From: Thermoplasmata archaeon
Lineage (GTDB): Archaea > Thermoplasmatota > Thermoplasmata > Thermoplasmatales > Thermoplasmataceae
Assembly (NCBI GenBank): GCA_021846395.1
Contig: JAJZXB010000010.1
Span: forward strand, 1 to 64,000
DNA: 64,000 bases
Reading direction: 5' to 3'
Both the position numbers and the translations under genes were made by a program. This document shows positions 1 through 64,000 of this stretch, one piece after another; positions within the stretch are counted from its first letter, which is position 1; each line of letters opens with the position of its first letter. The notes beneath the pieces were generated by a model. It ran no database searches. It saw only the letters and a list, made by a program, of their open reading frames with translations, and was not told the DNA's origin.

Positions 1-389
1 TTTATAATATAATCAACATCAAATCCATTTTTCTTGAAAAAGGCATATAAAACAAGGGTTGCCATTTTTTCACCATATGACAATATCAAATCTCTTTTCT
101 CTTCATTTATATGACCCAAGAGCAAATGGAACAAATCCTCTCTGTACTCAGAAAGTCTGTCAAATACGAATTCATTATAATAATTTCTCAGTAGTTTCTC
201 ATGCATGTCAAAAATTGTGTCAATAATAATTGTGTTTTTTGTTGTAATTGCCTCAATTAGATTATTCGTCACATTCCGCAGCGCGGACGTGACAATAATG
301 CATTTATTGCAGTCTTTTACTTTGTTTTTTATCAGGACAAGATCCCTCTCATCCTTCAATATTGACCCACCGACTTTTACGACGTGCAT
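1..389 (-). CDS. Aspartokinase, N-terminal part (cut by window edge)
   Basis: Reading the minus strand from the ATG at 389 gives 129 codons that run off the window start without a stop. The protein opens with MHVVKVGGSIL, the glycine-rich nucleotide-binding start of the amino acid kinase family. It later has LSYGEKMAT, matching the SxGE motif of aspartokinases. The enzyme phosphorylates aspartate, the first step towards threonine, methionine and lysine. Homoserine dehydrogenase (53130) and threonine synthase (33050) of the same pathway are also in the window but far apart, so the pathway is not one operon. Any C-terminal ACT domain lies outside the window. Another amino acid kinase is possible, but the GEK motif favours aspartokinase. 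Confidence 0.75.
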   Translation of the reverse strand, partial: MHVVKVGGSILKDERDLVLIKNKVKDCNKCIIVTSALRNVTNNLIEAITTKNTIIIDTIFDMHEKLLRNYYNEFVFDRLSEYREDLFHLLLGHINEEKRDLILSYGEKMATLVLYAFFKKNGFDVDYII

Positions 390-503
390 ATTATTATCAC
401 TCTATGCTTAATTATTAACTCATATATAATATTTAAGAAATCCGTTTATATACAAATTACTGCAGGTAATTTATTATTAAAATATGAATGAAATTTCCTT
501 TTT

Positions 504-1700
504 TTACATCAAATTTTTCATAAAATTCGAAAAATCCTGAACATTATCGTCGTATGATAAACTGTTATAACATAATGGGCAAATTGTAACAATCTTATTC
601 GATGAATTTTTCAGATTCCTGTATCTTTCAATTGATACATTCTCTGAAATTTCAGGGAATAACAGTTCATCAGGCCCGCCACAGCACATCGTACTTTTTC
701 CACTGTTAGCTGGAAGTTTAACGTCTGCGACGGTATTCAATATGTCCATAGCCCTGTACGTATTTCCATGAAGAACCATATGGCAAGGTTCCTGCACAGT
801 TATTTTTTCACCACTTTTTTTGAAATTCAGATTTAGCAAGTCTGTATAATAAACAATGTCAAGATCGAAATTTTCAATAACATCCGGGTATTTATTTTTG
901 AGAACATCATATGTATGGGGGTCAACGCATATAATTCTTTTAACATTTTTTGATTTCAAGTAACGATAAAGGTTACCGGCATACTCCTTAAATTCATTCA
1001 TATAGCCAAGGTCATATAAAAATGTTCCAGGATATGGCTCATCTTCCCTTAGATAATTGAATTTGACTTCAGATCTCTGGAGCATTGATACTATGTTTCT
1101 CAGGCTTGATTCCATTTCCAATTTCAATTTTTTGTCATAGAAGTGCCTGGACAGTTTTATTAGAAATGGCATTTTTCCTATCAACCACGAAAATGCCATA
1201 AATAAAGTTTGATTGGTATGCTTTCTTAATTTATTGATGTATCTTGTATAGGGCATCAGTTGGTACATATCTCCAGTTAAAAGTAAAGTTTCGGATACAC
1301 TGAATTCAATATTTTCAGCCCACTTAGAGCATTCCTCAGGAATTCCAAGGGGATTTTTGTATTTAACCACAACATTTTTTATCATTTCGGCCACTGGATT
1401 TACTCTTGCTATTTTTTCATCTGCTATGCCCTCCTTCATGAGCTCACTTACCTGGCCTGCATTTATTCCTGCAGGGCATACCTGAACACATGCAAAGCAG
1501 TCAAGACATGAATAAAAAGAATCAGAGATTTTGAGGGATTGATCCTCATTGTTTATTGCAAATTGTGCCAGAAGTATTCTCCCCCTTGCTCCCATGATTG
1601 AATTGTAATCAGCTGCAGGCAGTGTAGGACATACACTTTCACAGAAACCGCATTTTATGCATTTGTTGACTATTGATTCTATTTCAATCCTGTTTTTCAT
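504..1700 (-). CDS. glcF: 2-hydroxyacid (glycolate/D-lactate) oxidase Fe-S subunit, GlcF-like
   Basis: A 398-residue protein. Two ferredoxin-type cysteine sets lie near the N-terminus: C14, C17, C20, C24 and C65, C68, C71, C75, each followed by proline. The C-terminal half carries CCG-domain motifs (EPCHMVLHG, CCGGPDELLFPE, CPLC). This is the electron-transfer subunit that takes electrons from the FAD subunit of glycolate or lactate oxidases and passes them to the respiratory chain. Its start overlaps the end of the upstream FAD subunit by 17 bases, so the two are translated together. The substrate cannot be read from the sequence; related two-subunit enzymes oxidise glycolate, D-lactate or other 2-hydroxyacids. 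Confidence 0.85.
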   Translation of the reverse strand: MKNRIEIESIVNKCIKCGFCESVCPTLPAADYNSIMGARGRILLAQFAINNEDQSLKISDSFYSCLDCFACVQVCPAGINAGQVSELMKEGIADEKIARVNPVAEMIKNVVVKYKNPLGIPEECSKWAENIEFSVSETLLLTGDMYQLMPYTRYINKLRKHTNQTLFMAFSWLIGKMPFLIKLSRHFYDKKLKLEMESSLRNIVSMLQRSEVKFNYLREDEPYPGTFLYDLGYMNEFKEYAGNLYRYLKSKNVKRIICVDPHTYDVLKNKYPDVIENFDLDIVYYTDLLNLNFKKSGEKITVQEPCHMVLHGNTYRAMDILNTVADVKLPANSGKSTMCCGGPDELLFPEISENVSIERYRNLKNSSNKIVTICPLCYNSLSYDDNVQDFSNFMKNLM

Positions 1701-3099
1701 AGAAAATCTTTCCCCTGTTCATTATATTTTCTGGATCAAAAACATTTTTTATATTTTTCATCAATTCAAGTGTGTACAGGGAATTCTTTTTTCTGTATTC
1801 TTCATAAAGCAGAATATTTTTTTCTGTTCCTATTCCATGCTCGGCAGAAACACAGCCCCTGTGACTTATTGCTATTCTGGCAATTTCCATCTGCAATTCA
1901 TCCACTATTTTCATTCCATCCACAGTATTTTCAGCAAATATATTGGCGTGTATATTTCCATCACCTATATGCCCAAATAATGTCGCCTTTATTTTATGCT
2001 CATCAATTTTCCTCCTTATTTCCTTCATTGTGTCAGGAAGCTCGCTTGCAGGAACAATAAGGTCCCCGATAATAACTATCTGTTTATCATTCTCTCTCTG
2101 CTTCAATAATGATGAATATGCCCCCTTTCTGGCATTGTAAATCTCATCCATTTTTCCCTTGTCTGTTATAACAATAATGTCACTGGAATATTTTTTTATT
2201 ATTTCCTCTGCCTGTATCATTTTATCGTTCAGTGACTTTTTTGTTGAATCAATATCGATCATCAGCAAAAATTGTGTATATTCTGGTATATCTATATTCA
2301 TTCTGTCCCTTATAGAGTCAACCGTTTGAAGATCCATGAATTCTGCTATTAACGGTGTAATGCCGGCATTTTTAACGTCACTTATTGCCATCCCAACCTC
2401 GGAAATATCCCTGAAAAAGGATAAAATCCTTCCACTTTCTTCTGGTAGTGGTTCAATCTTCAATATTGCCTTTGTGAGTACACCAAGAGTGCCTTCTGAA
2501 CCTATCAACAATGCTGTTATGTCGTAACCGGCACTTCTTTTCAGTGTATATTCTCCAGTGGTGATTATATTGCCATTTCCAGTTACAAACTCCGCCCCAA
2601 GAACCCATTCCTTTGTTGCACCGTATTTTACGGCCCTGAGTCCACCTGCATTTGTGGATATTGAACCGCCAACAGTGGACGCTCTTGAACTGGCAGGGTC
2701 AGGCGGATAAAAAAAGTTGTATTTTTTCAGATACTCATTCAATTTATCCAGTCTCACACCTGGCTGGCAAACAACATATCTGCTTGATAAATTTAGATCA
2801 AGAATTTTATCCATTTTCATAGTGTTTATCAGGATTCCGGGATACTGCAGTACACTTGAACCTGTAAGGGCAGTTCCGCCACTCCTGACCGTTACATTAA
2901 CTCCGTTGGATGAACATATTTTTAATACTGATGCTATCTGATCGGCATTTTCTGGCATTATTACAAGTTCTGGAAGCAGTCCCTGTATATATGAGGCATC
3001 ATTTTTATAGGGTATCTTTTCTTCTTTTGTAAATAAAACATTGTTTTTACCCGCTACATCAACAATTTTTTTAATAATATCTGAAGAAAGGGTTTTCAT
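1684..3099 (-). CDS. glcD: FAD-linked 2-hydroxyacid oxidase, GlcD-like subunit
   Basis: A 471-residue protein of the FAD-binding PCMH (VAO) family with a C-terminal FAD-linked oxidase domain. Visible family motifs are TVRSGGTALTGSS and PPDPASSRASTVGGSISTNAGG in the FAD-binding half, and FGHIGDGNIHANI plus SAEHGIGTEK in the C-terminal half; the histidines there belong to the active site of GlcD and D-lactate dehydrogenases. It oxidises a 2-hydroxyacid to a 2-oxoacid and hands electrons to the overlapping Fe-S gene downstream. Length is normal for the family. Glycolate and D-lactate are equally likely substrates on this evidence. Confidence 0.88.
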   Translation of the reverse strand: MKTLSSDIIKKIVDVAGKNNVLFTKEEKIPYKNDASYIQGLLPELVIMPENADQIASVLKICSSNGVNVTVRSGGTALTGSSVLQYPGILINTMKMDKILDLNLSSRYVVCQPGVRLDKLNEYLKKYNFFYPPDPASSRASTVGGSISTNAGGLRAVKYGATKEWVLGAEFVTGNGNIITTGEYTLKRSAGYDITALLIGSEGTLGVLTKAILKIEPLPEESGRILSFFRDISEVGMAISDVKNAGITPLIAEFMDLQTVDSIRDRMNIDIPEYTQFLLMIDIDSTKKSLNDKMIQAEEIIKKYSSDIIVITDKGKMDEIYNARKGAYSSLLKQRENDKQIVIIGDLIVPASELPDTMKEIRRKIDEHKIKATLFGHIGDGNIHANIFAENTVDGMKIVDELQMEIARIAISHRGCVSAEHGIGTEKNILLYEEYRKKNSLYTLELMKNIKNVFDPENIMNRGKIFYEKQD

Positions 3100-3149
3100 T
3101 GAATATTAAAGACAGAACTCATTTATAATATTTGTCAATAATCCCTATA

Positions 3150-4217
3150 TTATTTATATTTATTTTCAATAATATTTACTTCAATTTCTATTCTATTTTT
3201 TGTATATTCTGACAGTACAGAAATTATTTTCTTTCTCATAATATTCATGAATTCACCGTTAAAATTGATAATTTCCATGACCTGTGAAACGGTATTTGCA
3301 TGCCCAATTCTGTCCTTAATATATTCACCCATATTGCATTCTTCTGCAATTTCAGAAAGCATTTTAAGATCAATTTTACTCTCACTGGAATGAAGGTTCA
3401 TATTGCCGGCAGCAAGTTTTGACATTTTCCCAGGCATCCCGACAACAAATATGCGTTCAACCCCATAATCCATTGCCCGTTTGAGTGAAAAACCAATAAA
3501 ATCACCAATTTCAATAAAATTTTCCTCCCCGTAGTTCCCATATATTTTTTTTGCCTCTGAATCACTTCTCCCTCCAGTTGTGAATATAAATGTTTTTGTA
3601 TTATTTTTCATGGCAACCCTCATGGACAGTGCAATTGATGCCTTCCATGAAGAGGATGAAAAAGGCGTAACAATCCCCGTTGTTCCAAGTATGGATATGC
3701 CTCCCATAATTCCCAGCTTCGGGTTGTATGTTTTTAAGGCTACATTTTCTCCACCAGGCACTGATATAACCGCCTTTATTCCACTAGTTATCCCATACTG
3801 TGCAAGGGTATCGATTATTATTTTTCTAATCATCCTCATGGGGACAGGGTTGATTGCAGCATTTCCTGGCTTAACCGGCAACCCCTCTAGGGTAACCCTT
3901 CCTACGCCCTGGCCCCCATCTACTATTATCTTGTCTTGAGATATGAATGATACGGTTGAATAAATATGCAATCCAGTGGTTACATCAGGGTCGTCCCCTC
4001 CATCTTTGATAACTGATGATTCGGCATAATTGCCAGATATCAGTGCATTTTCTATCTGAAACAATGCCTCTTTTTTATTTGGAAGAATTATTTTTACACT
4101 GCCAGGTACATGTCCTGTAATTAAACCTGTCAGAGAAGCGAGAGTAGCCGCTGTTGCACATGCACCGGTTGTATAACCATATTTCAAATTTCCAGTTGGA
4201 ATGTCATCAATGTACAT
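3150..4217 (-). CDS. cbiD: Cobalt-precorrin-5B (C1)-methyltransferase CbiD
   Basis: The N-terminus has the CbiD signature YGYTTGACATAA, and GGDDPDVTTG and VPGGENVALKTYN follow. CbiD methylates C-1 during oxygen-independent corrin-ring synthesis. The ATG at 4217 was chosen; a GTG at 4226 is also in frame and would add three residues. Either start overlaps the end of cbiC (stop at 4207-4209), and the order cbiJ-cbiC-cbiD reads as one operon with coupled translation. About 355 residues, normal for the family. Other genes of the same pathway lie at 34.2-36.5 kb (cbiA, cbiG) and 19.5 kb (cobY). Confidence 0.93.
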   Translation of the reverse strand: MYIDDIPTGNLKYGYTTGACATAATLASLTGLITGHVPGSVKIILPNKKEALFQIENALISGNYAESSVIKDGGDDPDVTTGLHIYSTVSFISQDKIIVDGGQGVGRVTLEGLPVKPGNAAINPVPMRMIRKIIIDTLAQYGITSGIKAVISVPGGENVALKTYNPKLGIMGGISILGTTGIVTPFSSSSWKASIALSMRVAMKNNTKTFIFTTGGRSDSEAKKIYGNYGEENFIEIGDFIGFSLKRAMDYGVERIFVVGMPGKMSKLAAGNMNLHSSESKIDLKMLSEIAEECNMGEYIKDRIGHANTVSQVMEIINFNGEFMNIMRKKIISVLSEYTKNRIEIEVNIIENKYK

Positions 4218-4809
4218 TTGTACCACGTATTATTGCATTTACCATTGCAGCGGCCATGCCGGATCCTCCCTTATTTCCAAGATTTGTAATAAATGGAACG
4301 CCGATCTTGAGAAGGTTCATCTTGCTTTCAACTGCAGATACAAATCCTACTGGAACGCCTATGACCATTGCAGGCATGCATCTTTCACTCACAATTTCCT
4401 CTATCAATGAAATCAATGCTGTTGGAGCATCCCCTATAACAAATATTGCACCATAATTCTCCCTGCAGGCTTTCTTCATGGATATATATGATCTGGACAC
4501 CATTTTATTTTTTGCCTCTAAAATTATTCCAGGGTCATTTATATAACACCTGACATCCCTGTAACTGGTGATCCCTGATTTAACCATATTTATATCGGTG
4601 ATAATCCTCGTTTTTTTAATGAAAGCAGGTATGCCATCCATATAATTGGGTGAAAAAACAATGCTTTTCCCAATATCAAGGTCTCCGGTTGCGTGTATTG
4701 CCCTGGCAATTATTGCCGATTTTAAGGATTCATCAAGGCATAATTTTTCCTTTATGAGCTCAATACTTTTATTGTAAATATTATCAGGGTTCAGGATATA
4801 TACCACCAT
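4207..4809 (-). CDS. cbiC: Cobalt-precorrin-8 methylmutase CbiC
   Basis: A 200-residue protein with the CbiC/CobH hallmarks: RAIHATGDLDIG near the N-terminus, the catalytic-region histidine in that motif, and MVIGVPVGFVSAVESK near the C-terminus, followed by TNLGNKGGSGMAAAMVNA. It moves the methyl group from C-11 to C-12 to make hydrogenobyrinate or cobyrinate. It overlaps cbiJ upstream by 26 bases and cbiD downstream by about 11 bases, so the three genes form a tight operon. Confidence 0.93.
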   Translation of the reverse strand: MVVYILNPDNIYNKSIELIKEKLCLDESLKSAIIARAIHATGDLDIGKSIVFSPNYMDGIPAFIKKTRIITDINMVKSGITSYRDVRCYINDPGIILEAKNKMVSRSYISMKKACRENYGAIFVIGDAPTALISLIEEIVSERCMPAMVIGVPVGFVSAVESKMNLLKIGVPFITNLGNKGGSGMAAAMVNAIIRGTNVH

Positions 4810-5542
4810 CCTTCAATAATACCATTACTTCATTATATTCATATGCTATATTTTTGTTTTCATATTCTGGCCTTTTAATAATTATCACCTTTATTCCCAG
4901 ATCGATTGCAGCCCTTATTTTATCCTCCGAATTAAGTCCGCTATCCTTTGTTACAAGAACATCAATTTCAAGATCCTTAATCAGATAATAATTCATATTG
5001 TAAGAGAATGGCCCTTCCATAGCGATTATATTTTTTTGGGGGATTCCGGAGTCCCTCAACAATTTTATGTTTTCCTCCTTTGGAATAACTCGGAAATATA
5101 TATTTTTCCCGTATATTTCATTTAGAAATTCTAAATTTTTAGTTCCCGTTGTTACTAGAATATTCATATCATTACTGGAAATATAGCTTGAAATCTCCCT
5201 GTAACCTTTTACATAAAATACATTACCACTGTCAAAAGATGATTTTTTTCTCTCGTACCTTATTGAGAATATATTCATTTTGCGGGATATTTTAAAAATA
5301 GTACTGTGTATGTTTACAGCATATGGGTGGGTTGCATCTATTATGCATTTAACACCATAATCCCCGCATATTTTTTCTATTTTATCAATTGTCAATGGCC
5401 CTTTGACAGAGGGTATACCAAGTTTATCCAGTTTGAATACTCCCTCATCAGTAACTGCCGATGCCATTAATTTATAATGGTTATTTTTTAAATCCAGGGC
5501 AAGTTTTCTTGAATCTGATGTACCATCAAATAGAAAAATCAT
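4784..5542 (-). CDS. cbiJ: Cobalt-precorrin-6A reductase CbiJ
   Basis: A 252-residue protein of the CbiJ/CobK family. It begins MIFLFDGTSDSRKLALDL, the dinucleotide-binding start of the family, and contains DATHPYAVNI, the conserved DATHPYA motif. VTKDSG near residue 200 is the second family motif. It reduces cobalt-precorrin-6A in the anaerobic cobalamin pathway. It is the first gene of the cbiJ-cbiC-cbiD operon. A TATA-like stretch about 20 bases upstream suggests a leaderless or nearly leaderless transcript. Confidence 0.9.
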   Translation of the reverse strand: MIFLFDGTSDSRKLALDLKNNHYKLMASAVTDEGVFKLDKLGIPSVKGPLTIDKIEKICGDYGVKCIIDATHPYAVNIHSTIFKISRKMNIFSIRYERKKSSFDSGNVFYVKGYREISSYISSNDMNILVTTGTKNLEFLNEIYGKNIYFRVIPKEENIKLLRDSGIPQKNIIAMEGPFSYNMNYYLIKDLEIDVLVTKDSGLNSEDKIRAAIDLGIKVIIIKRPEYENKNIAYEYNEVMVLLKDGGIYPEP

Positions 5543-5558
5543 TAGTTAATATCACAAT

Positions 5559-5567
5559 TATATATTT
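5559..5567 (-). promoter_or_regulatory. TATA-like box for the cbiJCD operon
   Basis: Read on the minus strand, AAATATATAA sits 17-25 bases before the cbiJ ATG, which fits archaeal TATA spacing for a leaderless mRNA. The base composition is AT-rich, so this is a position-based call only. Confidence 0.4.
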
Positions 5568-5710
5568 ATTACTAATGTTGCCACCATGCATCATGGAATG
5601 CCAGAAATTTCCATTCTTATATAAAAACATAATGCCCATGGATTACCATCATCCGGGGGTTATACTTTCATAATGCAATTAAATAAATACCTTGATTTAT
5701 TTATTATGCT

Positions 5711-6670
5711 ATGAATATTCTAGTTGTGGGTGTGAATGGCTTTGGCCAGATGCATTTGTCTGCTATAAATAATATGGACATAAGTATTGTTGAGCGCAAT
5801 GAGAATGTAATAAGGCAAGTTAAGGATAAATACAGTATAAAAAAGGTTTACAGTGACTACAACGAAGCTTTGAAAGATGATTTTGATATTGTTGACCTCG
5901 TTGTTCCACATTATCTTCACAGGGAAATGGCAATAAAAGCAATGAAATTAAAAAAGAATGTGATAATAGAGAAACCAATAGCAACATCTGTGAATGATGG
6001 TCTTGAAATGATACGGGCTTCCAGAGAAAATGGTGTCAAGTTTATGGTTCTTGATCAGTATTTTTTTGACCCGTCAGTACAGGCGTCGCTTAAATTAATA
6101 AATAATAAAAAAATAGGAAGAGTTCATTCAATTATTGTCAGAGACCAGAGGTTTTACAATAAGCCAGGTTGGAGAACGGATAAAAATTTAATGGGCGGCG
6201 GGTCATTGATAGATGGGGGAATACATTTTATAAATACAATGCTCACATTTGGAGGCGATTATGATAAAATATATGCTGATAATTTCCATGGTGGCTCCTC
6301 AATAAATGGAGAGGATACAACACTTGCCTTATTCAAATTCAAAAGTGGATCGGCAGGTTTTCTTTTTTATACATGGGCATATGCCAATTCTCCTAAAGTT
6401 CCTGCTTTTGAGATCATAGGGGATGAGGGATCAATTTATGAGGATCCAAATAGTAGAACATCGTGGGACAAGGACAATAAAATCAGAACTGTATATGGGG
6501 ATATCATCATGAATGGGCAGAAAATTAATGTGGAGAAATATGATGTTTACACAAGGGAAATAGAAGCATTCATGGAATCTGTAGTCGAGGATTGCAGCGT
6601 ACCGTTTGATCCGGTGCTGGAACTTAGGGATCTTAGGGCAGTTATGGATATATACCACATAACAAAATAA
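5711..6670 (+). CDS. Gfo/Idh/MocA-family NAD(P)-dependent oxidoreductase
   Basis: A 319-residue protein. The N-terminal Rossmann fold starts MNILVVGVNGFGQMHLSAI, followed near residue 95 by IIEKPIATSVNDG, the EKP motif of the family whose lysine takes part in catalysis. GGGSLIDGGIHFI in the C-terminal half is the usual substrate-domain motif. Members oxidise or reduce sugars, inositol or related alcohols. The substrate cannot be told from sequence alone, and neither neighbour (cobalamin genes before, queE after) suggests one. It is divergent from cbiJ and appears monocistronic. Confidence 0.85.
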   Translation: MNILVVGVNGFGQMHLSAINNMDISIVERNENVIRQVKDKYSIKKVYSDYNEALKDDFDIVDLVVPHYLHREMAIKAMKLKKNVIIEKPIATSVNDGLEMIRASRENGVKFMVLDQYFFDPSVQASLKLINNKKIGRVHSIIVRDQRFYNKPGWRTDKNLMGGGSLIDGGIHFINTMLTFGGDYDKIYADNFHGGSSINGEDTTLALFKFKSGSAGFLFYTWAYANSPKVPAFEIIGDEGSIYEDPNSRTSWDKDNKIRTVYGDIIMNGQKINVEKYDVYTREIEAFMESVVEDCSVPFDPVLELRDLRAVMDIYHITK

Positions 6671-6698
6671 GGAGTTGGAGGATAACTACTGGCTGAGG

Positions 6699-6719
6699 CC
6701 CGTGCATCTTCATCATGGG
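6699..6719. other. Short inverted repeat between the oxidoreductase gene and queE
   Basis: CCCGTG and CATGGG form a 6-pair stem (one G-T pair) with a 9-base loop, 28 bases after the stop of the oxidoreductase gene and about 80 bases before queE. It stands out because it is GC-rich in an AT-rich gap. It may be a terminator or leader structure; no known riboswitch was recognised. Confidence 0.25.
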
Positions 6720-6797
6720 GATCAGAAGTTTTATAGCCTTTTCAAAATCTTTAACAGTATTTATAAAATATTTTAAAATAGTTAATAATATCCATGG

Positions 6798-7451
6798 ATG
6801 AATATTAACGAAATTTTTCTGAGTATACAGGGTGAGGGAGTATATACCGGAGAAAAAATGCTGTTCATCAGAACTGAATATTGCAATTTAAGATGTTCAT
6901 GGTGTGATACAAAGTATTCTTTCTATGAGGGGAAATATTTTACAGTTCCACAGATAATTGAAATTGTTAATGAATACCGTAATAAAAATAACTTTGACTG
7001 GATATGTATAACTGGGGGCGAACCATTATTGCAGAGAGATTTGAATGACCTTGTCGGGATTCTGAAAGATGGCTATAAAATTATACTGGAAACGTCAGGA
7101 AGCATTGATATTGGAAAATTCTTACCGCTTTACGGGAAAGTTTACAAGGATATCGATTTTAAACTGCCTTCATCAGGTATGTATAATAAATTCAATTATG
7201 CAAATTTAAATTATATTTCAGAACACGATTATATAAAATTCACGATAGATGATCAACATGATTTTGATATATTTTTAAATGAGTCAGAAAAAATAAATTA
7301 TTTAAATAACAGTATACAATTTATTATTCAACCTGTATGGGGAAGAAATTCAAAATGGCTTGCTAATGCATTTATCAACGCAAAAGTTAAAAACACTAAA
7401 TTTATGCTTCAGGAACACAAGTATATATTTGGCGATGTAAGAGGTATATAA
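6798..7451 (+). CDS. queE: 7-carboxy-7-deazaguanine synthase QueE (radical SAM)
   Basis: A 217-residue protein starting MNINEIFLSIQGEG, typical of QueE. The radical-SAM cluster motif C29-x3-C33-x2-C36 (CNLRCSWC) is followed by CITGGEPLLQ, the SAM-binding GGEP motif. QueE rearranges 6-carboxytetrahydropterin to 7-carboxy-7-deazaguanine on the way to preQ0, the precursor of archaeosine in archaeal tRNA. The next genes, folE (one base after the stop) and queD, supply the preceding steps, so the operon makes the pathway intermediate from GTP. QueC is not seen in this window. Confidence 0.93.
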   Translation: MNINEIFLSIQGEGVYTGEKMLFIRTEYCNLRCSWCDTKYSFYEGKYFTVPQIIEIVNEYRNKNNFDWICITGGEPLLQRDLNDLVGILKDGYKIILETSGSIDIGKFLPLYGKVYKDIDFKLPSSGMYNKFNYANLNYISEHDYIKFTIDDQHDFDIFLNESEKINYLNNSIQFIIQPVWGRNSKWLANAFINAKVKNTKFMLQEHKYIFGDVRGI

Positions 7452-7452
7452 A

Positions 7453-8031
7453 ATGAAACAGGAATATAATGAAGATGTATTGAAGGAAAGCATCAAAAAT
7501 TTGATTAATAATTTGCATGAACAGTTCGGATGGTTCAATGATGAGGAGTTAAAAAATACGCCGGGCAGATTGGAAAAATTTTATAAAGAATGGTATGGCA
7601 ATAAGAATTTTAACTTTACAAAATTTAAAATTCAGGGAAAGGAAAGCATGGTTATTTTAAAAAATATATCATTTTACTCTATGTGCTCACACCATTTATT
7701 GCCCATAGATGGAAAAATAAGCATTGCATATCTCCCTGAACATTCCGGATATATAGCTGGAGTTAGCAAACTTGTAAGAGCAGTAAATAAAATAGCGAAT
7801 AAACCACAGCTTCAGGAAAATTTGACGTCAGAAATTGTTGAATATTTATATGGAAATCTCAAACCTGTTTTTGTTATGGTAATTGTGAATGGGAAACATA
7901 TGTGCATGATGATGCGTGGGGTAAAACAGGAAAATGCAACAATGGTTACATCCGCTGTAAAATATTCAGAAAAGGTTAAAAATGAACTTGAATCATTGAA
8001 AAATGAAGCATTAAAAATGATGGATGAATAA
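7453..8031 (+). CDS. folE: GTP cyclohydrolase I (FolE type)
   Basis: A 192-residue protein. The zinc and active-site signature MCSHHLLP gives C78, H80 and H81; the third zinc ligand is C151 in HMCMMMRGV. KPQLQENLT matches the conserved NPQ(V/L)QERLT segment. It converts GTP to 7,8-dihydroneopterin triphosphate, the first step of the preQ0 pathway encoded by this operon. Most archaea use MptA (FolE2 type) instead, so a FolE-I enzyme is notable and suggests bacterial ancestry. It abuts queE, and queD starts just after its stop. Confidence 0.92.
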   Translation: MKQEYNEDVLKESIKNLINNLHEQFGWFNDEELKNTPGRLEKFYKEWYGNKNFNFTKFKIQGKESMVILKNISFYSMCSHHLLPIDGKISIAYLPEHSGYIAGVSKLVRAVNKIANKPQLQENLTSEIVEYLYGNLKPVFVMVIVNGKHMCMMMRGVKQENATMVTSAVKYSEKVKNELESLKNEALKMMDE

Positions 8032-8032
8032 T

Positions 8033-8506
8033 ATGTTTTCAATAGAAATACTTGGTAATGAAAAAAATCTTGCCTGGAGTTCGGGGCATTATGTTCCAGA
8101 CAACATAAAATGCAAAAGGCTCCATGGGCATGATTATTCCATTGACATAAATATATCAGGAATACCATTAAGGGAAAATGGTATGACATTGGATTTTACC
8201 ATCATAAAAGAAATAATAAGGCCTCTAATAGGGAAAATGGACCATAGATTTATTGTCCCTGAAAATGACTTGAGAGAGAATTCCAAAAATAATAATATCC
8301 TTGATGTGTATGTAAATGGAGAGTATAAAGCGTCAATGAAAAAGGAGGAAGTTTTTGTTTTTGAATATGAAGTTGCTTCTGCCGAATATATAGCAAAATA
8401 TTTTCATAAAAAAATTTCCGAAGAATTGAAAAAAGAGATTAATAATTTTTATTTAAAAATAAAGGTACACGAGGGTCTTGGAAACATTGCCATCTACAGT
8501 GAATGA
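8033..8506 (+). CDS. queD: 6-carboxy-5,6,7,8-tetrahydropterin synthase QueD
   Basis: A 157-residue PTPS-family protein. From the chosen start the zinc ligands are H19 (SSGHY) and H31/H33 (RLHGHDY), with C27 just before them as the catalytic cysteine typical of QueD. DFTIIKE matches the conserved D-F segment and VHEGLGN carries the C-terminal Glu. The ATG at 8033 follows the folE stop and has GGATGA about five bases ahead; an ATG at 8024 is also in frame. It turns dihydroneopterin triphosphate into the substrate of QueE. Confidence 0.92.
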   Translation: MFSIEILGNEKNLAWSSGHYVPDNIKCKRLHGHDYSIDINISGIPLRENGMTLDFTIIKEIIRPLIGKMDHRFIVPENDLRENSKNNNILDVYVNGEYKASMKKEEVFVFEYEVASAEYIAKYFHKKISEELKKEINNFYLKIKVHEGLGNIAIYSE

Positions 8507-8514
8507 AAATAAAA

Positions 8515-9468
8515 TTACAATAAATATTTTCCCATATTTTCCAAATTGAATTCAGAATAGTCTTCCAGCGTCACGAGATTTATTTTTTTTAATTCTATCT
8601 GTAAAGATGCTATAGCATTAAGATATTCCCTTGCCCTGATTTCCGGCAGAATAATATTTGCATAAACTTTTTCTCCATTTACCCAGAGAAATCTGAATAT
8701 TCTGGGGAATTTTAATTTATTTGACATTTTGGCGACATTTTTGTTAAGGTAAAATAACATTTCATTTTCTATATCGGTTACATACACACCATCATCCTTT
8801 GAAATAACTCTAATGCCCTCGCCGTTGTGTAAATCATCGTTGGAATAAATAATCATTTTAAACCTGCTTTCTGCTTCCGGAAAATTACTGGTTATCTGCC
8901 CTATTGAATTGTTATTATGTAAAATAATAGCAACCCTGTCTTCCTTAAATTCTTCATAAGGCATGCTGATAATTATGCTTTTCATTTTTATGTTAAAATT
9001 ATTCTCTAGCATTTTATTCACCGGTTTTATATCCAATTTCTCAATAAAATTATGTTTCATTAATTTTGTTGTAATGGCATCGGTAAACGCTTTTTGTAGC
9101 GAATGATGCATAAAACATTTTATTACAAAATACCCATCCTTCATATATTCCCCTGCTATAATGAGGCCTTCTATACTATCGAGATTGTTGATCAATTCAA
9201 TTATATTTTCCTCATACAATTTTTCTATGCCTCTGAAATAATCAATTCTTTCCTCAATATTAAATGCTGAAAATATTGGTTTATACGAATTTAAATCCAT
9301 ATCTCTTGGCAAGAACGCATTTAAAAACAGCTCACCCTCCTCCCTGTGTATATATAATGGTACTGTTTGGTCAAAATCCCTTATAATTTTTAATATCGCA
9401 GACTGTGCCTCCACATATATTTCAGCAGAAATGTCCATTTTTTTATTTAAGTCGTCAATATTCACCAT
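8515..9468 (-). CDS. Unknown protein, paralogue of the gene at 12610-13542
   Basis: A 317-residue protein that I do not recognise. It has no clear membrane segment or signal peptide. It resembles the 310-residue protein at 12610-13542 in length and in several aligned stretches: EENIIELINNL with SDNIYNLIHEI, YSNDDLHNGEG with FSNEKIQEGEN, and the last 60 residues. Both proteins look like two-part, alternating alpha/beta sequences without a visible helix-turn-helix. It is the last gene of a minus-strand run with a membrane glycosyltransferase and a RecA-like ATPase, 50 bases after the former, so a role linked to them is plausible but unproven. Confidence 0.7.
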   Translation of the reverse strand: MVNIDDLNKKMDISAEIYVEAQSAILKIIRDFDQTVPLYIHREEGELFLNAFLPRDMDLNSYKPIFSAFNIEERIDYFRGIEKLYEENIIELINNLDSIEGLIIAGEYMKDGYFVIKCFMHHSLQKAFTDAITTKLMKHNFIEKLDIKPVNKMLENNFNIKMKSIIISMPYEEFKEDRVAIILHNNNSIGQITSNFPEAESRFKMIIYSNDDLHNGEGIRVISKDDGVYVTDIENEMLFYLNKNVAKMSNKLKFPRIFRFLWVNGEKVYANIILPEIRAREYLNAIASLQIELKKINLVTLEDYSEFNLENMGKYLL

Positions 9469-9518
9469 GTATTATTATAAAGATATATTAATATTTTTCT
9501 TACATGTCTAGGTACAAT

Positions 9519-11051
9519 TTAACCTTCAAAATTTTTAAAAGCGGGTTCATCCATCGACGATTTTTTTGGCGTCCGATTCAGGAAAAAAATTGGTAAAAGC
9601 AGCATGAGCTGGAAAAGTGCCCAGAATACAGTTATATCATTGTATATTGAATGCCTGTATATCAGTATAGCTGAGGATATTATAAGAAGCGCCATAATTA
9701 AAAATTGCGGCCAGAATTTATGCCATGGCATTTTGCCACCGGTTCTGGCTGTCGTAAAAGGTTTCGTCTTCTTCCTCAAAACACTGATGGTCGTTGATAT
9801 GCTCAGTGGAAATATCAAAAGATTTGCAGCCATATTGTAAAATACAAATTTCAATGGAGCTTTCTTATCAATGTGCGATAAAACAAATGTTGTCATCAAT
9901 AATATGGTATAGGGCATCCATGCAAAAAAGTATAATGTAGGATTTATTGTCAAAACCTTAATTCCAAGTATGTCCATTATAGGGGCTAATAGAAAAATTA
10001 AATAAAACCAGCCAAAGGTGTACCATGTTCCAGTAGCAAACCAGTCAAGTCTCTCCTTAAATGTATATTTTTTATTGAATATTATTTCTTTGAATATCCT
10101 TGGCATCAGTGATAAAGATCCAGCCATCCACCGCCATTGCTGGTTTATATACCCTTCCATCGTTACAGGTGCCCTTCCAAAAACAAGTTTTTTATTGTAA
10201 TACAATCCACGCCATCCCTTTCCAATTAAATTTACTGATGTGGTAATATCCTCAACAAGGCTTGACTCATCAAAATAATTAACAGATTTTAAAGCCTCCA
10301 ATCTGTAAATTACATTGCTTCCGCATGAAAATAAGGTTCCTGTTACGCTCTTTCCCTCAGTAAGGATCTCATAAAATATAAACTGCTGTGCCTGTGCAAT
10401 TTCAGCAAGAACGTTGCTGTCTGTATTCGTATATATTTGTGGTACCTGGACAAAACCAACATCAGGATTCTTATCAAGCATTGATACTGTCTCCCTTATG
10501 AAATCTGGCGAAGGGGTCTGATCTATATCTATAACAGAAACAAAATCAACATCTAATGTTTTTAAAATATCGTTTAAAGCACCTGCTTTATAGCCTCTTC
10601 TGTTTATTCTATGTATATATTTCATGCCTATCCTGTTGCACAGGTCAATGATATACGAGGAATCACCTTTTGTAGAATCGTCAAGAACATAAACTTCGGC
10701 TATGTTTCCAACGTTTGAATGTATTGCAATAAGGTTTGTTTTTACCATATCTGGATCTTCATTGTATATTGGAACAAGAATAGCTACCTTATTCCTTAAG
10801 AGTATATTATATGAAGAATCGATTGTATTCTTATATTTATACTGGCTTCTTCTAAATGATAAAAAATAGCTTATGCTCTGTATTCCAAAGAATACAGTTG
10901 CAAACCAGAACCAGAAGGTAAAAAAATAATCAAGAAGTGTTCCATTCTTTAAAACAATTATAGAATACAATGAAGATATGAGACCTATACCTATAAAAAT
11001 GAGGGAAAGAATACTCATAATATTTACGGTTATACGTAATATTTTTTTCAT
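9519..11051 (-). CDS. Membrane-embedded family 2 glycosyltransferase, cellulose-synthase-like
   Basis: A 510-residue protein with two N-terminal membrane segments (about 5-35 and 40-66), a cytoplasmic GT2 domain (about 88-320) and several C-terminal membrane segments. The processive GT signature is complete: LDDS at 123-126, DID at 175-177, VED at 266-268 and QQWRW at 304-308. Enzymes of this kind polymerise a beta-linked polysaccharide and thread it through the membrane. A ribosome binding site (AAGGTAA) lies in the short gap after the RecA-like ATPase gene upstream, so the two are co-transcribed. The polymer is unknown. No PilZ domain is visible. Confidence 0.88.
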   Translation of the reverse strand: MKKILRITVNIMSILSLIFIGIGLISSLYSIIVLKNGTLLDYFFTFWFWFATVFFGIQSISYFLSFRRSQYKYKNTIDSSYNILLRNKVAILVPIYNEDPDMVKTNLIAIHSNVGNIAEVYVLDDSTKGDSSYIIDLCNRIGMKYIHRINRRGYKAGALNDILKTLDVDFVSVIDIDQTPSPDFIRETVSMLDKNPDVGFVQVPQIYTNTDSNVLAEIAQAQQFIFYEILTEGKSVTGTLFSCGSNVIYRLEALKSVNYFDESSLVEDITTSVNLIGKGWRGLYYNKKLVFGRAPVTMEGYINQQWRWMAGSLSLMPRIFKEIIFNKKYTFKERLDWFATGTWYTFGWFYLIFLLAPIMDILGIKVLTINPTLYFFAWMPYTILLMTTFVLSHIDKKAPLKFVFYNMAANLLIFPLSISTTISVLRKKTKPFTTARTGGKMPWHKFWPQFLIMALLIISSAILIYRHSIYNDITVFWALFQLMLLLPIFFLNRTPKKSSMDEPAFKNFEG

Positions 11052-11055
11052 AAAA

Positions 11056-12162
11056 TTACCTTATATTTTTAAAAATGTCATTATTATCCAGTGATGGTTT
11101 ATCATCAGTGTTATTATTGACATCTTTAATAATAATTATTCCGTTTTGTGTGATTTTGAAATTTAAAGGAGCGGAATTAAAAATGGAACCTCTCATCTTT
11201 ACTATTTCCATAGATCTTAATTGTTTTTGATCAACCCTTTTATAATCCAGTTTTATAATTCCTGTTACATAATATTCCTCTATTCCGAATATGCTCAGAT
11301 CCGAACTTCGTATGCCGGATGTTATTATCGTAATGACATTTTTCATTGCCAGACTGTTTAAAAAAATATTTATGTAATCATCGTCAGGAATCAAAAGAAG
11401 AGTAATAGGATCTATAACAACTCGTTTTATATCTTTCTGTATTATTATCTTTTTTAATTCATTTACAACCTTTGTAATAAATTTCCTGAAATCTGTTTTA
11501 CCGCTTGATACATCTGCTTTCATTGCCCTAATCTGGTCCGATATTTCCATAATTTCTATCATTTTATTTTCATATGCTTCAGCAAAGCCAATATCCATTG
11601 TTCTAATATTATCAAGAAACTGATCTGGAAAGGTATCAGTAAGTATCATCATGCCCTTTTCATTATATTTTGCCCCGTTAGCCAAAAAAATGCTGGACAG
11701 AGTTGTTTTACCCACACCGGTTTTACCGGATAACAGATAAACGTATCCTGGTCTCAGACCGCCAGATAATTTGGAATCAATTTCAGGTATCCCAAAATGG
11801 CCTTTCCCGGTATTAACATTTTCGTAATTTTTTAAATCAGCGATTTTAATTTGAAATGCATTGCATATGTTAACTTCATTATCATTCAATTCTCTATTTG
11901 AAATTAATATTTTTTTATCTATACGTGAATCCATACATTGTGCGTTGAATATTATTAAGTCATTAATGGATGACACATCCTTGGTTATTTTTATTACTAT
12001 TAAAACTTCTTTGTATGTAACTATATCACTAAAATTATACTCATTTCCAGAAATGCCAGTTATTTTATAATTTTTATAGAAATGCATGTTATGTATATCA
12101 AGAGAGAAAGAGTGTGAAACAACACGCAAAATAGTATCAGTATCTATGTCATCTTCTGTCAA
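11056..12162 (-). CDS. RecA/KaiC-superfamily ATPase with an extra N-terminal domain
   Basis: A 368-residue protein. A KaiC-like core begins around residue 122 (FGIPEIDSKLSGGL), with Walker A GKTGVGKTT at 146-154 and a Walker B strand RVVIDPITLLLI near 240. The first 110 residues are a separate alpha/beta domain whose pattern (SGNEYNFSD, a strand with VIKI, then KKILIS) recalls inactive PD-(D/E)XK-like domains; this is a fold guess. The start is a TTG at 12162, because no ATG or GTG is available before conserved sequence. It lies directly upstream of the glycosyltransferase, so it may regulate or localise polysaccharide synthesis. KaiC-like proteins often act as signalling ATPases. Confidence 0.75.
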   Translation of the reverse strand: MTEDDIDTDTILRVVSHSFSLDIHNMHFYKNYKITGISGNEYNFSDIVTYKEVLIVIKITKDVSSINDLIIFNAQCMDSRIDKKILISNRELNDNEVNICNAFQIKIADLKNYENVNTGKGHFGIPEIDSKLSGGLRPGYVYLLSGKTGVGKTTLSSIFLANGAKYNEKGMMILTDTFPDQFLDNIRTMDIGFAEAYENKMIEIMEISDQIRAMKADVSSGKTDFRKFITKVVNELKKIIIQKDIKRVVIDPITLLLIPDDDYINIFLNSLAMKNVITIITSGIRSSDLSIFGIEEYYVTGIIKLDYKRVDQKQLRSMEIVKMRGSIFNSAPLNFKITQNGIIIIKDVNNNTDDKPSLDNNDIFKNIR

Positions 12163-12251
12163 AGCGAGAGTGTATTTTTTAAATGTATATAATTATTCCC
12201 ATTATATATAAATCATTTACGATTACATCTATTATGAGCGTTAAGGGTTAA

Positions 12252-12341
12252 TTACAGTGAGTACTGCCCACATCCCCTATTTTCCTCAATAAGGCAGTAA
12301 TAAGTTTTTCCATTCTTTTTTGCTACCTTTTTCAGTTTCAA
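12252..12341 (-). pseudogene. Possible remnant of a transposase N-terminus (IS1634/IS4-like)
   Basis: The 447-base gap between the ATPase gene and the next gene holds no full gene. Within it a short minus-strand frame of 29 codons reads LKLKKVAKKNGKTYYCLIEE and a few more residues before a stop. This resembles the start of IS1634-type transposases, which begin with a similar KNGK-x-YYYLVE segment. The frame breaks immediately afterwards, so only a scar would be left. The likeness is short and from memory. The rest of the gap is AT-rich and shows nothing else I can name. Confidence 0.35.
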
Positions 12342-12609
12342 TGTTATGTACTGATTTTATATCCCAAATATAAATCTTTCCATAAACACGAATCTTACTA
12401 TATTCAAAATAGAATAAGTTCCAAAAAAACCTAACTCCAAATGGATACCATAGGATTGCACATTATGATTTATTAAAAATATTTTATTTATATTTACATA
12501 AACTTCATTACATTATGTGAATGTTTTGCCAATATTGTAATAACAGTACAGTTATAAATATTTCTAAGTTTTATAAAATTCAAAAATATAAATTTAGCTA
12601 AAAACAATA

Positions 12610-13542
12610 TTAATTAAGCAGAGAGGGATCATAATCAGAACATGTTTTTATTGTTATAATGTTTTTACCATTATTTTCAATTGCCTCTGAAATTAATATT
12701 TTAATATATTCCATTATTCTGTATGATGAAATTATAAATGTTAAGTGGATAGAGTTGTCCTTAATTGATATGTAGAAATTTCTGAATATGCCATGCTCAT
12801 TTGTCCTTTTTCTAACTCCCGAAAGAGGAGTGAGATTTAAATGTGATTCATAAATATTATTTTTGTCGGATATGCATTTTAAATTTTCCCCCTCCTGAAT
12901 TTTTTCATTTGAGAATATAAGCACATCAAAATAATCATCGTCCCCATACAAACCCACGGCCTCAGCAATAGAGTCCGTTTTTTCCAGCATTTTTTCAGTA
13001 TATGTCATGTTATATCTATCTAATGGAATGGTATACTTTAATACAGATAGGGGTATTTTTTTATTTTTATTTAACAAAAATTTATCTATTCCCGTTTCAC
13101 TTTTAGTGATCAGGAGATCATCAATAAAATTTGGTATGGTGATATATCTATTGATTATTTCAGATACATTTGATTTATAATCACTGTTGTATCTTAATCT
13201 TATAATAAACTTCCCCATTTCGATTGTTGTTTCCAATAAAGCAACACTGGGAATATTGCCTATTTCATGAATTAAATTATATATATTATCTGAAATTAAT
13301 TTTGTTATCATGAAATACTCCTCCTTTTCAATGGCATTAAAATAGTTAGCAATTAAATCTTCAACGCCCTTATTATTTTTTTTGGATATAAAAATCCGGA
13401 AATAATGGTTATCGGGATCACTTCCTAAAAAAACAGACATAGTAACATTGTGAAGTTTTGACCATCTGAATATGTCTTCATAACTATTGATGGCAATTTT
13501 AACTTCCATATCAAGTTTCCTGCTAGCTTCAATTATATTCAT
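12610..13542 (-). CDS. Unknown protein, paralogue of the gene at 8515-9468
   Basis: A 310-residue protein that I do not recognise, with no membrane segments. It shares layout and several short stretches with the 317-residue protein at 8515-9468, including the centre (YNLIHEIGN, then a beta-rich part) and the C-terminal third (FRNFYISIKDNSIHLTFII against FRFLWVNGEKVYANIIL). The two copies bracket the glycosyltransferase and RecA-like ATPase genes and all read the same way, which suggests duplication within one functional locus. The gap to the ATPase gene downstream is 447 bases and may hold its own promoter. No catalytic motif was seen. Confidence 0.7.
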   Translation of the reverse strand: MNIIEASRKLDMEVKIAINSYEDIFRWSKLHNVTMSVFLGSDPDNHYFRIFISKKNNKGVEDLIANYFNAIEKEEYFMITKLISDNIYNLIHEIGNIPSVALLETTIEMGKFIIRLRYNSDYKSNVSEIINRYITIPNFIDDLLITKSETGIDKFLLNKNKKIPLSVLKYTIPLDRYNMTYTEKMLEKTDSIAEAVGLYGDDDYFDVLIFSNEKIQEGENLKCISDKNNIYESHLNLTPLSGVRKRTNEHGIFRNFYISIKDNSIHLTFIISSYRIMEYIKILISEAIENNGKNIITIKTCSDYDPSLLN

Positions 13543-13587
13543 TAAAGATATAATGTAAATTTTATATTTATAATTAACTATAAATAA

Positions 13588-14361
13588 TTAAATTGGTGTC
13601 TCATTCATTTGCAATTTATTTTTATAGTTTGCATTTTTGTATAAAATGAGCTCAGATATTACGCTGAGAGATATTTCCTCGGGTGAAACAGCATTTATTT
13701 CAATCCCTGCAGGGCATTTTATTCTTTTCAAGTCATCGTCATTGAATGTTTTCTTCAGTGATTCCAAATCGTGCTTGAATCTATTTACACTTGCAACCAG
13801 ACCTATATATTTTGACTGTTTTTTTAAAATTTCCTTAAGGTATTCTATTTCCCTCTCATTTTTTGTCAGCAGCACTATATAGCTATCAGTAATATCCATT
13901 GATCTGATCTCCTCAATCACATTATCCTTTTCAGTATTTATTCCAGTTACATTTATATTTAGAAATTCTGATAATTTTTTAATGCCAACAAATATCTGAT
14001 CATCACCCGCTTCCGTAAGTACGACAATATTTATATTATTCAGTGTAGGCTCAATAAAAATGTCAATTGAACCCCCGCATGTTGTATCCATATTAAAATC
14101 ACAATTTCTGTTAAATTTATCAAGCCCAATTGTGATCGTCTCTGCCTTTTTTTCTTCAATACATTTGATTGCTTCATTCATTACAATATTGTCCATTTTT
14201 CTGCTGCCAAAGGTTCCCCTTAATATTTTATTTTCCGATATGAGCATTTTGAATCCGGGTTTTGCTATTGATGACCCTGTAGTTCTAATCACTGTAGCAA
14301 TTGCATAATCAGTTTTTTTGGACTTTAGATTTACCTGGATATCAAGATAATCATCATACAT
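13588..14361 (-). CDS. XdhC/CoxF-family molybdenum hydroxylase maturation protein
   Basis: A 257-residue protein with XdhC features: ATVIRTTGSSIAKPGFKMLI at the N-terminus, a Rossmann-like middle with VVLTEAGDD, and the C-terminal block GLVASVNRF then CPAGIEINAVSPEEISLSVISELI, where this family has P-x-G-L-x-I-G-A-x-T-P-x-E-I-A. XdhC proteins insert sulfurated molybdenum cofactor into xanthine-dehydrogenase-type enzymes. A likely client is the CoxMSL enzyme at 54.4-57.8 kb, although it is 40 kb away. Neighbouring genes do not belong to the same process. Confidence 0.8.
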   Translation of the reverse strand: MYDDYLDIQVNLKSKKTDYAIATVIRTTGSSIAKPGFKMLISENKILRGTFGSRKMDNIVMNEAIKCIEEKKAETITIGLDKFNRNCDFNMDTTCGGSIDIFIEPTLNNINIVVLTEAGDDQIFVGIKKLSEFLNINVTGINTEKDNVIEEIRSMDITDSYIVLLTKNEREIEYLKEILKKQSKYIGLVASVNRFKHDLESLKKTFNDDDLKRIKCPAGIEINAVSPEEISLSVISELILYKNANYKNKLQMNETPI

Positions 14362-14435
14362 GTATTAAGAATGTTTTTACATTAATAATATTTTCTCAAC
14401 GTGCAGATGCCAAATTAATAATAATGAGTAAAAAC

Positions 14436-15926
14436 TCATGTGCTGTTATTTTTTACTGGTGCTGCATTATTTTCAATATTGCTGCTTTCCATCCTTTTCC
14501 CAAGCACTTCCCTCGCAAACAGTACAAGGAACGCAGATAACGTAAATGCAATGGAACCGATTAAAAAAACAAAATAAAATGCTGATGCGTCAGGAAATGA
14601 AAAAATAGTTATTCCTGCAGTTGTTTTGACCGTGTCAGAAACTGTGTATAATGATAGAATTGTTCCTGCCACTGGGGCACCAACACTGCTGCCCATATAT
14701 CTGAATGTTCCGTTCATGGAAGTTGCAAGACCCATATGCTGAGGATCAACAGACAGAACAAGGAGATTTATGATGGATGCATTAACAATTGACATTCCTG
14801 ACCCTATAATGAATTCATCAATCAGAGTTACGCTATAACCTGGTGAGCCTGAAAGCAAGAGAAATCCCATGCCTGTTATCAAAGCACCTGTAATTGCAAG
14901 TGGCTTTATTCCAACTTTTGATATAATCTTGCCTGTAACCAGAGAGAATACTATTATCCCAATGGCAAAGGCTACCATAGACAGACCTGTATCGAGAATG
15001 GATAGCCCAAAACCAAATGGAGCGGGTGTTTCAAATTTATAGGACAAAGCCTGCATTGATAAATACATGCCCATTCCTGAAACGGCCAAGGTTATATTTG
15101 CTACCAGTACATTTCTTTTAGACAATAAATTCATATCAAATATTGCTTCACCACCCTTTTTAAAATAATGCTTTTCATAAAGGAACATTGGAATAAAAAG
15201 GGCAATTCCAGCAGAAGCCATGCCCAAAAATAGAGGGGATGTCCAGCCCCATGATGATCCCTCAGAAAGAGATAAAACTATGAGTGCAAGTGGAATCCCA
15301 AGTAGAATTGCACCAACATAATCAACCTTAACATCTGGCCTTTTATATTTTGATTCATGAACCTTGTATATAACAAGAAAAGCAAGAATGATGATAAATG
15401 GTATTGCAGTGTGATATGTAACCCTCCACCCATAATAGTCAGAGATCAGTGAACCCATTGGCAAGCTGAAAGCAAATCCCACTCCAAACATTCCACTTAT
15501 AACTGCCTGAGCCTTTGGAACCATTTCTCTTGGAAACTCCTCTCTTACCAGTGCCATGCCAAGTGGCATAATTGTTAGCCCAATACCCTGTACAGCTCTG
15601 GCCACCACCATAAATGTAAAATTGGGAGAGAATCCCGTAACAGAGACAGCCCCTGCATAAATAAGCATTGATATGGACATAACCTTTTTCTTTCCATAGA
15701 GATCAGCAAGTTTTCCAACAACTGGACTCAGGGCAACTCCAGTTAAAAGATAGGTTGATAAAACAAGGCTCACCTGGTCAACAGTAACATGAAACTCCTC
15801 AGCTATTGAAGGCAATGAGGGCGTTAACATGCCCTCAACGTACATTACTGCAACTATTATCATTGATAATAAAGCAAGCATAAAGTTTGCATATTTTTTA
15901 TCATATTTATATTCCACTTTAACCAT
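14436..15926 (-). CDS. MFS drug-efflux type transporter, DHA2 (14-TM) family
   Basis: A 496-residue polytopic membrane protein. It has the MFS loop 2-3 motif GKLADLYGKKKV near residue 70, and RAVQGIGLTIMPLGMALVRE matches motif B/C of H+-coupled drug antiporters. FSLPMGSLISDYYGWRVTY is the DHA2 motif C region. The length fits 14 membrane segments. It is transcribed divergently from an HxlR-type regulator at 16151, the usual arrangement for an inducible efflux pump. The substrate is unknown. Confidence 0.88.
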   Translation of the reverse strand: MVKVEYKYDKKYANFMLALLSMIIVAVMYVEGMLTPSLPSIAEEFHVTVDQVSLVLSTYLLTGVALSPVVGKLADLYGKKKVMSISMLIYAGAVSVTGFSPNFTFMVVARAVQGIGLTIMPLGMALVREEFPREMVPKAQAVISGMFGVGFAFSLPMGSLISDYYGWRVTYHTAIPFIIILAFLVIYKVHESKYKRPDVKVDYVGAILLGIPLALIVLSLSEGSSWGWTSPLFLGMASAGIALFIPMFLYEKHYFKKGGEAIFDMNLLSKRNVLVANITLAVSGMGMYLSMQALSYKFETPAPFGFGLSILDTGLSMVAFAIGIIVFSLVTGKIISKVGIKPLAITGALITGMGFLLLSGSPGYSVTLIDEFIIGSGMSIVNASIINLLVLSVDPQHMGLATSMNGTFRYMGSSVGAPVAGTILSLYTVSDTVKTTAGITIFSFPDASAFYFVFLIGSIAFTLSAFLVLFAREVLGKRMESSNIENNAAPVKNNST

Positions 15927-16037
15927 CTCTGATGAAACGATTCAATATTTTAATATACAGCAAGGCTATTGCCATCCTGTTGTATTTTTTTAATAAACCG
16001 TATACACCTAATTGTTTTAGATTATATAAATATTGTA

Positions 16038-16058
16038 TTATTAACTATTTACTAATAA
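16038..16058. promoter_or_regulatory. Candidate operator: inverted repeat between MFS pump and HxlR gene
   Basis: TTATTA and TAATAA form a perfect 6-base inverted repeat around a 9-base centre (ACTATTTAC) in the divergent intergenic region. A dimeric winged-helix HxlR protein encoded next to it could bind here. The DNA is very AT-rich, so chance is a real alternative. Confidence 0.25.
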
Positions 16059-16150
16059 ATTAAATTTTTCCATGTTTCATTATTTTCTTAATTCAGCAAT
16101 AATAAAAATACATTTAATATTAAAACTGTATATAGAAGAAGGTGAGTGGT

Positions 16151-16465
16151 ATGGATGATTTTAAAAATGTGATTACTGATGCAATGAAACAAATTAATGG
16201 TAAATGGGATGCCATTATTATTAAATTACTTGCAGAAAATGACCTGCGTTATAATGAAATTCTTAAAAATATGGAAAATATTACACCTAAGTCTCTATCT
16301 GAAAGCCTAAAGAAATTAAATCAAAATAACATTATCAGAAGAACTGTTCTATCTACACAGCCATTTACAGTTATATATGGCCTTACAGAAAAGGGTTCGG
16401 AATTGATAAAACATCTGAATGGTCTTGAGGAGTGGGAAAATACATGCAAAAAAAAGAGAGAGTGA
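16151..16465 (+). CDS. HxlR-family winged-helix transcriptional regulator
   Basis: About 104 residues. The order WDAIIIKLLAENDLRYNEILKNM, then ITPKSLSESLKKL, then IIRR and YGLTEKGSELI is the HxlR pattern (helix-turn-helix followed by a wing ending in Y-x-L-T-x-x-G). The usual conserved cysteine near the N-terminus is absent; a single Cys lies near the C-terminus. The ATG at 16151 has GGTG seven bases upstream; a GTG at 16142 is also in frame. It is divergent from the DHA2 pump and probably controls it and perhaps the membrane protein downstream. Confidence 0.85.
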   Translation: MDDFKNVITDAMKQINGKWDAIIIKLLAENDLRYNEILKNMENITPKSLSESLKKLNQNNIIRRTVLSTQPFTVIYGLTEKGSELIKHLNGLEEWENTCKKKRE

Positions 16466-16498
16466 TATTATTATATAATTAAATTCCCTTACAGGTAT

Positions 16499-17344
16499 AT
16501 GTTTAAAAAATATATTTCAAGCAAACACTATTACGACAATGACACCATGAATCAGTTTACGGCTATAACAAAACTATTGCTTTTAATATCCATTTTTCTT
16601 GTTATACTTTCCATATTCATTTACAGCTTTTTTGAATTTACAAGAAATATTGGCGTATTATTTGATGTGGGTATATTCTTTATAATTATCTCGAGTGTAA
16701 TTTATGCTATTAATAATATAATGTTTTTCCAGAGTGATAGATTTAAAATTCCGGACAAATTAATTTTATTTTCCTTTCTGATGTTTTTCCTGATTTTTAT
16801 TGGTGACATATTTATTTCAATATCACTGAGAACAGATATAACATCAGCCATACTTGGAATAATTGGTGTCATTTTAGGAGTTTTGTATTTTTACTTCAAA
16901 AGTGATAAGATACTTTCTAGAATATTGATGATCATATCAATTCTTCTTGTTTATATTTCAATGACGAATTTTCCTGCAGACATATATTCTGGCATTTTAC
17001 CATTTTATTTCAATTCTGCAGCATGGGCACAGGCATTCATTATATATCAAATATTTATGCTTCTCTCATATTTATTCAGAGAAAATAATATAATAAATGA
17101 TTTCCTCATTAGCGGTGGCAGGGATATTTCTATATTTATATTTGGCATGGGACTCATCATAGCAGGAATTGAACTTGTTACATTTCCATATCTGGGAATA
17201 ACACCTATTGTCGCAATATCAGAAGAGGTGTTTCTAATTCTTGCTGGAATGGGTGTTCTAATATCAGGTATATTCACAGCACTGATATCATTTATGGACT
17301 TTTACTATGAGGTAATAAAGCCAAGAAGATATTTCATGAGATAA
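16499..17344 (+). CDS. Unknown polytopic membrane protein
   Basis: A 281-residue protein with about eight hydrophobic segments starting near residue 22 and running to about 272, and short charged ends (MFKKYISSKHYYDND at the N-terminus, YEVIKPRRYFMR at the C-terminus). I do not recognise a family. It lies 33 bases after the HxlR-type regulator on the same strand, so it may be co-transcribed and part of the same response. No transport or catalytic motif is visible. Confidence 0.75.
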   Translation: MFKKYISSKHYYDNDTMNQFTAITKLLLLISIFLVILSIFIYSFFEFTRNIGVLFDVGIFFIIISSVIYAINNIMFFQSDRFKIPDKLILFSFLMFFLIFIGDIFISISLRTDITSAILGIIGVILGVLYFYFKSDKILSRILMIISILLVYISMTNFPADIYSGILPFYFNSAAWAQAFIIYQIFMLLSYLFRENNIINDFLISGGRDISIFIFGMGLIIAGIELVTFPYLGITPIVAISEEVFLILAGMGVLISGIFTALISFMDFYYEVIKPRRYFMR

Positions 17345-17348
17345 AATT

Positions 17349-17357
17349 ATATTTTAT
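17349..17357 (+). promoter_or_regulatory. TATA-like box for ubiD
   Basis: TATATTTTA lies 17-25 bases before the ubiD ATG at 17374, fitting a leaderless transcript. Confidence 0.4.
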
Positions 17358-17373
17358 TAAGCTATCATAAGGC

Positions 17374-18822
17374 ATGACTTTCGACAGTTTAAGGGACTAT
17401 TTGAACTTTCAGGAGAAAAATAATAATTTGATTCATATTAGAAACGAAGTGGACCCGGACCTTGAATTAACATATATTTTAAGTGAAGAGGAAAGAATAG
17501 GCAAGAAGAGAACAATAATATTTGACAATGTTAAGGGCTACAATATGCCGGTTGCCGGAAACTTTTTTTCAAGTGACAGATACATTGAAAATATTCTTGG
17601 CGATTCACCGTATAATGTCGGATTGAGGCTTAAAAATCTCGTGAGATTGCCAGATAATACGGAATCTATGATTTCCAGAGGTCTTGAAATGATGAGAGAA
17701 CTTGGAGGTATTCGACCAAAACTGACACAGAGAAAATCATCAGAATTTGATGTTGTTGACAAAGTTGATTTATCCAGCTATCCAATTACAAAAAACTGGC
17801 CAGGAGATGGTGGAAAGTACATAACAATGCCAATGGTTATTACAAAGGATCCTGAAACTGGGCATAGAAATGTTGGAACGTACAGAATGCAGGTATACGA
17901 TAATGAGACTGCAGGTATGCACTGGCATATTCATAAGGGTGGTGCAGAACACTTCGGGGAATACAGGAGTGAGTCAAAAACAATGGATGTTGCAGTGGTT
18001 ATTGGTACTGACCCGCTGACATTTTTTTCATCAATTGCACCTCTGCCCAATGGCATTGACGAGTTTTCCTTCAGGGGGATTCTGGCAAAAAAACATATGG
18101 ATTTGATCAAGGGCGAAACAGTTGATATAGAATACCCCCGAAATTCAGAAATAGTTCTAGAAGGATATATCGACCCAAAAGAAACAAAAATTGAGGGGCC
18201 TTTTGGTGACCACACAGGCTATTATTCACTAGAGGAAGAGTTTCCCGTATTTCATGTAAAAAAAATTGTTCAGAAGAAGAATCCCATTTACATGACCACG
18301 ATAGTTGGAAAATTATGGCATGAGGATGTGAGGATAGGGAAGGCTATAGAACGCATGTTCCTTCCACTTATTCAAATACAGATTCCTGAAATAGTTGATA
18401 TGAATATTCCAGAAGAAAGCGTTGTTGCCAATTTAATGATAGTCTCCATAAAAAAGAGATATCCTGGACAGGCTAAGAAGGTTATGTTTTCAATATGGGG
18501 TACAGGCCAGATGATGCTTACAAAAATAGTTGTGGTTGTTGACGATGATATAGATATTCATAATATGAAGCAAGTCCTCTGGGCAATGACCACAAGAATT
18601 GACCCATCAAGCGATGTTTTCATAATTCCAGGAGCCCCTACAGACAGTCTTGACCATCCTGCAAGAACGTTCAATTATGGGTCAAAAATGGGTATAGATG
18701 CAACCAGAAAGGGACCTGATGAAAATTATAATAGAGTGTGGCCAGAAACTCTTAAAATGGACAAAAATGTAGAAGAGAGAGTCGATGAGCTTATTAAAAA
18801 ACTCAATAACGCAGATAAATAA
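17374..18822 (+). CDS. ubiD: UbiD-family prenyl-FMN-dependent decarboxylase
   Basis: A 482-residue protein, a normal UbiD length. The N-terminus MTFDSLRDYLNFQEKNNNLI is typical. The metal and cofactor region includes RNVGTYRMQVYD and MHWHIHKGG, then EGPFGDHTGYY with the conserved Glu and Asp, and the C-terminal MGIDATRKGP. UbiD enzymes reversibly decarboxylate aromatic or alpha,beta-unsaturated acids with prenylated FMN supplied by UbiX, which is not seen here. In this context a quinone-synthesis role is a common assignment but not demonstrable from the window. The methyltransferase gene that follows is convergent and ends one base after this gene. Confidence 0.9.
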   Translation: MTFDSLRDYLNFQEKNNNLIHIRNEVDPDLELTYILSEEERIGKKRTIIFDNVKGYNMPVAGNFFSSDRYIENILGDSPYNVGLRLKNLVRLPDNTESMISRGLEMMRELGGIRPKLTQRKSSEFDVVDKVDLSSYPITKNWPGDGGKYITMPMVITKDPETGHRNVGTYRMQVYDNETAGMHWHIHKGGAEHFGEYRSESKTMDVAVVIGTDPLTFFSSIAPLPNGIDEFSFRGILAKKHMDLIKGETVDIEYPRNSEIVLEGYIDPKETKIEGPFGDHTGYYSLEEEFPVFHVKKIVQKKNPIYMTTIVGKLWHEDVRIGKAIERMFLPLIQIQIPEIVDMNIPEESVVANLMIVSIKKRYPGQAKKVMFSIWGTGQMMLTKIVVVVDDDIDIHNMKQVLWAMTTRIDPSSDVFIIPGAPTDSLDHPARTFNYGSKMGIDATRKGPDENYNRVWPETLKMDKNVEERVDELIKKLNNADK

Positions 18823-19413
18823 TTATTTAATTCTTTTAAACTTCAGAGCTATAAAATTATTTTTTGTATCAATTGTTTTTTCACAATTTTCAAAATTCAA
18901 CGATTCCGAATAGTTCCTTGACAGTGAGTGTTTTTTAAACGGCAATATATTTGAATTATAATATTCATTCAAATATTCTATTATAATGAAATATCCATTC
19001 ACATTCAATCTGGATATGATGTAGTTTATACTTTCTTCCTGCTTTTTCCAGTGGTGAAAAGATAGTGAGGTGTAAATTAAATCAAATTTATTTTCAAATG
19101 GAAGTTCTCTGCTACTTCCTTGCAAACAATTGCAGTCAATATTTTCCCTTTTAAAATTCCTTTTCTCTGCCTCAACCATATATTTTGAGGGATCTATAGC
19201 ATATATTTTTGCATTTTTATGTTTTTTTGCCACCATTAATGTTAATTTCCCGGGTCCTGCACCAATATCAAGGATGGTTTCAGGCGTTATATTATCAAAT
19301 TCCTCAAGTGCAAAATTATATAGTTTTTTCAACAATCTCCATGCAAATAGTGAGTAAAACGATGTTGTAAATTTACCAAATTTCTCCTCCCCTTCTATAT
19401 AATAATCTTCCAT
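18823..19413 (-). CDS. Class I SAM-dependent methyltransferase
   Basis: A 196-residue protein. Motif I is ILDIGAGPGKLTLMVA near residue 45, followed by IYAIDPSKYMVEAE (motif II) and FDLIYTSLSFHHW (post-II/III, as in Methyltransf_11 proteins). It transfers methyl from S-adenosylmethionine to an unknown small molecule. It is convergent with ubiD, and the two stops touch. If ubiD serves quinone synthesis, a ring methyltransferase beside it would make sense; this is only a guess. Confidence 0.82.
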   Translation of the reverse strand: MEDYYIEGEEKFGKFTTSFYSLFAWRLLKKLYNFALEEFDNITPETILDIGAGPGKLTLMVAKKHKNAKIYAIDPSKYMVEAEKRNFKRENIDCNCLQGSSRELPFENKFDLIYTSLSFHHWKKQEESINYIISRLNVNGYFIIIEYLNEYYNSNILPFKKHSLSRNYSESLNFENCEKTIDTKNNFIALKFKRIK

Positions 19414-19490
19414 GAAAGGCTAATATGTTTTTATAATTATAATTTTTCTACTATAGATAAAATTAAAGTGTAATATACAATAATATATCA

Positions 19491-20003
19491 ATGAATGTAA
19501 TAGTTATGGCTGGTGGACGTGGAAGCAGAATAAGCAATAGAAAAAAAATGCTTTTAAAAATAAAAAATAAGACACTGATTGAAAGGTCACTTGATATCAT
19601 CCATAACCTGAAAATGAATGTTTACATTTGCATAAGCAATAATACTGACTTTCTTCTAAAAGTACTGCATGATTACAGTATTATAAACGGTTCGGGAGAT
19701 TATATTACTGACCTTAAAGCATCCCTGGATACTGTTGGTTTGCCTGCCATTATTATGCCTGCGGATATTGTATATTCTGGAAATATTATAGAAGAATTTA
19801 TAATTTCAGCAAGTAAGATACATGATGGAATTATAAATTTAAAAATCAATGGCCAATTATCAGGTATATCAATATTTTATGAAAAACCCTTGAATAAAAT
19901 AATTAAATTTAAAGATATATCAATATTTTCTGAATCTTTTTTCAATATAAACTATCCAGAAGATTACAACAATGCCGTGAACTACTTCACGTTAAAACCG
20001 TGA
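19491..20003 (+). CDS. CobY-like nucleotidyltransferase, C-terminus supplied by an IS element
   Basis: A 170-residue protein beginning MNVIVMAGGRGSRISNRKKMLLKI, the NTP-transferase signature of the CobY/MobA group. LPAIIMPADIVY carries the metal-binding acidic motif region. The best guess is GTP:adenosylcobinamide-phosphate guanylyltransferase (CobY), in line with cobalamin genes elsewhere in the window; a MobA-like role is the main alternative. Codon 163 begins exactly at the end of the IS200/IS605 element (19977), so the last eight residues and the stop are IS DNA. Joining the flanks without the IS also gives eight residues (VNFYSHRL) and a stop, so the gene was hit at its very end and is probably still functional. 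Confidence 0.7.
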   Translation: MNVIVMAGGRGSRISNRKKMLLKIKNKTLIERSLDIIHNLKMNVYICISNNTDFLLKVLHDYSIINGSGDYITDLKASLDTVGLPAIIMPADIVYSGNIIEEFIISASKIHDGIINLKINGQLSGISIFYEKPLNKIIKFKDISIFSESFFNINYPEDYNNAVNYFTLKP

Positions 20004-21234
20004 AGCTTCCTATATCAACCACAAAGCTTGCCTCCACGTTTGGAATACTGTTCAGGTATTCCATCATGTAGGTATAGGCTTTCATGTCCATAGGCGTAAA
20101 TTTCCTACGTTCCGTAGGTACCATATATTCTAATATATTTATTGATGCATTTAGATCCCGATCAATAGAGATATTGCATGATCCACAGTTGAATGTTCGT
20201 TCTTTCAAAGGCATCTTCTGCCTGTGATTGCATTTAGAGCATACCTGTGATGTGGGTGTATATCTTGGAACAACCTTAGGAGTACGTGATTTTCTCTTTA
20301 AATCATCCATTATTCCTCCTATTGCTGATCCTTGAATCTTTCTTCCCCACAATCTCATCCATCCTTTTATGGGATCATTCTGGAATGCAATTGTCTCAAA
20401 ACTATTTGTTATAATATTAACTATCTTATTTCTAGCATCCTTCTTCTTCTGTGTTATATTATTATACTCTTTATTTAATTTATTCAGTGTTTTATACCAG
20501 TTCTTCCCATGCTGTTTTCTACGTGATAGTTCTTTATGAAGTTTTATAGCCTTCCCTGTTAGTGGTATATCTTCATTAATGATTATTCCATTTGATAGTG
20601 TTAATGAACTTTTAATACCGAAATCAATACCAATTCCATTATCAGAATGTGTTATATCTTTTATTCCAGTAAATGTTGATATATGGATAAAATAATCCCC
20701 ATTTCTGGATTCAAGTGTTGCACTGGCTATATCAGCATCCTTTGGTATCTGTTCAATACCGGAAACCTTTAACTTGCCTATCCTCTGTATCTTGATATAA
20801 TTCCCTGAAATATTATATGTATTTTTATATTGCTTCAAAGGTATTGAGTATATCCTCTTTTTGAAATGAAGTTTTCCAATCTTATTACCCTTCTTTTTTA
20901 AATTTGAAAGACCCCTTATGCTATCCTTAGTTTTATCAATAATCTCCTGTTTCATCTGTGATGATAATAACAATATATCTCTATCTTCATAATGGTCCTT
21001 TACCTTTATCTTAACTTTATTAATCCTGTAATCCTGATTATAAATATCATCTTCCGATAAGATATAATTATAAAACCACTTTGCCTCAAGAAAGATACGA
21101 TTAAGATTCTTTACCCTTGTTCTGCCCAGATGTGATATATCTATTTTCAGTTCATAGGTTCTGCATGTCTGTGATTTCCTTCGTTTCTTTGTCTCCGATA
21201 TGGTCTTTCTGATTGCATCATTCTTCTCAGACAT
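19987..21234 (-). CDS. tnpB: TnpB (IS605 OrfB) RNA-guided nuclease-like protein
   Basis: A 415-residue protein. RuvC-I is GIDFGIKSSLTLSNG with D204. The zinc ribbon is CSKC at 332-335 and CGSC at 350-353. RuvC-III is SIDRDLNASINI with D358 and D360. At RuvC-II, where TnpB normally has a V-V-E-D-type motif, this protein reads IAFQNDPIKG with Gln at 285 followed by Asn and Asp. TnpB nicks or cuts DNA under guidance of an RNA made from the element's right end. The stop codon lies inside the right-end hairpin. It overlaps tnpA by 8 bases. Confidence 0.92.
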   Translation of the reverse strand: MSEKNDAIRKTISETKKRRKSQTCRTYELKIDISHLGRTRVKNLNRIFLEAKWFYNYILSEDDIYNQDYRINKVKIKVKDHYEDRDILLLSSQMKQEIIDKTKDSIRGLSNLKKKGNKIGKLHFKKRIYSIPLKQYKNTYNISGNYIKIQRIGKLKVSGIEQIPKDADIASATLESRNGDYFIHISTFTGIKDITHSDNGIGIDFGIKSSLTLSNGIIINEDIPLTGKAIKLHKELSRRKQHGKNWYKTLNKLNKEYNNITQKKKDARNKIVNIITNSFETIAFQNDPIKGWMRLWGRKIQGSAIGGIMDDLKRKSRTPKVVPRYTPTSQVCSKCNHRQKMPLKERTFNCGSCNISIDRDLNASINILEYMVPTERRKFTPMDMKAYTYMMEYLNSIPNVEASFVVDIGSFTVLT

Positions 21235-21640
21235 GTTTCTGCTCCTCTATGTATTTCTGTACAACTTCCAGTGTTACTGTACCAACAGATGAAATGAATT
21301 TTGATCTTGTCCAGAGTGTTGGGATCCTCTTCTTTAGCCATGGGAACTCTTCCCGAAGTACATGGGATGTATAACCCTTGATGAGGTTTACAATTTGAGT
21401 TATGTTTCTCTCCGGTTCAACATCAATGAGAAGATGTACGTGATCTGGCATGACTTCCATTTCAATTATACTATATCCATACTCAGATTCCTTCTCCTTA
21501 AGAAGTTCCTTCAACCTGACATCTACACCGTCAATTAATACCTTTCTTCTATATTTCGGACAAAAGATCACATGATACTGGCAACTGAATACCATGTGGT
21601 CGTATGATTTATAGGATTTATTAGGCTGTGTTACTTCCAT
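21227..21640 (-). CDS. tnpA: IS200-type HUH transposase TnpA (Y1)
   Basis: From the ATG at 21640 (137 residues, normal for IS200/IS605 TnpA) the HUH motif is MPDHVHLLI with His at 67 and 69, and the catalytic tyrosine is Y130 in VVQKYIEEQ. A 19-residue upstream extension to 21697 is open but unlike the family. HVIFCPKYRRKVL is the usual N-terminal motif. It cuts and rejoins single-stranded ends of the element at TTAC targets. It overlaps tnpB by 8 bases, and the reading frame looks undamaged. Confidence 0.92.
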   Translation of the reverse strand: MEVTQPNKSYKSYDHMVFSCQYHVIFCPKYRRKVLIDGVDVRLKELLKEKESEYGYSIIEMEVMPDHVHLLIDVEPERNITQIVNLIKGYTSHVLREEFPWLKKRIPTLWTRSKFISSVGTVTLEVVQKYIEEQKHV

Positions 21641-21817
21641 ATTATAAAATAGATATTTCATACGATAACATAAACTTTTGCACTTCATCCACATCACAAG
21701 CTCAGTGGCTTTCGTGCTTTAAATCATTTGTAAATTTTTATTCCCATCGATTGTGATTGCTTATTGTATGTTACATACGATAGGGATAAAGTTTTTTAGC
21801 ATGATATAATTAAGGAT

Positions 21818-22121
21818 TACTGGACTTGACCGGGGGGTTAGGCTCCCTCTGTGACCCGAAGCCTACATGCGGGGGCGACTGCCAGATGAGGGCAACCAGG
21901 CCTTTGGCAGTCTTCATGGAATCGTAGAGTTTCTGTCCTCTTGGATTGGAGGTTTATATTTCAAATATCGAAGGAGATTTGGAATATGATTTATCGGAAA
22001 AATCCGCCAGGCCCGGAAGGGAACAACGGTATTTCGGACTATCGATGCTGAGAGGGTGCGGGGAGGAGAGGAAGTGAAGGACGCTACCAAAACACCTGGT
22101 CTGAATCTGGTGTGTCCAGTA
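21818..22121 (+). ncRNA. ffs: Archaeal 7S signal recognition particle RNA
   Basis: The Alu-like 5' domain CCGGGGGGTTAGGCTCC and GACCCGAAGCC is present at 21830-21870, and the SRP54-binding helix 8 (CCAGGCCCGGAAGGGAACAACGG, quoted here in two parts: CCAGGCCC-GGAA loop, then GGGAACAACGG) at about 22010-22031. TACTGGAC at 21818-21825 and GTCCAGTA at 22114-22121 pair perfectly and would form helix 1, giving a length of 304, normal for archaeal 7S RNA. Exact ends are inferred from that pairing. The element lies directly after the IS insertion and runs up to the HD-domain gene. Confidence 0.9.
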
Positions 22122-22133
22122 TTTAGTGATAAA

Positions 22134-23264
22134 ATGTATAAAATAGTTCAGGATCCAATAAATGGTCCTATTAAAATAAATGGGGTTTTTCTGGATTTAA
22201 TCAATTCGTTTTATTTTCAGAGGTTACGTTATGTAAAACAGCTTGGCATGTGTAACCTCGTATTTCCTGGTGCAAATCATACAAGATTTGAACATTCACT
22301 TGGAACAATGTTCATGGCAAACGAAATATCAAATTACCTAAATATAAGGGATGAAAGGTTGCAGATATCTGCATTATTGCATGATATAGGACATACTCCA
22401 TTCAGCCATTCAATTGAAGATGATTTCTATTCTCTGTATAAGGTTAAACATGAGGATTTAACAGAGGATATTATAAATGGCAGGGGTAATTTTTCTGATA
22501 GTGATATATCGGACATTCTTGCAAAATACGGTTATGATGGAAGGGAAATAGGAAGACTGGCTACAGGAAACGACGTAAAGAATAAACTGTTATCCACAAT
22601 TATCAGCGGTTCCATGGATGTGGATGAGCTGGATTATCTCAGAAGAGATTCAATGTATTGCGGTGTAACAATTGGAAACATTGATTATAAAAGAATATTC
22701 AACACAATTAAAATAGAAGATGATAAGATAATAGGTGAGGAAAAATCCATACCAACAATTGAAGCGGCAATAATAAGCAGGGTAATAATGTACAAATCAG
22801 TATATTTTCACAAAACGTGCAGGATAGCACAAAAAATGCTTGGCAAATCATATATGCTTAATGATGATAAAAAACCTGATGACCTTAAAATGAATGATTT
22901 CGAATTTCTCAATAAATTGTTGAATAATGATAAATCAAAAGAATTAGTCAAAAAAATATTGGCAAGAGATCTGTATAAAATTGTATACAAATCACCATAT
23001 ACAGGAGAAAAATATAATGAAATTTTAAATAAAATGCATGATTTTAATGATAATTCGTATATTGTGGATACTATCCCACCACTTTATTTTAATAAAAAAT
23101 CCAGACTTAAAAATGATTTTAATGTATATAACAATGGTAAAAAATATGAGATAAATGAAGTTTCCGACATAGTCAATTCCTTAAATAAAGATATAAACAA
23201 AAGATCAATAATCGTATCTGTTGACGGAGATAATTATAATAAAATAAAGGGTTTATTAAACTAA
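22134..23264 (+). CDS. HD-domain phosphohydrolase (dGTPase-like)
   Basis: From the ATG at 22134 the protein has 376 residues and starts MYKIVQDPINGPIKINGVFLD, the usual N-terminus of archaeal HD proteins of this group. An upstream open extension reads into the SRP RNA and is not used. Metal ligands are in RFEHSLGTM, LLHDIGHTPFSHSIEDD and MDVDELDYLRRD. Relatives hydrolyse nucleotides such as dGTP; the exact substrate is unknown. It is convergent with the acetyltransferase gene that follows, with a 9-base overlap of the 3' ends. Confidence 0.87.
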   Translation: MYKIVQDPINGPIKINGVFLDLINSFYFQRLRYVKQLGMCNLVFPGANHTRFEHSLGTMFMANEISNYLNIRDERLQISALLHDIGHTPFSHSIEDDFYSLYKVKHEDLTEDIINGRGNFSDSDISDILAKYGYDGREIGRLATGNDVKNKLLSTIISGSMDVDELDYLRRDSMYCGVTIGNIDYKRIFNTIKIEDDKIIGEEKSIPTIEAAIISRVIMYKSVYFHKTCRIAQKMLGKSYMLNDDKKPDDLKMNDFEFLNKLLNNDKSKELVKKILARDLYKIVYKSPYTGEKYNEILNKMHDFNDNSYIVDTIPPLYFNKKSRLKNDFNVYNNGKKYEINEVSDIVNSLNKDINKRSIIVSVDGDNYNKIKGLLN

Positions 23265-23708
23265 ATTTTTGATCAACCTATATGCGTTTTTTGATCCTTT
23301 ATAGGGTATTGAATAGTAATTGTTCAAGAATTGCAAAAACTTATATCCGTGCTTTAGGTAGAAAATGTATGCTGTGTCATTTTTTTCCCTAACTTCAAGT
23401 ATTGAAATTTTATAATTTCTTTTAATAATTTCACTTTCAATTTTATTTATTAATAAGGAACCGTAGCCCCTACCCTGAAATTCAGGGATTATCGCTATGC
23501 TTTCTATATCCATGGATGAATCATCCATTTCTGCTGCTGTGGCATAACCTATTAAGAAATCATTTTCCTCAATGACCAGTGAAAAACTATTTTTAGAATG
23601 GACCATTGAATTTATTTCCCGCTTAGAATATGCACCCACATCAAATGCCTTTTGTTCAGCCAGGTAAATATCTTCAATATCCTGATCATTGAAATATCTA
23701 ATTTTCAT
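23256..23708 (-). CDS. GNAT acetyltransferase, RimI/Ard1-like
   Basis: A 150-residue protein. The acetyl-CoA loop is IPEFQGRGYGSLLINKIE, matching the R/Q-x-x-G-x-G/A motif, and ILEVREKNDTAYIFYLKHGYK is the motif seen in RimI and archaeal N-terminal acetyltransferases. It probably acetylates protein N-termini; a small-molecule target cannot be excluded. It is convergent with the HD gene and lies 30 bases after the unknown gene at 23739, on the same strand. Confidence 0.8.
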   Translation of the reverse strand: MKIRYFNDQDIEDIYLAEQKAFDVGAYSKREINSMVHSKNSFSLVIEENDFLIGYATAAEMDDSSMDIESIAIIPEFQGRGYGSLLINKIESEIIKRNYKISILEVREKNDTAYIFYLKHGYKFLQFLNNYYSIPYKGSKNAYRLIKNLV

Positions 23709-23738
23709 ACAATATATATCATCTAATTAATAATATTT

Positions 23739-24341
23739 TTATTGCAGCATTGATGCCACTGAATCAATTAAATTTTCCTCATTGCCATTTATTATTCTAA
23801 ATTTATCATATTTATTTACAATTTTAATAATATCTTCATCTAAAATTATCAATGCTTCAGGTTCAAGATAATCAATTATTTTTTTAATATAATTTTTATA
23901 TAAATAATCAAGAACGCTAGAAATAGATACAATTCCATTCAGTTCTGTTCTTCTGAACATTAATTTAAATGTCTCGGTATCCCGTGTTCTCAAAGGCACA
24001 AAATTTACAAAATTTATGTTTATACCTTTATTTTTGCATGCTGAAATAATATCAGTAAATTCGGTTTCAAAACAATTATTGGGGTCGTCATCATATTTTA
24101 ATTTGCCATTGAAATTTATAAATAATATGCCATTTTTTATAACTCTATTTTCAAAATTATAAACGGTAAAATTATCTATTGTAAAGACTAGAGCGGGATC
24201 CGAAAATTCAAGATCCTCTTTTTCAAGTCCGCCCTGTACCATCGATTGATCATAAACGTAGGAATTATCCCTAATTATATCTACATTAAAAAGATAATTT
24301 ATAGCATTATTCCTTAATCCTTTTAAATATGAATCTTCCAT
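23739..24341 (-). CDS. Unknown protein
   Basis: About 200 residues from the ATG at 24341; a TTG at 24350 is also in frame. I do not recognise a family. The sequence alternates short beta and alpha stretches, ends with EALIILDEDIIKIVNKYDKF, and has no membrane segment or cysteine-rich motif. It is followed closely by the RimI-like acetyltransferase gene, so the two may share a transcript. Confidence 0.6.
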   Translation of the reverse strand: MEDSYLKGLRNNAINYLFNVDIIRDNSYVYDQSMVQGGLEKEDLEFSDPALVFTIDNFTVYNFENRVIKNGILFINFNGKLKYDDDPNNCFETEFTDIISACKNKGININFVNFVPLRTRDTETFKLMFRRTELNGIVSISSVLDYLYKNYIKKIIDYLEPEALIILDEDIIKIVNKYDKFRIINGNEENLIDSVASMLQ

Positions 24342-24596
24342 CTTTCCCAATTGTAAAATTTTATTTAGTTTTTTATTAGCAACGAATATGAAATGAGGAA
24401 ATTAATAATTTATCTCAAATTGTAATAATTTTAAAATAATATTCTCCCTTGTTTTATGGCTATTAACCATAATTAAAATTATGATGTGATAAAATAGAGT
24501 GTATGGAAGCCATAATAATATGTATGTGGAATAACAATGCAGAGTTTGTCGAATATTACCCTTATTATTCCATATATTCATAAAGTTTATATTTGA

Positions 24597-25205
24597 TTCA
24601 TATATCAAATTATTACGAATTTAACATATGAATCACACAAAATAACGGGAATAAATAACTTCGAGGAAGACATAGAAATTGAAAAACATGGAAAAATAAT
24701 AAATATAAGGGGAAATAAAAATTTAAAACTTGAACATGTATCCAAAAGATACAATATTATAGAAGAGAACATAGAAGTTGGGCATGTGAATCCCAATTCA
24801 GAAATGGAATACAATGACCAAAAATACAATATAAAATGGGAAGTCAATCAATTTTCGTATATAGATTTCTATGTATATTCAAATGATAAACTAATTTACA
24901 CCGTTGAGGATGGTTATAATACTTTAGATATACGCACAGATGCTTTGGACTTTATTCCCATAGTTATATACATCTCCATATTATCAAAGAATTTTAGAAC
25001 AAATAGGAAGGGAAAAATTATAAGGAGATCAATTGTCAATGTAATACCACTACTTTTACCATTAATATCGGCAGTTATATCAACCTATTTTTTATCTTCC
25101 ATTTCGTTTATTTACAGGATAATGGGCATTACTATTGTTTACTTTATCCTGTACTATTTCATTTTAACTTACCATACCAATCATCAGAAACTTTTCTATA
25201 GATAG
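24597..25205 (+). CDS. Unknown protein with C-terminal membrane segments; start codon unclear
   Basis: The frame is open from 24597 to the stop at 25203-25205, and its amino acid pattern (EIEKHGKIINIRGNKNLKL and so on) looks coding throughout. The first conventional start, a GTG, comes only at 24786. A TATA-like stretch at 24585-24591 is placed for a transcript starting near 24612, where the frame reads ATT. The last 60 residues hold two membrane segments (about VIPLLLPLISAVISTYFL and MGITIVYFILYYFIL). The middle part weakly recalls LURP-one-like beta proteins; this is only an impression. It may be a 5'-truncated gene or one with a rare start. Confidence 0.5.
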   Translation, partial: FIYQIITNLTYESHKITGINNFEEDIEIEKHGKIINIRGNKNLKLEHVSKRYNIIEENIEVGHVNPNSEMEYNDQKYNIKWEVNQFSYIDFYVYSNDKLIYTVEDGYNTLDIRTDALDFIPIVIYISILSKNFRTNRKGKIIRRSIVNVIPLLLPLISAVISTYFLSSISFIYRIMGITIVYFILYYFILTYHTNHQKLFYR

Positions 25206-25340
25206 AATTACCATTATTCTACTGCATGTATGTGATCCTCGCACTATTATACATTAACACCATTTCTTACAATTATGAGGTGCTTTGAGGCTGTGATATC
25301 TTCATATACTAAAACATGCAATTCAATAATATCAAATTTA

Positions 25341-25389
25341 GACTTCATCTACATCGCAAGCTCAGTGGCTTTCGTACTTTAAATTGTTT
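25341..25389 (-). repeat. Solo left end of the IS200/IS605 element
   Basis: About 49 bases match the left end of the IS at 21682-21729 (ACTTCATC through CAAGCTCAGTGGCTTTCG to the AAATTGTTT end), with a few changes. TTAC (25390-25393, minus strand) follows as in the other copies. No right end or transposase is nearby. The 355-base gap from 25206 to 25565 holds this relic and otherwise only AT-rich sequence. Confidence 0.8.
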
Positions 25390-25565
25390 GTAATAACCTG
25401 GATATTGCCCTATTTTCACATATTCTGAAAATTTTTTAATGTTTTATAATTATATTCACTGTTTTATATTCTTTGAATTTTTTTGATCATTTATGTTTCT
25501 CCGATAAATTGCCTGAATACTTTTTAATTTAACAATGCTTTATAAAAACTTAACATTTGAGATAG

Positions 25566-25646
25566 CGCCACGGGAGAGATTCGAACTCCCGATCCACAAG
25601 GGAACCAGCTCTCAAGGCTGGCGCCGTACCACTGGGCCACCGTGGC
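25566..25646 (-). tRNA. tRNA-Ser (anticodon UGA)
   Basis: On the minus strand the acceptor GCCACGG pairs with CCGTGGC. The anticodon stem-loop CCAGC-CTTGAGA-GCTGG gives anticodon TGA, the variable arm is long (14 bases, as in serine tRNAs), and the T-arm is GGGAG-TTCGAAT-CTCTC. The discriminator is G and CCA is not encoded. It lies 20 bases after the L15e gene on the same strand. Confidence 0.96.
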
Positions 25647-25666
25647 ATAAAAAAAATTTTTATAAC

Positions 25667-26251
25667 TTATTTCCTCAATCTACCATTTGATCTTATTGAG
25701 GGTCTGCTTTTTGAACTTCCAAGTCTACCATGGCCAAGACCTCTGTTTTTATATCCTGCCGATGTTAATCCCCTGTATACTCTTCCTTTATTTTGAGGCT
25801 CAACAATCCATGATATTTTCTTATCATTATATATTGTGGAACTGTCTTTAACAACAAGAATTACCTCGTAGTATTTGTATAAACCGTCTTCACCAACATA
25901 GTATGAATTCAACACTTCTGTATTTGGATATTTGTCAGCGGCTCTTTCTTCAGCAATTACCTGTATATTTTTTTTAAGGGTCATTTTTGTATATGCCAAT
26001 CTTCTTGGTCTTCTTCCACCCATTATTTTAGGACGATTCTGGCCACCCCTTCTTACTCTTGAGCGAACAACAATGTATCCTTCCTTTGCCTTGTATCCTG
26101 CCTGCCTTGCTCTATCTATTCTTGTTGGATGATCCACTCTCTCTATTGAGTGCCCCTTTCTCCATGATATCATTCTCTGCTTTTGAAAGCCGTAAATGTC
26201 TGATTTTTTAAGATCCTTCCATTCATCCCTTATTAAACTGTAAGAATTCAT
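25667..26251 (-). CDS. rpl15e: 50S ribosomal protein L15e
   Basis: 194 residues from the ATG at 26251, starting [20 protein letters not shown]. The L15e signature is clear: [33 protein letters not shown] (only part given here: [19 protein letters not shown]), [10 protein letters not shown] and a basic glycine-rich C-terminus ([16 protein letters not shown]). AAGTGA lies six bases before this ATG, so it is preferred over the start at 26275. It is a large-subunit protein near the exit tunnel, found in archaea and eukaryotes only. tRNA-Ser(UGA) follows on the same strand. Confidence 0.96.
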
Positions 26252-26480
26252 TTTATTCACTTCAATTTTATACAATATTTGAAAATAATATTTATATGTT
26301 ATTATATTTCCTTTCTAAAATACCATCTGACATCCTCTACTTAAAATCATTTCGTATTATAGAATGGTGCTCTTATTCTGGGCTCTAATTGGCGGTATGA
26401 AAATGCGTTGCAGTATATTTATAAAATTATTAAAAGGTGAGAGACATAAAAAATTAAAAACTTGTTAAACATTGAGTTGC

Positions 26481-27107
26481 ATGAAAGCTATTTCTCTTTT
26501 TTCAGGAGGCAAGGATTCATTTTTGTCAAGTATGATTGCAATGGAACAGGGGTATACAATAGATTACGGAATAACGGTAATACCTGAAGAATATTCTATG
26601 ATGTTTCACTATCCAAATGCATATTTATCGGGGTTTTCTGCATCACTCCTGGGTTTCAATATAAAATATATAAAAGAGAATGCGTTTGAAAATTACATTA
26701 AAAACATTTCGGATAAGTATGATGCAATAATCACCGGTGCTATAGCGTCGGATTATCAAAAAGCAAGAATAGAAAAATTATGCTATAACCATAATACAAT
26801 CGTATATTCTCCATTGTGGAGGCTTAATCAGGAGGATATATTAGATGAATTAATATCCAGAAAAATTAAAGCAAAAATCGTATCTATTTCTGCAGAAGGA
26901 TTTGTAAAAGAGGATCTTGGTAAGGATATCGACAGTGATTATATAAAATACTTGAAAAATCTATATGAAAAATACAGGATAAATATTGCAGGCGAAGGTG
27001 GAGAATATGAGTCTTTTGTTTATGGTTTATCCGATTGCACATTAAAAATCAAGTCACAGAAAATAATATGGAAAAATTCCGGTGGTTATTTGATGATAGA
27101 GATTTAA
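26481..27107 (+). CDS. dph6: Diphthine-ammonia ligase Dph6
   Basis: About 208 residues from the ATG at 26481; a TTG at 26472 is in frame. The PP-loop of the ATP pyrophosphatase fold is SLFSGGKDSFLSS. Further family motifs are AIITGAIASDYQKARIE, SPLWR and GEGGEYESFVYG; the last is the DUF71/Dph6 signature and sets it apart from QueC. It amidates diphthine on elongation factor 2, the last step of diphthamide synthesis. It appears to stand alone. Confidence 0.9.
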   Translation: MKAISLFSGGKDSFLSSMIAMEQGYTIDYGITVIPEEYSMMFHYPNAYLSGFSASLLGFNIKYIKENAFENYIKNISDKYDAIITGAIASDYQKARIEKLCYNHNTIVYSPLWRLNQEDILDELISRKIKAKIVSISAEGFVKEDLGKDIDSDYIKYLKNLYEKYRINIAGEGGEYESFVYGLSDCTLKIKSQKIIWKNSGGYLMIEI

Positions 27108-27253
27108 CTTTAAAGATTCTCCCATAATTCAGGTCTTAATTCCAAAAAAATTTAATCCGGATAATTTTTGTACAAAAGTATTCTGTAGAGAATTGTTTAT
27201 CTTTTCAAAAAAGTATATATAATATAATCATAAACTATTAATATATAGAATAA

Positions 27254-28531
27254 ATGTGTAGTTGGTGTAAATTGAAATACATATTAATGATAAGTATAAT
27301 AACAATTCTTGCATTATTATCGTTTATATATTATATTTTAAATGTTTATTATTCAGACAAATACCACCAGGAAAAGTTAAGAAATGATATTGATATCTCA
27401 AAAGCCACAATTGTTGTACCGGTTTATAAGGAAAATGTAACCACATTTAGTTCCGTTATAATGTCAATAAAAAATCAGGGCGTAAAATTCATTGTTGTTG
27501 GTGATTCAAGCAATGAACCCTATAAATCAATTACAGAAAAATATGGCGGGACATTCATATTGCTGAAAGAACATGTTGGAAAAAGAATGGCACTGGTTGA
27601 AGGCATAAGTCACATTGTTACCCCATATGTTATGCTTGTTGATAGTGATACAGTTTTGCCAGCAAATGCTTTGAAAGACATGCTTTCAAATTTTAAGGAT
27701 AATATAGGTGGGGTAAGTGTTAATATAAAAATCAGGCAAAACGGAACCAAAATATCCTACGCATCAGAATTTATTGAAAGGGCAAGAGAGGTGGTATTCA
27801 GGGCAATGTCCTATCATGGCAGCATATTGGTTGCAGATGGAAGATGCGCAATGTATCGAACTGACTTGATAAAACCATATATGATGTCGGATGATTTTAA
27901 AAATAAAAGAATACTTGGCAAAAAAACAATGCTTGGTGATGATATTCAAATAACAAGCTATCTTATTAAAAACAAATACAGAGTTGTAAAAGATTATAAT
28001 GTTGTCGTTGAAACAGATTCACAGGAAAATTTTAAAAAATTTGTACATCAACAGGTCAGATGGGCTAGAAATGGATGGTACTATTTTTTTAAAAATCTGT
28101 CCAACGGAACTACAAGAAGTGCAGGAAAATTTTACACCTTTGAAGTTTTATATTTGTATATAGTTCCCTTTGTTGGTTTTCTTTTACTATTATACAGAAT
28201 GTATTTTATATGGGGTCGCTTTGGGTACTATGATTCCATGACTATCGAAAATTTGGGTAGAAGGATATTTTTTGAAATATTCCCAATAGATGTGCATTTT
28301 GGTGTAAGGCGTTTTGATCCCGTGTTTTTATTTATATTGATGGATAAACTTGCAACGCTAATACTTGGTGTTACAGGAAATGCCCTTTTTATCACTGCGG
28401 TCATGATAAAAATACCCAGGGACAGATTGAGAACTCTTGGATATGGTGCAATTGCGATAGCCATAATGTTTCTGGCAAATCTCTATGGATTTTTCACCTT
28501 CTGGAAACAATCAAAATGGCTCACAAGATAA
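27254..28531 (+). CDS. Membrane family 2 glycosyltransferase, hyaluronan/cellulose-synthase-like
   Basis: A 425-residue protein with an N-terminal membrane segment (about 8-30), a GT2 domain, and several C-terminal membrane segments. The catalytic set is complete: TIVVPVYKE at the start of the domain, LVDSDT (DxD), GDDIQIT and QQVRWARNGW (QxxRW). It probably builds a surface polysaccharide or glycolipid. It is a different subtype from the 510-residue enzyme at 9519-11051. The neighbours (dph6 and ribK) give no hint of the product. Confidence 0.85.
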   Translation: MCSWCKLKYILMISIITILALLSFIYYILNVYYSDKYHQEKLRNDIDISKATIVVPVYKENVTTFSSVIMSIKNQGVKFIVVGDSSNEPYKSITEKYGGTFILLKEHVGKRMALVEGISHIVTPYVMLVDSDTVLPANALKDMLSNFKDNIGGVSVNIKIRQNGTKISYASEFIERAREVVFRAMSYHGSILVADGRCAMYRTDLIKPYMMSDDFKNKRILGKKTMLGDDIQITSYLIKNKYRVVKDYNVVVETDSQENFKKFVHQQVRWARNGWYYFFKNLSNGTTRSAGKFYTFEVLYLYIVPFVGFLLLLYRMYFIWGRFGYYDSMTIENLGRRIFFEIFPIDVHFGVRRFDPVFLFILMDKLATLILGVTGNALFITAVMIKIPRDRLRTLGYGAIAIAIMFLANLYGFFTFWKQSKWLTR

Positions 28532-28562
28532 AAAATTCAATACGCAAATTCAATAATTTTTA

Positions 28563-29228
28563 TTAATTAAAATTAAAATCTATATTTATTTTTATAATAT
28601 CATTATCCTTTAAATTAAGTGTTTCCCTCAAATATCTATCTGATATTATCTCTATGATGTCAGTATAATTACTTCTTTCAGGAAAAATTATAAAACATTT
28701 TATTCCGTCTATATGGGCATTGAAACATTTTACACCGCCAAAAGTTCTTTCCTTATCTTTAAATCCTTCTATGTGTATACCTTCTGCTCCTCTTATCTGC
28801 CTTAGTATATTTTCATATTCAGGTAAAATTTTTATGTTCAATGTTCCATAATACGGCTTAATTTTTAATTTATCATAAAACTGATCCATATACTCTTTTT
28901 TTGATATATAATACTTTCCTTCCCCAAGCCCATTTTTTATGTTCCCTTTCATTTCAAAACTCTGATTAATTTCCAGAATTGAATAAAGATCATTTAATTC
29001 TTTATATAGGGTGTCAAGTGATTTTTCCATCAAAATAATTTTTTGCTTTCTGTTTTCCATTTTTCTATCAATATATTTATCATCCAGCAATTCGATTATC
29101 ATTCTTGACGCGGTTTGCTGGCTAACATTCATTTCCTTTGCCAGTTCGTTTGATGAAATGTAAAGTATGTTTTTCTCCCCTGCAATACGCTTTAAGGTTT
29201 TAATTGTTTCATATATGGTTGAGTTCAT
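28563..29228 (-). CDS. ribK: CTP-dependent riboflavin kinase with N-terminal HTH (RibK)
   Basis: A 221-residue protein. Residues 1-75 are a winged-helix domain (SSNELAKEMNVSQQTASRMIIELL). The rest is the archaeal riboflavin kinase domain, marked by GLGEGKYYIS, PYYGTLNIKI and TFGGVKCFNA. It makes FMN using CTP and, through the HTH, may also repress genes. FMN/FAD enzymes are plentiful in this window. It is divergent from the fixAB gene, and the 340-base gap between them holds an inverted repeat that could be its operator. Confidence 0.92.
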   Translation of the reverse strand: MNSTIYETIKTLKRIAGEKNILYISSNELAKEMNVSQQTASRMIIELLDDKYIDRKMENRKQKIILMEKSLDTLYKELNDLYSILEINQSFEMKGNIKNGLGEGKYYISKKEYMDQFYDKLKIKPYYGTLNIKILPEYENILRQIRGAEGIHIEGFKDKERTFGGVKCFNAHIDGIKCFIIFPERSNYTDIIEIISDRYLRETLNLKDNDIIKINIDFNFN

Positions 29229-29436
29229 ATGTGGTTATAATAATGAAGTATAATATGATTTTTAATTATTTAATTTATAAATATTGTTAATTTTACCCAT
29301 TTTCGGAGAGTTTTTTAGTGAAAATATAAATAACTACCTTGTCACAATTTATTATATTTATTCATATGAGCTGGATGATATATAACATATCTAATTCCAA
29401 TAAGAATCAATGCCAATATAAACGAGAATTCAAACA

Positions 29437-29455
29437 TGTGGGGAGTTTACCCACA
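29437..29455. promoter_or_regulatory. Inverted repeat in the ribK-fixAB divergent gap
   Basis: TGTGGG and CCCACA pair perfectly around GAGTTTA. An overlapping second repeat, AGTTT and AAACT, lies at 29444-29459. The site is about 115 bases before fixAB and 209 bases from ribK. The G-rich arms stand out in this AT-rich region. Candidate ligands are the RibK HTH domain or another regulator of flavin metabolism. Confidence 0.35.
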
Positions 29456-29541
29456 AACTTTTAAAGTGAAACCATCCTAAGAAATCGTGAGTGGCAGATC
29501 TCTATAAAAATGAATGCGCCGATAATTTCCTACCAATAAAC

Positions 29542-29550
29542 TTTTTAATA
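29542..29550 (+). promoter_or_regulatory. TATA-like box for fixAB
   Basis: TTTTTAATA lies 20-28 bases before the ATG at 29570, which supports that ATG as a leaderless start over the one at 29555. Confidence 0.35.
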
Positions 29551-29569
29551 AAACATGCTATACCCTCCT

Positions 29570-31396
29570 ATGAGCGGAATCAAAATAATTGTTTCTATAA
29601 AGCAGGTTCCGGATGCAGACGATTTAAGAATAGATCCGGTCACAAATAATTTAGTAAGGGAAGGAGTGCCGGCCATTATGAATCCACCTGATCTTCATGC
29701 TATTGAAGAGGGCTTAAGATTGAAGGAAAAATATGGAGGTACGGTGACAATAGTAACAATGGGACCACCAAAGGGCGATATTTCTTTAAGAGAAGGCATT
29801 TCAATGGGTGCTGATGATGTATATCTAGTATCAGATGCTGCAATGGTTGGCTCTGATACATGGTCGACTTCATACACTATTTCACAGGCAATTAGAAAAC
29901 TCGGTGGTGCTGATATTATTTTATTTGGAAGAAGGGCCATTGATGGTGAGACACAGCAAGTAGGTCCACAAACAGCAATGTGGCTTGGTATACCAGAGGT
30001 GGCATATACAGATAAAATTCTTGATATTGATACTGAAAATAAAAAGGTAAAATTGCAAAGAACAACTGAATTTGACACCGAAACTGTTGAAGTTCCATAT
30101 CCGATGGTTGCTACAGTAAGTGAAAATTCAAATGAACCCAGAGAAGCAACTCTTGAAGGTTTGATCAGAGCAAAGCAATTCGATGTTAAAAGACTCACTA
30201 AAACAGATATAGATGCAGACCCAAAACATATTGGTCTTGCAGCATCACCAACTAAGGTTATAAGAGTAAGGCCCCCACCAAAAATGAGAAATCCACAAAT
30301 AATAACAAATGATGATCTGAACAAAACTGTTGACTGGCTTTCGGAAAAAATAAAAGAATCATCAATCGGGATGAAATCTATGGAAGAAGGTTATGTTAAA
30401 CCAGAACCTGTAACAAAAATAAAAAATGATGTCTGGGTATATATGGACCATATGAATGGGGAGTTGAATAAAACCTCACTTGAAATACTTGGAGCTGCCA
30501 GAAGAATAGCTGATTTGATGGATACCAAACTCGGAGCAGTTGTGGTTGGCGATGCAGTTGATAATATAGTTGATGATGCGTTTAAATACGGTGCTGATGA
30601 AGTTTATTATTGCCAGGTTGATGACGTAAAATTATATGACAATGATATATTTAGCAGGGCTCTTGAACTAATGATAGGCAAATATAAGCCCGATGCCATA
30701 TTCTACCCAGGAACGTCATCTTCCAGAGAACTGGCTTCAACAGTTGCAATTAAGGTAAATACAGGACTAATTGCAGATTGTATTATATTTGATGTTGATG
30801 AGAAGGGGCAATTATTATCGACAAGACCAGATTTTGGCGGAAAGGAAACATCTACAATTATATGCCCAAACAATAAACCCATTATGGTTACGACTAGATC
30901 CGGAGTGTTTTCTGCCCTTCCTGCAAGAAACTTTAAGGGTAAGGTAATAAAGGAAAAACTCGACGATAAATCCACAAGATTTAAAATAACAAATTACAAA
31001 AACATAGAACGCACAAGCGTACTTGCAGGTTCAAAAATAGTCGTAGGGATTGGAAGAGGAATTGTCAATAAGGAAAATATTTCCATTGCTGAGAAGCTTG
31101 CAGATAAAATTAATGCAGTTGTTGGTGTCAGCAAACCGCTTGCTGACGCAAACTGGTATCCAAAAGACAGGCAGGTTGGACAGACAGGAACAACTATTAG
31201 GCCGGATCTGTATATAGCTCTGGGAATTTCAGGAGCGATACAGCATCTCGTAGGAATACAGGGAGCAAAAAGGATTATTGCAATAAATACCGACCCTGAT
31301 GCTCAAATTTTCGAAAACTGTGATTATGGTGTTGTGGGAGATATATTCCAGATTGTTCCAGCTCTTGTAAAGAAAATAGGTGATTTAAATGCTTAA
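29570..31396 (+). CDS. fixAB: Fused electron transfer flavoprotein beta+alpha (FixA-FixB)
   Basis: About 608 residues. Residues 1-260 are EtfB/FixA (IIVSIKQVPDADD, VREGVPAIMNPPDLHAIEE, GRRAIDGETQQVGPQTA). Residues 280-608 are EtfA/FixB (WVYMDHMNGEL, the FAD-binding SGVFSALPARNF region, and DRQVGQTGTTIRPDLYIALGISGAIQH). In most organisms these are two polypeptides; here they are one. The protein carries electrons between acyl-CoA or other dehydrogenases and the FixCX quinone or ferredoxin branch. It overlaps fixC by 8 bases. Relatives of the fixABCX type can bifurcate electrons; whether this one does is not shown by sequence. Confidence 0.93.
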   Translation: MSGIKIIVSIKQVPDADDLRIDPVTNNLVREGVPAIMNPPDLHAIEEGLRLKEKYGGTVTIVTMGPPKGDISLREGISMGADDVYLVSDAAMVGSDTWSTSYTISQAIRKLGGADIILFGRRAIDGETQQVGPQTAMWLGIPEVAYTDKILDIDTENKKVKLQRTTEFDTETVEVPYPMVATVSENSNEPREATLEGLIRAKQFDVKRLTKTDIDADPKHIGLAASPTKVIRVRPPPKMRNPQIITNDDLNKTVDWLSEKIKESSIGMKSMEEGYVKPEPVTKIKNDVWVYMDHMNGELNKTSLEILGAARRIADLMDTKLGAVVVGDAVDNIVDDAFKYGADEVYYCQVDDVKLYDNDIFSRALELMIGKYKPDAIFYPGTSSSRELASTVAIKVNTGLIADCIIFDVDEKGQLLSTRPDFGGKETSTIICPNNKPIMVTTRSGVFSALPARNFKGKVIKEKLDDKSTRFKITNYKNIERTSVLAGSKIVVGIGRGIVNKENISIAEKLADKINAVVGVSKPLADANWYPKDRQVGQTGTTIRPDLYIALGISGAIQHLVGIQGAKRIIAINTDPDAQIFENCDYGVVGDIFQIVPALVKKIGDLNA

Positions 31397-32582
31397 TTAT
31401 GATATTGTAGTTGTTGGAGCAGGACCTGCTGGTTCAGCTGCTGCCTTAAAGGCGGCATCAGCAGGAAAAAAGGTGCTTGTTATTGAACGTGGGCCAGAAC
31501 CGGGCTCAAAAAATGTATCCGGTGCTATGATCAGAAAGGATTTTGTTTCGTCGGTTTTTGGTGATAGTGTCCCATTCGAACGAAAAGTAGATACCCTTAA
31601 ATTATCATTATATGATAAGGAAAGCCCCGTAAATATCGATTTTCACCCTAATCAGCTTGTTACCACAGGAAGACTGAAGCTAGACAAATGGATGTCATCA
31701 GTTGCAGAGAATGCAGGGGCAATGGTAATCAGTAAAACAACTGGACTGAATCTAACATGGGATGGTGATAAGGCTAAAACACTTATAACAGATCGTGGAG
31801 AGGTTTCAGCAAAATCCTTCATTTTAGCTGAGGGTGTAAATGCCCTGTTATCAATGAAATCTGGAATAAGAGGCGATTTAAATACTGAGAATTCTGTTCA
31901 AACTGTTAAAGAAGTTTATTCAGTGAAGAAGGAAGATATAAATTCTATTTTTGGCTTTCCAGATGAGAGTACAGGAATGTCATGGAGATTTGTTATGACT
32001 GATCCTCTGGTTGCAGGTTTTCTATACACATATAAAGATAGTGTCTCGGTTGGAATTGGATCGCCAATTAACCAGCTGGTGGAGAGAAAAATTCGCCCTG
32101 AGAAACTTCTTGATGATTTTCTTGACAAAACCGGTTTGTCTGCAAAATTAAAGGGCTATTCATTAAGGGAGTATTCAGCAAAAGTAATTCCAGAAGGTGG
32201 GTTCCCGAATATGAATGTTTCAAAGGGGAATGTTTATATTTGTGGAGATGCACTTGGCCTTGTTGACCCATTGACGTTTGATGGAATAAGCCCCGCAATA
32301 GCATCCGGAACCCTTGCAGGCACTGCAGCCCTTGAAGGTTTCACTCCAGATATTTACAAATATGAAATGATGAAAAATACAGAAATTTCAAAAATTGCCA
32401 AGGAAAGAAAGCTTGAATCTGAATTTATGTCAGGAAATAAAGCAGGTGAATATATAAACATGATTTCAACATTGCTTAAAAACTGGGCCTCTGGAGACCT
32501 TTCTGGCATACGTGGAACTATGATTGAGAATTATAAGAATATTATACCAGATATGTTGAGTTTTGTAATAAATATGAGGTGA
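31389..32582 (+). CDS. fixC: ETF-quinone oxidoreductase flavoprotein FixC
   Basis: A 397-residue FAD protein beginning MLNYDIVVVGAGPAGSAAALKA, a Rossmann GxGxxG dinucleotide site. ERGPEPGSKNVSGA fits the FixC/ETF-QO group, and NVYICGDALGLVDPLTFDGI is the second FAD motif (GDA). AGGTGA lies in front of the ATG, and the start overlaps the end of fixAB, so translation is coupled. It receives electrons from the flavoprotein and works with FixX. Confidence 0.9.
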   Translation: MLNYDIVVVGAGPAGSAAALKAASAGKKVLVIERGPEPGSKNVSGAMIRKDFVSSVFGDSVPFERKVDTLKLSLYDKESPVNIDFHPNQLVTTGRLKLDKWMSSVAENAGAMVISKTTGLNLTWDGDKAKTLITDRGEVSAKSFILAEGVNALLSMKSGIRGDLNTENSVQTVKEVYSVKKEDINSIFGFPDESTGMSWRFVMTDPLVAGFLYTYKDSVSVGIGSPINQLVERKIRPEKLLDDFLDKTGLSAKLKGYSLREYSAKVIPEGGFPNMNVSKGNVYICGDALGLVDPLTFDGISPAIASGTLAGTAALEGFTPDIYKYEMMKNTEISKIAKERKLESEFMSGNKAGEYINMISTLLKNWASGDLSGIRGTMIENYKNIIPDMLSFVINMR

Positions 32583-32586
32583 ATAA

Positions 32587-32874
32587 ATGAGACTTGAAGA
32601 AAAGTTATATACATTGAGATATAAAAAGGATGAAGAATCACATCTTTCCATTAACGATGTGGATAAATGCATAGAATGTGAAAAAGAGAATGGCAATCCC
32701 ATGCCTTGCATATCGATTTGCCCGGCAAATGTTTATTCATGGGAGGATAATAAAATAGTTATAGGCTATGAAAACTGTGTTGAATGTGGTGCCTGCAGGA
32801 TAGCCTGCCCGTACGAAAATATACACTGGGAGTACCCAAAATTTGGAAAGGGTATAGCTTTAAGGTATGGATAA
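32587..32874 (+). CDS. fixX: Ferredoxin-like protein FixX
   Basis: A 95-residue protein with two cysteine regions: CIECEKENGNPMPCISICP near residues 29-46 and CVECGACRIACP near 64-75. The second is a full 4Fe-4S set and the first is degenerate in spacing, as usual for FixX. It completes the fixAB-C-X operon. GAGGTGA overlaps the fixC stop and sits five bases ahead of the ATG. Confidence 0.9.
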   Translation: MRLEEKLYTLRYKKDEESHLSINDVDKCIECEKENGNPMPCISICPANVYSWEDNKIVIGYENCVECGACRIACPYENIHWEYPKFGKGIALRYG

Positions 32875-33021
32875 ATAGATTTTGAATATATATTTTTTAT
32901 TTTACATAATAATAATTATGGATATTATGCATATATTTTAATAATTTGGCCTGTTATTTTAACAAAGGGTTTGTATCAAGGTATAACTTATCATGCATTT
33001 CTATCATATTATCAAAAATGT

Positions 33022-33029
33022 TTTATATA
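33022..33029 (+). promoter_or_regulatory. TATA-like box for thrC
   Basis: TTTATATA centred about 25 bases before the thrC ATG at 33050, a spacing that predicts a leaderless mRNA. Confidence 0.5.
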
Positions 33030-33049
33030 ACTTTCAATTGAAGGGATAA

Positions 33050-34213
33050 ATGGCATACTCTATCTTAAAATGCCCCGTATGTGGGACAGAATACAATATT
33101 GACCGTTATAATTATCTATGCGATAAATGTGGCAATATACTTGATGTAATACAGAAGGATATCAATGAATTTAAAAAAACAGATTACAAGGGTGTTTGGA
33201 AATACAAAAACATAATTCATCCCGGACTTGAGCAAAAATTTTTAATTACAAAAATGGAAGGGGATACAAATGTGTACCATCATACCAGAATGTCGGAATA
33301 CTCTGGAGTTAAAGATGTTTATATGAAACATGAGGGTGAAAATCCAACTGGCTCATTTAAAGATCGTGGAATGACCGTTGCTATTTCTGAGGCTATGCGC
33401 CTTGGATTTAAAAAAACACTGTGTGCATCTACAGGAAACACATCTGCCGCTGCGGCCAGCTACAGTGCTTATGCCGGTATAGAAAGTTATGTGTTTATAC
33501 CAAGTAAGAAAATATCCAAAAATAAATTAATGCAGGCATATTCATATGGGGCCAACATAGTAAATATAGATGGTGATTTCGACACTGCCATGACCAATCT
33601 AAAAAACACACTGAAACAGAGAAATGATTTTTATGTGTTAAACTCAATAAACCCCTGGAGAGTTGAGGGCCAGAAAACAATAATATACGAAATAATGGAA
33701 CGGATGAAACCAGATTTCATATCATTTCCTGCTGGAAATCTTGGGAATACATCTGCATTTGGTAAGGCACTGATGGAAATGAAAGAAATGGGCACAATAG
33801 ACTATATTCCAAGACTTATAGCTGTTCAGGCGGAGGGAGCAAGTCCATTTTACAATTATATAAATAACCATGAAGATGTCCTGCATACTGTTAAAGCTGA
33901 AACAATTGCAAGCGCAATAAAAATAGGAAATCCTGTAAATTACATTAAGGCCAAGAGGTCCATAGAATTTACAAAGGGCATTGTGGAGAGAGTGAGTGAT
34001 GATGAAATTATTCAGGCTAAAAAAGTTATTGATAGGTCAGGTATAGGCTGTGAGCCAGCTTCAGCGGCTTCTCTGGCGGGAATTAAAAAACTCAGGGATA
34101 GGGGGATTATAGACAAATCTGACAAAATAGCAGGCATATTGACGGGAAATCTTTTAAAGGATATGAACACGGATATTGAAATAAATATGCTCTCCCTCGA
34201 ACAGATAAAGTAA
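33050..34213 (+). CDS. thrC: Threonine synthase
   Basis: A 387-residue PLP enzyme. A zinc-ribbon-like start has C8, C11, C24 and C27. The PLP lysine is K104 in NPTGSFKDRGM, and the phosphate-binding loop is STGNTSAAAASY. It converts O-phosphohomoserine to threonine. Related steps are encoded by the aspartokinase at the left edge and homoserine dehydrogenase at 53130; homoserine kinase is not seen. It is convergent with cbiA, one base apart. Confidence 0.93.
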   Translation: MAYSILKCPVCGTEYNIDRYNYLCDKCGNILDVIQKDINEFKKTDYKGVWKYKNIIHPGLEQKFLITKMEGDTNVYHHTRMSEYSGVKDVYMKHEGENPTGSFKDRGMTVAISEAMRLGFKKTLCASTGNTSAAAASYSAYAGIESYVFIPSKKISKNKLMQAYSYGANIVNIDGDFDTAMTNLKNTLKQRNDFYVLNSINPWRVEGQKTIIYEIMERMKPDFISFPAGNLGNTSAFGKALMEMKEMGTIDYIPRLIAVQAEGASPFYNYINNHEDVLHTVKAETIASAIKIGNPVNYIKAKRSIEFTKGIVERVSDDEIIQAKKVIDRSGIGCEPASAASLAGIKKLRDRGIIDKSDKIAGILTGNLLKDMNTDIEINMLSLEQIK

Positions 34214-35560
34214 TTATCTTTTTGAATATATATAACAGGATTTTACAAACCTTTCAGGTATTTTTTTATTTGATGGAAAATATAAATGTGAGTATCCAGC
34301 AAGTATGTTTTCATTATAATACCCATCATATGCATTCACATTGACATCGTATGCATATTCATTCTCATTATCATACCGGATCGTTGAATAATGAAATTCA
34401 TGGCCCCTTATTTTCATGCCTTTTTTAAACAGTATATTATCATCCCTTGATACAATATTCCGATATCCAAGAGTTAAACCCTTCAAGGTAACACTGGCAT
34501 TGATTAACCCAAGCATATCGTATTTTTTATTGTCCATTTCTATGGTTTTTGATAGATACATATATCCTCCACATTCTGCAAATACGGGCATACCGCTCAA
34601 TATTTTTGATTTTATATCGTATAGGAACTTTTTATTACTGGAAAGTTTTTCAGCGTATATTTCTGGAAATCCACCACCGATATATATGCCATCAATATCT
34701 GGCAGTTCATTTGAATCCATTGGGCTGAAATATTCAATTTTTGCACCATATTTTTTTAGCAGGTCAAAATTTTCATTATAGTAAAAATTGAATGCCTTAT
34801 CATATGCAACACCAATAGTTACATGGGTATTTCTTGATTTATGTTCTTTTAACCTGTAATTCAGACTGGCTGTTTTTCTGGAAATATTAATCAACTGATC
34901 CATATTTATATCACTGTTAATTTTCCCTGATAAATATGATAGAAATTCTTTGCTGTGGTATTCTTCTATAAATGGTATGAGCCCGAGATGCCTTGAGTTT
35001 AATTTTAATTTATCATCTTTTTTAATGCACCCAATTACCCTTATGCCAGAAAGTGTTTCTATAGAGTGTTTCGCAATTGAACAGTGATAATTGCTTCCTG
35101 CCCTGTTTAAAATTACTCCAGCAATTTTGATATCATTCCCCATATCTTTCAGGCCATTAATAATTGCAGCCGATGTTCTTCCCATTGAAGAGATGTCAAG
35201 TACAATTATCACAGGCAACTTCAAAATTTTTGCTATTTCCGCTGTACTTCCTCTTATGCTTTTTTCTGACCTGCCATCAAATAGGCCCATTACCCCCTCA
35301 ATAACTGCTATATCGGAGCCAGTGGATCTTTTGGTAAAAATATCTTTTACTGTATTCTCAGAACCCATCCATGTATCAAGATTTTCTGATTTTTTTCCAG
35401 TAACATATGTATGGTACCCGGGATCTATATAATCAGGGCCCACCTTGAAAGGCTGAACTGAATAACCCCTCTCCTTCAATGCAAGCATTATGCCAAGACT
35501 GATTGTGGTCTTGCCTGATCCACTGGATGGAGATGCGATGATAATGCCATTATTTTTCAT
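34214..35560 (-). CDS. cbiA: Cobyrinic acid a,c-diamide synthase CbiA
   Basis: 448 residues from the ATG at 35560, chosen because ATP-binding sequence starts right after it (IIIASPSSGSGKTTISLGIM). An upstream start at 35647 would overlap cbiG by 98 bases. The C-terminal half is a class I glutamine amidotransferase with YIGGGFPEIYAEKLS and the nucleophile Cys in VFAECGGYMYLSK. It amidates side chains a and c of cobyrinate using glutamine and ATP. It overlaps cbiG by 11 bases, and the two form a second cobalamin operon. Confidence 0.92.
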   Translation of the reverse strand: MKNNGIIIASPSSGSGKTTISLGIMLALKERGYSVQPFKVGPDYIDPGYHTYVTGKKSENLDTWMGSENTVKDIFTKRSTGSDIAVIEGVMGLFDGRSEKSIRGSTAEIAKILKLPVIIVLDISSMGRTSAAIINGLKDMGNDIKIAGVILNRAGSNYHCSIAKHSIETLSGIRVIGCIKKDDKLKLNSRHLGLIPFIEEYHSKEFLSYLSGKINSDINMDQLINISRKTASLNYRLKEHKSRNTHVTIGVAYDKAFNFYYNENFDLLKKYGAKIEYFSPMDSNELPDIDGIYIGGGFPEIYAEKLSSNKKFLYDIKSKILSGMPVFAECGGYMYLSKTIEMDNKKYDMLGLINASVTLKGLTLGYRNIVSRDDNILFKKGMKIRGHEFHYSTIRYDNENEYAYDVNVNAYDGYYNENILAGYSHLYFPSNKKIPERFVKSCYIYSKR

Positions 35561-36542
35561 ATTCAAATACTGATATTGTAATATCTTTAAACTTTTCTTT
35601 TTTAACAATCTCCCTTCCATTATTGGAAGCTTTGCGTGCAGCGGCATTTGATACTGAATAGGCTCCAGTGAATTTATAAACCATCTCTGACCGATCTAGG
35701 GAATATGCATTCAACTGTTCATTGCTGAAAAACTCAAGCTTGGAATTGTAATGCTGTGATAATCTTATTATATCAACATTCTCACGCTTTATGTCAATAG
35801 TTGCAATTGTCTGTATTGCATGAGTGTACAGGTGATATTTATTAAATACGTATAATATGGATTTTCTCATCTCATCATATGTAGCCGATGTGGAATAACC
35901 CAGTCCTATAACCAGTATCTTTGGAACCATGCATAATATATTTTCATGTTTTTCTCTTGAGAAGGTTATGAGAATTTTTGGTGTGTTCTTTTCATTTAAG
36001 TTCTGTTCTTCTATTTTCAATGATGTTTTATTTATAATTTGAGCTCCGTTATTTTTTAATATTTCAGCTGAAGTTTTTGTCAGCAATTCTTTATTTATAA
36101 TTTTCATATTATAATGATATGCGATATATTCCGGGGAAATGATATTATTTGAATCAGAAGCTGTAGTTATCACCGGTTGATTGCCAAGTATTTTTGATAT
36201 ATTGATTGCAATATCATTAGCTCCCCTGTGGCCTGATAGAAGGCTTATAGTAAATTTTGATGCATCATCTATAACCACAATCCTTGGATCGATGAATTTG
36301 TTTTTAATATAAGGGTTTATTAAACGAATGGTTGCGCCAGCGGCCATTATAAACACAATACAATCATATTTTTTTATTATGGTATTTAAAATTGTTTTAA
36401 TATTGTCAAAAAAATGTGCATGTATCTGACCCTTATACATGTGCGGAAAATATAAATCCACATTCATTGAACTCTGGATTTTTTTTGCTATATTAACCCC
36501 ACTGTTAGTTATCCCTATAACCGCGATCTTTATAGAATTCAC
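35550..36542 (-). CDS. cbiG: Cobalt-precorrin-5A hydrolase CbiG
   Basis: A 330-residue protein. The N-terminal part has IVFIMAAGATIRLINPYI and VVIDDASKFTISLLSGHRGANDIA, the CbiG core motif. The C-terminal domain (LVIGLGYSTSATYDEMR to AYSVSNAAARKAS) matches the CbiG C-terminal domain, with the usual GxGCRRG loop here changed to GLGYSTS. It opens the delta-lactone of cobalt-precorrin-5A and releases acetaldehyde, just before CbiD acts. It is co-transcribed with cbiA. Confidence 0.9.
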   Translation of the reverse strand: MNSIKIAVIGITNSGVNIAKKIQSSMNVDLYFPHMYKGQIHAHFFDNIKTILNTIIKKYDCIVFIMAAGATIRLINPYIKNKFIDPRIVVIDDASKFTISLLSGHRGANDIAINISKILGNQPVITTASDSNNIISPEYIAYHYNMKIINKELLTKTSAEILKNNGAQIINKTSLKIEEQNLNEKNTPKILITFSREKHENILCMVPKILVIGLGYSTSATYDEMRKSILYVFNKYHLYTHAIQTIATIDIKRENVDIIRLSQHYNSKLEFFSNEQLNAYSLDRSEMVYKFTGAYSVSNAAARKASNNGREIVKKEKFKDITISVFEYEK

Positions 36543-36591
36543 AGAATGAAATGTATATGTAATTTATATTTCTTTTTATTAAAAAATAAAA

Positions 36592-37449
36592 TTAATAAAA
36601 TTCTTCAAGGTCTGTTTCTTTTAACTGGTATGGTTTTGTGTCCTTGAGATTATATTTGGATAAAACAACATCTGCATCCTCATATACGGGTGCCTGAACA
36701 TCATAGAGTATGCCAGTAGGTATGCTATTCGGCTGGTCGCCCCACATTGATGCAAGCTTATAAGCTTCATAAAAGTCTTTGGGATTGTTGTCCTTCATAT
36801 CATATGTTGTTTTTCTAAAGAAATCATAGCTGTTTATTTTATTATATGTTACACATGGGCTCAAAACGTCTATAAACGAAAAGCCTTTGTGCTGAATCCC
36901 TGCTTTTATTATATTTGCCAGAGACTTTATATTTCCTGATAAAGCTCTTGCCACAAATGTTGCTCCAGCTGTCAGGGCATAATGCAGTGGATTAAACGGC
37001 GGTTCTATATTTCCATCAGGCGTATCCTTTGTTATTCTTCCCACAGGTGTTGTGGGTGATGCCTGTCCAGTTGTTAAACCAAAGACCTGATTATCAGATA
37101 CAATATAGGTTATATCCACATTTCTCTTGGCAGCGTGATAAAAGTGCTGTGTACCTTCAAAAAATCCATCACCGTCACCGCCATACCCAATAACTGTCAA
37201 ATTTTTATTTGCCCATTTTATGCCTTCTGCAACTGGAACGAGTCTACCATGCAAACCGTGAAACCCATATACATTTATGTATTCAGGCATGTTGCTTGAG
37301 CATCCAATTCCCGATGATATTACAGCGTCTTCTGGTTTTATATTTAATTCAGACAGAGCCATTGAAATGGCCCTCAACTGTGAATAATTACCACAGCCTG
37401 GGCACCAGTCGGGACTTACTTTTCCTTTATATTCATCCAATGCTATCAT
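36592..37449 (-). CDS. 2-oxoacid:ferredoxin oxidoreductase, beta subunit
   Basis: A 285-residue TPP-binding subunit. DWCPGCGNYSQL carries two cluster cysteines and GIGCSSNMPEYINVYG a third; TPP and Mg binding is in VIGYGGDGDGFFEG. FGLTTGQASPTTP is the usual CoA/TPP loop. With the gamma-alpha fused subunit upstream (2 bases away) it forms the two-subunit type of OFOR typical of aerobic archaea, which oxidises 2-oxoacids such as pyruvate or 2-oxoglutarate to acyl-CoA and reduces ferredoxin. No extra ferredoxin subunit is present. Confidence 0.93.
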   Translation of the reverse strand: MIALDEYKGKVSPDWCPGCGNYSQLRAISMALSELNIKPEDAVISSGIGCSSNMPEYINVYGFHGLHGRLVPVAEGIKWANKNLTVIGYGGDGDGFFEGTQHFYHAAKRNVDITYIVSDNQVFGLTTGQASPTTPVGRITKDTPDGNIEPPFNPLHYALTAGATFVARALSGNIKSLANIIKAGIQHKGFSFIDVLSPCVTYNKINSYDFFRKTTYDMKDNNPKDFYEAYKLASMWGDQPNSIPTGILYDVQAPVYEDADVVLSKYNLKDTKPYQLKETDLEEFY

Positions 37450-37451
37450 AT

Positions 37452-39194
37452 TTATTCCTCCAATATGGGTTTACCCACTATTATATTCTTCAGCGTATTT
37501 TCAAGCTGTTCTGGGAAAAACGCTTCCCCATCATATTTCCCAACAAATTTGGTATCAATCAGGAATTCCTGTTTGATCAATTTATTCAACTGTCCGGAAA
37601 AATTATTTTCAACCACTATTATTTTTTTATTCTTTATGTATTTTTCAATGTCGTGATTCATTGGGTATACATGGTCTATTTCTATTGCACCAACCATTAT
37701 GCCATCATCTCTCAAGCGGTCAATGGATTCTTCAACAACACCTTTGGTTGAACCCCACTGTATTATAATATATTCAGCGCCATCCAACTTATATGTTTTT
37801 GTGGGGGGAATGTTTTTTAAATAAACATCCAGTTTCCTCATCCTTTTTTCCATAGAAAGTCTCCTCTGTTCTGGATCGGTAATGGTATCACTCACAACCT
37901 CACCAAGTTCATTATGCTCATCTGAATCTTCATTGTGCATCAATCCCTTTTGTCCCGGTACTGCCCTCTTTGAAATACCATCTTTGGTGAATTCATATCT
38001 CTTGAAATTTGGATCATTGTCCTGAGCTCTCAGACCATGTTCCATCTCATATTTAAGATCAAAGCTAACGGTTTCTATATGTTCTGCCAGGTAAAGATCA
38101 GAAACAACGAAAACTGGCAATTGATATTTTTCCGCAAGGTTAAAAGCCTCCTTTGTCAGATTGAAAGCCTCTGTCACATTTCCTGGTGCAAGAACTATTT
38201 TTGGAAAATCGCCCTGGCCTGCTCCCAGTATCTGATTTAAATCTCCCTGCTCAGTTTTTGTTGGCAATCCAGTTGATGGACCCGGCCTCTGCGCCTCGTA
38301 AATAACAAGAGGGACTTCTGTCATAGCAGCCATACCAACAGCCTCAGTCATCAAAGCGAACCCTCCTCCGGAAGAACCGGTCATTGTTCTGACACCTGCG
38401 TAATTTGCGCCTATTGCTCCATTTATAGCAGAAATTTCATCCTCTGTGATTTTTAGAAATACATTAAACTTTTTGCTATGATCGGCAAAAAATTGAAGAA
38501 CGGATGAGGCGGGTGTCATTGGATAGGCAAAATACATTTGCATGCCCGCATTTATTGCACCAAGACCAACTGCACCACCACCATCTATCATGTACAATTT
38601 TTTCTTCTCAACTTTTATATTTTTATATAATTTGTAATTGTTTTTATAATATTCATATCCTTCTTTGGCTGCACCAATATTTGCAACGATTAATTTTCCC
38701 TTGCTTGAAAATATTTCTCTGATAACCTGTTCATAGATGCTGAAATCCAGATTGAGTGCTGCCATAACTGCACCCAAAGCGACAGTATTTTTAAGCAATG
38801 GATTGGTATCATATTTGAGGGCTATATCTCTTAAGGGTACCCCATAATATTTTACATCATCATATTTTTCATAATTTGTGATCATTGAATCATCAAATAT
38901 TGCAATTCCATTGAGCCTTGATGCTCCACCTTCATTTATGTTCTTTGATGTGTGTCTTTTTAAAGCGTCCTCGTTCAATGCGATCAATATATCAAGTCCA
39001 CTCCCTTGATTTTTGACAACTTCATCAGAAGCTCTAACCTGATACCAGCTTTGTCCTCCTCTTATAAGGCTCTGATAGTAATTGTATGTTGTAATGTAAT
39101 AGCCACTCCTCGACAAAGTTTTTGCCAAAGATAAACCGGATGATTGTACTCCATCACCTGCAGATCCGCCTATACGTATAATTATATCATTCAT
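37452..39194 (-). CDS. 2-oxoacid:ferredoxin oxidoreductase, fused gamma-alpha subunit
   Basis: 580 residues from the ATG at 39194, where IIIRIGGSAGDGVQSSG starts the gamma domain. The upstream start at 39233 adds unrelated residues. The gamma domain covers about 1-190 and the alpha domain follows. The motif YPITP known from archaeal OFORs reads YPMTP here (FAYPMTPASSVLQF). RTMTGSSGGGFALMTEAVGMA is the conserved core of the alpha domain. It pairs with the beta subunit 2 bases downstream. Substrate range cannot be set from sequence. Confidence 0.92.
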   Translation of the reverse strand: MNDIIIRIGGSAGDGVQSSGLSLAKTLSRSGYYITTYNYYQSLIRGGQSWYQVRASDEVVKNQGSGLDILIALNEDALKRHTSKNINEGGASRLNGIAIFDDSMITNYEKYDDVKYYGVPLRDIALKYDTNPLLKNTVALGAVMAALNLDFSIYEQVIREIFSSKGKLIVANIGAAKEGYEYYKNNYKLYKNIKVEKKKLYMIDGGGAVGLGAINAGMQMYFAYPMTPASSVLQFFADHSKKFNVFLKITEDEISAINGAIGANYAGVRTMTGSSGGGFALMTEAVGMAAMTEVPLVIYEAQRPGPSTGLPTKTEQGDLNQILGAGQGDFPKIVLAPGNVTEAFNLTKEAFNLAEKYQLPVFVVSDLYLAEHIETVSFDLKYEMEHGLRAQDNDPNFKRYEFTKDGISKRAVPGQKGLMHNEDSDEHNELGEVVSDTITDPEQRRLSMEKRMRKLDVYLKNIPPTKTYKLDGAEYIIIQWGSTKGVVEESIDRLRDDGIMVGAIEIDHVYPMNHDIEKYIKNKKIIVVENNFSGQLNKLIKQEFLIDTKFVGKYDGEAFFPEQLENTLKNIIVGKPILEE

Positions 39195-39460
39195 GATTAC
39201 TATGATTTTATAGTTGTATTTAACATTACGCAATTATGTATTAATAGAATATGATTTTATATGAATGTATAGGGATTACATAATTATAATATTTAAACTT
39301 TATCTATGATATGTTTAAAATGATTTTTTTTATATTGTTATTAATAAACTTTTTTATTAAGACGAATAATTTCACTAATACATTTATGATATTTTTACTT
39401 GTTTCTACGCATATTTTTTATTTTGAATTTTTAATAATACTTAAATATTATTAATTAATA

Positions 39461-39547
39461 ACCCTCTACAGGGGAGCCTTAAAAGCTGAGAGGATAGGGA
39501 TCGACCCGTGGAACCTGATCCGGTTAATACCGGCGGAGGAAGATGGC
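39461..39547 (+). promoter_or_regulatory. TPP riboswitch (THI element)
   Basis: The conserved THI-box parts are all here in order: AGGGGAGCC, GCTGAGAGGAT, ACCCGTGGAACCTGATC, then CGGTTAATACCGGCGGAGGAA. These are the pyrimidine-sensor and pyrophosphate-sensor arms of the TPP aptamer. It ends about 40 bases before the MFS gene at 39584. THI elements upstream of thiamine-type transporters are known in Thermoplasma-like archaea. The rest of the 350-base gap upstream is AT-rich promoter DNA. Confidence 0.93.
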
Positions 39548-39583
39548 TATGAAGTATATTATAAAAGTAAATGGTGAATTTGA

Positions 39584-40801
39584 ATGTTAACCCGAAAGCA
39601 GCATTTTATGCTTCTTTCCAGTGCTTCAGGATTAACATTCTGGGGAATGATTGCTACACTAGGTCCGCTGACAGCAGCGGGTTCATTGATTGGTACTTTA
39701 CCTCATGGAATGAAGGTACTGATCCTTCTTATTGGACCGATATTTGTTCCTTTTGGAAATTTTATTACGGGTCTTTTATCTGATATTATTGGAAGGAAAA
39801 AAATATTCATTATAACCATGATGATGTATGGTGCAGGAATAATAGTGATTGCATTGAGTCAAACATTCATATTGCTTGCAATAGGACTTATGGTGGCTGA
39901 ATTTGGAGTTGGGGGTGAGGAGATTCCATCACTGTCCCTTATATCAGAGGATTCGCCAGTATCACAGAGAGCAAAATGGCTTACAATAATAGCTAATTTT
40001 GATAATATTGGAAGTGCCGTTATTGCAGGAATGTTTATTGTCGTGACCAACACTCTTTTTGACCGCGTTTTACTTTTGGTATCCGCAGTAGTTTTAGTTA
40101 TAATTATGATAATTTCAAGGATAAACCTTCCTGAGTCGTATAAATGGCTCGAAAGTAGAGATAAGGAAAAATCTGAAATCCAGAAATCTGAACTTTATAT
40201 AGATACTGAGGGGATAAAATCAAAAAAACCGTCATATAAACTTAGCCTTTTTGTATTACTGTCAATAGCAATATCACAGTATACAACTTTTGGCTTGATG
40301 GCTTATATAATCGGTCCGTATGAGTTTTCTGGTACCTATACCAATGAAATGATAATATTTATCGCTCTTGTTGGTGCTTCAGTGGCAGGATTTATTGCAG
40401 CTCCTTTGATCTCCAGGGGGAGAAAATTCTTTACATTATATTCATATTTAATTGGTTTCCTCAGTACGGTAACTATACTGGCTTTTGTCCCATTACTAAA
40501 CAATGTATTCATTTTTTATCCATTATTATTCATAAATATGATGATGAGTGAGTTTGCATGGGCTTCCAGAACCACACTTGAACCGGAACTGTTTCCAACA
40601 AAATACAGGGGCACACTAATAGGAATTGTTCGGCTTGGTCCAATGATTGTCTATCCTGTTCTTATCTATCTCACTAGCAGTCTTAATTTATATAACTTTA
40701 TACTCTTAAATGTCCTTCTATGGGCTCTAGGTGCAGCTGGTGCAATTACATGGTATGTAAAAGGACTTGAGACAACGAATATCGATATAAATTATCAATA
40801 A
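39584..40801 (+). CDS. MFS transporter under TPP riboswitch, probable thiamine (precursor) uptake
   Basis: A 405-residue, roughly 12-segment MFS protein. GLLSDIIGRKKIFIITMMMYG near residue 65 is the MFS loop motif of the sugar/metabolite transporter group, and ELFPTKYRGTLIGIVRLG matches the conserved R-x-x-G region of the second half. GGTGA lies six bases ahead of the ATG. Because a TPP riboswitch sits in its leader, it most likely takes up thiamine or a precursor. No thiamine biosynthesis gene follows. Confidence 0.87.
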   Translation: MLTRKQHFMLLSSASGLTFWGMIATLGPLTAAGSLIGTLPHGMKVLILLIGPIFVPFGNFITGLLSDIIGRKKIFIITMMMYGAGIIVIALSQTFILLAIGLMVAEFGVGGEEIPSLSLISEDSPVSQRAKWLTIIANFDNIGSAVIAGMFIVVTNTLFDRVLLLVSAVVLVIIMIISRINLPESYKWLESRDKEKSEIQKSELYIDTEGIKSKKPSYKLSLFVLLSIAISQYTTFGLMAYIIGPYEFSGTYTNEMIIFIALVGASVAGFIAAPLISRGRKFFTLYSYLIGFLSTVTILAFVPLLNNVFIFYPLLFINMMMSEFAWASRTTLEPELFPTKYRGTLIGIVRLGPMIVYPVLIYLTSSLNLYNFILLNVLLWALGAAGAITWYVKGLETTNIDINYQ

Positions 40802-40849
40802 AATATTTTTTTTAATCATAAATTTAATATATGATATTACAGATATATT

Positions 40850-43800
40850 GTGGATTCAATGAATATAAATATGGAAGAAAGTATATCAAAATGGGAAAAG
40901 GACGTTATAGATACATCAAAAAATAATAAATTACTGTATTTTGATAACACTGGTTTTTTAAAAATTAAATCACCGGCAATGAATTTTCTTTTTGATGACC
41001 TTGTAAATAAAGATAAAAAAATGTCTTTTCAGGTCAATAGTGAAGAATCCAGAAAAAGAGATGAGATAATACTATCCACAAAAGAAAAGATTATTCCTGC
41101 ATTGAGGAATATATATTACAAATCTCAAAATTCCATAAAGGAACATGGATCGGTTTCCTTATATCTCTCATTCGGAATTCTCAAATGGGGTGAGGATGCA
41201 GAAAAGCCAATTGAAACTCAGTTATTTTTTGTTCCTGTGGAGATGACCAAAAAAATTTATGATGAATATTACATAGAATCCGTTGCAGGTGATATATTTT
41301 TTAACCCCGTTCTCAAGGAAAAACTTCAAGAATATGGAATTAAATACGATTTCAATTTTAATGAAAACCTCAACATAGTCGATGCAATTAAAACATTTAA
41401 AATAACAATAAAGGATATAAAATGGACTGTTAAAAACAATGCATATCTTGGAATTCTATCATTTACAAATAACATCATTTACAATGATATAAAAGAAAAC
41501 CATGAAAAAATAAAAAATAACGAGTTAACCCAGGCGCTTGCTGGTAACTTTGAAATTGTTAAAAAGATAAATTCCATAATTCCACACAATATAGATTATA
41601 ATGATGTGATAACTATAATGGATGCCGATTCAAGCCAACTTCATGCAATACTTGCTTCGCAGAAAGGAGCCAGTTTTATTCTTAATGGGCCTCCAGGAAC
41701 GGGGAAAAGCCAGACAATCGCAAATATTATTGTTGACTCAATAAAAAATGAAAAAAAAGTGCTTTTTGTCAGTGAAAAAAAGGCGGCCATAGATGTTGTT
41801 AAAAAAAGACTGGATGATTATGGGTTCTCAGATTTTATTCTGGAATTGCATGGAAACAGGTCAAAATCAGATATTATTAAATCCCTGTACAAATCAGTTG
41901 AATTAAAAAAAGATACAAAAAAGAATATAATACCCAAGGATAGATTTACAGGCATTTTAAATGATTATGTATCCAGCATGCATGAAAAAAGAGATAATGC
42001 AGATATCTCTGTATATGATTCCTGCAATGGCATAATAAAAAACAGTACGGATATCGATGTAGATATAGGGGAAGAAATATTAACATACTCCACTGAAGAA
42101 CTTGATAATCTTGAATTTCAACTTGGAGAATTTAATGATTATACTGATTTAATAGAAAATTACTATGAAATTCCAATAGGTTTTAACATAGAAAAATTTA
42201 AAGATATTAAGGAAGAATTTTATAAAAATCTTGAAAACTTCCAGCAAAATACAGAAATTTTGATAGATAATGTGCCATTGATTGTGGAAACAACAGATAT
42301 TAAATTAAACAATATTGATGATCTTAAAATGCTTTTCAACCTGTTATCTGTTATGGATGATAAAATTAAACTTAATAATGACCTGTATTTCGATAAAAAG
42401 TTTGTAGACAATTCATATGAAATTATACAAAAACTCACGAATTTAAAAAATGAATACAGTAATATGTATGACATAATTAATAAAAAAAGATCTGCCAAAA
42501 TTCTTGATATTGATTTAAACATGGCTTATGACGTGCTTAAAAATAGATATAGATCCAAATTAAAAAGATTATCCTCAGAATATAAAACTTTTGTCAACCG
42601 GATAATGGATATTTCAAATGATAAAACCAGAAAGGGTTATGATGAAATACTTGAAGATGTTGAATACGCATTGGAAGTTAAACGAAAATATGAGGAGATG
42701 GAAAATATCAAAAAGAAAATGCATAATGAATTTTCAGAAGATGATATTGATCAAATCACACTGGCTAAAAAAATTCTATCACTGTTTCCTGACGGTAATA
42801 TCAATGACAAAATAAAAAGAATTTTGTCAGGCAAAGCGGATATTGAGGGAATTCTTTTCGTGAAAGATCTGTACACTAAATTAATTAAAAATATGAATAA
42901 TATTTCAGCTCTTTTTGATCCAGAGACTGTTATTAAATTAAAAAAACTAGATTTTTCAAATCTGAACCAATGGGCCCTGAATTTACTATCATTCGATATG
43001 GAACGCTATCTCAAATTATATGAATTGATAAAAAACACTGAGAAAAAAGGCATTAGCATTAAAAATGCACTTGGAAAACCGATTCACAACAATGATATTT
43101 TACGTGGATTTTACTATAAGTTTTATCAAAAGTTTGAGGAATATTATGTTAAAAATGATGAAATTTTAAGGGATTTCAATGTCTCATCTCATGAACGATT
43201 AATTAAAATGTTCATCGAATTTGATAAAAAAAGAATGGAAATTTTTAAAAACAACATAATTTCTGATTTGAATTTAAGAAAAAATGAGTCCCTAAATAAT
43301 AACCCTGAAGATATTATGATAATAAAAACGGAAAATGCCAAAAAAAGATTCCAAAAACCATTAAAAAAATTATTTCCAGAAATTTCAAATATTCTATTCA
43401 ATATAAAACCGTGCTTTATGATGAGCCCCATTAATGTGAGTTCCTATATTGACAAAAATCTGTCATTCGACATTGTTATTTTCGATGAGGCTTCACAGAT
43501 TACCCCTCCTGAAGCCGTTGGGTCATTATTCAGATCAAAACAGGTCATAATATCTGGGGATACTCAACAGTTGCCACCAACAAATTTTTTTGAAAATGTA
43601 AACTCGAGCAAATATGACGAGAATTATGTGGTGCTTGACAATATAATGGATCAATTTGATGCCCTTGGCCTGGAAAAAATATCCCTGAAATGGCATTACA
43701 GAAGTATAGATGATAAATTAATTGCGTTTTCAAACAAGTATTTTTATGAAAATTCTCTCGAGACATTTCCTTCTGCATATAAAAATCCAGCAAATTCTGG

Positions 43801-44680
43801 GATAATATTTCGATATATTGAAGGGAAATATGGACGCGGCAACACCCGAGCAAATCTGGCTGAGGCCAATGAAGTTGTCAAAATAATTAAGGAAGAAATG
43901 AACAGCTCAGACTCCATTGGCGTGGTTACCCTAAGTGAAGCACAGAGATCGATGATTGAAGATATAATGGATGAATATGCCAAAAACGATGAGGTGTTTT
44001 CAAAAATAATAAACAATGATGACATATTTATAAAAAATCTTGAAAATGTTCAGGGTGACGAAAGAGATGTAATAATTTTAAGCATTGCCTATGGAAAGGA
44101 CAATGAAGGGAAAATTACCATGAATTTTGGGCCATTAAATACTGTTGGCGGTGAAAAAAGGTTGAATGTTGCAATCACAAGAGCCAGAAAAAAGGCCATT
44201 ATAGTGTCGTCAATGAAGCCAGAGGTTATTAAAATTCCTCAAAATTCCATTGGAAAGGGGCCAGAATTATTAAAAAAGTATATGCAATTTGCATTGTATA
44301 ATGAAAATGATGTTCTAAACAAATTTTCAAATACGGATGACATTATAAATGATGTATATAAAACTTTGAGAAAGGCAGGGTTCAAGGTTGACAAGGATGT
44401 TGGGTATTCGAGAAATAATATACCGCTTGCTGTTATGGATCCATTCGATGATAATCATTATATCCTCGGAATAGAAACTGATGGGAACATTTATGCAGGA
44501 ATGAAGACGCCTACAGAAAGGGAAAGACTTAGAAAAAAGATACTCGAAGACAGGGGATGGAATTTTTACAGAATCTGGTCAATTGACTATATAAAAAATC
44601 GTGAAAGCGTAATAAGAAACATAATAAACACGATCAACAGACTATCTGCCCAAAATGATAGTAAAAAGATAGTCGGCTAA
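40850..44680 (+). CDS. Large SF1 helicase with C-terminal Vsr/MTES_1575-like nuclease domain
   Basis: 1276 residues. The N-terminus (SISKWEKDVIDTSKNNKLLYF) resembles DUF4011 helicases. Walker A is GPPGTGKSQTIANII near 280 and Walker B is IVIFDEASQITPP near 878; motif III is SGDTQQLPPT and motif VI is LNVAITRARKKA near 1106. A long lysine-rich, probably coiled stretch (about 430-780) separates the core halves. The last 110 residues match the Vsr-like nuclease fold (ILGIETDG, RERLRKKILEDRGWNFYRIWS), but the usual R-I-D-L-A-V reads NNIPLAV, so an acidic residue is missing. Start is the GTG at 40850 or the ATG at 40859. It precedes restriction-modification genes, suggesting defence. Confidence 0.85.
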   Translation: MDSMNINMEESISKWEKDVIDTSKNNKLLYFDNTGFLKIKSPAMNFLFDDLVNKDKKMSFQVNSEESRKRDEIILSTKEKIIPALRNIYYKSQNSIKEHGSVSLYLSFGILKWGEDAEKPIETQLFFVPVEMTKKIYDEYYIESVAGDIFFNPVLKEKLQEYGIKYDFNFNENLNIVDAIKTFKITIKDIKWTVKNNAYLGILSFTNNIIYNDIKENHEKIKNNELTQALAGNFEIVKKINSIIPHNIDYNDVITIMDADSSQLHAILASQKGASFILNGPPGTGKSQTIANIIVDSIKNEKKVLFVSEKKAAIDVVKKRLDDYGFSDFILELHGNRSKSDIIKSLYKSVELKKDTKKNIIPKDRFTGILNDYVSSMHEKRDNADISVYDSCNGIIKNSTDIDVDIGEEILTYSTEELDNLEFQLGEFNDYTDLIENYYEIPIGFNIEKFKDIKEEFYKNLENFQQNTEILIDNVPLIVETTDIKLNNIDDLKMLFNLLSVMDDKIKLNNDLYFDKKFVDNSYEIIQKLTNLKNEYSNMYDIINKKRSAKILDIDLNMAYDVLKNRYRSKLKRLSSEYKTFVNRIMDISNDKTRKGYDEILEDVEYALEVKRKYEEMENIKKKMHNEFSEDDIDQITLAKKILSLFPDGNINDKIKRILSGKADIEGILFVKDLYTKLIKNMNNISALFDPETVIKLKKLDFSNLNQWALNLLSFDMERYLKLYELIKNTEKKGISIKNALGKPIHNNDILRGFYYKFYQKFEEYYVKNDEILRDFNVSSHERLIKMFIEFDKKRMEIFKNNIISDLNLRKNESLNNNPEDIMIIKTENAKKRFQKPLKKLFPEISNILFNIKPCFMMSPINVSSYIDKNLSFDIVIFDEASQITPPEAVGSLFRSKQVIISGDTQQLPPTNFFENVNSSKYDENYVVLDNIMDQFDALGLEKISLKWHYRSIDDKLIAFSNKYFYENSLETFPSAYKNPANSGIIFRYIEGKYGRGNTRANLAEANEVVKIIKEEMNSSDSIGVVTLSEAQRSMIEDIMDEYAKNDEVFSKIINNDDIFIKNLENVQGDERDVIILSIAYGKDNEGKITMNFGPLNTVGGEKRLNVAITRARKKAIIVSSMKPEVIKIPQNSIGKGPELLKKYMQFALYNENDVLNKFSNTDDIINDVYKTLRKAGFKVDKDVGYSRNNIPLAVMDPFDDNHYILGIETDGNIYAGMKTPTERERLRKKILEDRGWNFYRIWSIDYIKNRESVIRNIINTINRLSAQNDSKKIVG

Positions 44681-44756
44681 TAGATAATGGGATGTTTAAA
44701 ATTCAAAAATTTTTTTAATAGATTTATTTATATTGTTTGTTATAATATAAAATTGC

Positions 44757-45290
44757 ATGAGAGGTTTTAATGAATTGGTGGATATATTGCATGCAATAAG
44801 CAATGAGTGGATCCCTTCACAAAGAATTCACGACACTGGCATAGGCAGAACATTAGAATATTTATTGGGAATAGAAGAAAATAATTTTCCAGGTCCTAAT
44901 GGAGAAAAAGTTGAGCTAAAATCAATAAGAAAAAATTCCTCATCAATGATTACCCTTTTCACAAAATCACCAAAACCTTCTGAAACAATTAAAGAAATCC
45001 TCAATTATTATGGCTATCCAAGCAAGGACGATCATTCTAAAAAAATACTTCATATAGATTTGTATGGAAACAAAATTACTGATATAAAAGGAAAACCTTC
45101 ATTGAAATTATGCGTAAGTCCTGACAGAATTGATATTGAAAATATATCTGGGAAGGAATTTGGGGGATGGACTTACGAAATGCTTAAAAAATCCTTTGAA
45201 TCAAAAATGTATCGAATATTATTGGTAAAAGCTGATACCAGGGGAAGCAGAAACAATGAAGAATTCAATTTCATGAGGCATGGGTTTTAA
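44757..45290 (+). CDS. MvaI/BcnI-like restriction endonuclease, N-terminal part
   Basis: 177 residues. GIGRTLEYLLGIEENNF, then GEKVELKSIRKNSSSMITLFTKSP matches the MvaI/BcnI family, including the E-L-K catalytic element (ExK). These are monomeric nickase-like enzymes that cut CCWGG or CCSGG. The frame ends at 45288-45290 (TAA) before the family's C-terminal block, which continues in the next frame from 45290. A missing T in the run GGGTTTTAATGGG would explain the break. A cognate methyltransferase follows. Confidence 0.82.
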   Translation: MRGFNELVDILHAISNEWIPSQRIHDTGIGRTLEYLLGIEENNFPGPNGEKVELKSIRKNSSSMITLFTKSPKPSETIKEILNYYGYPSKDDHSKKILHIDLYGNKITDIKGKPSLKLCVSPDRIDIENISGKEFGGWTYEMLKKSFESKMYRILLVKADTRGSRNNEEFNFMRHGF

Positions 45291-45472
45291 TGGGATTTTC
45301 ATTTGAAAGATTTATTAAATTAATTGAGGATGGCATAGTAAAGATAGAACTTAGACTTGGGCTATACACAGAAGGTGTTAATAAGGGAAGGATACATGAT
45401 CATGGAACTGCCTTCAGAGTATTGGAGAGAAACCTTCAAGATTGTTTTGCCTATAGAGACAGAATAATGTGA
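45290..45472 (+). CDS. MvaI/BcnI-like restriction endonuclease, C-terminal part
   Basis: 60 residues in the frame shifted relative to the previous gene. FSFERFIKLIEDGIVKIELRLG and HDHGTAFRVLERNL match the C-terminal end of MvaI/BcnI enzymes, where a dhGtgFR motif is conserved. Its ATG shares one base with the stop of the upstream part (TAATG). It could be made by translational coupling as a separate subunit, but a frameshift in a once-single gene is the simpler reading. Confidence 0.7.
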   Translation: MGFSFERFIKLIEDGIVKIELRLGLYTEGVNKGRIHDHGTAFRVLERNLQDCFAYRDRIM

Positions 45473-45482
45473 GGCGGTATAA

Positions 45483-46733
45483 ATGGAATATAAAAATAAA
45501 TTGGACTGGAATTTCATTAAGGAAAATACAAGAGAATATACCCATATATATCATGATTATCCAGCAAGGATGATTCCACAGATTCCAAGAAAACTTTTAA
45601 ATATGTTTCATGAAAATGAAAATAATTTATTGTATGACCCTTATTGTGGTTCGGGAAGTTCATTGGTGGAAGGATTGCTAGCGGGATTGAATGTAATTGG
45701 AACCGATATAAACCCTCTGGCAAAACTTATATCTGAAGCAAAAACTGACTATTCAATCAATCCATTGCATCTTGAAAATGAAATAAATAATTTTGTTGAT
45801 TTTACCTTAGGCATTTCAAATAAAAATATAGAGCCGGTAATAATTGATAAAGATAATTTATCATTCTGGTTTAAGGAAAATGCAATAAAAGCATTGAGTT
45901 ATATTATTGGATATATAAATACAGTAGAAAATATTAGCATAAAAAATTTTTTCAAGGTTGCAGCCAGTGAGACAATAAGGGAAAGCTCAAATACAAAAAA
46001 AGGCGAGTTTAAGTTGAATAGATATTCTAACGAAAAACTTCAAAATCACAACCCATACGCATTTAAAATTATGAAGGAAAAATTGTTTAGAAATTTAAAC
46101 GGCTATAAGGAATTTTATAGGGAAATGGTTGAAAAAGAATGCCATCCAGTTTCAAGAGTTTATACGTTAAACACTGAACATAAAATTCCAGAAGATATGA
46201 TAAAGGCTAATTCAGTTGATATAGTGATAACCTCACCCCCTTATGGAGATTCCCATACAACAGTGGCATATGGGCAATATACGAGATTTTCCTCGGAATG
46301 GCTGGGATTATGGGAACATAACATTGATAAAATTTCCATGGGTGGAAAAATACTTAAAGATTCCATATCATTCAAATGTGCTTCTCTGGATAATGCCATT
46401 GAAGAAATAGAAAAGGTAAAACCTAAAAGGGCTTTAGAAGTTATGTCTTTTTATTATGATCTTAAAGAATCCATAAAAAATATTTCCGGTGTAATCAAAC
46501 AGGATGGTTTATCATGCTATGTTGTAGCTAATAGAAGGGTATCCGGCGTGCTTCTTCCCACAAATGATGCAATAAAATGTTTTTTTGAAGAATATAATTT
46601 TGAATATATAGATACATTCACTAGAATAATTCCTAATAAAAGAATGCCACTAAAAAACAGTCCATCAAACATAATGGGAAAAACAGAAGAAACAATGAAT
46701 AAAGAATATATTATAGTAATGAGAGCTCTTTAA
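45483..46733 (+). CDS. DNA methyltransferase, probably N4-cytosine type (SPPY)
   Basis: A 416-residue protein. Motif I is DPYCGSGSSLVEG at 52-64, with DINPLAKLIS after it (motif II). Motif IV is TSPPYGDSH near 250, the SPPY form typical of N4-cytosine methyltransferases. GAGGCGGT is its ribosome binding site, 10 bases after the restriction gene. With the MvaI/BcnI-like nuclease it forms a type II restriction-modification pair. Relatives of that nuclease recognise CCWGG or CCSGG; the site here is unknown. Confidence 0.88.
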   Translation: MEYKNKLDWNFIKENTREYTHIYHDYPARMIPQIPRKLLNMFHENENNLLYDPYCGSGSSLVEGLLAGLNVIGTDINPLAKLISEAKTDYSINPLHLENEINNFVDFTLGISNKNIEPVIIDKDNLSFWFKENAIKALSYIIGYINTVENISIKNFFKVAASETIRESSNTKKGEFKLNRYSNEKLQNHNPYAFKIMKEKLFRNLNGYKEFYREMVEKECHPVSRVYTLNTEHKIPEDMIKANSVDIVITSPPYGDSHTTVAYGQYTRFSSEWLGLWEHNIDKISMGGKILKDSISFKCASLDNAIEEIEKVKPKRALEVMSFYYDLKESIKNISGVIKQDGLSCYVVANRRVSGVLLPTNDAIKCFFEEYNFEYIDTFTRIIPNKRMPLKNSPSNIMGKTEETMNKEYIIVMRAL

Positions 46734-46801
46734 TTATCATATATATTGGATAATTCTACTCTATTTAAAATAAAATAAATAAACTCTAAAAGTTAATATC
46801 A

Positions 46802-46885
46802 CGCTGGGAGGGAGATTTGAACTCCCGAGCTATTTCTAGCAATAGATTTCGAATCTATCGTCTTACCGGACTAGGCTATCCCAGC
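46802..46885 (-). tRNA. tRNA-Ser (anticodon CGA)
   Basis: On the minus strand the acceptor GCTGGGA pairs with TCCCAGC. The anticodon loop TTCGAAA, with stem ATAGA/TCTAT, gives CGA. The variable arm is long, the T-arm is GGGAG-TTCAAAT-CTCCC, the discriminator is G and CCA is not encoded. It flanks the restriction-modification genes. Confidence 0.95.
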
Positions 46886-47037
46886 AACCTGCCTATATTT
46901 CAATATTATTTATATATTTTATTTATGGATTCAAATTAAGAAAAAATAGCAATTCAGTATTTCAAAAATTGATATCCCCATGAATACCATAAATTTATCA
47001 ACTAAAGTGTTTTCGTTTCGAATAATTTCATATAAAA

Positions 47038-47424
47038 TTAGAGTTGTTTTTCCAGCTCTTTTTTCATGCATTTATCCATAATTACCTGCATGTTATTTTT
47101 TTCAGCAAATATTTTAGCTTCATCGTTTATTATCCCTTCCTGCATCCATATTATCTTAGCTTTTCCTATTGATTCCCTGACAATATCGGTTACAAATTCA
47201 GGTTTTCTGAATATGTCCACTACATCAATATTATGGTCAATTGATTCAATATTTTTATACGCTTTTATTCCAAGCCATTCTTTCAATGCGGGATTTACCG
47301 GGATAATATTGTATCCGTGGTCCAGCAAATATTTTGAAACAATAAAGCTGTAACGATCTGGTTTGTCAGAAATGCCAACAACAGCTATATCCCTATACTT
47401 TTCCAGTATCTCCTCAATTTTCAT
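47038..47424 (-). CDS. CoA-binding protein (CoA_binding_2/YccU family)
   Basis: A 128-residue Rossmann-fold protein. IAVVGISDKPDRYSFIVSKYLLDHGYNIIPVNP is the conserved start (part given: VVGISDKPDRYSF), followed by VDIFRKPE and KIIWMQEGI. Proteins like this are widespread, bind CoA and have no firm function. It is divergent from the tfs gene at 47511. Confidence 0.9.
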   Translation of the reverse strand: MKIEEILEKYRDIAVVGISDKPDRYSFIVSKYLLDHGYNIIPVNPALKEWLGIKAYKNIESIDHNIDVVDIFRKPEFVTDIVRESIGKAKIIWMQEGIINDEAKIFAEKNNMQVIMDKCMKKELEKQL

Positions 47425-47482
47425 AAAATATAATCCTAACTTTTTATTTAAACTTTTTATTTAAACTTTTAATTTAATTATA

Positions 47483-47490
47483 TTTAAATA
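47483..47490 (+). promoter_or_regulatory. TATA-like box for tfs
   Basis: TTTAAATA centred 25 bases before the tfs ATG at 47511; predicts a leaderless mRNA. Confidence 0.45.
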
Positions 47491-47510
47491 CATTTTTGCA
47501 ATTAGTTAAT

Positions 47511-47813
47511 ATGTTTTGTCCTAAATGTGGGTCACTCATGATACCAAATAAAGGTAAATATATATGCAATAATTGTGGGCATGAAATTTTAAAAAATGGC
47601 CAGAATGAGAGAATTACAGCAAAAAGTTCCGATAAGGAAGTTATAATGGTAGCAGAAGAAATAAGTGGAGAGCCTCTCGACAGTGATGCAGTTTGCCCAA
47701 AATGCAGTCATACTGGTGCATATTATCTATTGAAACAAACCAGATCTGCAGATGAACCTGAAACAAAATTTTATACATGTGCTAAATGCCATCACAGATG
47801 GAGAGAATACTGA
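47511..47813 (+). CDS. tfs: Transcription factor S (TFS, TFIIS/RPB9-like)
   Basis: 100 residues from the ATG at 47511. The N-terminal zinc ribbon is FCPKCGSLM and CNNCGHEI; the C-terminal one is VCPKCSHTG and YTCAKCHHRWREY. RSADEPETKFYTC holds the acidic D-E pair that enters the RNA polymerase active site and stimulates transcript cleavage, so this is TFS rather than Rpb9. The short upstream extension to 47496 is not needed. Confidence 0.95.
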   Translation: MFCPKCGSLMIPNKGKYICNNCGHEILKNGQNERITAKSSDKEVIMVAEEISGEPLDSDAVCPKCSHTGAYYLLKQTRSADEPETKFYTCAKCHHRWREY

Positions 47814-47834
47814 ACCGTTTTGAATTTTCATTTA

Positions 47835-48620
47835 TCAAAAATCCACAGGGTTTAATTCTGGTTTATTGATATTTCCTGATATTTCTGCAAGAGGCAGTTT
47901 ATTGTCATGATTAAAAATCATTATCATATGTTCATTTATTGCTTTTTTAAGAAGCTTTTTTTTCATTCTAAGTGAGGAGATTGGATATGAATCTATTGCA
48001 GTAAGGTAATATGGTTTTATATGGAAAGCCGATGGAAATAGGTCTCCACCGTATAAATATTTTTTAGAACCGATAGAAACAATAATTGCCTGGTGTCCTT
48101 CTGTATGGCCTCCAGTGAAAATAACACTTATATTTGAATTTATTTTTTTCGTTCCATCAATTCCGTTCATATTTTTATATATTCTATGTTTTAAATAGCT
48201 ACCTCTTGTGAATTCATTTGGATTTCTAAATGCTTTTATTTCATTGTTTTGTACAATTATTTTTGTATTTTTAAATAGCTCATTTTTAGAAAATGCATAT
48301 CCTGAATGATCAAAATGAAGGTGTGAAATTATAACATAATCTAATTTTTTAACGCCATGCCTTTTCAATTCATTTAAAAGGTCATATTTTTTATCGGGTT
48401 TAAAATTTTTTATAAAGTTGTCTGAAAAAGTATTTCCCATTCCTGAGTCAAGAATAAATTTGTGCTTTTCCGTGTCAATAAAAGGAATGTTCAGTGATAA
48501 GCGCAATTTGTTATTTGAATCATTAAAATATTTTGACCAGAGTGCTTTTGGAACAACACCACAATACGCACCAGCATCTATCTCATATGTCCCATCATGG
48601 AGTATTTTTAATTGATCCAT
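47835..48620 (-). CDS. Metallo-beta-lactamase-fold hydrolase (lactonase-like)
   Basis: A 261-residue protein. The metal motif is ISHLHFDHSGYAF (HxHxDH). Further ligands are the His in TGGHTEGHQ, the Asp in YGGDLF and the His in FNHDN. The overall plan recalls acyl-homoserine-lactone lactonases, but archaeal relatives act on varied esters. It is convergent with tfs and divergent from gyrB. Confidence 0.85.
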   Translation of the reverse strand: MDQLKILHDGTYEIDAGAYCGVVPKALWSKYFNDSNNKLRLSLNIPFIDTEKHKFILDSGMGNTFSDNFIKNFKPDKKYDLLNELKRHGVKKLDYVIISHLHFDHSGYAFSKNELFKNTKIIVQNNEIKAFRNPNEFTRGSYLKHRIYKNMNGIDGTKKINSNISVIFTGGHTEGHQAIIVSIGSKKYLYGGDLFPSAFHIKPYYLTAIDSYPISSLRMKKKLLKKAINEHMIMIFNHDNKLPLAEISGNINKPELNPVDF

Positions 48621-48681
48621 ATTACATTATCCATATACTTAATATTAATTTTATTAATAGACAATTGATTTCATATAAATA

Positions 48682-48689
48682 TTTATAAG
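48682..48689 (+). promoter_or_regulatory. TATA-like box for gyrBA
   Basis: TTTATAAG about 30 bases before the gyrB ATG. The predicted transcript start is near 48710, so the leader would be very short. Confidence 0.45.
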
Positions 48690-48718
48690 TCCTGATTGCA
48701 TTATATTATGGATTTAAT

Positions 48719-50650
48719 ATGGATAAATATGATTCATCGCAGATACAAATACTGGAAGGATTAAAAGCCGTCAGAAAGGTTCCGGGCATGTATATAGGTT
48801 CCACCGGCCCGGAAGGGCTGCACCACATGATTTATGAGGTTGTTGATAACTGTATTGATGAATCGATGGCGGGATTTGCCAGCAAGATCAATATTGTCAT
48901 TTACGGGGATGGAACAATGTCTGTAGAAGATGACGGCAGGGGAATACCTGTTGATATACATCCTAAATATAACAGACCAGGACTTGAAATAGTCATGACA
49001 GAGTTGCATAGCGGAGCAAAATTTGACAAAAAGGTATATAAAGTAACGGGCGGGCTTCATGGCGTTGGGGTTCATGTCGTGAATGCATTATCAGAATATC
49101 TTCTTGCAATAGTTAAGAAGGGCGAGGATATATACTATGAAAGATTTGAAAGGGGAATTCCTGTTTCCGGCTTAATAAAAATTAACGTTAATGATATCCA
49201 TAAAGATGAAAATTTAAAGGATATTGTGGTTAAATATCCCGAACATGGGACAATTATAAAATTTTACCCTGACAAAGAGATATTTGATAGTACAGATTTC
49301 TCGTACAGCACAATAACGGATCGTATCATGGATCTTGCTTTCCTTAATTCAGGTATTACAATCAGCCTTAACGATCTAAGAAATAACAAAAGCGAAAATT
49401 TTCATTTCGATGGTGGCATAGTTGAATATGCAAGATTTTTAAATCAGAATAAAGAAATAATAAATAGGGAGCCAATATATTGCAAAGAGGAAGTAAGTGA
49501 TTATACTGTGGAATTTTCAATGCAATACAGTAATGACATAGCGGAAATTGCTGAAAGCTTTGTAAATAACATAAAAACACCAGAAGGGGGGACTCATTTA
49601 ACTGGATTCCATACAGGAATTTCAAGGGCAATTATAGATTATGCAAAATCAAAAAACCTGATTAAAGGTGTGGTTGCAATAACAGGTGATGATACAAGAG
49701 AGGGACTTGCTGCAGTACTTCATATAAAAATGTACAATCCCCAGTTTGAAGGACAGACAAAGGAAAAACTCGGAAACAGTTCAGTTAAAAGTGTTGTTTC
49801 GTCAATAACAGAGAAATATTTAAAGGATTACTTTGAATCATTTCCTCCAGTGGCTGAAGCCATAATTAAAAGAGTTTTAGCCGCAGCTGCTGCCAGAGAA
49901 GCATCAAGAAAGGCCAAGGATTTAATAAGAAGAAAAACAGCTCTGGAAAGTGGAAGTTTGCCTGGAAAACTTGCTGATTGTTCATCAGATAATTCAAAGA
50001 TAACTGAAATATATATTGTTGAGGGAGATTCTGCAGGGGGTTCGGCAAAACAGGCACGTAATAGAGAATTCCAGGCAATCCTTCCATTGAGGGGGAAAAT
50101 TTTAAATGTTGAAAAGTCCAATGATAACAAGGCTCTTGAAAATGAAGAAATAAAAAATTTAATAACTGCTATAGGAACCAACATAAAGGATAAGTTTGAA
50201 ATTAAAAATTTAAGATATGATAAAACAATCATTATGACTGATGCTGATGTTGATGGAGCCCATATAAGAACCTTACTGTTAACATTTTTCTACAGATATA
50301 TGAAACCTCTGATAGAAGATGGCCATGTTTATTTTGCACAACCTCCCTTATTCAGAATTCAGAAGGGGAATGATATACATTATGTCTTCTTCGAAGATGA
50401 AAAGGATGAACTCATTAAAAAACTGGGGAATAATGTTATTATCCAGAGATTTAAAGGTCTTGGAGAGATGAATCCAGAACAGCTATGGGAGACCACCATG
50501 AATCCTGAAACAAGAAAACTCGTTCAGGTTTCCATAGAAGATGGGTATTATGCCGATCAGCTTTTCAACATTTTGATGGGCGAGAAGGTTGAGCCGAGAA
50601 GAAAATTTATAGAAGAAAATGCAAAATACGTTAAAAATCTCGATATATAA
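48719..50650 (+). CDS. gyrB: DNA gyrase subunit B
   Basis: A 643-residue protein. The GHKL ATPase motifs are EVVDNCIDESMAG, DDGRGIPVDIH and GGLHGVGVHVVNALS. The TOPRIM domain has EGDSAGGSAKQARNREFQ and DADVDGAHI. It drives ATP-dependent negative supercoiling with GyrA, encoded 11 bases downstream. Gyrase is of bacterial origin in archaea; its presence together with archaeal genes fits Thermoplasmatales. Confidence 0.97.
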   Translation: MDKYDSSQIQILEGLKAVRKVPGMYIGSTGPEGLHHMIYEVVDNCIDESMAGFASKINIVIYGDGTMSVEDDGRGIPVDIHPKYNRPGLEIVMTELHSGAKFDKKVYKVTGGLHGVGVHVVNALSEYLLAIVKKGEDIYYERFERGIPVSGLIKINVNDIHKDENLKDIVVKYPEHGTIIKFYPDKEIFDSTDFSYSTITDRIMDLAFLNSGITISLNDLRNNKSENFHFDGGIVEYARFLNQNKEIINREPIYCKEEVSDYTVEFSMQYSNDIAEIAESFVNNIKTPEGGTHLTGFHTGISRAIIDYAKSKNLIKGVVAITGDDTREGLAAVLHIKMYNPQFEGQTKEKLGNSSVKSVVSSITEKYLKDYFESFPPVAEAIIKRVLAAAAAREASRKAKDLIRRKTALESGSLPGKLADCSSDNSKITEIYIVEGDSAGGSAKQARNREFQAILPLRGKILNVEKSNDNKALENEEIKNLITAIGTNIKDKFEIKNLRYDKTIIMTDADVDGAHIRTLLLTFFYRYMKPLIEDGHVYFAQPPLFRIQKGNDIHYVFFEDEKDELIKKLGNNVIIQRFKGLGEMNPEQLWETTMNPETRKLVQVSIEDGYYADQLFNILMGEKVEPRRKFIEENAKYVKNLDI

Positions 50651-50661
50651 GGTGAATAAAA

Positions 50662-53034
50662 ATGCTTATGAAACCAATTGAAGAAGAAATTAAAACATCG
50701 TACATAGATTATGCAATGAGTGTGATAGTCAGCAGGGCAATACCGGATTTTAGAGATGGCTTAAAACCGGTTCAGAGAAGAATACTGTATTCAATGTATG
50801 AACTTGGGATATCACATGATAAACCATTTAAAAAATCTGCGCGTATAGTAGGAGAAACAATGGGTAAATACCATCCACATGGTGATGTTGCCATATATGA
50901 TGCCATGGCAAGAATGGCACAGGACTTTTCATTGAGATATTTACTTATTGATGGGCAGGGAAATTTTGGATCAATTGATGGTGATTCTCCAGCCGCCATG
51001 AGATATACCGAAGCAAGAATGCAGAAATTATCCGAACATATGATTCAAGATATTGAAAAAAACACTGTTGAATTTATGCCAAATTTTGATGGTTCTCTTG
51101 AGGAACCTATATACTTTCCATCAAAGATACCTCAACTGTTGATCAATGGCACATCCGGAATAGCAGTTGGAATGGCAACAAATATGGTACCACACAATCT
51201 CAGTGAAGTTCTTGATGCAACATTATACGCAATTGATAATGAAAACGCGGAAATAAATGATCTGTTGAAATTTATTAAAGGTCCTGATTTTCCTGGGGGA
51301 GGAATCATATACAAAGGAAGTGAAATGCTGGATATATACAGAACAGGACGCGGGAAGGTTATATGTCAGGGTGAATATATAGAAGAAAAGAAAAAAATAA
51401 TTATAAAAAGTCTTCCATATGGAGTGAACAAAGCACTGTACATACAGAATGTTGCAGAACAAGTAAAAAATGACGTCCTGTCAAATATAACAGACATAAA
51501 GGATGAAAGCGATCGTCATGGTATCAGAATAGTAATAAAGGTTAGAGATGATGGGAATAAAGGACTTACTGTAAACCAGTTGCTGGAACATACATCACTT
51601 GAAACATCCATTAGCGTAAATAATCTTGTATTGATTGATAACCAACCCAAAACAATGAATCTTATAGAAATGATCAGGGGATTTGTAAATTTTAGACTTA
51701 ACATTATTAAAAAACGATCAATATTTGATGTTAATAAATTAATGGAACGAGAACATATTTTGAATGGTTTGAGCATTGCACTGAAAAACATTGATCTGGT
51801 TATAAATATAATCAAATCATCGGAAACCGTTGAAAATGCAAGAACGTCATTGATGAGTAAAATTAATTTATCCGAAAAACAGGCTATAGCAATACTTGAA
51901 ATGAGACTTCAGAGACTAACAGGACTTGAAATTCAAAAAATTGAGAATGAGCTTAAATCAATAAAGGAAAATATAATAAAACTCAATGAAATAATAAATA
52001 ACGAAAATAAAAGAAAGGAAGTTTTGAAAATTGAGATGCTGGAGATAAAGAAATCATTCGGCGATGAAAGGAGGACAAAAATTCTCGAGAGAGGCCTGTA
52101 TGAGAGAAATGATGAGGATCTGATACCTAATGAGGAATCCATTATTATTTTAAGCGAGAATGGCCTTATTAAAAGGGTTTCATCTGAGGAGTACAATGTG
52201 CAGAAACGTGGAGGTAAGGGAATTATAACTGCAACAAGAAAGGAAGATAGCGTCAAAAGCATATTATCATGTATGTCACATGACCTGATATATTTCTTCA
52301 CAAATACTGGGAGAGTATTGAGTACAAAGGCTTACTCAATTGAAAAGAAATCAAGAATGGCGCTTGGAAGTACGGGTAGCACATTTTTGAAACTTGTAGA
52401 CAATGAAAAAATAAAACAAGTCATGAAATCTCCAGAAAACAATAAATCAAATCTTATTATTGTAACTAAAAATGGCTTTATCAAAAAAACTCCTGTTAAG
52501 GATGTGCTAAATATGAGAGTGTCCGGGTTAAAAATTATTAAGCTGGATGAAAATGATGAAGTTGTTTCTGTATCAGATCTTGAAAAACCATCAAAAATAT
52601 TCATTGTAGCATCAAATAATAAGGCTGCAGTATTTTTAAGCAGTGAGGTTTCTCCAACTGGAAGGTCTTCAAGGGGAGTAAAATCAATGAAATTAAACGG
52701 TGCAGAGGTTATAAACGCTTTTCTCGTAAACGATGACGACACAATTATGAATATTACAGAAAATGGAATAGGAAAAAGAACAAAGGTATCTGAATTTTCA
52801 ATTCATCACAGGGGTTCTACTGGTAATTTATTCTTCAAGGAAACTGACAAAACAGGCTCAATAGTTACAGCAATTCCAGTAAATAAAGGAGATGAGGTTC
52901 TGATTATAACTCGCCTCAATAAGACAATAAGAATACAAGTTGATGGCATAAGAATTGCTTCAAGGGTTACATCTGGGGTTAAACTGATAAATATTGACGA
53001 AAATGATTGGGTTGTGGCAGCCTCAATGTTATAA
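50662..53034 (+). CDS. gyrA: DNA gyrase subunit A
   Basis: A 790-residue protein. The breakage-reunion domain starts with [20 protein letters not shown]. The catalytic tyrosine is Y115 in [10 protein letters not shown]. The C-terminal beta-pinwheel contains KRGGKGI at about 515, the GyrA-box form that marks gyrase rather than topoisomerase IV. GGTGA lies seven bases before the ATG. It forms the A2B2 enzyme with GyrB. Confidence 0.97.
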
Positions 53035-53101
53035 TTTTAAAATTTTTTTATTTGTGCCTGCATTTTAACTTTCAATGCTGCATGACTATTTACCAGAAAT
53101 A

Positions 53102-53109
53102 TTTATAAA
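53102..53109 (+). promoter_or_regulatory. TATA-like box for homoserine dehydrogenase
   Basis: TTTATAAA centred 25 bases before the ATG at 53130; fits a leaderless transcript. Confidence 0.5.
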
Positions 53110-53129
53110 ATTATATTGCATTAGCAAGA

Positions 53130-54107
53130 ATGAGAATTTCTCTTATTGGTGCAGGGCATATTGGAAAAGCAGTTATTGGAATATTGAATGATAACAACAA
53201 TTATTTTTTGAGTAAGTTTGGGGAAGAGCCGAAAGTTATAAGTGTTTCAGACTCTAAAAATACAGTGTTCAACAAAAATGGTCTGAACCTGAATGATGTT
53301 TTAATGTATAAAAGCAAAAATGAAATGAATGAACTAGAAACATCAATTAAATTTGATGAAATTTTTGATCTTGACTCGGATGTAATAGTGGATATGTCCC
53401 CTGCTACAAAGGATGGGATTTTGGGTAAGAAGAATTATATAAGAGCATTCGAAATGGGAAAAAATGTTGTGACAGCAAATAAGGCCCCGCTTGCATTGCA
53501 CTGGAAGGAGATTATGGAATCTGCCAGACAAAATAAAAAAAAGATACTGTATGAAGCATCGGTTGGTGGAGGTGTTCCACTTTTCAACTTAAATCATCAC
53601 AGTTTGAGATCATCTAAACTTATTGAATTTAAGGGGCAGGTCAGTTCAACAATAAATTATGTTTTAAATCAGGTTATAGGCGGATTAGAATTTAAGGATG
53701 CAATTAAAACCGCCCAGAATATGGGTATAGCGGAAACTGATTACCATGACGATACACAGGGACTCGATGGGGCTAGAAAGACGGTAATAATAGCAAATGC
53801 CCTTCTTGATAAAAATCTAACGTTAAATGATGTGGAATATGATGGTATAGAGAATCTTGAAAATGTTGAACTTATGAAGCAATCTGGAAAAATATACAGG
53901 GTATTATCACATGTTGTTAATCCCGATAGGATAGAATCCAAATTGTTTGAAATTGATTTAAAGGATTCACTGGCATGCCTTGACCCACTATCCATGGGGT
54001 ATCTGGAAAAAACAGACAATAATGATGATATTACAATATTTGAAAAACACGATGGTCCGCTGGAAACAGCTGCACAGGTGGTTAATGATATACTCTTGCT
54101 TATGTGA
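53130..54107 (+). CDS. hom: Homoserine dehydrogenase
   Basis: A 325-residue protein. MRISLIGAGHIGKAVIGIL is the NAD(P)-binding start, VVTANKAPLALHW the conserved N-K-x-P-L-A motif, and YEASVGGGVPLF the substrate-site motif. DDTQGLDGARK carries the catalytic lysine region. It reduces aspartate semialdehyde to homoserine. It has no ACT domain, so it is the short form. It appears monocistronic after gyrA. Confidence 0.93.
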   Translation: MRISLIGAGHIGKAVIGILNDNNNYFLSKFGEEPKVISVSDSKNTVFNKNGLNLNDVLMYKSKNEMNELETSIKFDEIFDLDSDVIVDMSPATKDGILGKKNYIRAFEMGKNVVTANKAPLALHWKEIMESARQNKKKILYEASVGGGVPLFNLNHHSLRSSKLIEFKGQVSSTINYVLNQVIGGLEFKDAIKTAQNMGIAETDYHDDTQGLDGARKTVIIANALLDKNLTLNDVEYDGIENLENVELMKQSGKIYRVLSHVVNPDRIESKLFEIDLKDSLACLDPLSMGYLEKTDNNDDITIFEKHDGPLETAAQVVNDILLLM

Positions 54108-54130
54108 ATTGTCCACGCTTAAATTGCGAG

Positions 54131-54181
54131 ATCTTCTATCTCACCCACAGAAGATGGCACAATATTGTCGCCAGATATTGT
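54131..54181. other. Two adjacent inverted repeats after homoserine dehydrogenase
   Basis: ATCTTCT (54131-54137) pairs with AGAAGAT (54149-54155), and ACAATAT (54159-54165) pairs with ATATTGT (54175-54181). Each stem is 7 perfect pairs with loops of 11 and 9 bases. They lie 24 bases after the hom stop in a 334-base gap between convergent genes, so a terminator or small structured RNA is possible. On the minus strand the same bases read as a short peptide-like frame ending SSVGEIEDLAI. The remainder of the gap to 54441 shows nothing clear. Confidence 0.35.
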
Positions 54182-54441
54182 ATGGCCTATAGATTCTATT
54201 TATATTACATTTCATAAAATTAATTATTTTTGTTTTATTTCTGTGGATAAATATATTGAAACCATAAAATAGAAAGAATGATGGAATGCAACATCTCAAT
54301 AGATAAATAAAGAAGTGTGAATTTTTAATAACAAAATAATCCACTCGAAGATAAGCTTATAACCAATTCTAATTTTATTAAGTTCATAAAGTCATATTAA
54401 AAAATAAATGCAAAAATATTGAAAATACCTAAATAAAATTA

Positions 54442-56448
54442 TTAAAGAACCCTGTTGAAAAGTTCAAGCCTATCTATTGGGAATTTATTTATCCTTGTCT
54501 TTAACTGAACTTCGATGGATCTTGCAAGGGCTATAGGTATTCCTGTTGATGGTGATTCTGCAACTCCCTTTGCCATATCTGTGAACCCGGAAGGGTTTTC
54601 AACCAGTTTTGTATGAAATTCTGGAATTTTATCTGCTGTTAAGAGCCCAGAATCTGTTATGTTTGTGGTCAATACCTGGCCATCCTCTGAATATCTTATC
54701 GTTTCACATAGAACTTCACTTATGGCCTGAATAGCTCCACCCTCTATCTGGCCCATTATATTTTTTTCATTGAGTTTCTTTCCTATGTCATAGTAGGAAT
54801 ATATTTTAATTGAATCGGGGTCATGTGGGTCAGAGGTTACCATGTTGAAATTTGGAGTATATTCATTATAGTCCACTTTATAATAATAAAGTTCGTCAAA
54901 TTCGTTATTCAACAGAATGTCCTTATCATATTTGCCAAATTTTTTAATCGCATCCTTCCTAAGCAGTTCAGCGGCCTTTATAAGTGCAGAACCGTGAATT
55001 ATTGCTGACCTTGACCCCCATGTACCCACACCCTCCTTCAATATTTCCGTATCGGGAAGTTCAAGGATGACCTTATCTTCTTCAACGCCAAGTTCCTTAT
55101 TTAAAATGCTTCTTGCAAAGAGTTCGTGTCCCTGCCCATGAACATCTCCACCAAAATATACATGAATGATTCCACCCTTTACAATCAAGCGGCATGTTTC
55201 ACCTGGGGCAGCATCCTGATCAAGCATGAATAGAGCTATGCCAACATTCTTTTCCTTTGCCTTTTTTTCATAATCAAAATATTTCAATGCATCCTCAAGC
55301 AGCGATTTTGCAGGAGTCTTGAATTCCAACCCCAGTGGTGATTTAAATGGGGCGTCTATTGCATTTTTCAGTCTTATTTCAGCCATATCCATGTTGAGTT
55401 TATCTGCCAGAAGATCAATCATTCTTTCCATTACTATTCCTGCTTCTGGTTTTCCAGCTCCCCGGTACCATCCGTTCAGGGATTTGTTTGTCAAAACATA
55501 ATGGCCGTATAAATGAGCTTTTTCAATTTTATATGGGCCTGTCATAAGATGAATAACATTTCCCAGATCATCTGATGCTGTGTCAACATAATATGCACCA
55601 TTGTCTATGTAAACATCTCCATCCAATCCCGTTATTTCTCCATCATTTTTTGCGTACACGGTTATGTCTGCCCTTATGCCTCTTCCACCATGTGCAGAAT
55701 TTATGTGCTCGGTTCTTGTCTCTATCCATTTTACCGGCTTTTTATATTTCATTGAGGCATAACATGCGGCAATATATTCGGGATACATAGCTGCCTTAAG
55801 ACCAAATGCGCCCCCTGTGTCAACATGATGGACAACTATATTTTTTTCTGAAATTCCAAATTGCGATAATGATTTTACAAAATAATTCTTTAGCCTGTGA
55901 ATTGACTGGGATGAAACGTATATATGCAGAACACCGTTCCTATAGTCAGCTATGATTCCCCTTGTTTCCATGGGGTTTGCCAGTACCCTGCCAATATCTA
56001 TTGTATCCTTAACCTTTATATCATATTTAACTTCAGACTCATCAAAAGTTTTGCCGGTTTCAGTTGTCGATAGTATGTTATTTTTTAATCCAAATATGGG
56101 CTTGCTTTTTAAGGAAGCTTCTATGGTGGTTACTGCATCATTTATGGGTTCGTAGTCCACATCTACACCTTCAATAAGATCCTCACTTTCGTACCTATTT
56201 TCTGAAAAAACAGCTGCTACTGGTTGACCCACATACCTGACCTCATCAATGGCGAATATTGGCTCAGCATTATCATCATTTTTCATGTTGTAAAAACCCT
56301 TTATTTCCAAGGCATTGAGACCGCCAGAAACGGTTTTTATTCTTGCATGGGCATATGGACTTCTTACGACCGACATGTAAAGCATATTGGGGAATTTCAA
56401 ATCGTCTATATACTGGCCAGTACCATTTACAAATCTATCGAGATACAT
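54442..56448 (-). CDS. Molybdenum hydroxylase large subunit (CoxL-like, aldehyde/other oxidase)
   Basis: A 668-residue protein of the xanthine oxidase family. Early motifs are RFVNGTGQYIDD and SPYAHARI. The cofactor-binding region has TGGAFGLKAA and GGDVHGQGHELFARSI. The active-site loop is NGWYRGAGKPEAG, not the A-Y-x-C-S-F-R loop of true CO dehydrogenases, so it is an aldehyde-type or other hydroxylase. VAESPSTGIPIALARSIE near the end is typical and holds the catalytic Glu region. It overlaps the 2Fe-2S subunit gene by 14 bases. The substrate might be glyceraldehyde or another aldehyde; this is open. Confidence 0.9.
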   Translation of the reverse strand: MYLDRFVNGTGQYIDDLKFPNMLYMSVVRSPYAHARIKTVSGGLNALEIKGFYNMKNDDNAEPIFAIDEVRYVGQPVAAVFSENRYESEDLIEGVDVDYEPINDAVTTIEASLKSKPIFGLKNNILSTTETGKTFDESEVKYDIKVKDTIDIGRVLANPMETRGIIADYRNGVLHIYVSSQSIHRLKNYFVKSLSQFGISEKNIVVHHVDTGGAFGLKAAMYPEYIAACYASMKYKKPVKWIETRTEHINSAHGGRGIRADITVYAKNDGEITGLDGDVYIDNGAYYVDTASDDLGNVIHLMTGPYKIEKAHLYGHYVLTNKSLNGWYRGAGKPEAGIVMERMIDLLADKLNMDMAEIRLKNAIDAPFKSPLGLEFKTPAKSLLEDALKYFDYEKKAKEKNVGIALFMLDQDAAPGETCRLIVKGGIIHVYFGGDVHGQGHELFARSILNKELGVEEDKVILELPDTEILKEGVGTWGSRSAIIHGSALIKAAELLRKDAIKKFGKYDKDILLNNEFDELYYYKVDYNEYTPNFNMVTSDPHDPDSIKIYSYYDIGKKLNEKNIMGQIEGGAIQAISEVLCETIRYSEDGQVLTTNITDSGLLTADKIPEFHTKLVENPSGFTDMAKGVAESPSTGIPIALARSIEVQLKTRINKFPIDRLELFNRVL

Positions 56449-56923
56449 GGATCTCCTCCCTTTCCTTTATATTTTTATTAGCCTTTTTTATTGAATCTAT
56501 TATGCTTCTGTATCCAGTGCATCTGCACAGGTTTCCCCTGAGATTCTTTTTTATATAATCATCATCTACTTCCTTATCCCCTGCATTTTTTAAAAGGTAG
56601 AAAGATTCAATAATCATTCCTGGAGTACAGAAACCACACTGAAGTCCCTGTTCTTCAACATAGGCATCCTTTATTGCATCAAGTTCCGGGTCTTCGTGCT
56701 CTATGGTTGTAATTTCATGATTATTTGCCTGCATTGCAAGGACTGTACATGATTTTACCGATTTTCCGTCCATTAAAACTGTGCATGCCCCACAGTTTGA
56801 TGTGTCACATCCTATATGTGTTCCTGTAAGGTTTAATTCGTCTCTCAGGAAATTTACCAGTAACAGCCTTGGTTCAATATCTTTCTTATATTGTTTTCCA
56901 TTTACTCTAATATTTACCATCAT
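56435..56923 (-). CDS. Molybdenum hydroxylase 2Fe-2S subunit (CoxS-like)
   Basis: A 162-residue protein with two 2Fe-2S domains: GCDTSNCGACTVLMDGKSVKSC (the plant-ferredoxin type set, given as C-D-T-S-N-C-G-A-C and a later C) and QCGFCTPGMI with NLCRCTGYRSI (the four-helix-bundle type). It transfers electrons from the molybdenum centre to the FAD subunit. It overlaps both neighbours, by 4 bases with coxM-like and 14 with coxL-like. Confidence 0.94.
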   Translation of the reverse strand: MMVNIRVNGKQYKKDIEPRLLLVNFLRDELNLTGTHIGCDTSNCGACTVLMDGKSVKSCTVLAMQANNHEITTIEHEDPELDAIKDAYVEEQGLQCGFCTPGMIIESFYLLKNAGDKEVDDDYIKKNLRGNLCRCTGYRSIIDSIKKANKNIKEREEIHVSR

Positions 56924-57777
56924 TTTGAATCACCATATACTTCCTTTAAACCCTTTACAAATATATTCTTTAGAATTTTTTCTTTATCTTCCTTTGTCCC
57001 GTTATAGTCATCGTCCAGTTCAATTATATTTGAAAGTTTATTGAATGCCTCTTCGGATGTTTTGTCATCTATCTTTTTGCCGATAAGATAAGTTTCGGCT
57101 TCTTCTGCTTTAACTGCAGTTGAGGATACGTTTGTAAGTGCAATGCCAATATCCTTCACAGTTCCATCGGAATTTAATTTCATGTTTATTGCAACTGCGA
57201 ATACTGCAAAATCACTGGCAAGTGTTGTGTATTTGAAATATTTGCCATGATATCCTGTATTTTTTATACTTATTTTTGTGAGTATATCATTTGAATCCAG
57301 GGCTGTTGTATATGCATCCTTAAAAAATTCTGATGAATTTAATGTTCTTTTGCCACTGGAATTTGTAATCTCAAACTCAGCATTCAATGCAAGCATCACT
57401 GCAGGCATATCATTTCTTGGATCGGCTTCACATATATCTCCTCCAATGGTTCCCATATTTCTTACCTGCGGGTCCGCTACCTTGCCGGCTGCGTCAAATA
57501 AAAGTGGGCAATTTACGGAGATTGTGTTACTGGCCGCAACTTCAGCTGTTCTTGTCATAGGGCCAATTTCCAAGTTGTTATTATGTTTAATAAAACTGAG
57601 CCCACTGATATTGGAAATATCTATAATATTCGGTATAGAGGTAAATCTCATCTTCAGTAACGGAATTATACTCTGACCTCCTGCCAAAATTTTTGAATCG
57701 TCTTTGTATTTATCCAAAAGCTCTTCAAGGCTGGCCATATCTGATGGTGCAAAATATTGGAATTTTTCGGGATACAT
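56920..57777 (-). CDS. Molybdenum hydroxylase FAD subunit (CoxM-like)
   Basis: A 285-residue protein of the FAD_binding_5 type. The FAD loops are ILAGGQSIIPLLKMRF and MGTIGGDICEADPRNDMPAVML. The C-terminal CO_deh_flav_C domain follows from about residue 175. It is the first gene of the M-S-L operon, has a TATA box at leaderless spacing, and delivers electrons onward from the enzyme. Together with the XdhC-like protein at 13588 the genes for a working enzyme are present. Confidence 0.92.
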   Translation of the reverse strand: MYPEKFQYFAPSDMASLEELLDKYKDDSKILAGGQSIIPLLKMRFTSIPNIIDISNISGLSFIKHNNNLEIGPMTRTAEVAASNTISVNCPLLFDAAGKVADPQVRNMGTIGGDICEADPRNDMPAVMLALNAEFEITNSSGKRTLNSSEFFKDAYTTALDSNDILTKISIKNTGYHGKYFKYTTLASDFAVFAVAINMKLNSDGTVKDIGIALTNVSSTAVKAEEAETYLIGKKIDDKTSEEAFNKLSNIIELDDDYNGTKEDKEKILKNIFVKGLKEVYGDSK

Positions 57778-57796
57778 AGGAAATTATAGTAAATAG

Positions 57797-57807
57797 TTAT
57801 ATATAAG
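57797..57807 (-). promoter_or_regulatory. TATA-like box for the coxMSL-like operon
   Basis: On the minus strand CTTATATATAA is centred about 25 bases before the first ATG (57777), which fits a leaderless mRNA. Confidence 0.5.
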
Positions 57808-57970
57808 TTTTATTAATAACTGCAAAAACCTCTCAATCCATGATTTAATAAAATATGACCATGTTGTTGAATCGTAAGCATTACTATATAGAAAACCTAT
57901 TTTATATATAGTAAATCTTTTATTTTATTTATTGATAATAACAGTTAAAAAAAGAAAGGAAGGTGCGTAT

Positions 57971-58591
57971 ATGATTACAATGGTAGCGTTTAATATGGAG
58001 GGGACCTTAATAAAAAATAGAAATTCGTGGAATAGTGTAATGAATGCACTCTCACAAAATCCATATTTCAATATCAATTACAGTTTTAATTATTTATATA
58101 GTAACTTAAATAATAAAATAAATATAAATATGAACAACAATGAATTAAATGATATTATAATAAACTCATTCAACTACCAAGCCATATATGAGGGGATAGA
58201 TGATACAATTGATTTGTTGCACCAAAATGGAATAAAAGCTATTATCATTACAACTGGTGTTAAGCAATATGCGAAACTTATGTCAAAACAATATAGTTTT
58301 GATGGGTATATTGGAAATGAAATTAAATCGGTAAATGGGAAAATAAAATTTATACAGAATATTGATCCTTTAAAAAAGGGAGCTATATTGAATAAAATAA
58401 GAATGAAAAGGGGTTACAGAAAGGACAATATACTGTCAATTGGAAGCTCTATTATGGACTTGTCCATGAAATCCTCATCTGGAAAATTTATAGCATTTAA
58501 CCCGGATAGCAACGAGGTTAAAAGATGTGCAGATTTGGAGGTGGAATCAAACAGTGTGTATGACATATTTAATTTAAAAATGATTGCATAA
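57971..58591 (+). CDS. HAD-superfamily protein with altered catalytic motifs
   Basis: 206 residues from the ATG at 57971, which has GGAAGGTG just upstream. The fold is that of phosphoserine-phosphatase-like HAD enzymes: motif I VAFNMEGTL, motif II IIITTG, motif III Lys in DPLKKGAIL, and motif IV IGSSIMDLSM. The nucleophile Asp of motif I is Asn (FNMEG for FDMDG), and the first Asp of motif IV (GDSxxD) is Ser. It is therefore probably not an ordinary phosphatase; a binding or regulatory role is possible. Neighbours are coxM-like (divergent) and coaA (convergent). Confidence 0.78.
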   Translation: MITMVAFNMEGTLIKNRNSWNSVMNALSQNPYFNINYSFNYLYSNLNNKININMNNNELNDIIINSFNYQAIYEGIDDTIDLLHQNGIKAIIITTGVKQYAKLMSKQYSFDGYIGNEIKSVNGKIKFIQNIDPLKKGAILNKIRMKRGYRKDNILSIGSSIMDLSMKSSSGKFIAFNPDSNEVKRCADLEVESNSVYDIFNLKMIA

Positions 58592-58596
58592 CTTAA

Positions 58597-59523
58597 CTAT
58601 AATTTTCTCATCATTATATTTTTAACGGAATGATTTCTTGATTTTTCGAGAATAATATCAGCTCTTCCCATTGTTGGAATTATATTATTTATAAGATTTT
58701 TTTCATTGATCTCCTTCCATATTCTATTTCCTCTTAAAATGGCCTCTTCATCATCGATATTGGCATATTCATTGAAATATGAGTTTTTATCCGTAAACGC
58801 TGTCTTTTTTAACAATAAAAATCTCTGTATAAACCATTCCCTTAATGAATTTAGTGATGCGTCAATGTATATTGAAAAATCAAGAAAATTGGATATATGC
58901 ATGGTGCTCCCCTGTTTTTCCTGTAATATATTTAAACCTTCAAGAATAACAATATCTGGATTTTTTATTTCCTGATACCTTCCGGATAAGATATTGTATT
59001 CAAGATGGGAATAAAGAGGAATTTTCAGTAGTTCTGTTCCAGATTTCAAGCCGATCAGGAACTTGACCAGGCTTTTTATATTATAACTTTCCGGAAAGCC
59101 TTTTTTATTCATTATATTTCGCATTTGCAAAACCCTATTTGGATATAGAAAGTTATCAGTTGTTACAATTACAACGTTGTATTTTTCCTTCGATCTTTCC
59201 AACAATGTTTTCAATACTCTTGCTGTTGTACTTTTACCAACAGACACACTCCCTGCTATACCCAGAATGTATGGAACCTTGCGTGATTTTTGTCCCAGAA
59301 AATCATCCCTGTAGGCATGAAGATTTCTGTGTGAACTATAGTGCAGGTTAATAAGTCTTGATATTGGAAGATATATTTCGCTGATTTCACTTAATGATAT
59401 GGGATCATTGAGTCCCTTTAAGTGTGTCAGATCCGATTTGCTGATATTAAGCGGCATCTGGTCACGTAAATTGGACCATTTACGCCTTGTAAAGTTGAGG
59501 AATATTTCATTGTAGTTGTGCAT
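58597..59523 (-). CDS. coaA: Type I (bacterial-type) pantothenate kinase CoaA
   Basis: A 308-residue P-loop kinase. Walker A is GIAGSVSVGKSTTARVLK around 88-105. TTDNFLYPN matches the T-D-G-F-x-Y-P-N motif of type I PanK, followed by KKGFPESYN. PDIVILEGLNIL and RGNRIWKEIN are further family motifs. It phosphorylates pantothenate, the first step of CoA synthesis. Most archaea lack it and use pantoate kinase; a bacterial-type enzyme is known in Picrophilus, which supports the taxonomic guess. Confidence 0.93.
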   Translation of the reverse strand: MHNYNEIFLNFTRRKWSNLRDQMPLNISKSDLTHLKGLNDPISLSEISEIYLPISRLINLHYSSHRNLHAYRDDFLGQKSRKVPYILGIAGSVSVGKSTTARVLKTLLERSKEKYNVVIVTTDNFLYPNRVLQMRNIMNKKGFPESYNIKSLVKFLIGLKSGTELLKIPLYSHLEYNILSGRYQEIKNPDIVILEGLNILQEKQGSTMHISNFLDFSIYIDASLNSLREWFIQRFLLLKKTAFTDKNSYFNEYANIDDEEAILRGNRIWKEINEKNLINNIIPTMGRADIILEKSRNHSVKNIMMRKL

Positions 59524-59627
59524 ATTTGATATATTATCATGTATTAAAGGATTTATTCATTGAAACAATATTTATGGATAAAGTTGATGAATGCAATATA
59601 TTATATATTTTAAAAAAATTAAACACA

Positions 59628-60170
59628 ATGACGTTTGTTGTCTTTTCAGATGACCTTACTGGTGCCTCGGGCATTGCTTCTCTTATTGGAAACAATTCGG
59701 TTACGGTTCCATTTTATAATATAGGCAGAATAGACTTAAAAAAATATGATTGTGTTTCAATAGATATGGAAACCAGGGACTCAAAACCTAATTATTCTGA
59801 AGAATTGCTCAATAAATTAATTAGCAGATTTAAAGATATGACTATTGCATTCAGAATTGATAGTACATTAAGAGGCAATATAAAAGAATATTTAACTGTT
59901 TTAAGTGAATTTAAAAAAATTATTATCACCGATACAATACCTGAATACAAAAGATTTACGAGAAATGGGTTCACAATAATGGGCAACAGTAAAATGGATA
60001 TTAATAAAATTATTCCGGATAAGCCCGCAAACAAAATAATGATAATGGATTCTGAGAAATATAGTGATTTAAAAAAAATCGCATTCAAATGCATTTCAGA
60101 GAATTATATGCCTGTTGATTCTGGTATTCTTATAAAACTGTACTTCGAAAAGTCAGTAATTAATAAATAA
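59628..60170 (+). CDS. DUF1537 four-carbon acid sugar kinase, N-terminal domain as a separate protein
   Basis: 180 residues from the ATG at 59628, chosen because FVVFSDDLTGASGIASLIG, the domain start, follows at once. An AT-rich TATA-like stretch lies about 25 bases before it. VSIDMETRDS and FRIDSTLRGNIKEYL are the DUF1537/OtnK N-domain motifs. The family is normally one protein of about 420 residues. Here it stops at 60170, and the C-terminal domain is a separate frame sharing one base (TAATG). The N-domain also looks shorter than usual. Confidence 0.75.
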   Translation: MTFVVFSDDLTGASGIASLIGNNSVTVPFYNIGRIDLKKYDCVSIDMETRDSKPNYSEELLNKLISRFKDMTIAFRIDSTLRGNIKEYLTVLSEFKKIIITDTIPEYKRFTRNGFTIMGNSKMDINKIIPDKPANKIMIMDSEKYSDLKKIAFKCISENYMPVDSGILIKLYFEKSVINK

Positions 60171-60598
60171 TGATGATTCAAATGAATAGATGTGCAATAA
60201 TAATTGGAACTCGAAGAAATCAAACTCTGGAACAGATCAAATCCATGCTGAATAATAATATAAAAATAAAAAAAGAGAGTGATGAAATTGGGAATATTGA
60301 TTTATATTATTTTACAGAAAACAGCTGGAAAAATCTTAACTTTCCTGAATTTCTTAATAAACTGAAAAAATATGATGCACTTGTATTGAGTGGTGGATTC
60401 ACAGCCTATACATTGTTATATGCTTCGGGTTTTATTTGCATAGAAAATTTCGGATCTATTTCACCACTGATCTCTACCGGCCGTATAAAGGGTGGAATTC
60501 TCGATGGTAGAGTTGTAATATTAAAAGGTGGTAGCATTGGGGATAAAAATATTTATTTAAAAATTATTGAAACTCTGGCCGGCAACAGTAAATGGTAA
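60170..60598 (+). CDS. DUF1537 four-carbon acid sugar kinase, C-terminal nucleotide-binding domain
   Basis: 142 residues. LVLSGGFTAYTLLYASG, then GSISPLISTGR and VVILKGGSIGDKNIYLKIIE are the C-terminal nucleotide-binding motifs of the family. In-frame ATGs are at 60170, 60173 and 60182, the first overlapping the stop of the N-domain gene. The two proteins together should make the kinase site. Whether this is an old gene fission or a recent stop-frameshift is unknown; both halves keep their conserved motifs, which argues for function. Confidence 0.78.
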   Translation: MMIQMNRCAIIIGTRRNQTLEQIKSMLNNNIKIKKESDEIGNIDLYYFTENSWKNLNFPEFLNKLKKYDALVLSGGFTAYTLLYASGFICIENFGSISPLISTGRIKGGILDGRVVILKGGSIGDKNIYLKIIETLAGNSKW

Positions 60599-60640
60599 CG
60601 GTATGGTTTCCTGTGTGGCTATTCATAAGTTTAATGTAAT

Positions 60641-61020
60641 TTATAAAATAAATGTATAATGAGTCATCCTTTTACATACACATAGAATTGAGAATTCTTC
60701 TTCAATCGCCTGTCCTATCCTATCGGATGAGGGTCCAATTCCTATAGATGTAAAACATAACTGCTTGTTGCCAATTTATTTAATTCATTATTTAACATAT
60801 CAAAAGCAGGATTGTACTACTTATCTATCGTATTATCAACAATTCACCTTTAATTGCCCTTTGTTACCCCAAATAATTGAATTTCATGCTCATAGAAGTT
60901 TACAACAATAACGGTGTAAGTTTCCATTTCTCTCTGTTTTTCAGGAATTTTTTTGCTTTCATATCCGGTAATCTCGGTTACCAATTTTGGAATATTATTA
61001 AAAAATAAATTATTATCCAT
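60641..61020 (-). pseudogene. Decayed coding segment, or short gene plus fragment
   Basis: On the minus strand an ATG at 61020 opens a 56-codon frame to 60850 (MDNNLFFNNIPKLVTEITGY and on). A second protein-like stretch in another frame runs from 60775 to 60641 (CFTSIGIGPSSDRIGQAIEE). Together they read like one gene broken by stops and shifts. I do not recognise it. The first part could also be a small intact gene. It lies in an 800-base gap (60599-61398) that otherwise holds only the MITE at 61207. Confidence 0.35.
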
Positions 61021-61206
61021 GTGTTATAAATTAAATATACAAATATCAAAATTTTTAATTGGTTACTATAATTGGATGAATAAGAAAATTTTTGCATAAA
61101 TTACCCTTTTATGACAAATATGTATAACATTTAAACAAAATAATGACATTATAGAGAATTTCTAAAAACCTCAGTTTTTTGGAAGCTTTTTAATTTGTCA
61201 ATTCCG

Positions 61207-61360
61207 GTGAACTACCTCACGTTAAAGCTGTGAAGCTTCCTATATCAACCACAAAGCTTGCCTTCAGAAGGAATATTGTTCAGGCATTCCATCATGGAGG
61301 TAGAGACTTTAAGCTTCATCCACATCACAAGCCCAGTGGCTTTCGTCCTTTAAATCGTTT
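61207..61360 (-). repeat. MITE derived from the IS200/IS605 element
   Basis: About 154 bases. The first 100 match the right end of the IS at 19977 (including GAAGCTTCCTATATCAACCA and the following stretch from the tnpB 3' end), and the last 50 match its left end (CTTCATCCACATCACAAGC to the AAATCGTTT end). There is no transposase. TTAC follows the left end on the minus strand (61361-61364), as with the full element. It could be moved in trans by TnpA. Confidence 0.88.
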
Positions 61361-61398
61361 GTAAAATTCTAAAGATTACGGAGCAAAGTTTCCTGATA

Positions 61399-62073
61399 TC
61401 ACAGCACACTCAATACATTGTATAGCCCTCTTTTATCACCTGGCGTTGATAATAAGACTGACTTTATCCCATATTTTGCGAGCTCGTCACAATATTCTCT
61501 TAAATTCTCAAAATCCACGTATGGTTGTTTTATTTCCTCTATTGTTTTGGTATTTTTTTTGGTTTTTATGATAATGTATGGGATTATATTATATTCATTA
61601 AAAGCAGATAATCTTTTTATATCTCTTATATTTAATCCAAGATAAAAATCAGCATTTGCCTTTAATCTTTTGTGAATCGTCAAATCGTTTTTAGAAAAAC
61701 TCAGAATTAATCCCGTTTTAATATTATTAGTTCTGGATATTTTAAGAACGGCCTCGGATGTCAAATCATTTATCTCGTTCCCGTACTTAGGCATATCGCC
61801 CATCGTAAATACTATTGATGAATCTATATACTTCGCTCCCTTTATGACAGACCGGATATATATTTCTTCAACACTATTCAGAGTTTGATTTATGATTATT
61901 TCTTTTCCTTCATATCTTTTTCTTAAAATATATCCGATCAATAATGGTGGTATCTTGGGATAGCCAAGAGGGTTATCAGGTATATCGAATCCATCATAAT
62001 TTTCAAGATTCTGTATTTCTTCATTGATGTTTTTTTCCTTTGTAAATGGATATATTTCTGCATATAATTTCAT
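61399..62073 (-). CDS. Methylenetetrahydrofolate reductase-like TIM-barrel protein
   Basis: A 224-residue protein. AEIYPFTKEKNINEEI, GFDIPDNPLGYPKIPP, and VFTMGDMPKYGNEINDL, where MTHFR has a T-G-D-x-P segment, suggest the MetF/MTHFR fold. LKANADFYLGLNI further along fits a barrel strand. It is shorter than bacterial MetF (about 290), as are some archaeal forms. It may reduce a C1-carrying folate or pterin; this is a moderate-confidence family call. It appears to be monocistronic. Confidence 0.6.
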   Translation of the reverse strand: MKLYAEIYPFTKEKNINEEIQNLENYDGFDIPDNPLGYPKIPPLLIGYILRKRYEGKEIIINQTLNSVEEIYIRSVIKGAKYIDSSIVFTMGDMPKYGNEINDLTSEAVLKISRTNNIKTGLILSFSKNDLTIHKRLKANADFYLGLNIRDIKRLSAFNEYNIIPYIIIKTKKNTKTIEEIKQPYVDFENLREYCDELAKYGIKSVLLSTPGDKRGLYNVLSVL

Positions 62074-62345
62074 TAGGCATGTTATACGATTATTGATATA
62101 GATTTTTTGTTTATATTTTAATAAATGTTAATTTAGAATTGAATATTATTATCAGTAATATATTTGAGCTCTGGTTTGCAATTTTATTCTTAAAATCAGC
62201 ACCATCAATATACTCAGAAATACGTACTATTTTTTTAATTTCGTTAAATTTTTGTAATATAATAATCAAAAAAATATAATATCAAAATATCGTGGAGAGA
62301 CATTATTACAGCTATACAAATATTTTTAACTTAGAAACACATTTT

Positions 62346-62786
62346 ATGAAAATGAAAAAAACGGATAGTAGCTTTGGAATCATTATATACAAAATTGAAA
62401 ATGGCATAATGGAATATTTATTTTTAAAACGCTCTGGTGGATGGCTCGATTTCCCAAAAGGTCATATGGAAGACAAAGAAACTGAAATTCAGGCAGCCTT
62501 AAGGGAAACACGGGAAGAAACAGGAGTTGAATTACATGACACCGATCTCGATCCAGAGTATGAATATATCCTTGATTATGTTTTCACCTTCAATGGGGTT
62601 AAAATTTTTAAAAAAGTAAAAATGTTTCTTGCCAAAATCAGTTCAAAAACGTTAATAAAAGTTTCAAATGAACATACAGGATACGTGTGGCTTGATTATG
62701 ATAATTCGTACAATAATCTTAAATTTCAGAATCAGAAGAATATGCTAAAAAATGTGAATGCCCATTTAAATAGTGTTGGTAAATAA
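62346..62786 (+). CDS. Nudix hydrolase (Ap4A hydrolase-like)
   Basis: About 146 residues from the ATG at 62346. The Nudix box G-x5-E-x7-REUxEExGU is complete in KGHMEDKETEIQAALRETREETGVEL (start GHMED, end REETGVE). The flanking DSSFGIIIYK and WLDFPKGH fit diadenosine tetraphosphate hydrolases. It cleaves nucleoside diphosphates linked to other groups. An upstream extension to 62292 is open but not conserved-looking. Confidence 0.87.
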   Translation: MKMKKTDSSFGIIIYKIENGIMEYLFLKRSGGWLDFPKGHMEDKETEIQAALRETREETGVELHDTDLDPEYEYILDYVFTFNGVKIFKKVKMFLAKISSKTLIKVSNEHTGYVWLDYDNSYNNLKFQNQKNMLKNVNAHLNSVGK

Positions 62787-62860
62787 CTTATATTTAAAAA
62801 TTTACTTTTTTTTGAATATTTTCAATTCCTTAATTTTTATTATATACAATATTAAAATTT

Positions 62861-63952
62861 ATGGTGGTGTATAATTACAACAATAAACCATTGCTCATAT
62901 TTTATGAAACCACGAAAGCTTGTGATCTAGCGTGTAAACATTGCAGAGCATCTGCAATAAAGGAGGGATTGCCAGATGAGATGTCCATTAATGAAAGTGT
63001 AAATTTTGTTAAATCAATAAAAAATTTTGGTAAACCCTATCCTATATTAATACTCACGGGCGGAGACGTCCTCAAAAAGAGGGGCATTGAGGATATATTA
63101 CGAGCTGCAAAGGAAAGCAACATACACGTTTCAGCAAGCCCAGCTGTGACGGATTTGCTGGATGATAACGCCTTTTATACGTTGAAGAAGCATGGTGTGC
63201 TTTCCATATCCTTGAGCCTTGATGGAATGAAGGAAAGCAATAACTGGTTAAGAGGGTATGACTGGGTGTATGATAAAACAATCAAGTCCATCGACCTTGC
63301 AAAAAAACACAATATGCCGGTACAGATCAACACTGTTGTTTTGAAAAAGAACATTATGGAGCTACCAGATGTACTTAAACTGATTCTGTTAAAAAATATC
63401 AAGACGTGGGAGGTTTTCTTTTTAATCAGAACTGGAAGGTCAATAGATTTTGAGGATTTAACACCTCTGGAATATGAAGATGTAAATCACTGGCTATATT
63501 ATGTAACCTCCTATAATCTAATTATACGAACGGTAGAATCTCCCATATTCAGAAGAATAGCATCCGAAAAGGAAACATATCATGGCACATCCTTATATAA
63601 AAATCTGATTAAAAAGACTCATGAACTGCTGGGTAAACCTGAGGGGAAACCATATGTTCATCTTGAAAAAACCAGAGATGGCAAGGGCATAATTTTTATT
63701 TCACATAATGGTGATGTTTATCCAAGTGGGTTTTTACCAACAGTAGTGGGTAACGTTAAAAAGGAGTCTATTGTAAATATATACCAGAATAACAATATCT
63801 TACAGAGATTGAGAGATTCCAGTAATCTCGATGGGTTTTGTGGTTCATGCGGGTATAACGATGTTTGCGGGGGTTCACGTGCCAGAGCGTATTCTACATT
63901 CAAAGATATCTTCGAATATGATCCTGCCTGCATTAACACATATAATATATAG
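62861..63952 (+). CDS. Radical SAM/SPASM protein (heme/Ahb-like or TIGR04053-like)
   Basis: A 363-residue protein. The radical SAM cluster motif is CDLACKHC near 21-28, with LTGGDVLKK (the GGE-like motif) and HVSASPAVT following. The C-terminal SPASM domain is GFCGSCGYNDVCGGSRARA with a further Cys in DPAC. Close layouts occur in archaeal heme-pathway enzymes (AhbC/AhbD) and in related SPASM maturases. No heme or peptide gene is next to it in the window, so its substrate is open. Confidence 0.85.
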   Translation: MVVYNYNNKPLLIFYETTKACDLACKHCRASAIKEGLPDEMSINESVNFVKSIKNFGKPYPILILTGGDVLKKRGIEDILRAAKESNIHVSASPAVTDLLDDNAFYTLKKHGVLSISLSLDGMKESNNWLRGYDWVYDKTIKSIDLAKKHNMPVQINTVVLKKNIMELPDVLKLILLKNIKTWEVFFLIRTGRSIDFEDLTPLEYEDVNHWLYYVTSYNLIIRTVESPIFRRIASEKETYHGTSLYKNLIKKTHELLGKPEGKPYVHLEKTRDGKGIIFISHNGDVYPSGFLPTVVGNVKKESIVNIYQNNNILQRLRDSSNLDGFCGSCGYNDVCGGSRARAYSTFKDIFEYDPACINTYNI

Positions 63953-64000
63953 TAACAATTTTATAAATATTATTATGGATCAGAATTAAACGCTAAAACT

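Follow-up and report, generated by a model that had tools for sequence, protein, structure and literature searches.

The bacterial cellulose synthase system offers a parallel to the locus studied here, as both have a BcsA-type synthase and a closely coupled ATPase gene. In Escherichia coli K-12 this gene is bcsQ, which encodes a P-loop ATPase and overlaps bcsA by 4 bases. BcsE, a regulator of the bacterial cellulose synthase, has an N-terminal domain that was predicted to be RecA-like and degenerate and was overlaid on KaiC (PMC7439463). In archaea, REC-BcsA-like fusions are found in Methanobacteriaceae (PMC5847659). The concept of archaeal KaiC-like proteins as signal-transduction hubs is cited in the same paper and credited to Makarova, Galperin and Koonin 2017; as far as it is outlined there, such hubs combine a single-domain KaiC with a lineage-specific fused domain and lineage-specific partner proteins, and inactivated iKaiC variants exist. 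Ferroplasma and similar wall-less acidophiles form biofilms on pyrite that bear exopolysaccharide (PMC4408177).

The locus lies in a stretch of 64,000 nucleotides (the window) from a genome congeneric with Acidiplasma aeolicum VT. It consists of the following features.

12610..13542, minus strand: Ta1207-family protein B, 310 aa, the first gene of the cluster
12163..12609, no strand: spacer of 447 bp in which short ORF remnants occur along with dispersed-repeat sequence
about 12201-12212, within the spacer and before KaiC: TATA-like stretch TTTATATATAAT
11056..12162, minus strand: REase-fold - KaiC ATPase, 368 aa, TTG start
11809..12162, minus strand: degenerate PD-(D/E)XK-fold domain at the N-terminus of the KaiC protein, residues 1-118
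9519..11051, minus strand: BcsA-type processive GT2 synthase, 510 aa, without PilZ domain
8515..9468, minus strand: Ta1207-family protein A, 317 aa, the last gene of the cluster

A preliminary description of this DNA had listed four minus-strand open reading frames, the inner two being a processive GT2 synthase with catalytic motifs and a KaiC-like ATPase separated by 4 bases. All four frames were confirmed together with the spacing (11052-11055, KaiC upstream), and both assignments were borne out. The synthase matches PF13632 with 82 bits in a Pfam scan, and its closest solved protein is BcsA (PDB 4HG6, E 9e-31). It shows the D, DxD, ED and QxxRW signatures (DD at 124, DID at 175, FSCGSN at 241, VED at 266 and QQWRW at 304) along with about 6 hydrophobic TM segments. 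Unlike the bacterial system, no PilZ domain was found in the synthase by the Pfam scan, and the protein ends after the last TM segment. Since the synthase scores 170.3 bits against the NCBIfam CelA model (TIGR03030, the cellulose synthase equivalog), below the cut-off of 699, and 84 bits against PgaC, a cellulose-like beta-glucan is no more than the nearest guess for its product. The beta-helix is a fold common among polysaccharide-acting proteins, and beta-helix proteins lie beside or convergent with the GT in four related loci (L147, L124, L195 and L241), which fits a polysaccharide product.

The ATPase belongs to the KaiC family (PF06745, 145 bits). It has a single ATPase domain, as against the two tandem domains of the circadian KaiC, whose partners are KaiA and KaiB. 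Its Walker motifs are intact, A being GKTGVGKTT (at 146) and B being VVIDP (at 248). However, the catalytic Glu pair is replaced by Asp-Thr, with the FEE of KaiC aligned to TDT, and nucleotide switching may therefore be weak or absent. The 118 N-terminal residues were modelled by AlphaFold2 with a pLDDT of 88 in a PD-(D/E)XK-like fold, whose best Foldseek match is PDB 1Y88 (E 4.5e-5, TMq 0.61), followed by the Bax1 and Can2 nucleases. None of the aligned relatives retains the acidic residue of the (D/E)xK motif, and the Lys is kept in some only, so that this domain is probably a binding domain rather than a nuclease. In the bacterial system the ATPase BcsQ is of the SIMIBI type, whereas the partner here is a RecA-type KaiC. 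Comparison of the BcsE N-terminal domain with these KaiC proteins gave an hhalign E of 0.059, a value that random controls also gave, so no sequence homology was detected. The BcsE parallel is therefore one of fold only, meaning that the KaiC protein may work like BcsE but cannot be called a BcsE. For Ta1207 the bacterial system has no counterpart.

The two outer proteins had been described as paralogs of similar length that fit no family. The first half of this claim holds, as A and B align over nearly their full length with 21% identity and a BLASTP E of 3e-15, far from a chance similarity. The second half was wrong. Both proteins fall far above the cut-off of 26.3 bits of PF19020 (Ta1207) in the Pfam scan, A with 105.4 and B with 138.6 bits, and thus share one family, so that the refuting outcome of different folds did not arise. 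The AlphaFold2 model of protein B (pLDDT 92, pTM 0.89) matches PDB 5M86 over the whole chain (Foldseek E 5e-15, TM 0.71/0.69), and the matches that follow are not significant. PDB 5M86, the crystal structure of Ta1207 from Thermoplasma acidophilum, is the single solved structure of the family and reportedly a ring-shaped pentamer. Sequence searches of the PDB with Ta1207 returned no match, the structure being reached by fold comparison only. No residue is invariant across 29 aligned Ta1207 sequences, which argues against catalysis and favours a binding or scaffolding role. A Bat-like regulatory domain, suggested by the sequence pattern, found no support in Pfam, and an internal duplication was rejected because its hhalign E of 0.005 came with a probability of 7%. 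Ta1207 was already known as a functionally orphan family. The name did not occur in the literature searched, where we also found nothing that links the family to KaiC and a synthase. 5M86 itself is an isolated structure.

The coupling of KaiC and synthase extends well beyond the window. Among the relatives of the GT2 that a search of 300 Thermoplasmata genomes (E<=1e-30) returned, 22 score >=235 bits. At all 22 loci a KaiC-family gene precedes the GT in the same orientation. It is the neighbouring gene in 21 cases and mostly overlaps the GT or lies <=66 bases away; in G175 it lies about 1 kb upstream. The C-terminal part of the KaiC paired with the second GT of G002 is cut by the contig end. 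In locus L147, which belongs to another collection and stands outside the 22, the called start results in a KaiC-GT gap of 225 bases. The partners show three architectures, namely the plain REase-KaiC, a Zn-ribbon with an REase-like region and a KaiC without Walker A (L134 and L135), and a TM-anchored Zn-ribbon-REase-KaiC (L198 and L199). In L134 and L135 the partner overlaps the GT by 4 bases and Ta1207 is absent, and its relation to the KaiC family of the window is evident from an hhalign E of 4e-20 over 306 columns. Persistence of the pairs where KaiC has lost Walker A indicates that part of the role of KaiC may be structural. The KaiC tree and the GT tree, compared across 22 pairs some of which are paralogs from one genome, agree (r=0.96, permutation p=0.0002), with one visible exchange in a single MAG, where they disagree (WH1.bin9 copy b).

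Among the weaker GTs, two (L141 and L202) are coupled to a P-loop ATPase, and several others to an ORF that has no detectable relation to KaiC. The rule of one KaiC per synthase is therefore claimed for the 22 only. KaiC homology was considered for the partner ORFs of L203-L205, L138/L207/L209/L184 and L137 and rejected, with hhalign E values of 0.01-0.8 that were not separable from 80 controls.

As in the archaeal KaiC hubs, so far as these are summarized in the citing paper, the locus has a single-domain KaiC with a lineage-specific fused domain and lineage-specific partners, and inactivated variants occur. What sets the locus apart from that outline is that, in several Thermoplasmata families, one KaiC lineage is the dedicated partner of a BcsA-like synthase. 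In the Methanobacteriaceae fusions, too, a BcsA-like synthase of archaea comes under a signalling domain that is not PilZ, but there the receiver domain is fused to the synthase, whereas here KaiC is a separate protein. No description of a KaiC paired with a polysaccharide synthase was found in the literature searched, within whose reach the 2017 paper on KaiC hubs did not fall.

The same pairing bears on an alternative in which KaiC and Ta1207 would work together as a regulatory unit in transcription or another DNA-related process. Nucleic acid would be bound by the REase-fold domain, and the GT would be one of the regulated target genes, without contact to the unit. Nucleic-acid proteins often have REase-like or RecA-like folds, Zn-ribbon domains are present in some partner KaiCs, and other KaiC copies adjoin unrelated genes. 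However, KaiC and GT genes that overlap or nearly so in several families, with congruent trees even among paralogs, point to a physical partnership, and a TM-anchored version of KaiC exists. We regard a DNA-related unit as distinctly improbable.

Conserved gene order in several genera had been named in the preliminary description as support for a system, and scattering of the genes as evidence against one. The genes stay clustered in relatives. Besides the window, the two congeners (L121 and L122) and two Ferroplasma-group genomes (L239 and L240) have the complete order Ta1207-KaiC-GT-Ta1207. Shorter versions also occur, namely KaiC-GT-Ta1207 (Ferroplasma acidarmanus Fer1 L148, L123 and L145), Ta1207-KaiC-GT (L125, L149 and L241), two Ta1207 genes followed by KaiC-GT (L193) and, in L124, a KaiC-GT pair that has Ta1207 genes in its vicinity. 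The full order is thus present in two genera and a partial order in at least three further lineages. In a second family, which includes I-plasma, a divergent pair of Ta1207 genes lies directly upstream of KaiC with no GT in 9/9 genomes, these nine being all that carry this KaiC type. Two Micrarchaeota genomes that share this type of KaiC yielded no Ta1207.

Ta1207 is present in 50 of the 300 genomes of the class and confined to these two families (f1 or f3). The only two Ta1207 genes of the window genome, of both congeners and of G202 sit at this locus, as does the single copy of G020. With 2 copies among about 1,660 genes, the chance that both flank one operon is <1e-5 per genome, a figure of simple arithmetic for one genome, the genomes being related and the trials not independent. 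In other genera most copies are not near KaiC, which suggests wider roles for the family. Conservation of neighbours in small related genomes could also be neutral or due to chance, and the queuosine/archaeosine genes beside the cluster are likewise conserved within Acidiplasma. The core pairing, however, persists amid different neighbours in the Ferroplasma-group genomes, L125 and L124, and its recurrence in unrelated neighbourhoods, with KaiC at 22/22 GT loci, already contradicts this explanation, which is scarcely credible. The conservation and co-evolution of the module are real.

KaiC-Ta1207 without GT and KaiC-GT without Ta1207 both exist, so the link of Ta1207 is to KaiC and not to the synthase. 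With KaiC-GT widespread, KaiC would be the common hub, Ta1207 would likely serve it as input or adaptor, and the GT would be its output. The two kinds of incomplete pair also weigh on a structural reading, in which Ta1207 is a scaffold, for example a ring under a membrane pore, and KaiC an assembly ATPase resembling BcsQ or ArlH, so that the module builds or localizes the synthase and does not regulate it. Strict linkage with mostly short or overlapping spacing, Ta1207 proteins devoid of catalytic residues, the membrane-anchored KaiC of L199 and degenerate KaiCs that keep their pairing, by which ATP hydrolysis is not always needed, would all suit such a machine. Against it stand the nine second-family genomes with KaiC-Ta1207 pairs and no GT, and the KaiC-GT pairs without Ta1207 (L134 and L135). 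We consider the structural reading rather unlikely, although less so than the DNA-related one.

What is observed are the genes present, their folds, their conserved linkage and the agreement between the KaiC and GT trees. On this basis we lean towards a regulated polysaccharide-synthase module, in which KaiC would switch or assemble the synthase and Ta1207 would serve as sensor or adaptor; co-transcription, physical contact, regulation, signal and polymer are the predicted elements of this model. The GT2 most likely polymerizes a beta-linked surface polysaccharide and extrudes it, and the enzyme lacks the PilZ domain that senses c-di-GMP. The KaiC ATPase with its catalytically dead REase-fold domain most likely forms oligomers and is placed at the cytoplasmic side of the synthase, where its nucleotide state most likely switches or assembles the enzyme. 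The two Ta1207 paralogs would be non-enzymatic subunits that act upon the KaiC protein as sensors or adaptors.

The regulated module is favoured by the invariable KaiC pairing in distinct architectures, the congruent trees, the recurrent Ta1207-KaiC linkage, the lack of invariant residues in Ta1207, the beta-helix neighbours and the BcsE/bcsQ parallel. The retention of KaiC-Ta1207 without GT in the second family, the many Ta1207 copies elsewhere that are away from KaiC, the discordant trees of WH1.bin9 copy b, the limitation of the BcsE parallel to the fold and the replaced Glu pair of KaiC weigh against it. The regulated exopolysaccharide or surface-glycan system of the preliminary description is well supported for the KaiC-synthase pair, whereas the outer proteins are tied to KaiC instead. 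For Thermoplasmata as a whole we tentatively put forward, as a possibility somewhat short of probable, a c-di-GMP-independent, KaiC-based control of BcsA-type synthases, with a dedicated, co-evolving KaiC (an active or pseudo-ATPase) per synthase and Ta1207 as a lineage-specific input layer.

The arrangement kept in related species suggests that these acid-loving archaea may control surface-sugar production with KaiC proteins, and it bears on exopolysaccharide control in archaea whose synthases are without PilZ. The KaiC paired with each synthase is a concrete partner candidate for this control, and the orphan Ta1207 family, with its solved structure, gains a first functional context. The new element would be the application of archaeal KaiC-based regulation to a BcsA-type synthase; if true, the KaiC control system would correspond in archaea to the RecA-like BcsE module that bacterial cellulose synthase has.

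A KaiC scan of viral contigs gave one weak match. The four genes do not form one gap-free operon, as 447 bp separate the first Ta1207 gene from KaiC in the window; the two congeners have gaps of 194 bp and 71 bp at this place. Within this spacer, 117 bp are 76% identical to a second site in the window genome.

At the related loci L134 and L135, the second BcsA-like GT2 synthase (GT) shares a 4-base overlap with a KaiC pseudo-ATPase carrying an N-terminal CxxC pair and a degenerate Walker A, which reads ETFSSGNT instead of GKTGVGKT. The partner at L137, from an Acidiplasma-group MAG, is an 845-aa protein without any Pfam match, where the overlap with a second BcsA-like GT is again 4 bases.
L134:7814-9223, KaiC pseudo-ATPase
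L135:7396-8820, KaiC pseudo-ATPase
L137:10782-13319, 845-aa protein

Right-handed beta-helix-like proteins adjoin the KaiC-GT pair at four further loci. These proteins are related to one another, lie mostly convergent with the GT and are possibly polysaccharide-modifying enzymes.
L147:12822-13745
L124:8363-9358
L241:10950-11870
L195:2826-3731

In the window, remnants of short ORFs lie in the spacer together with a 117-bp repeated stretch of 76% identity to another site in the genome, probably what is left of an insertion element that made the gap larger. A preQ0/archaeosine cluster, assigned by sequence, immediately adjoins the locus and is a neighbour common to both congeners. No obvious TnpA was found beside a TnpB-like ORF with CxxC pairs.
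12163-12609, spacer
6798-8506, QueE-, GTP cyclohydrolase- and QueD-like cluster
19987-21234, TnpB-like ORF

KaiC with the window-type REase-fold N-terminus was also found in two Micrarchaeota MAGs (L159 and L161), with 33-34% identity to the window KaiC, and Ta1207 (PF19020) was absent from both genomes searched. The gene may have been transferred between Thermoplasmatales and the DPANN archaea associated with them.

In the I-plasma family, the KaiC-Ta1207 module adjoins ORFs of ~860 aa and 1000-2400 aa (L153, L154, L155, L156 and L167). These large ORFs may encode surface proteins, one 865-aa member giving a weak Ig_3 match. A long open frame of ~654 aa including a Ta1207 domain (L229:4910-6874) is possibly a tandem fusion; similar long frames were observed at G233:C8 and G304:C29.
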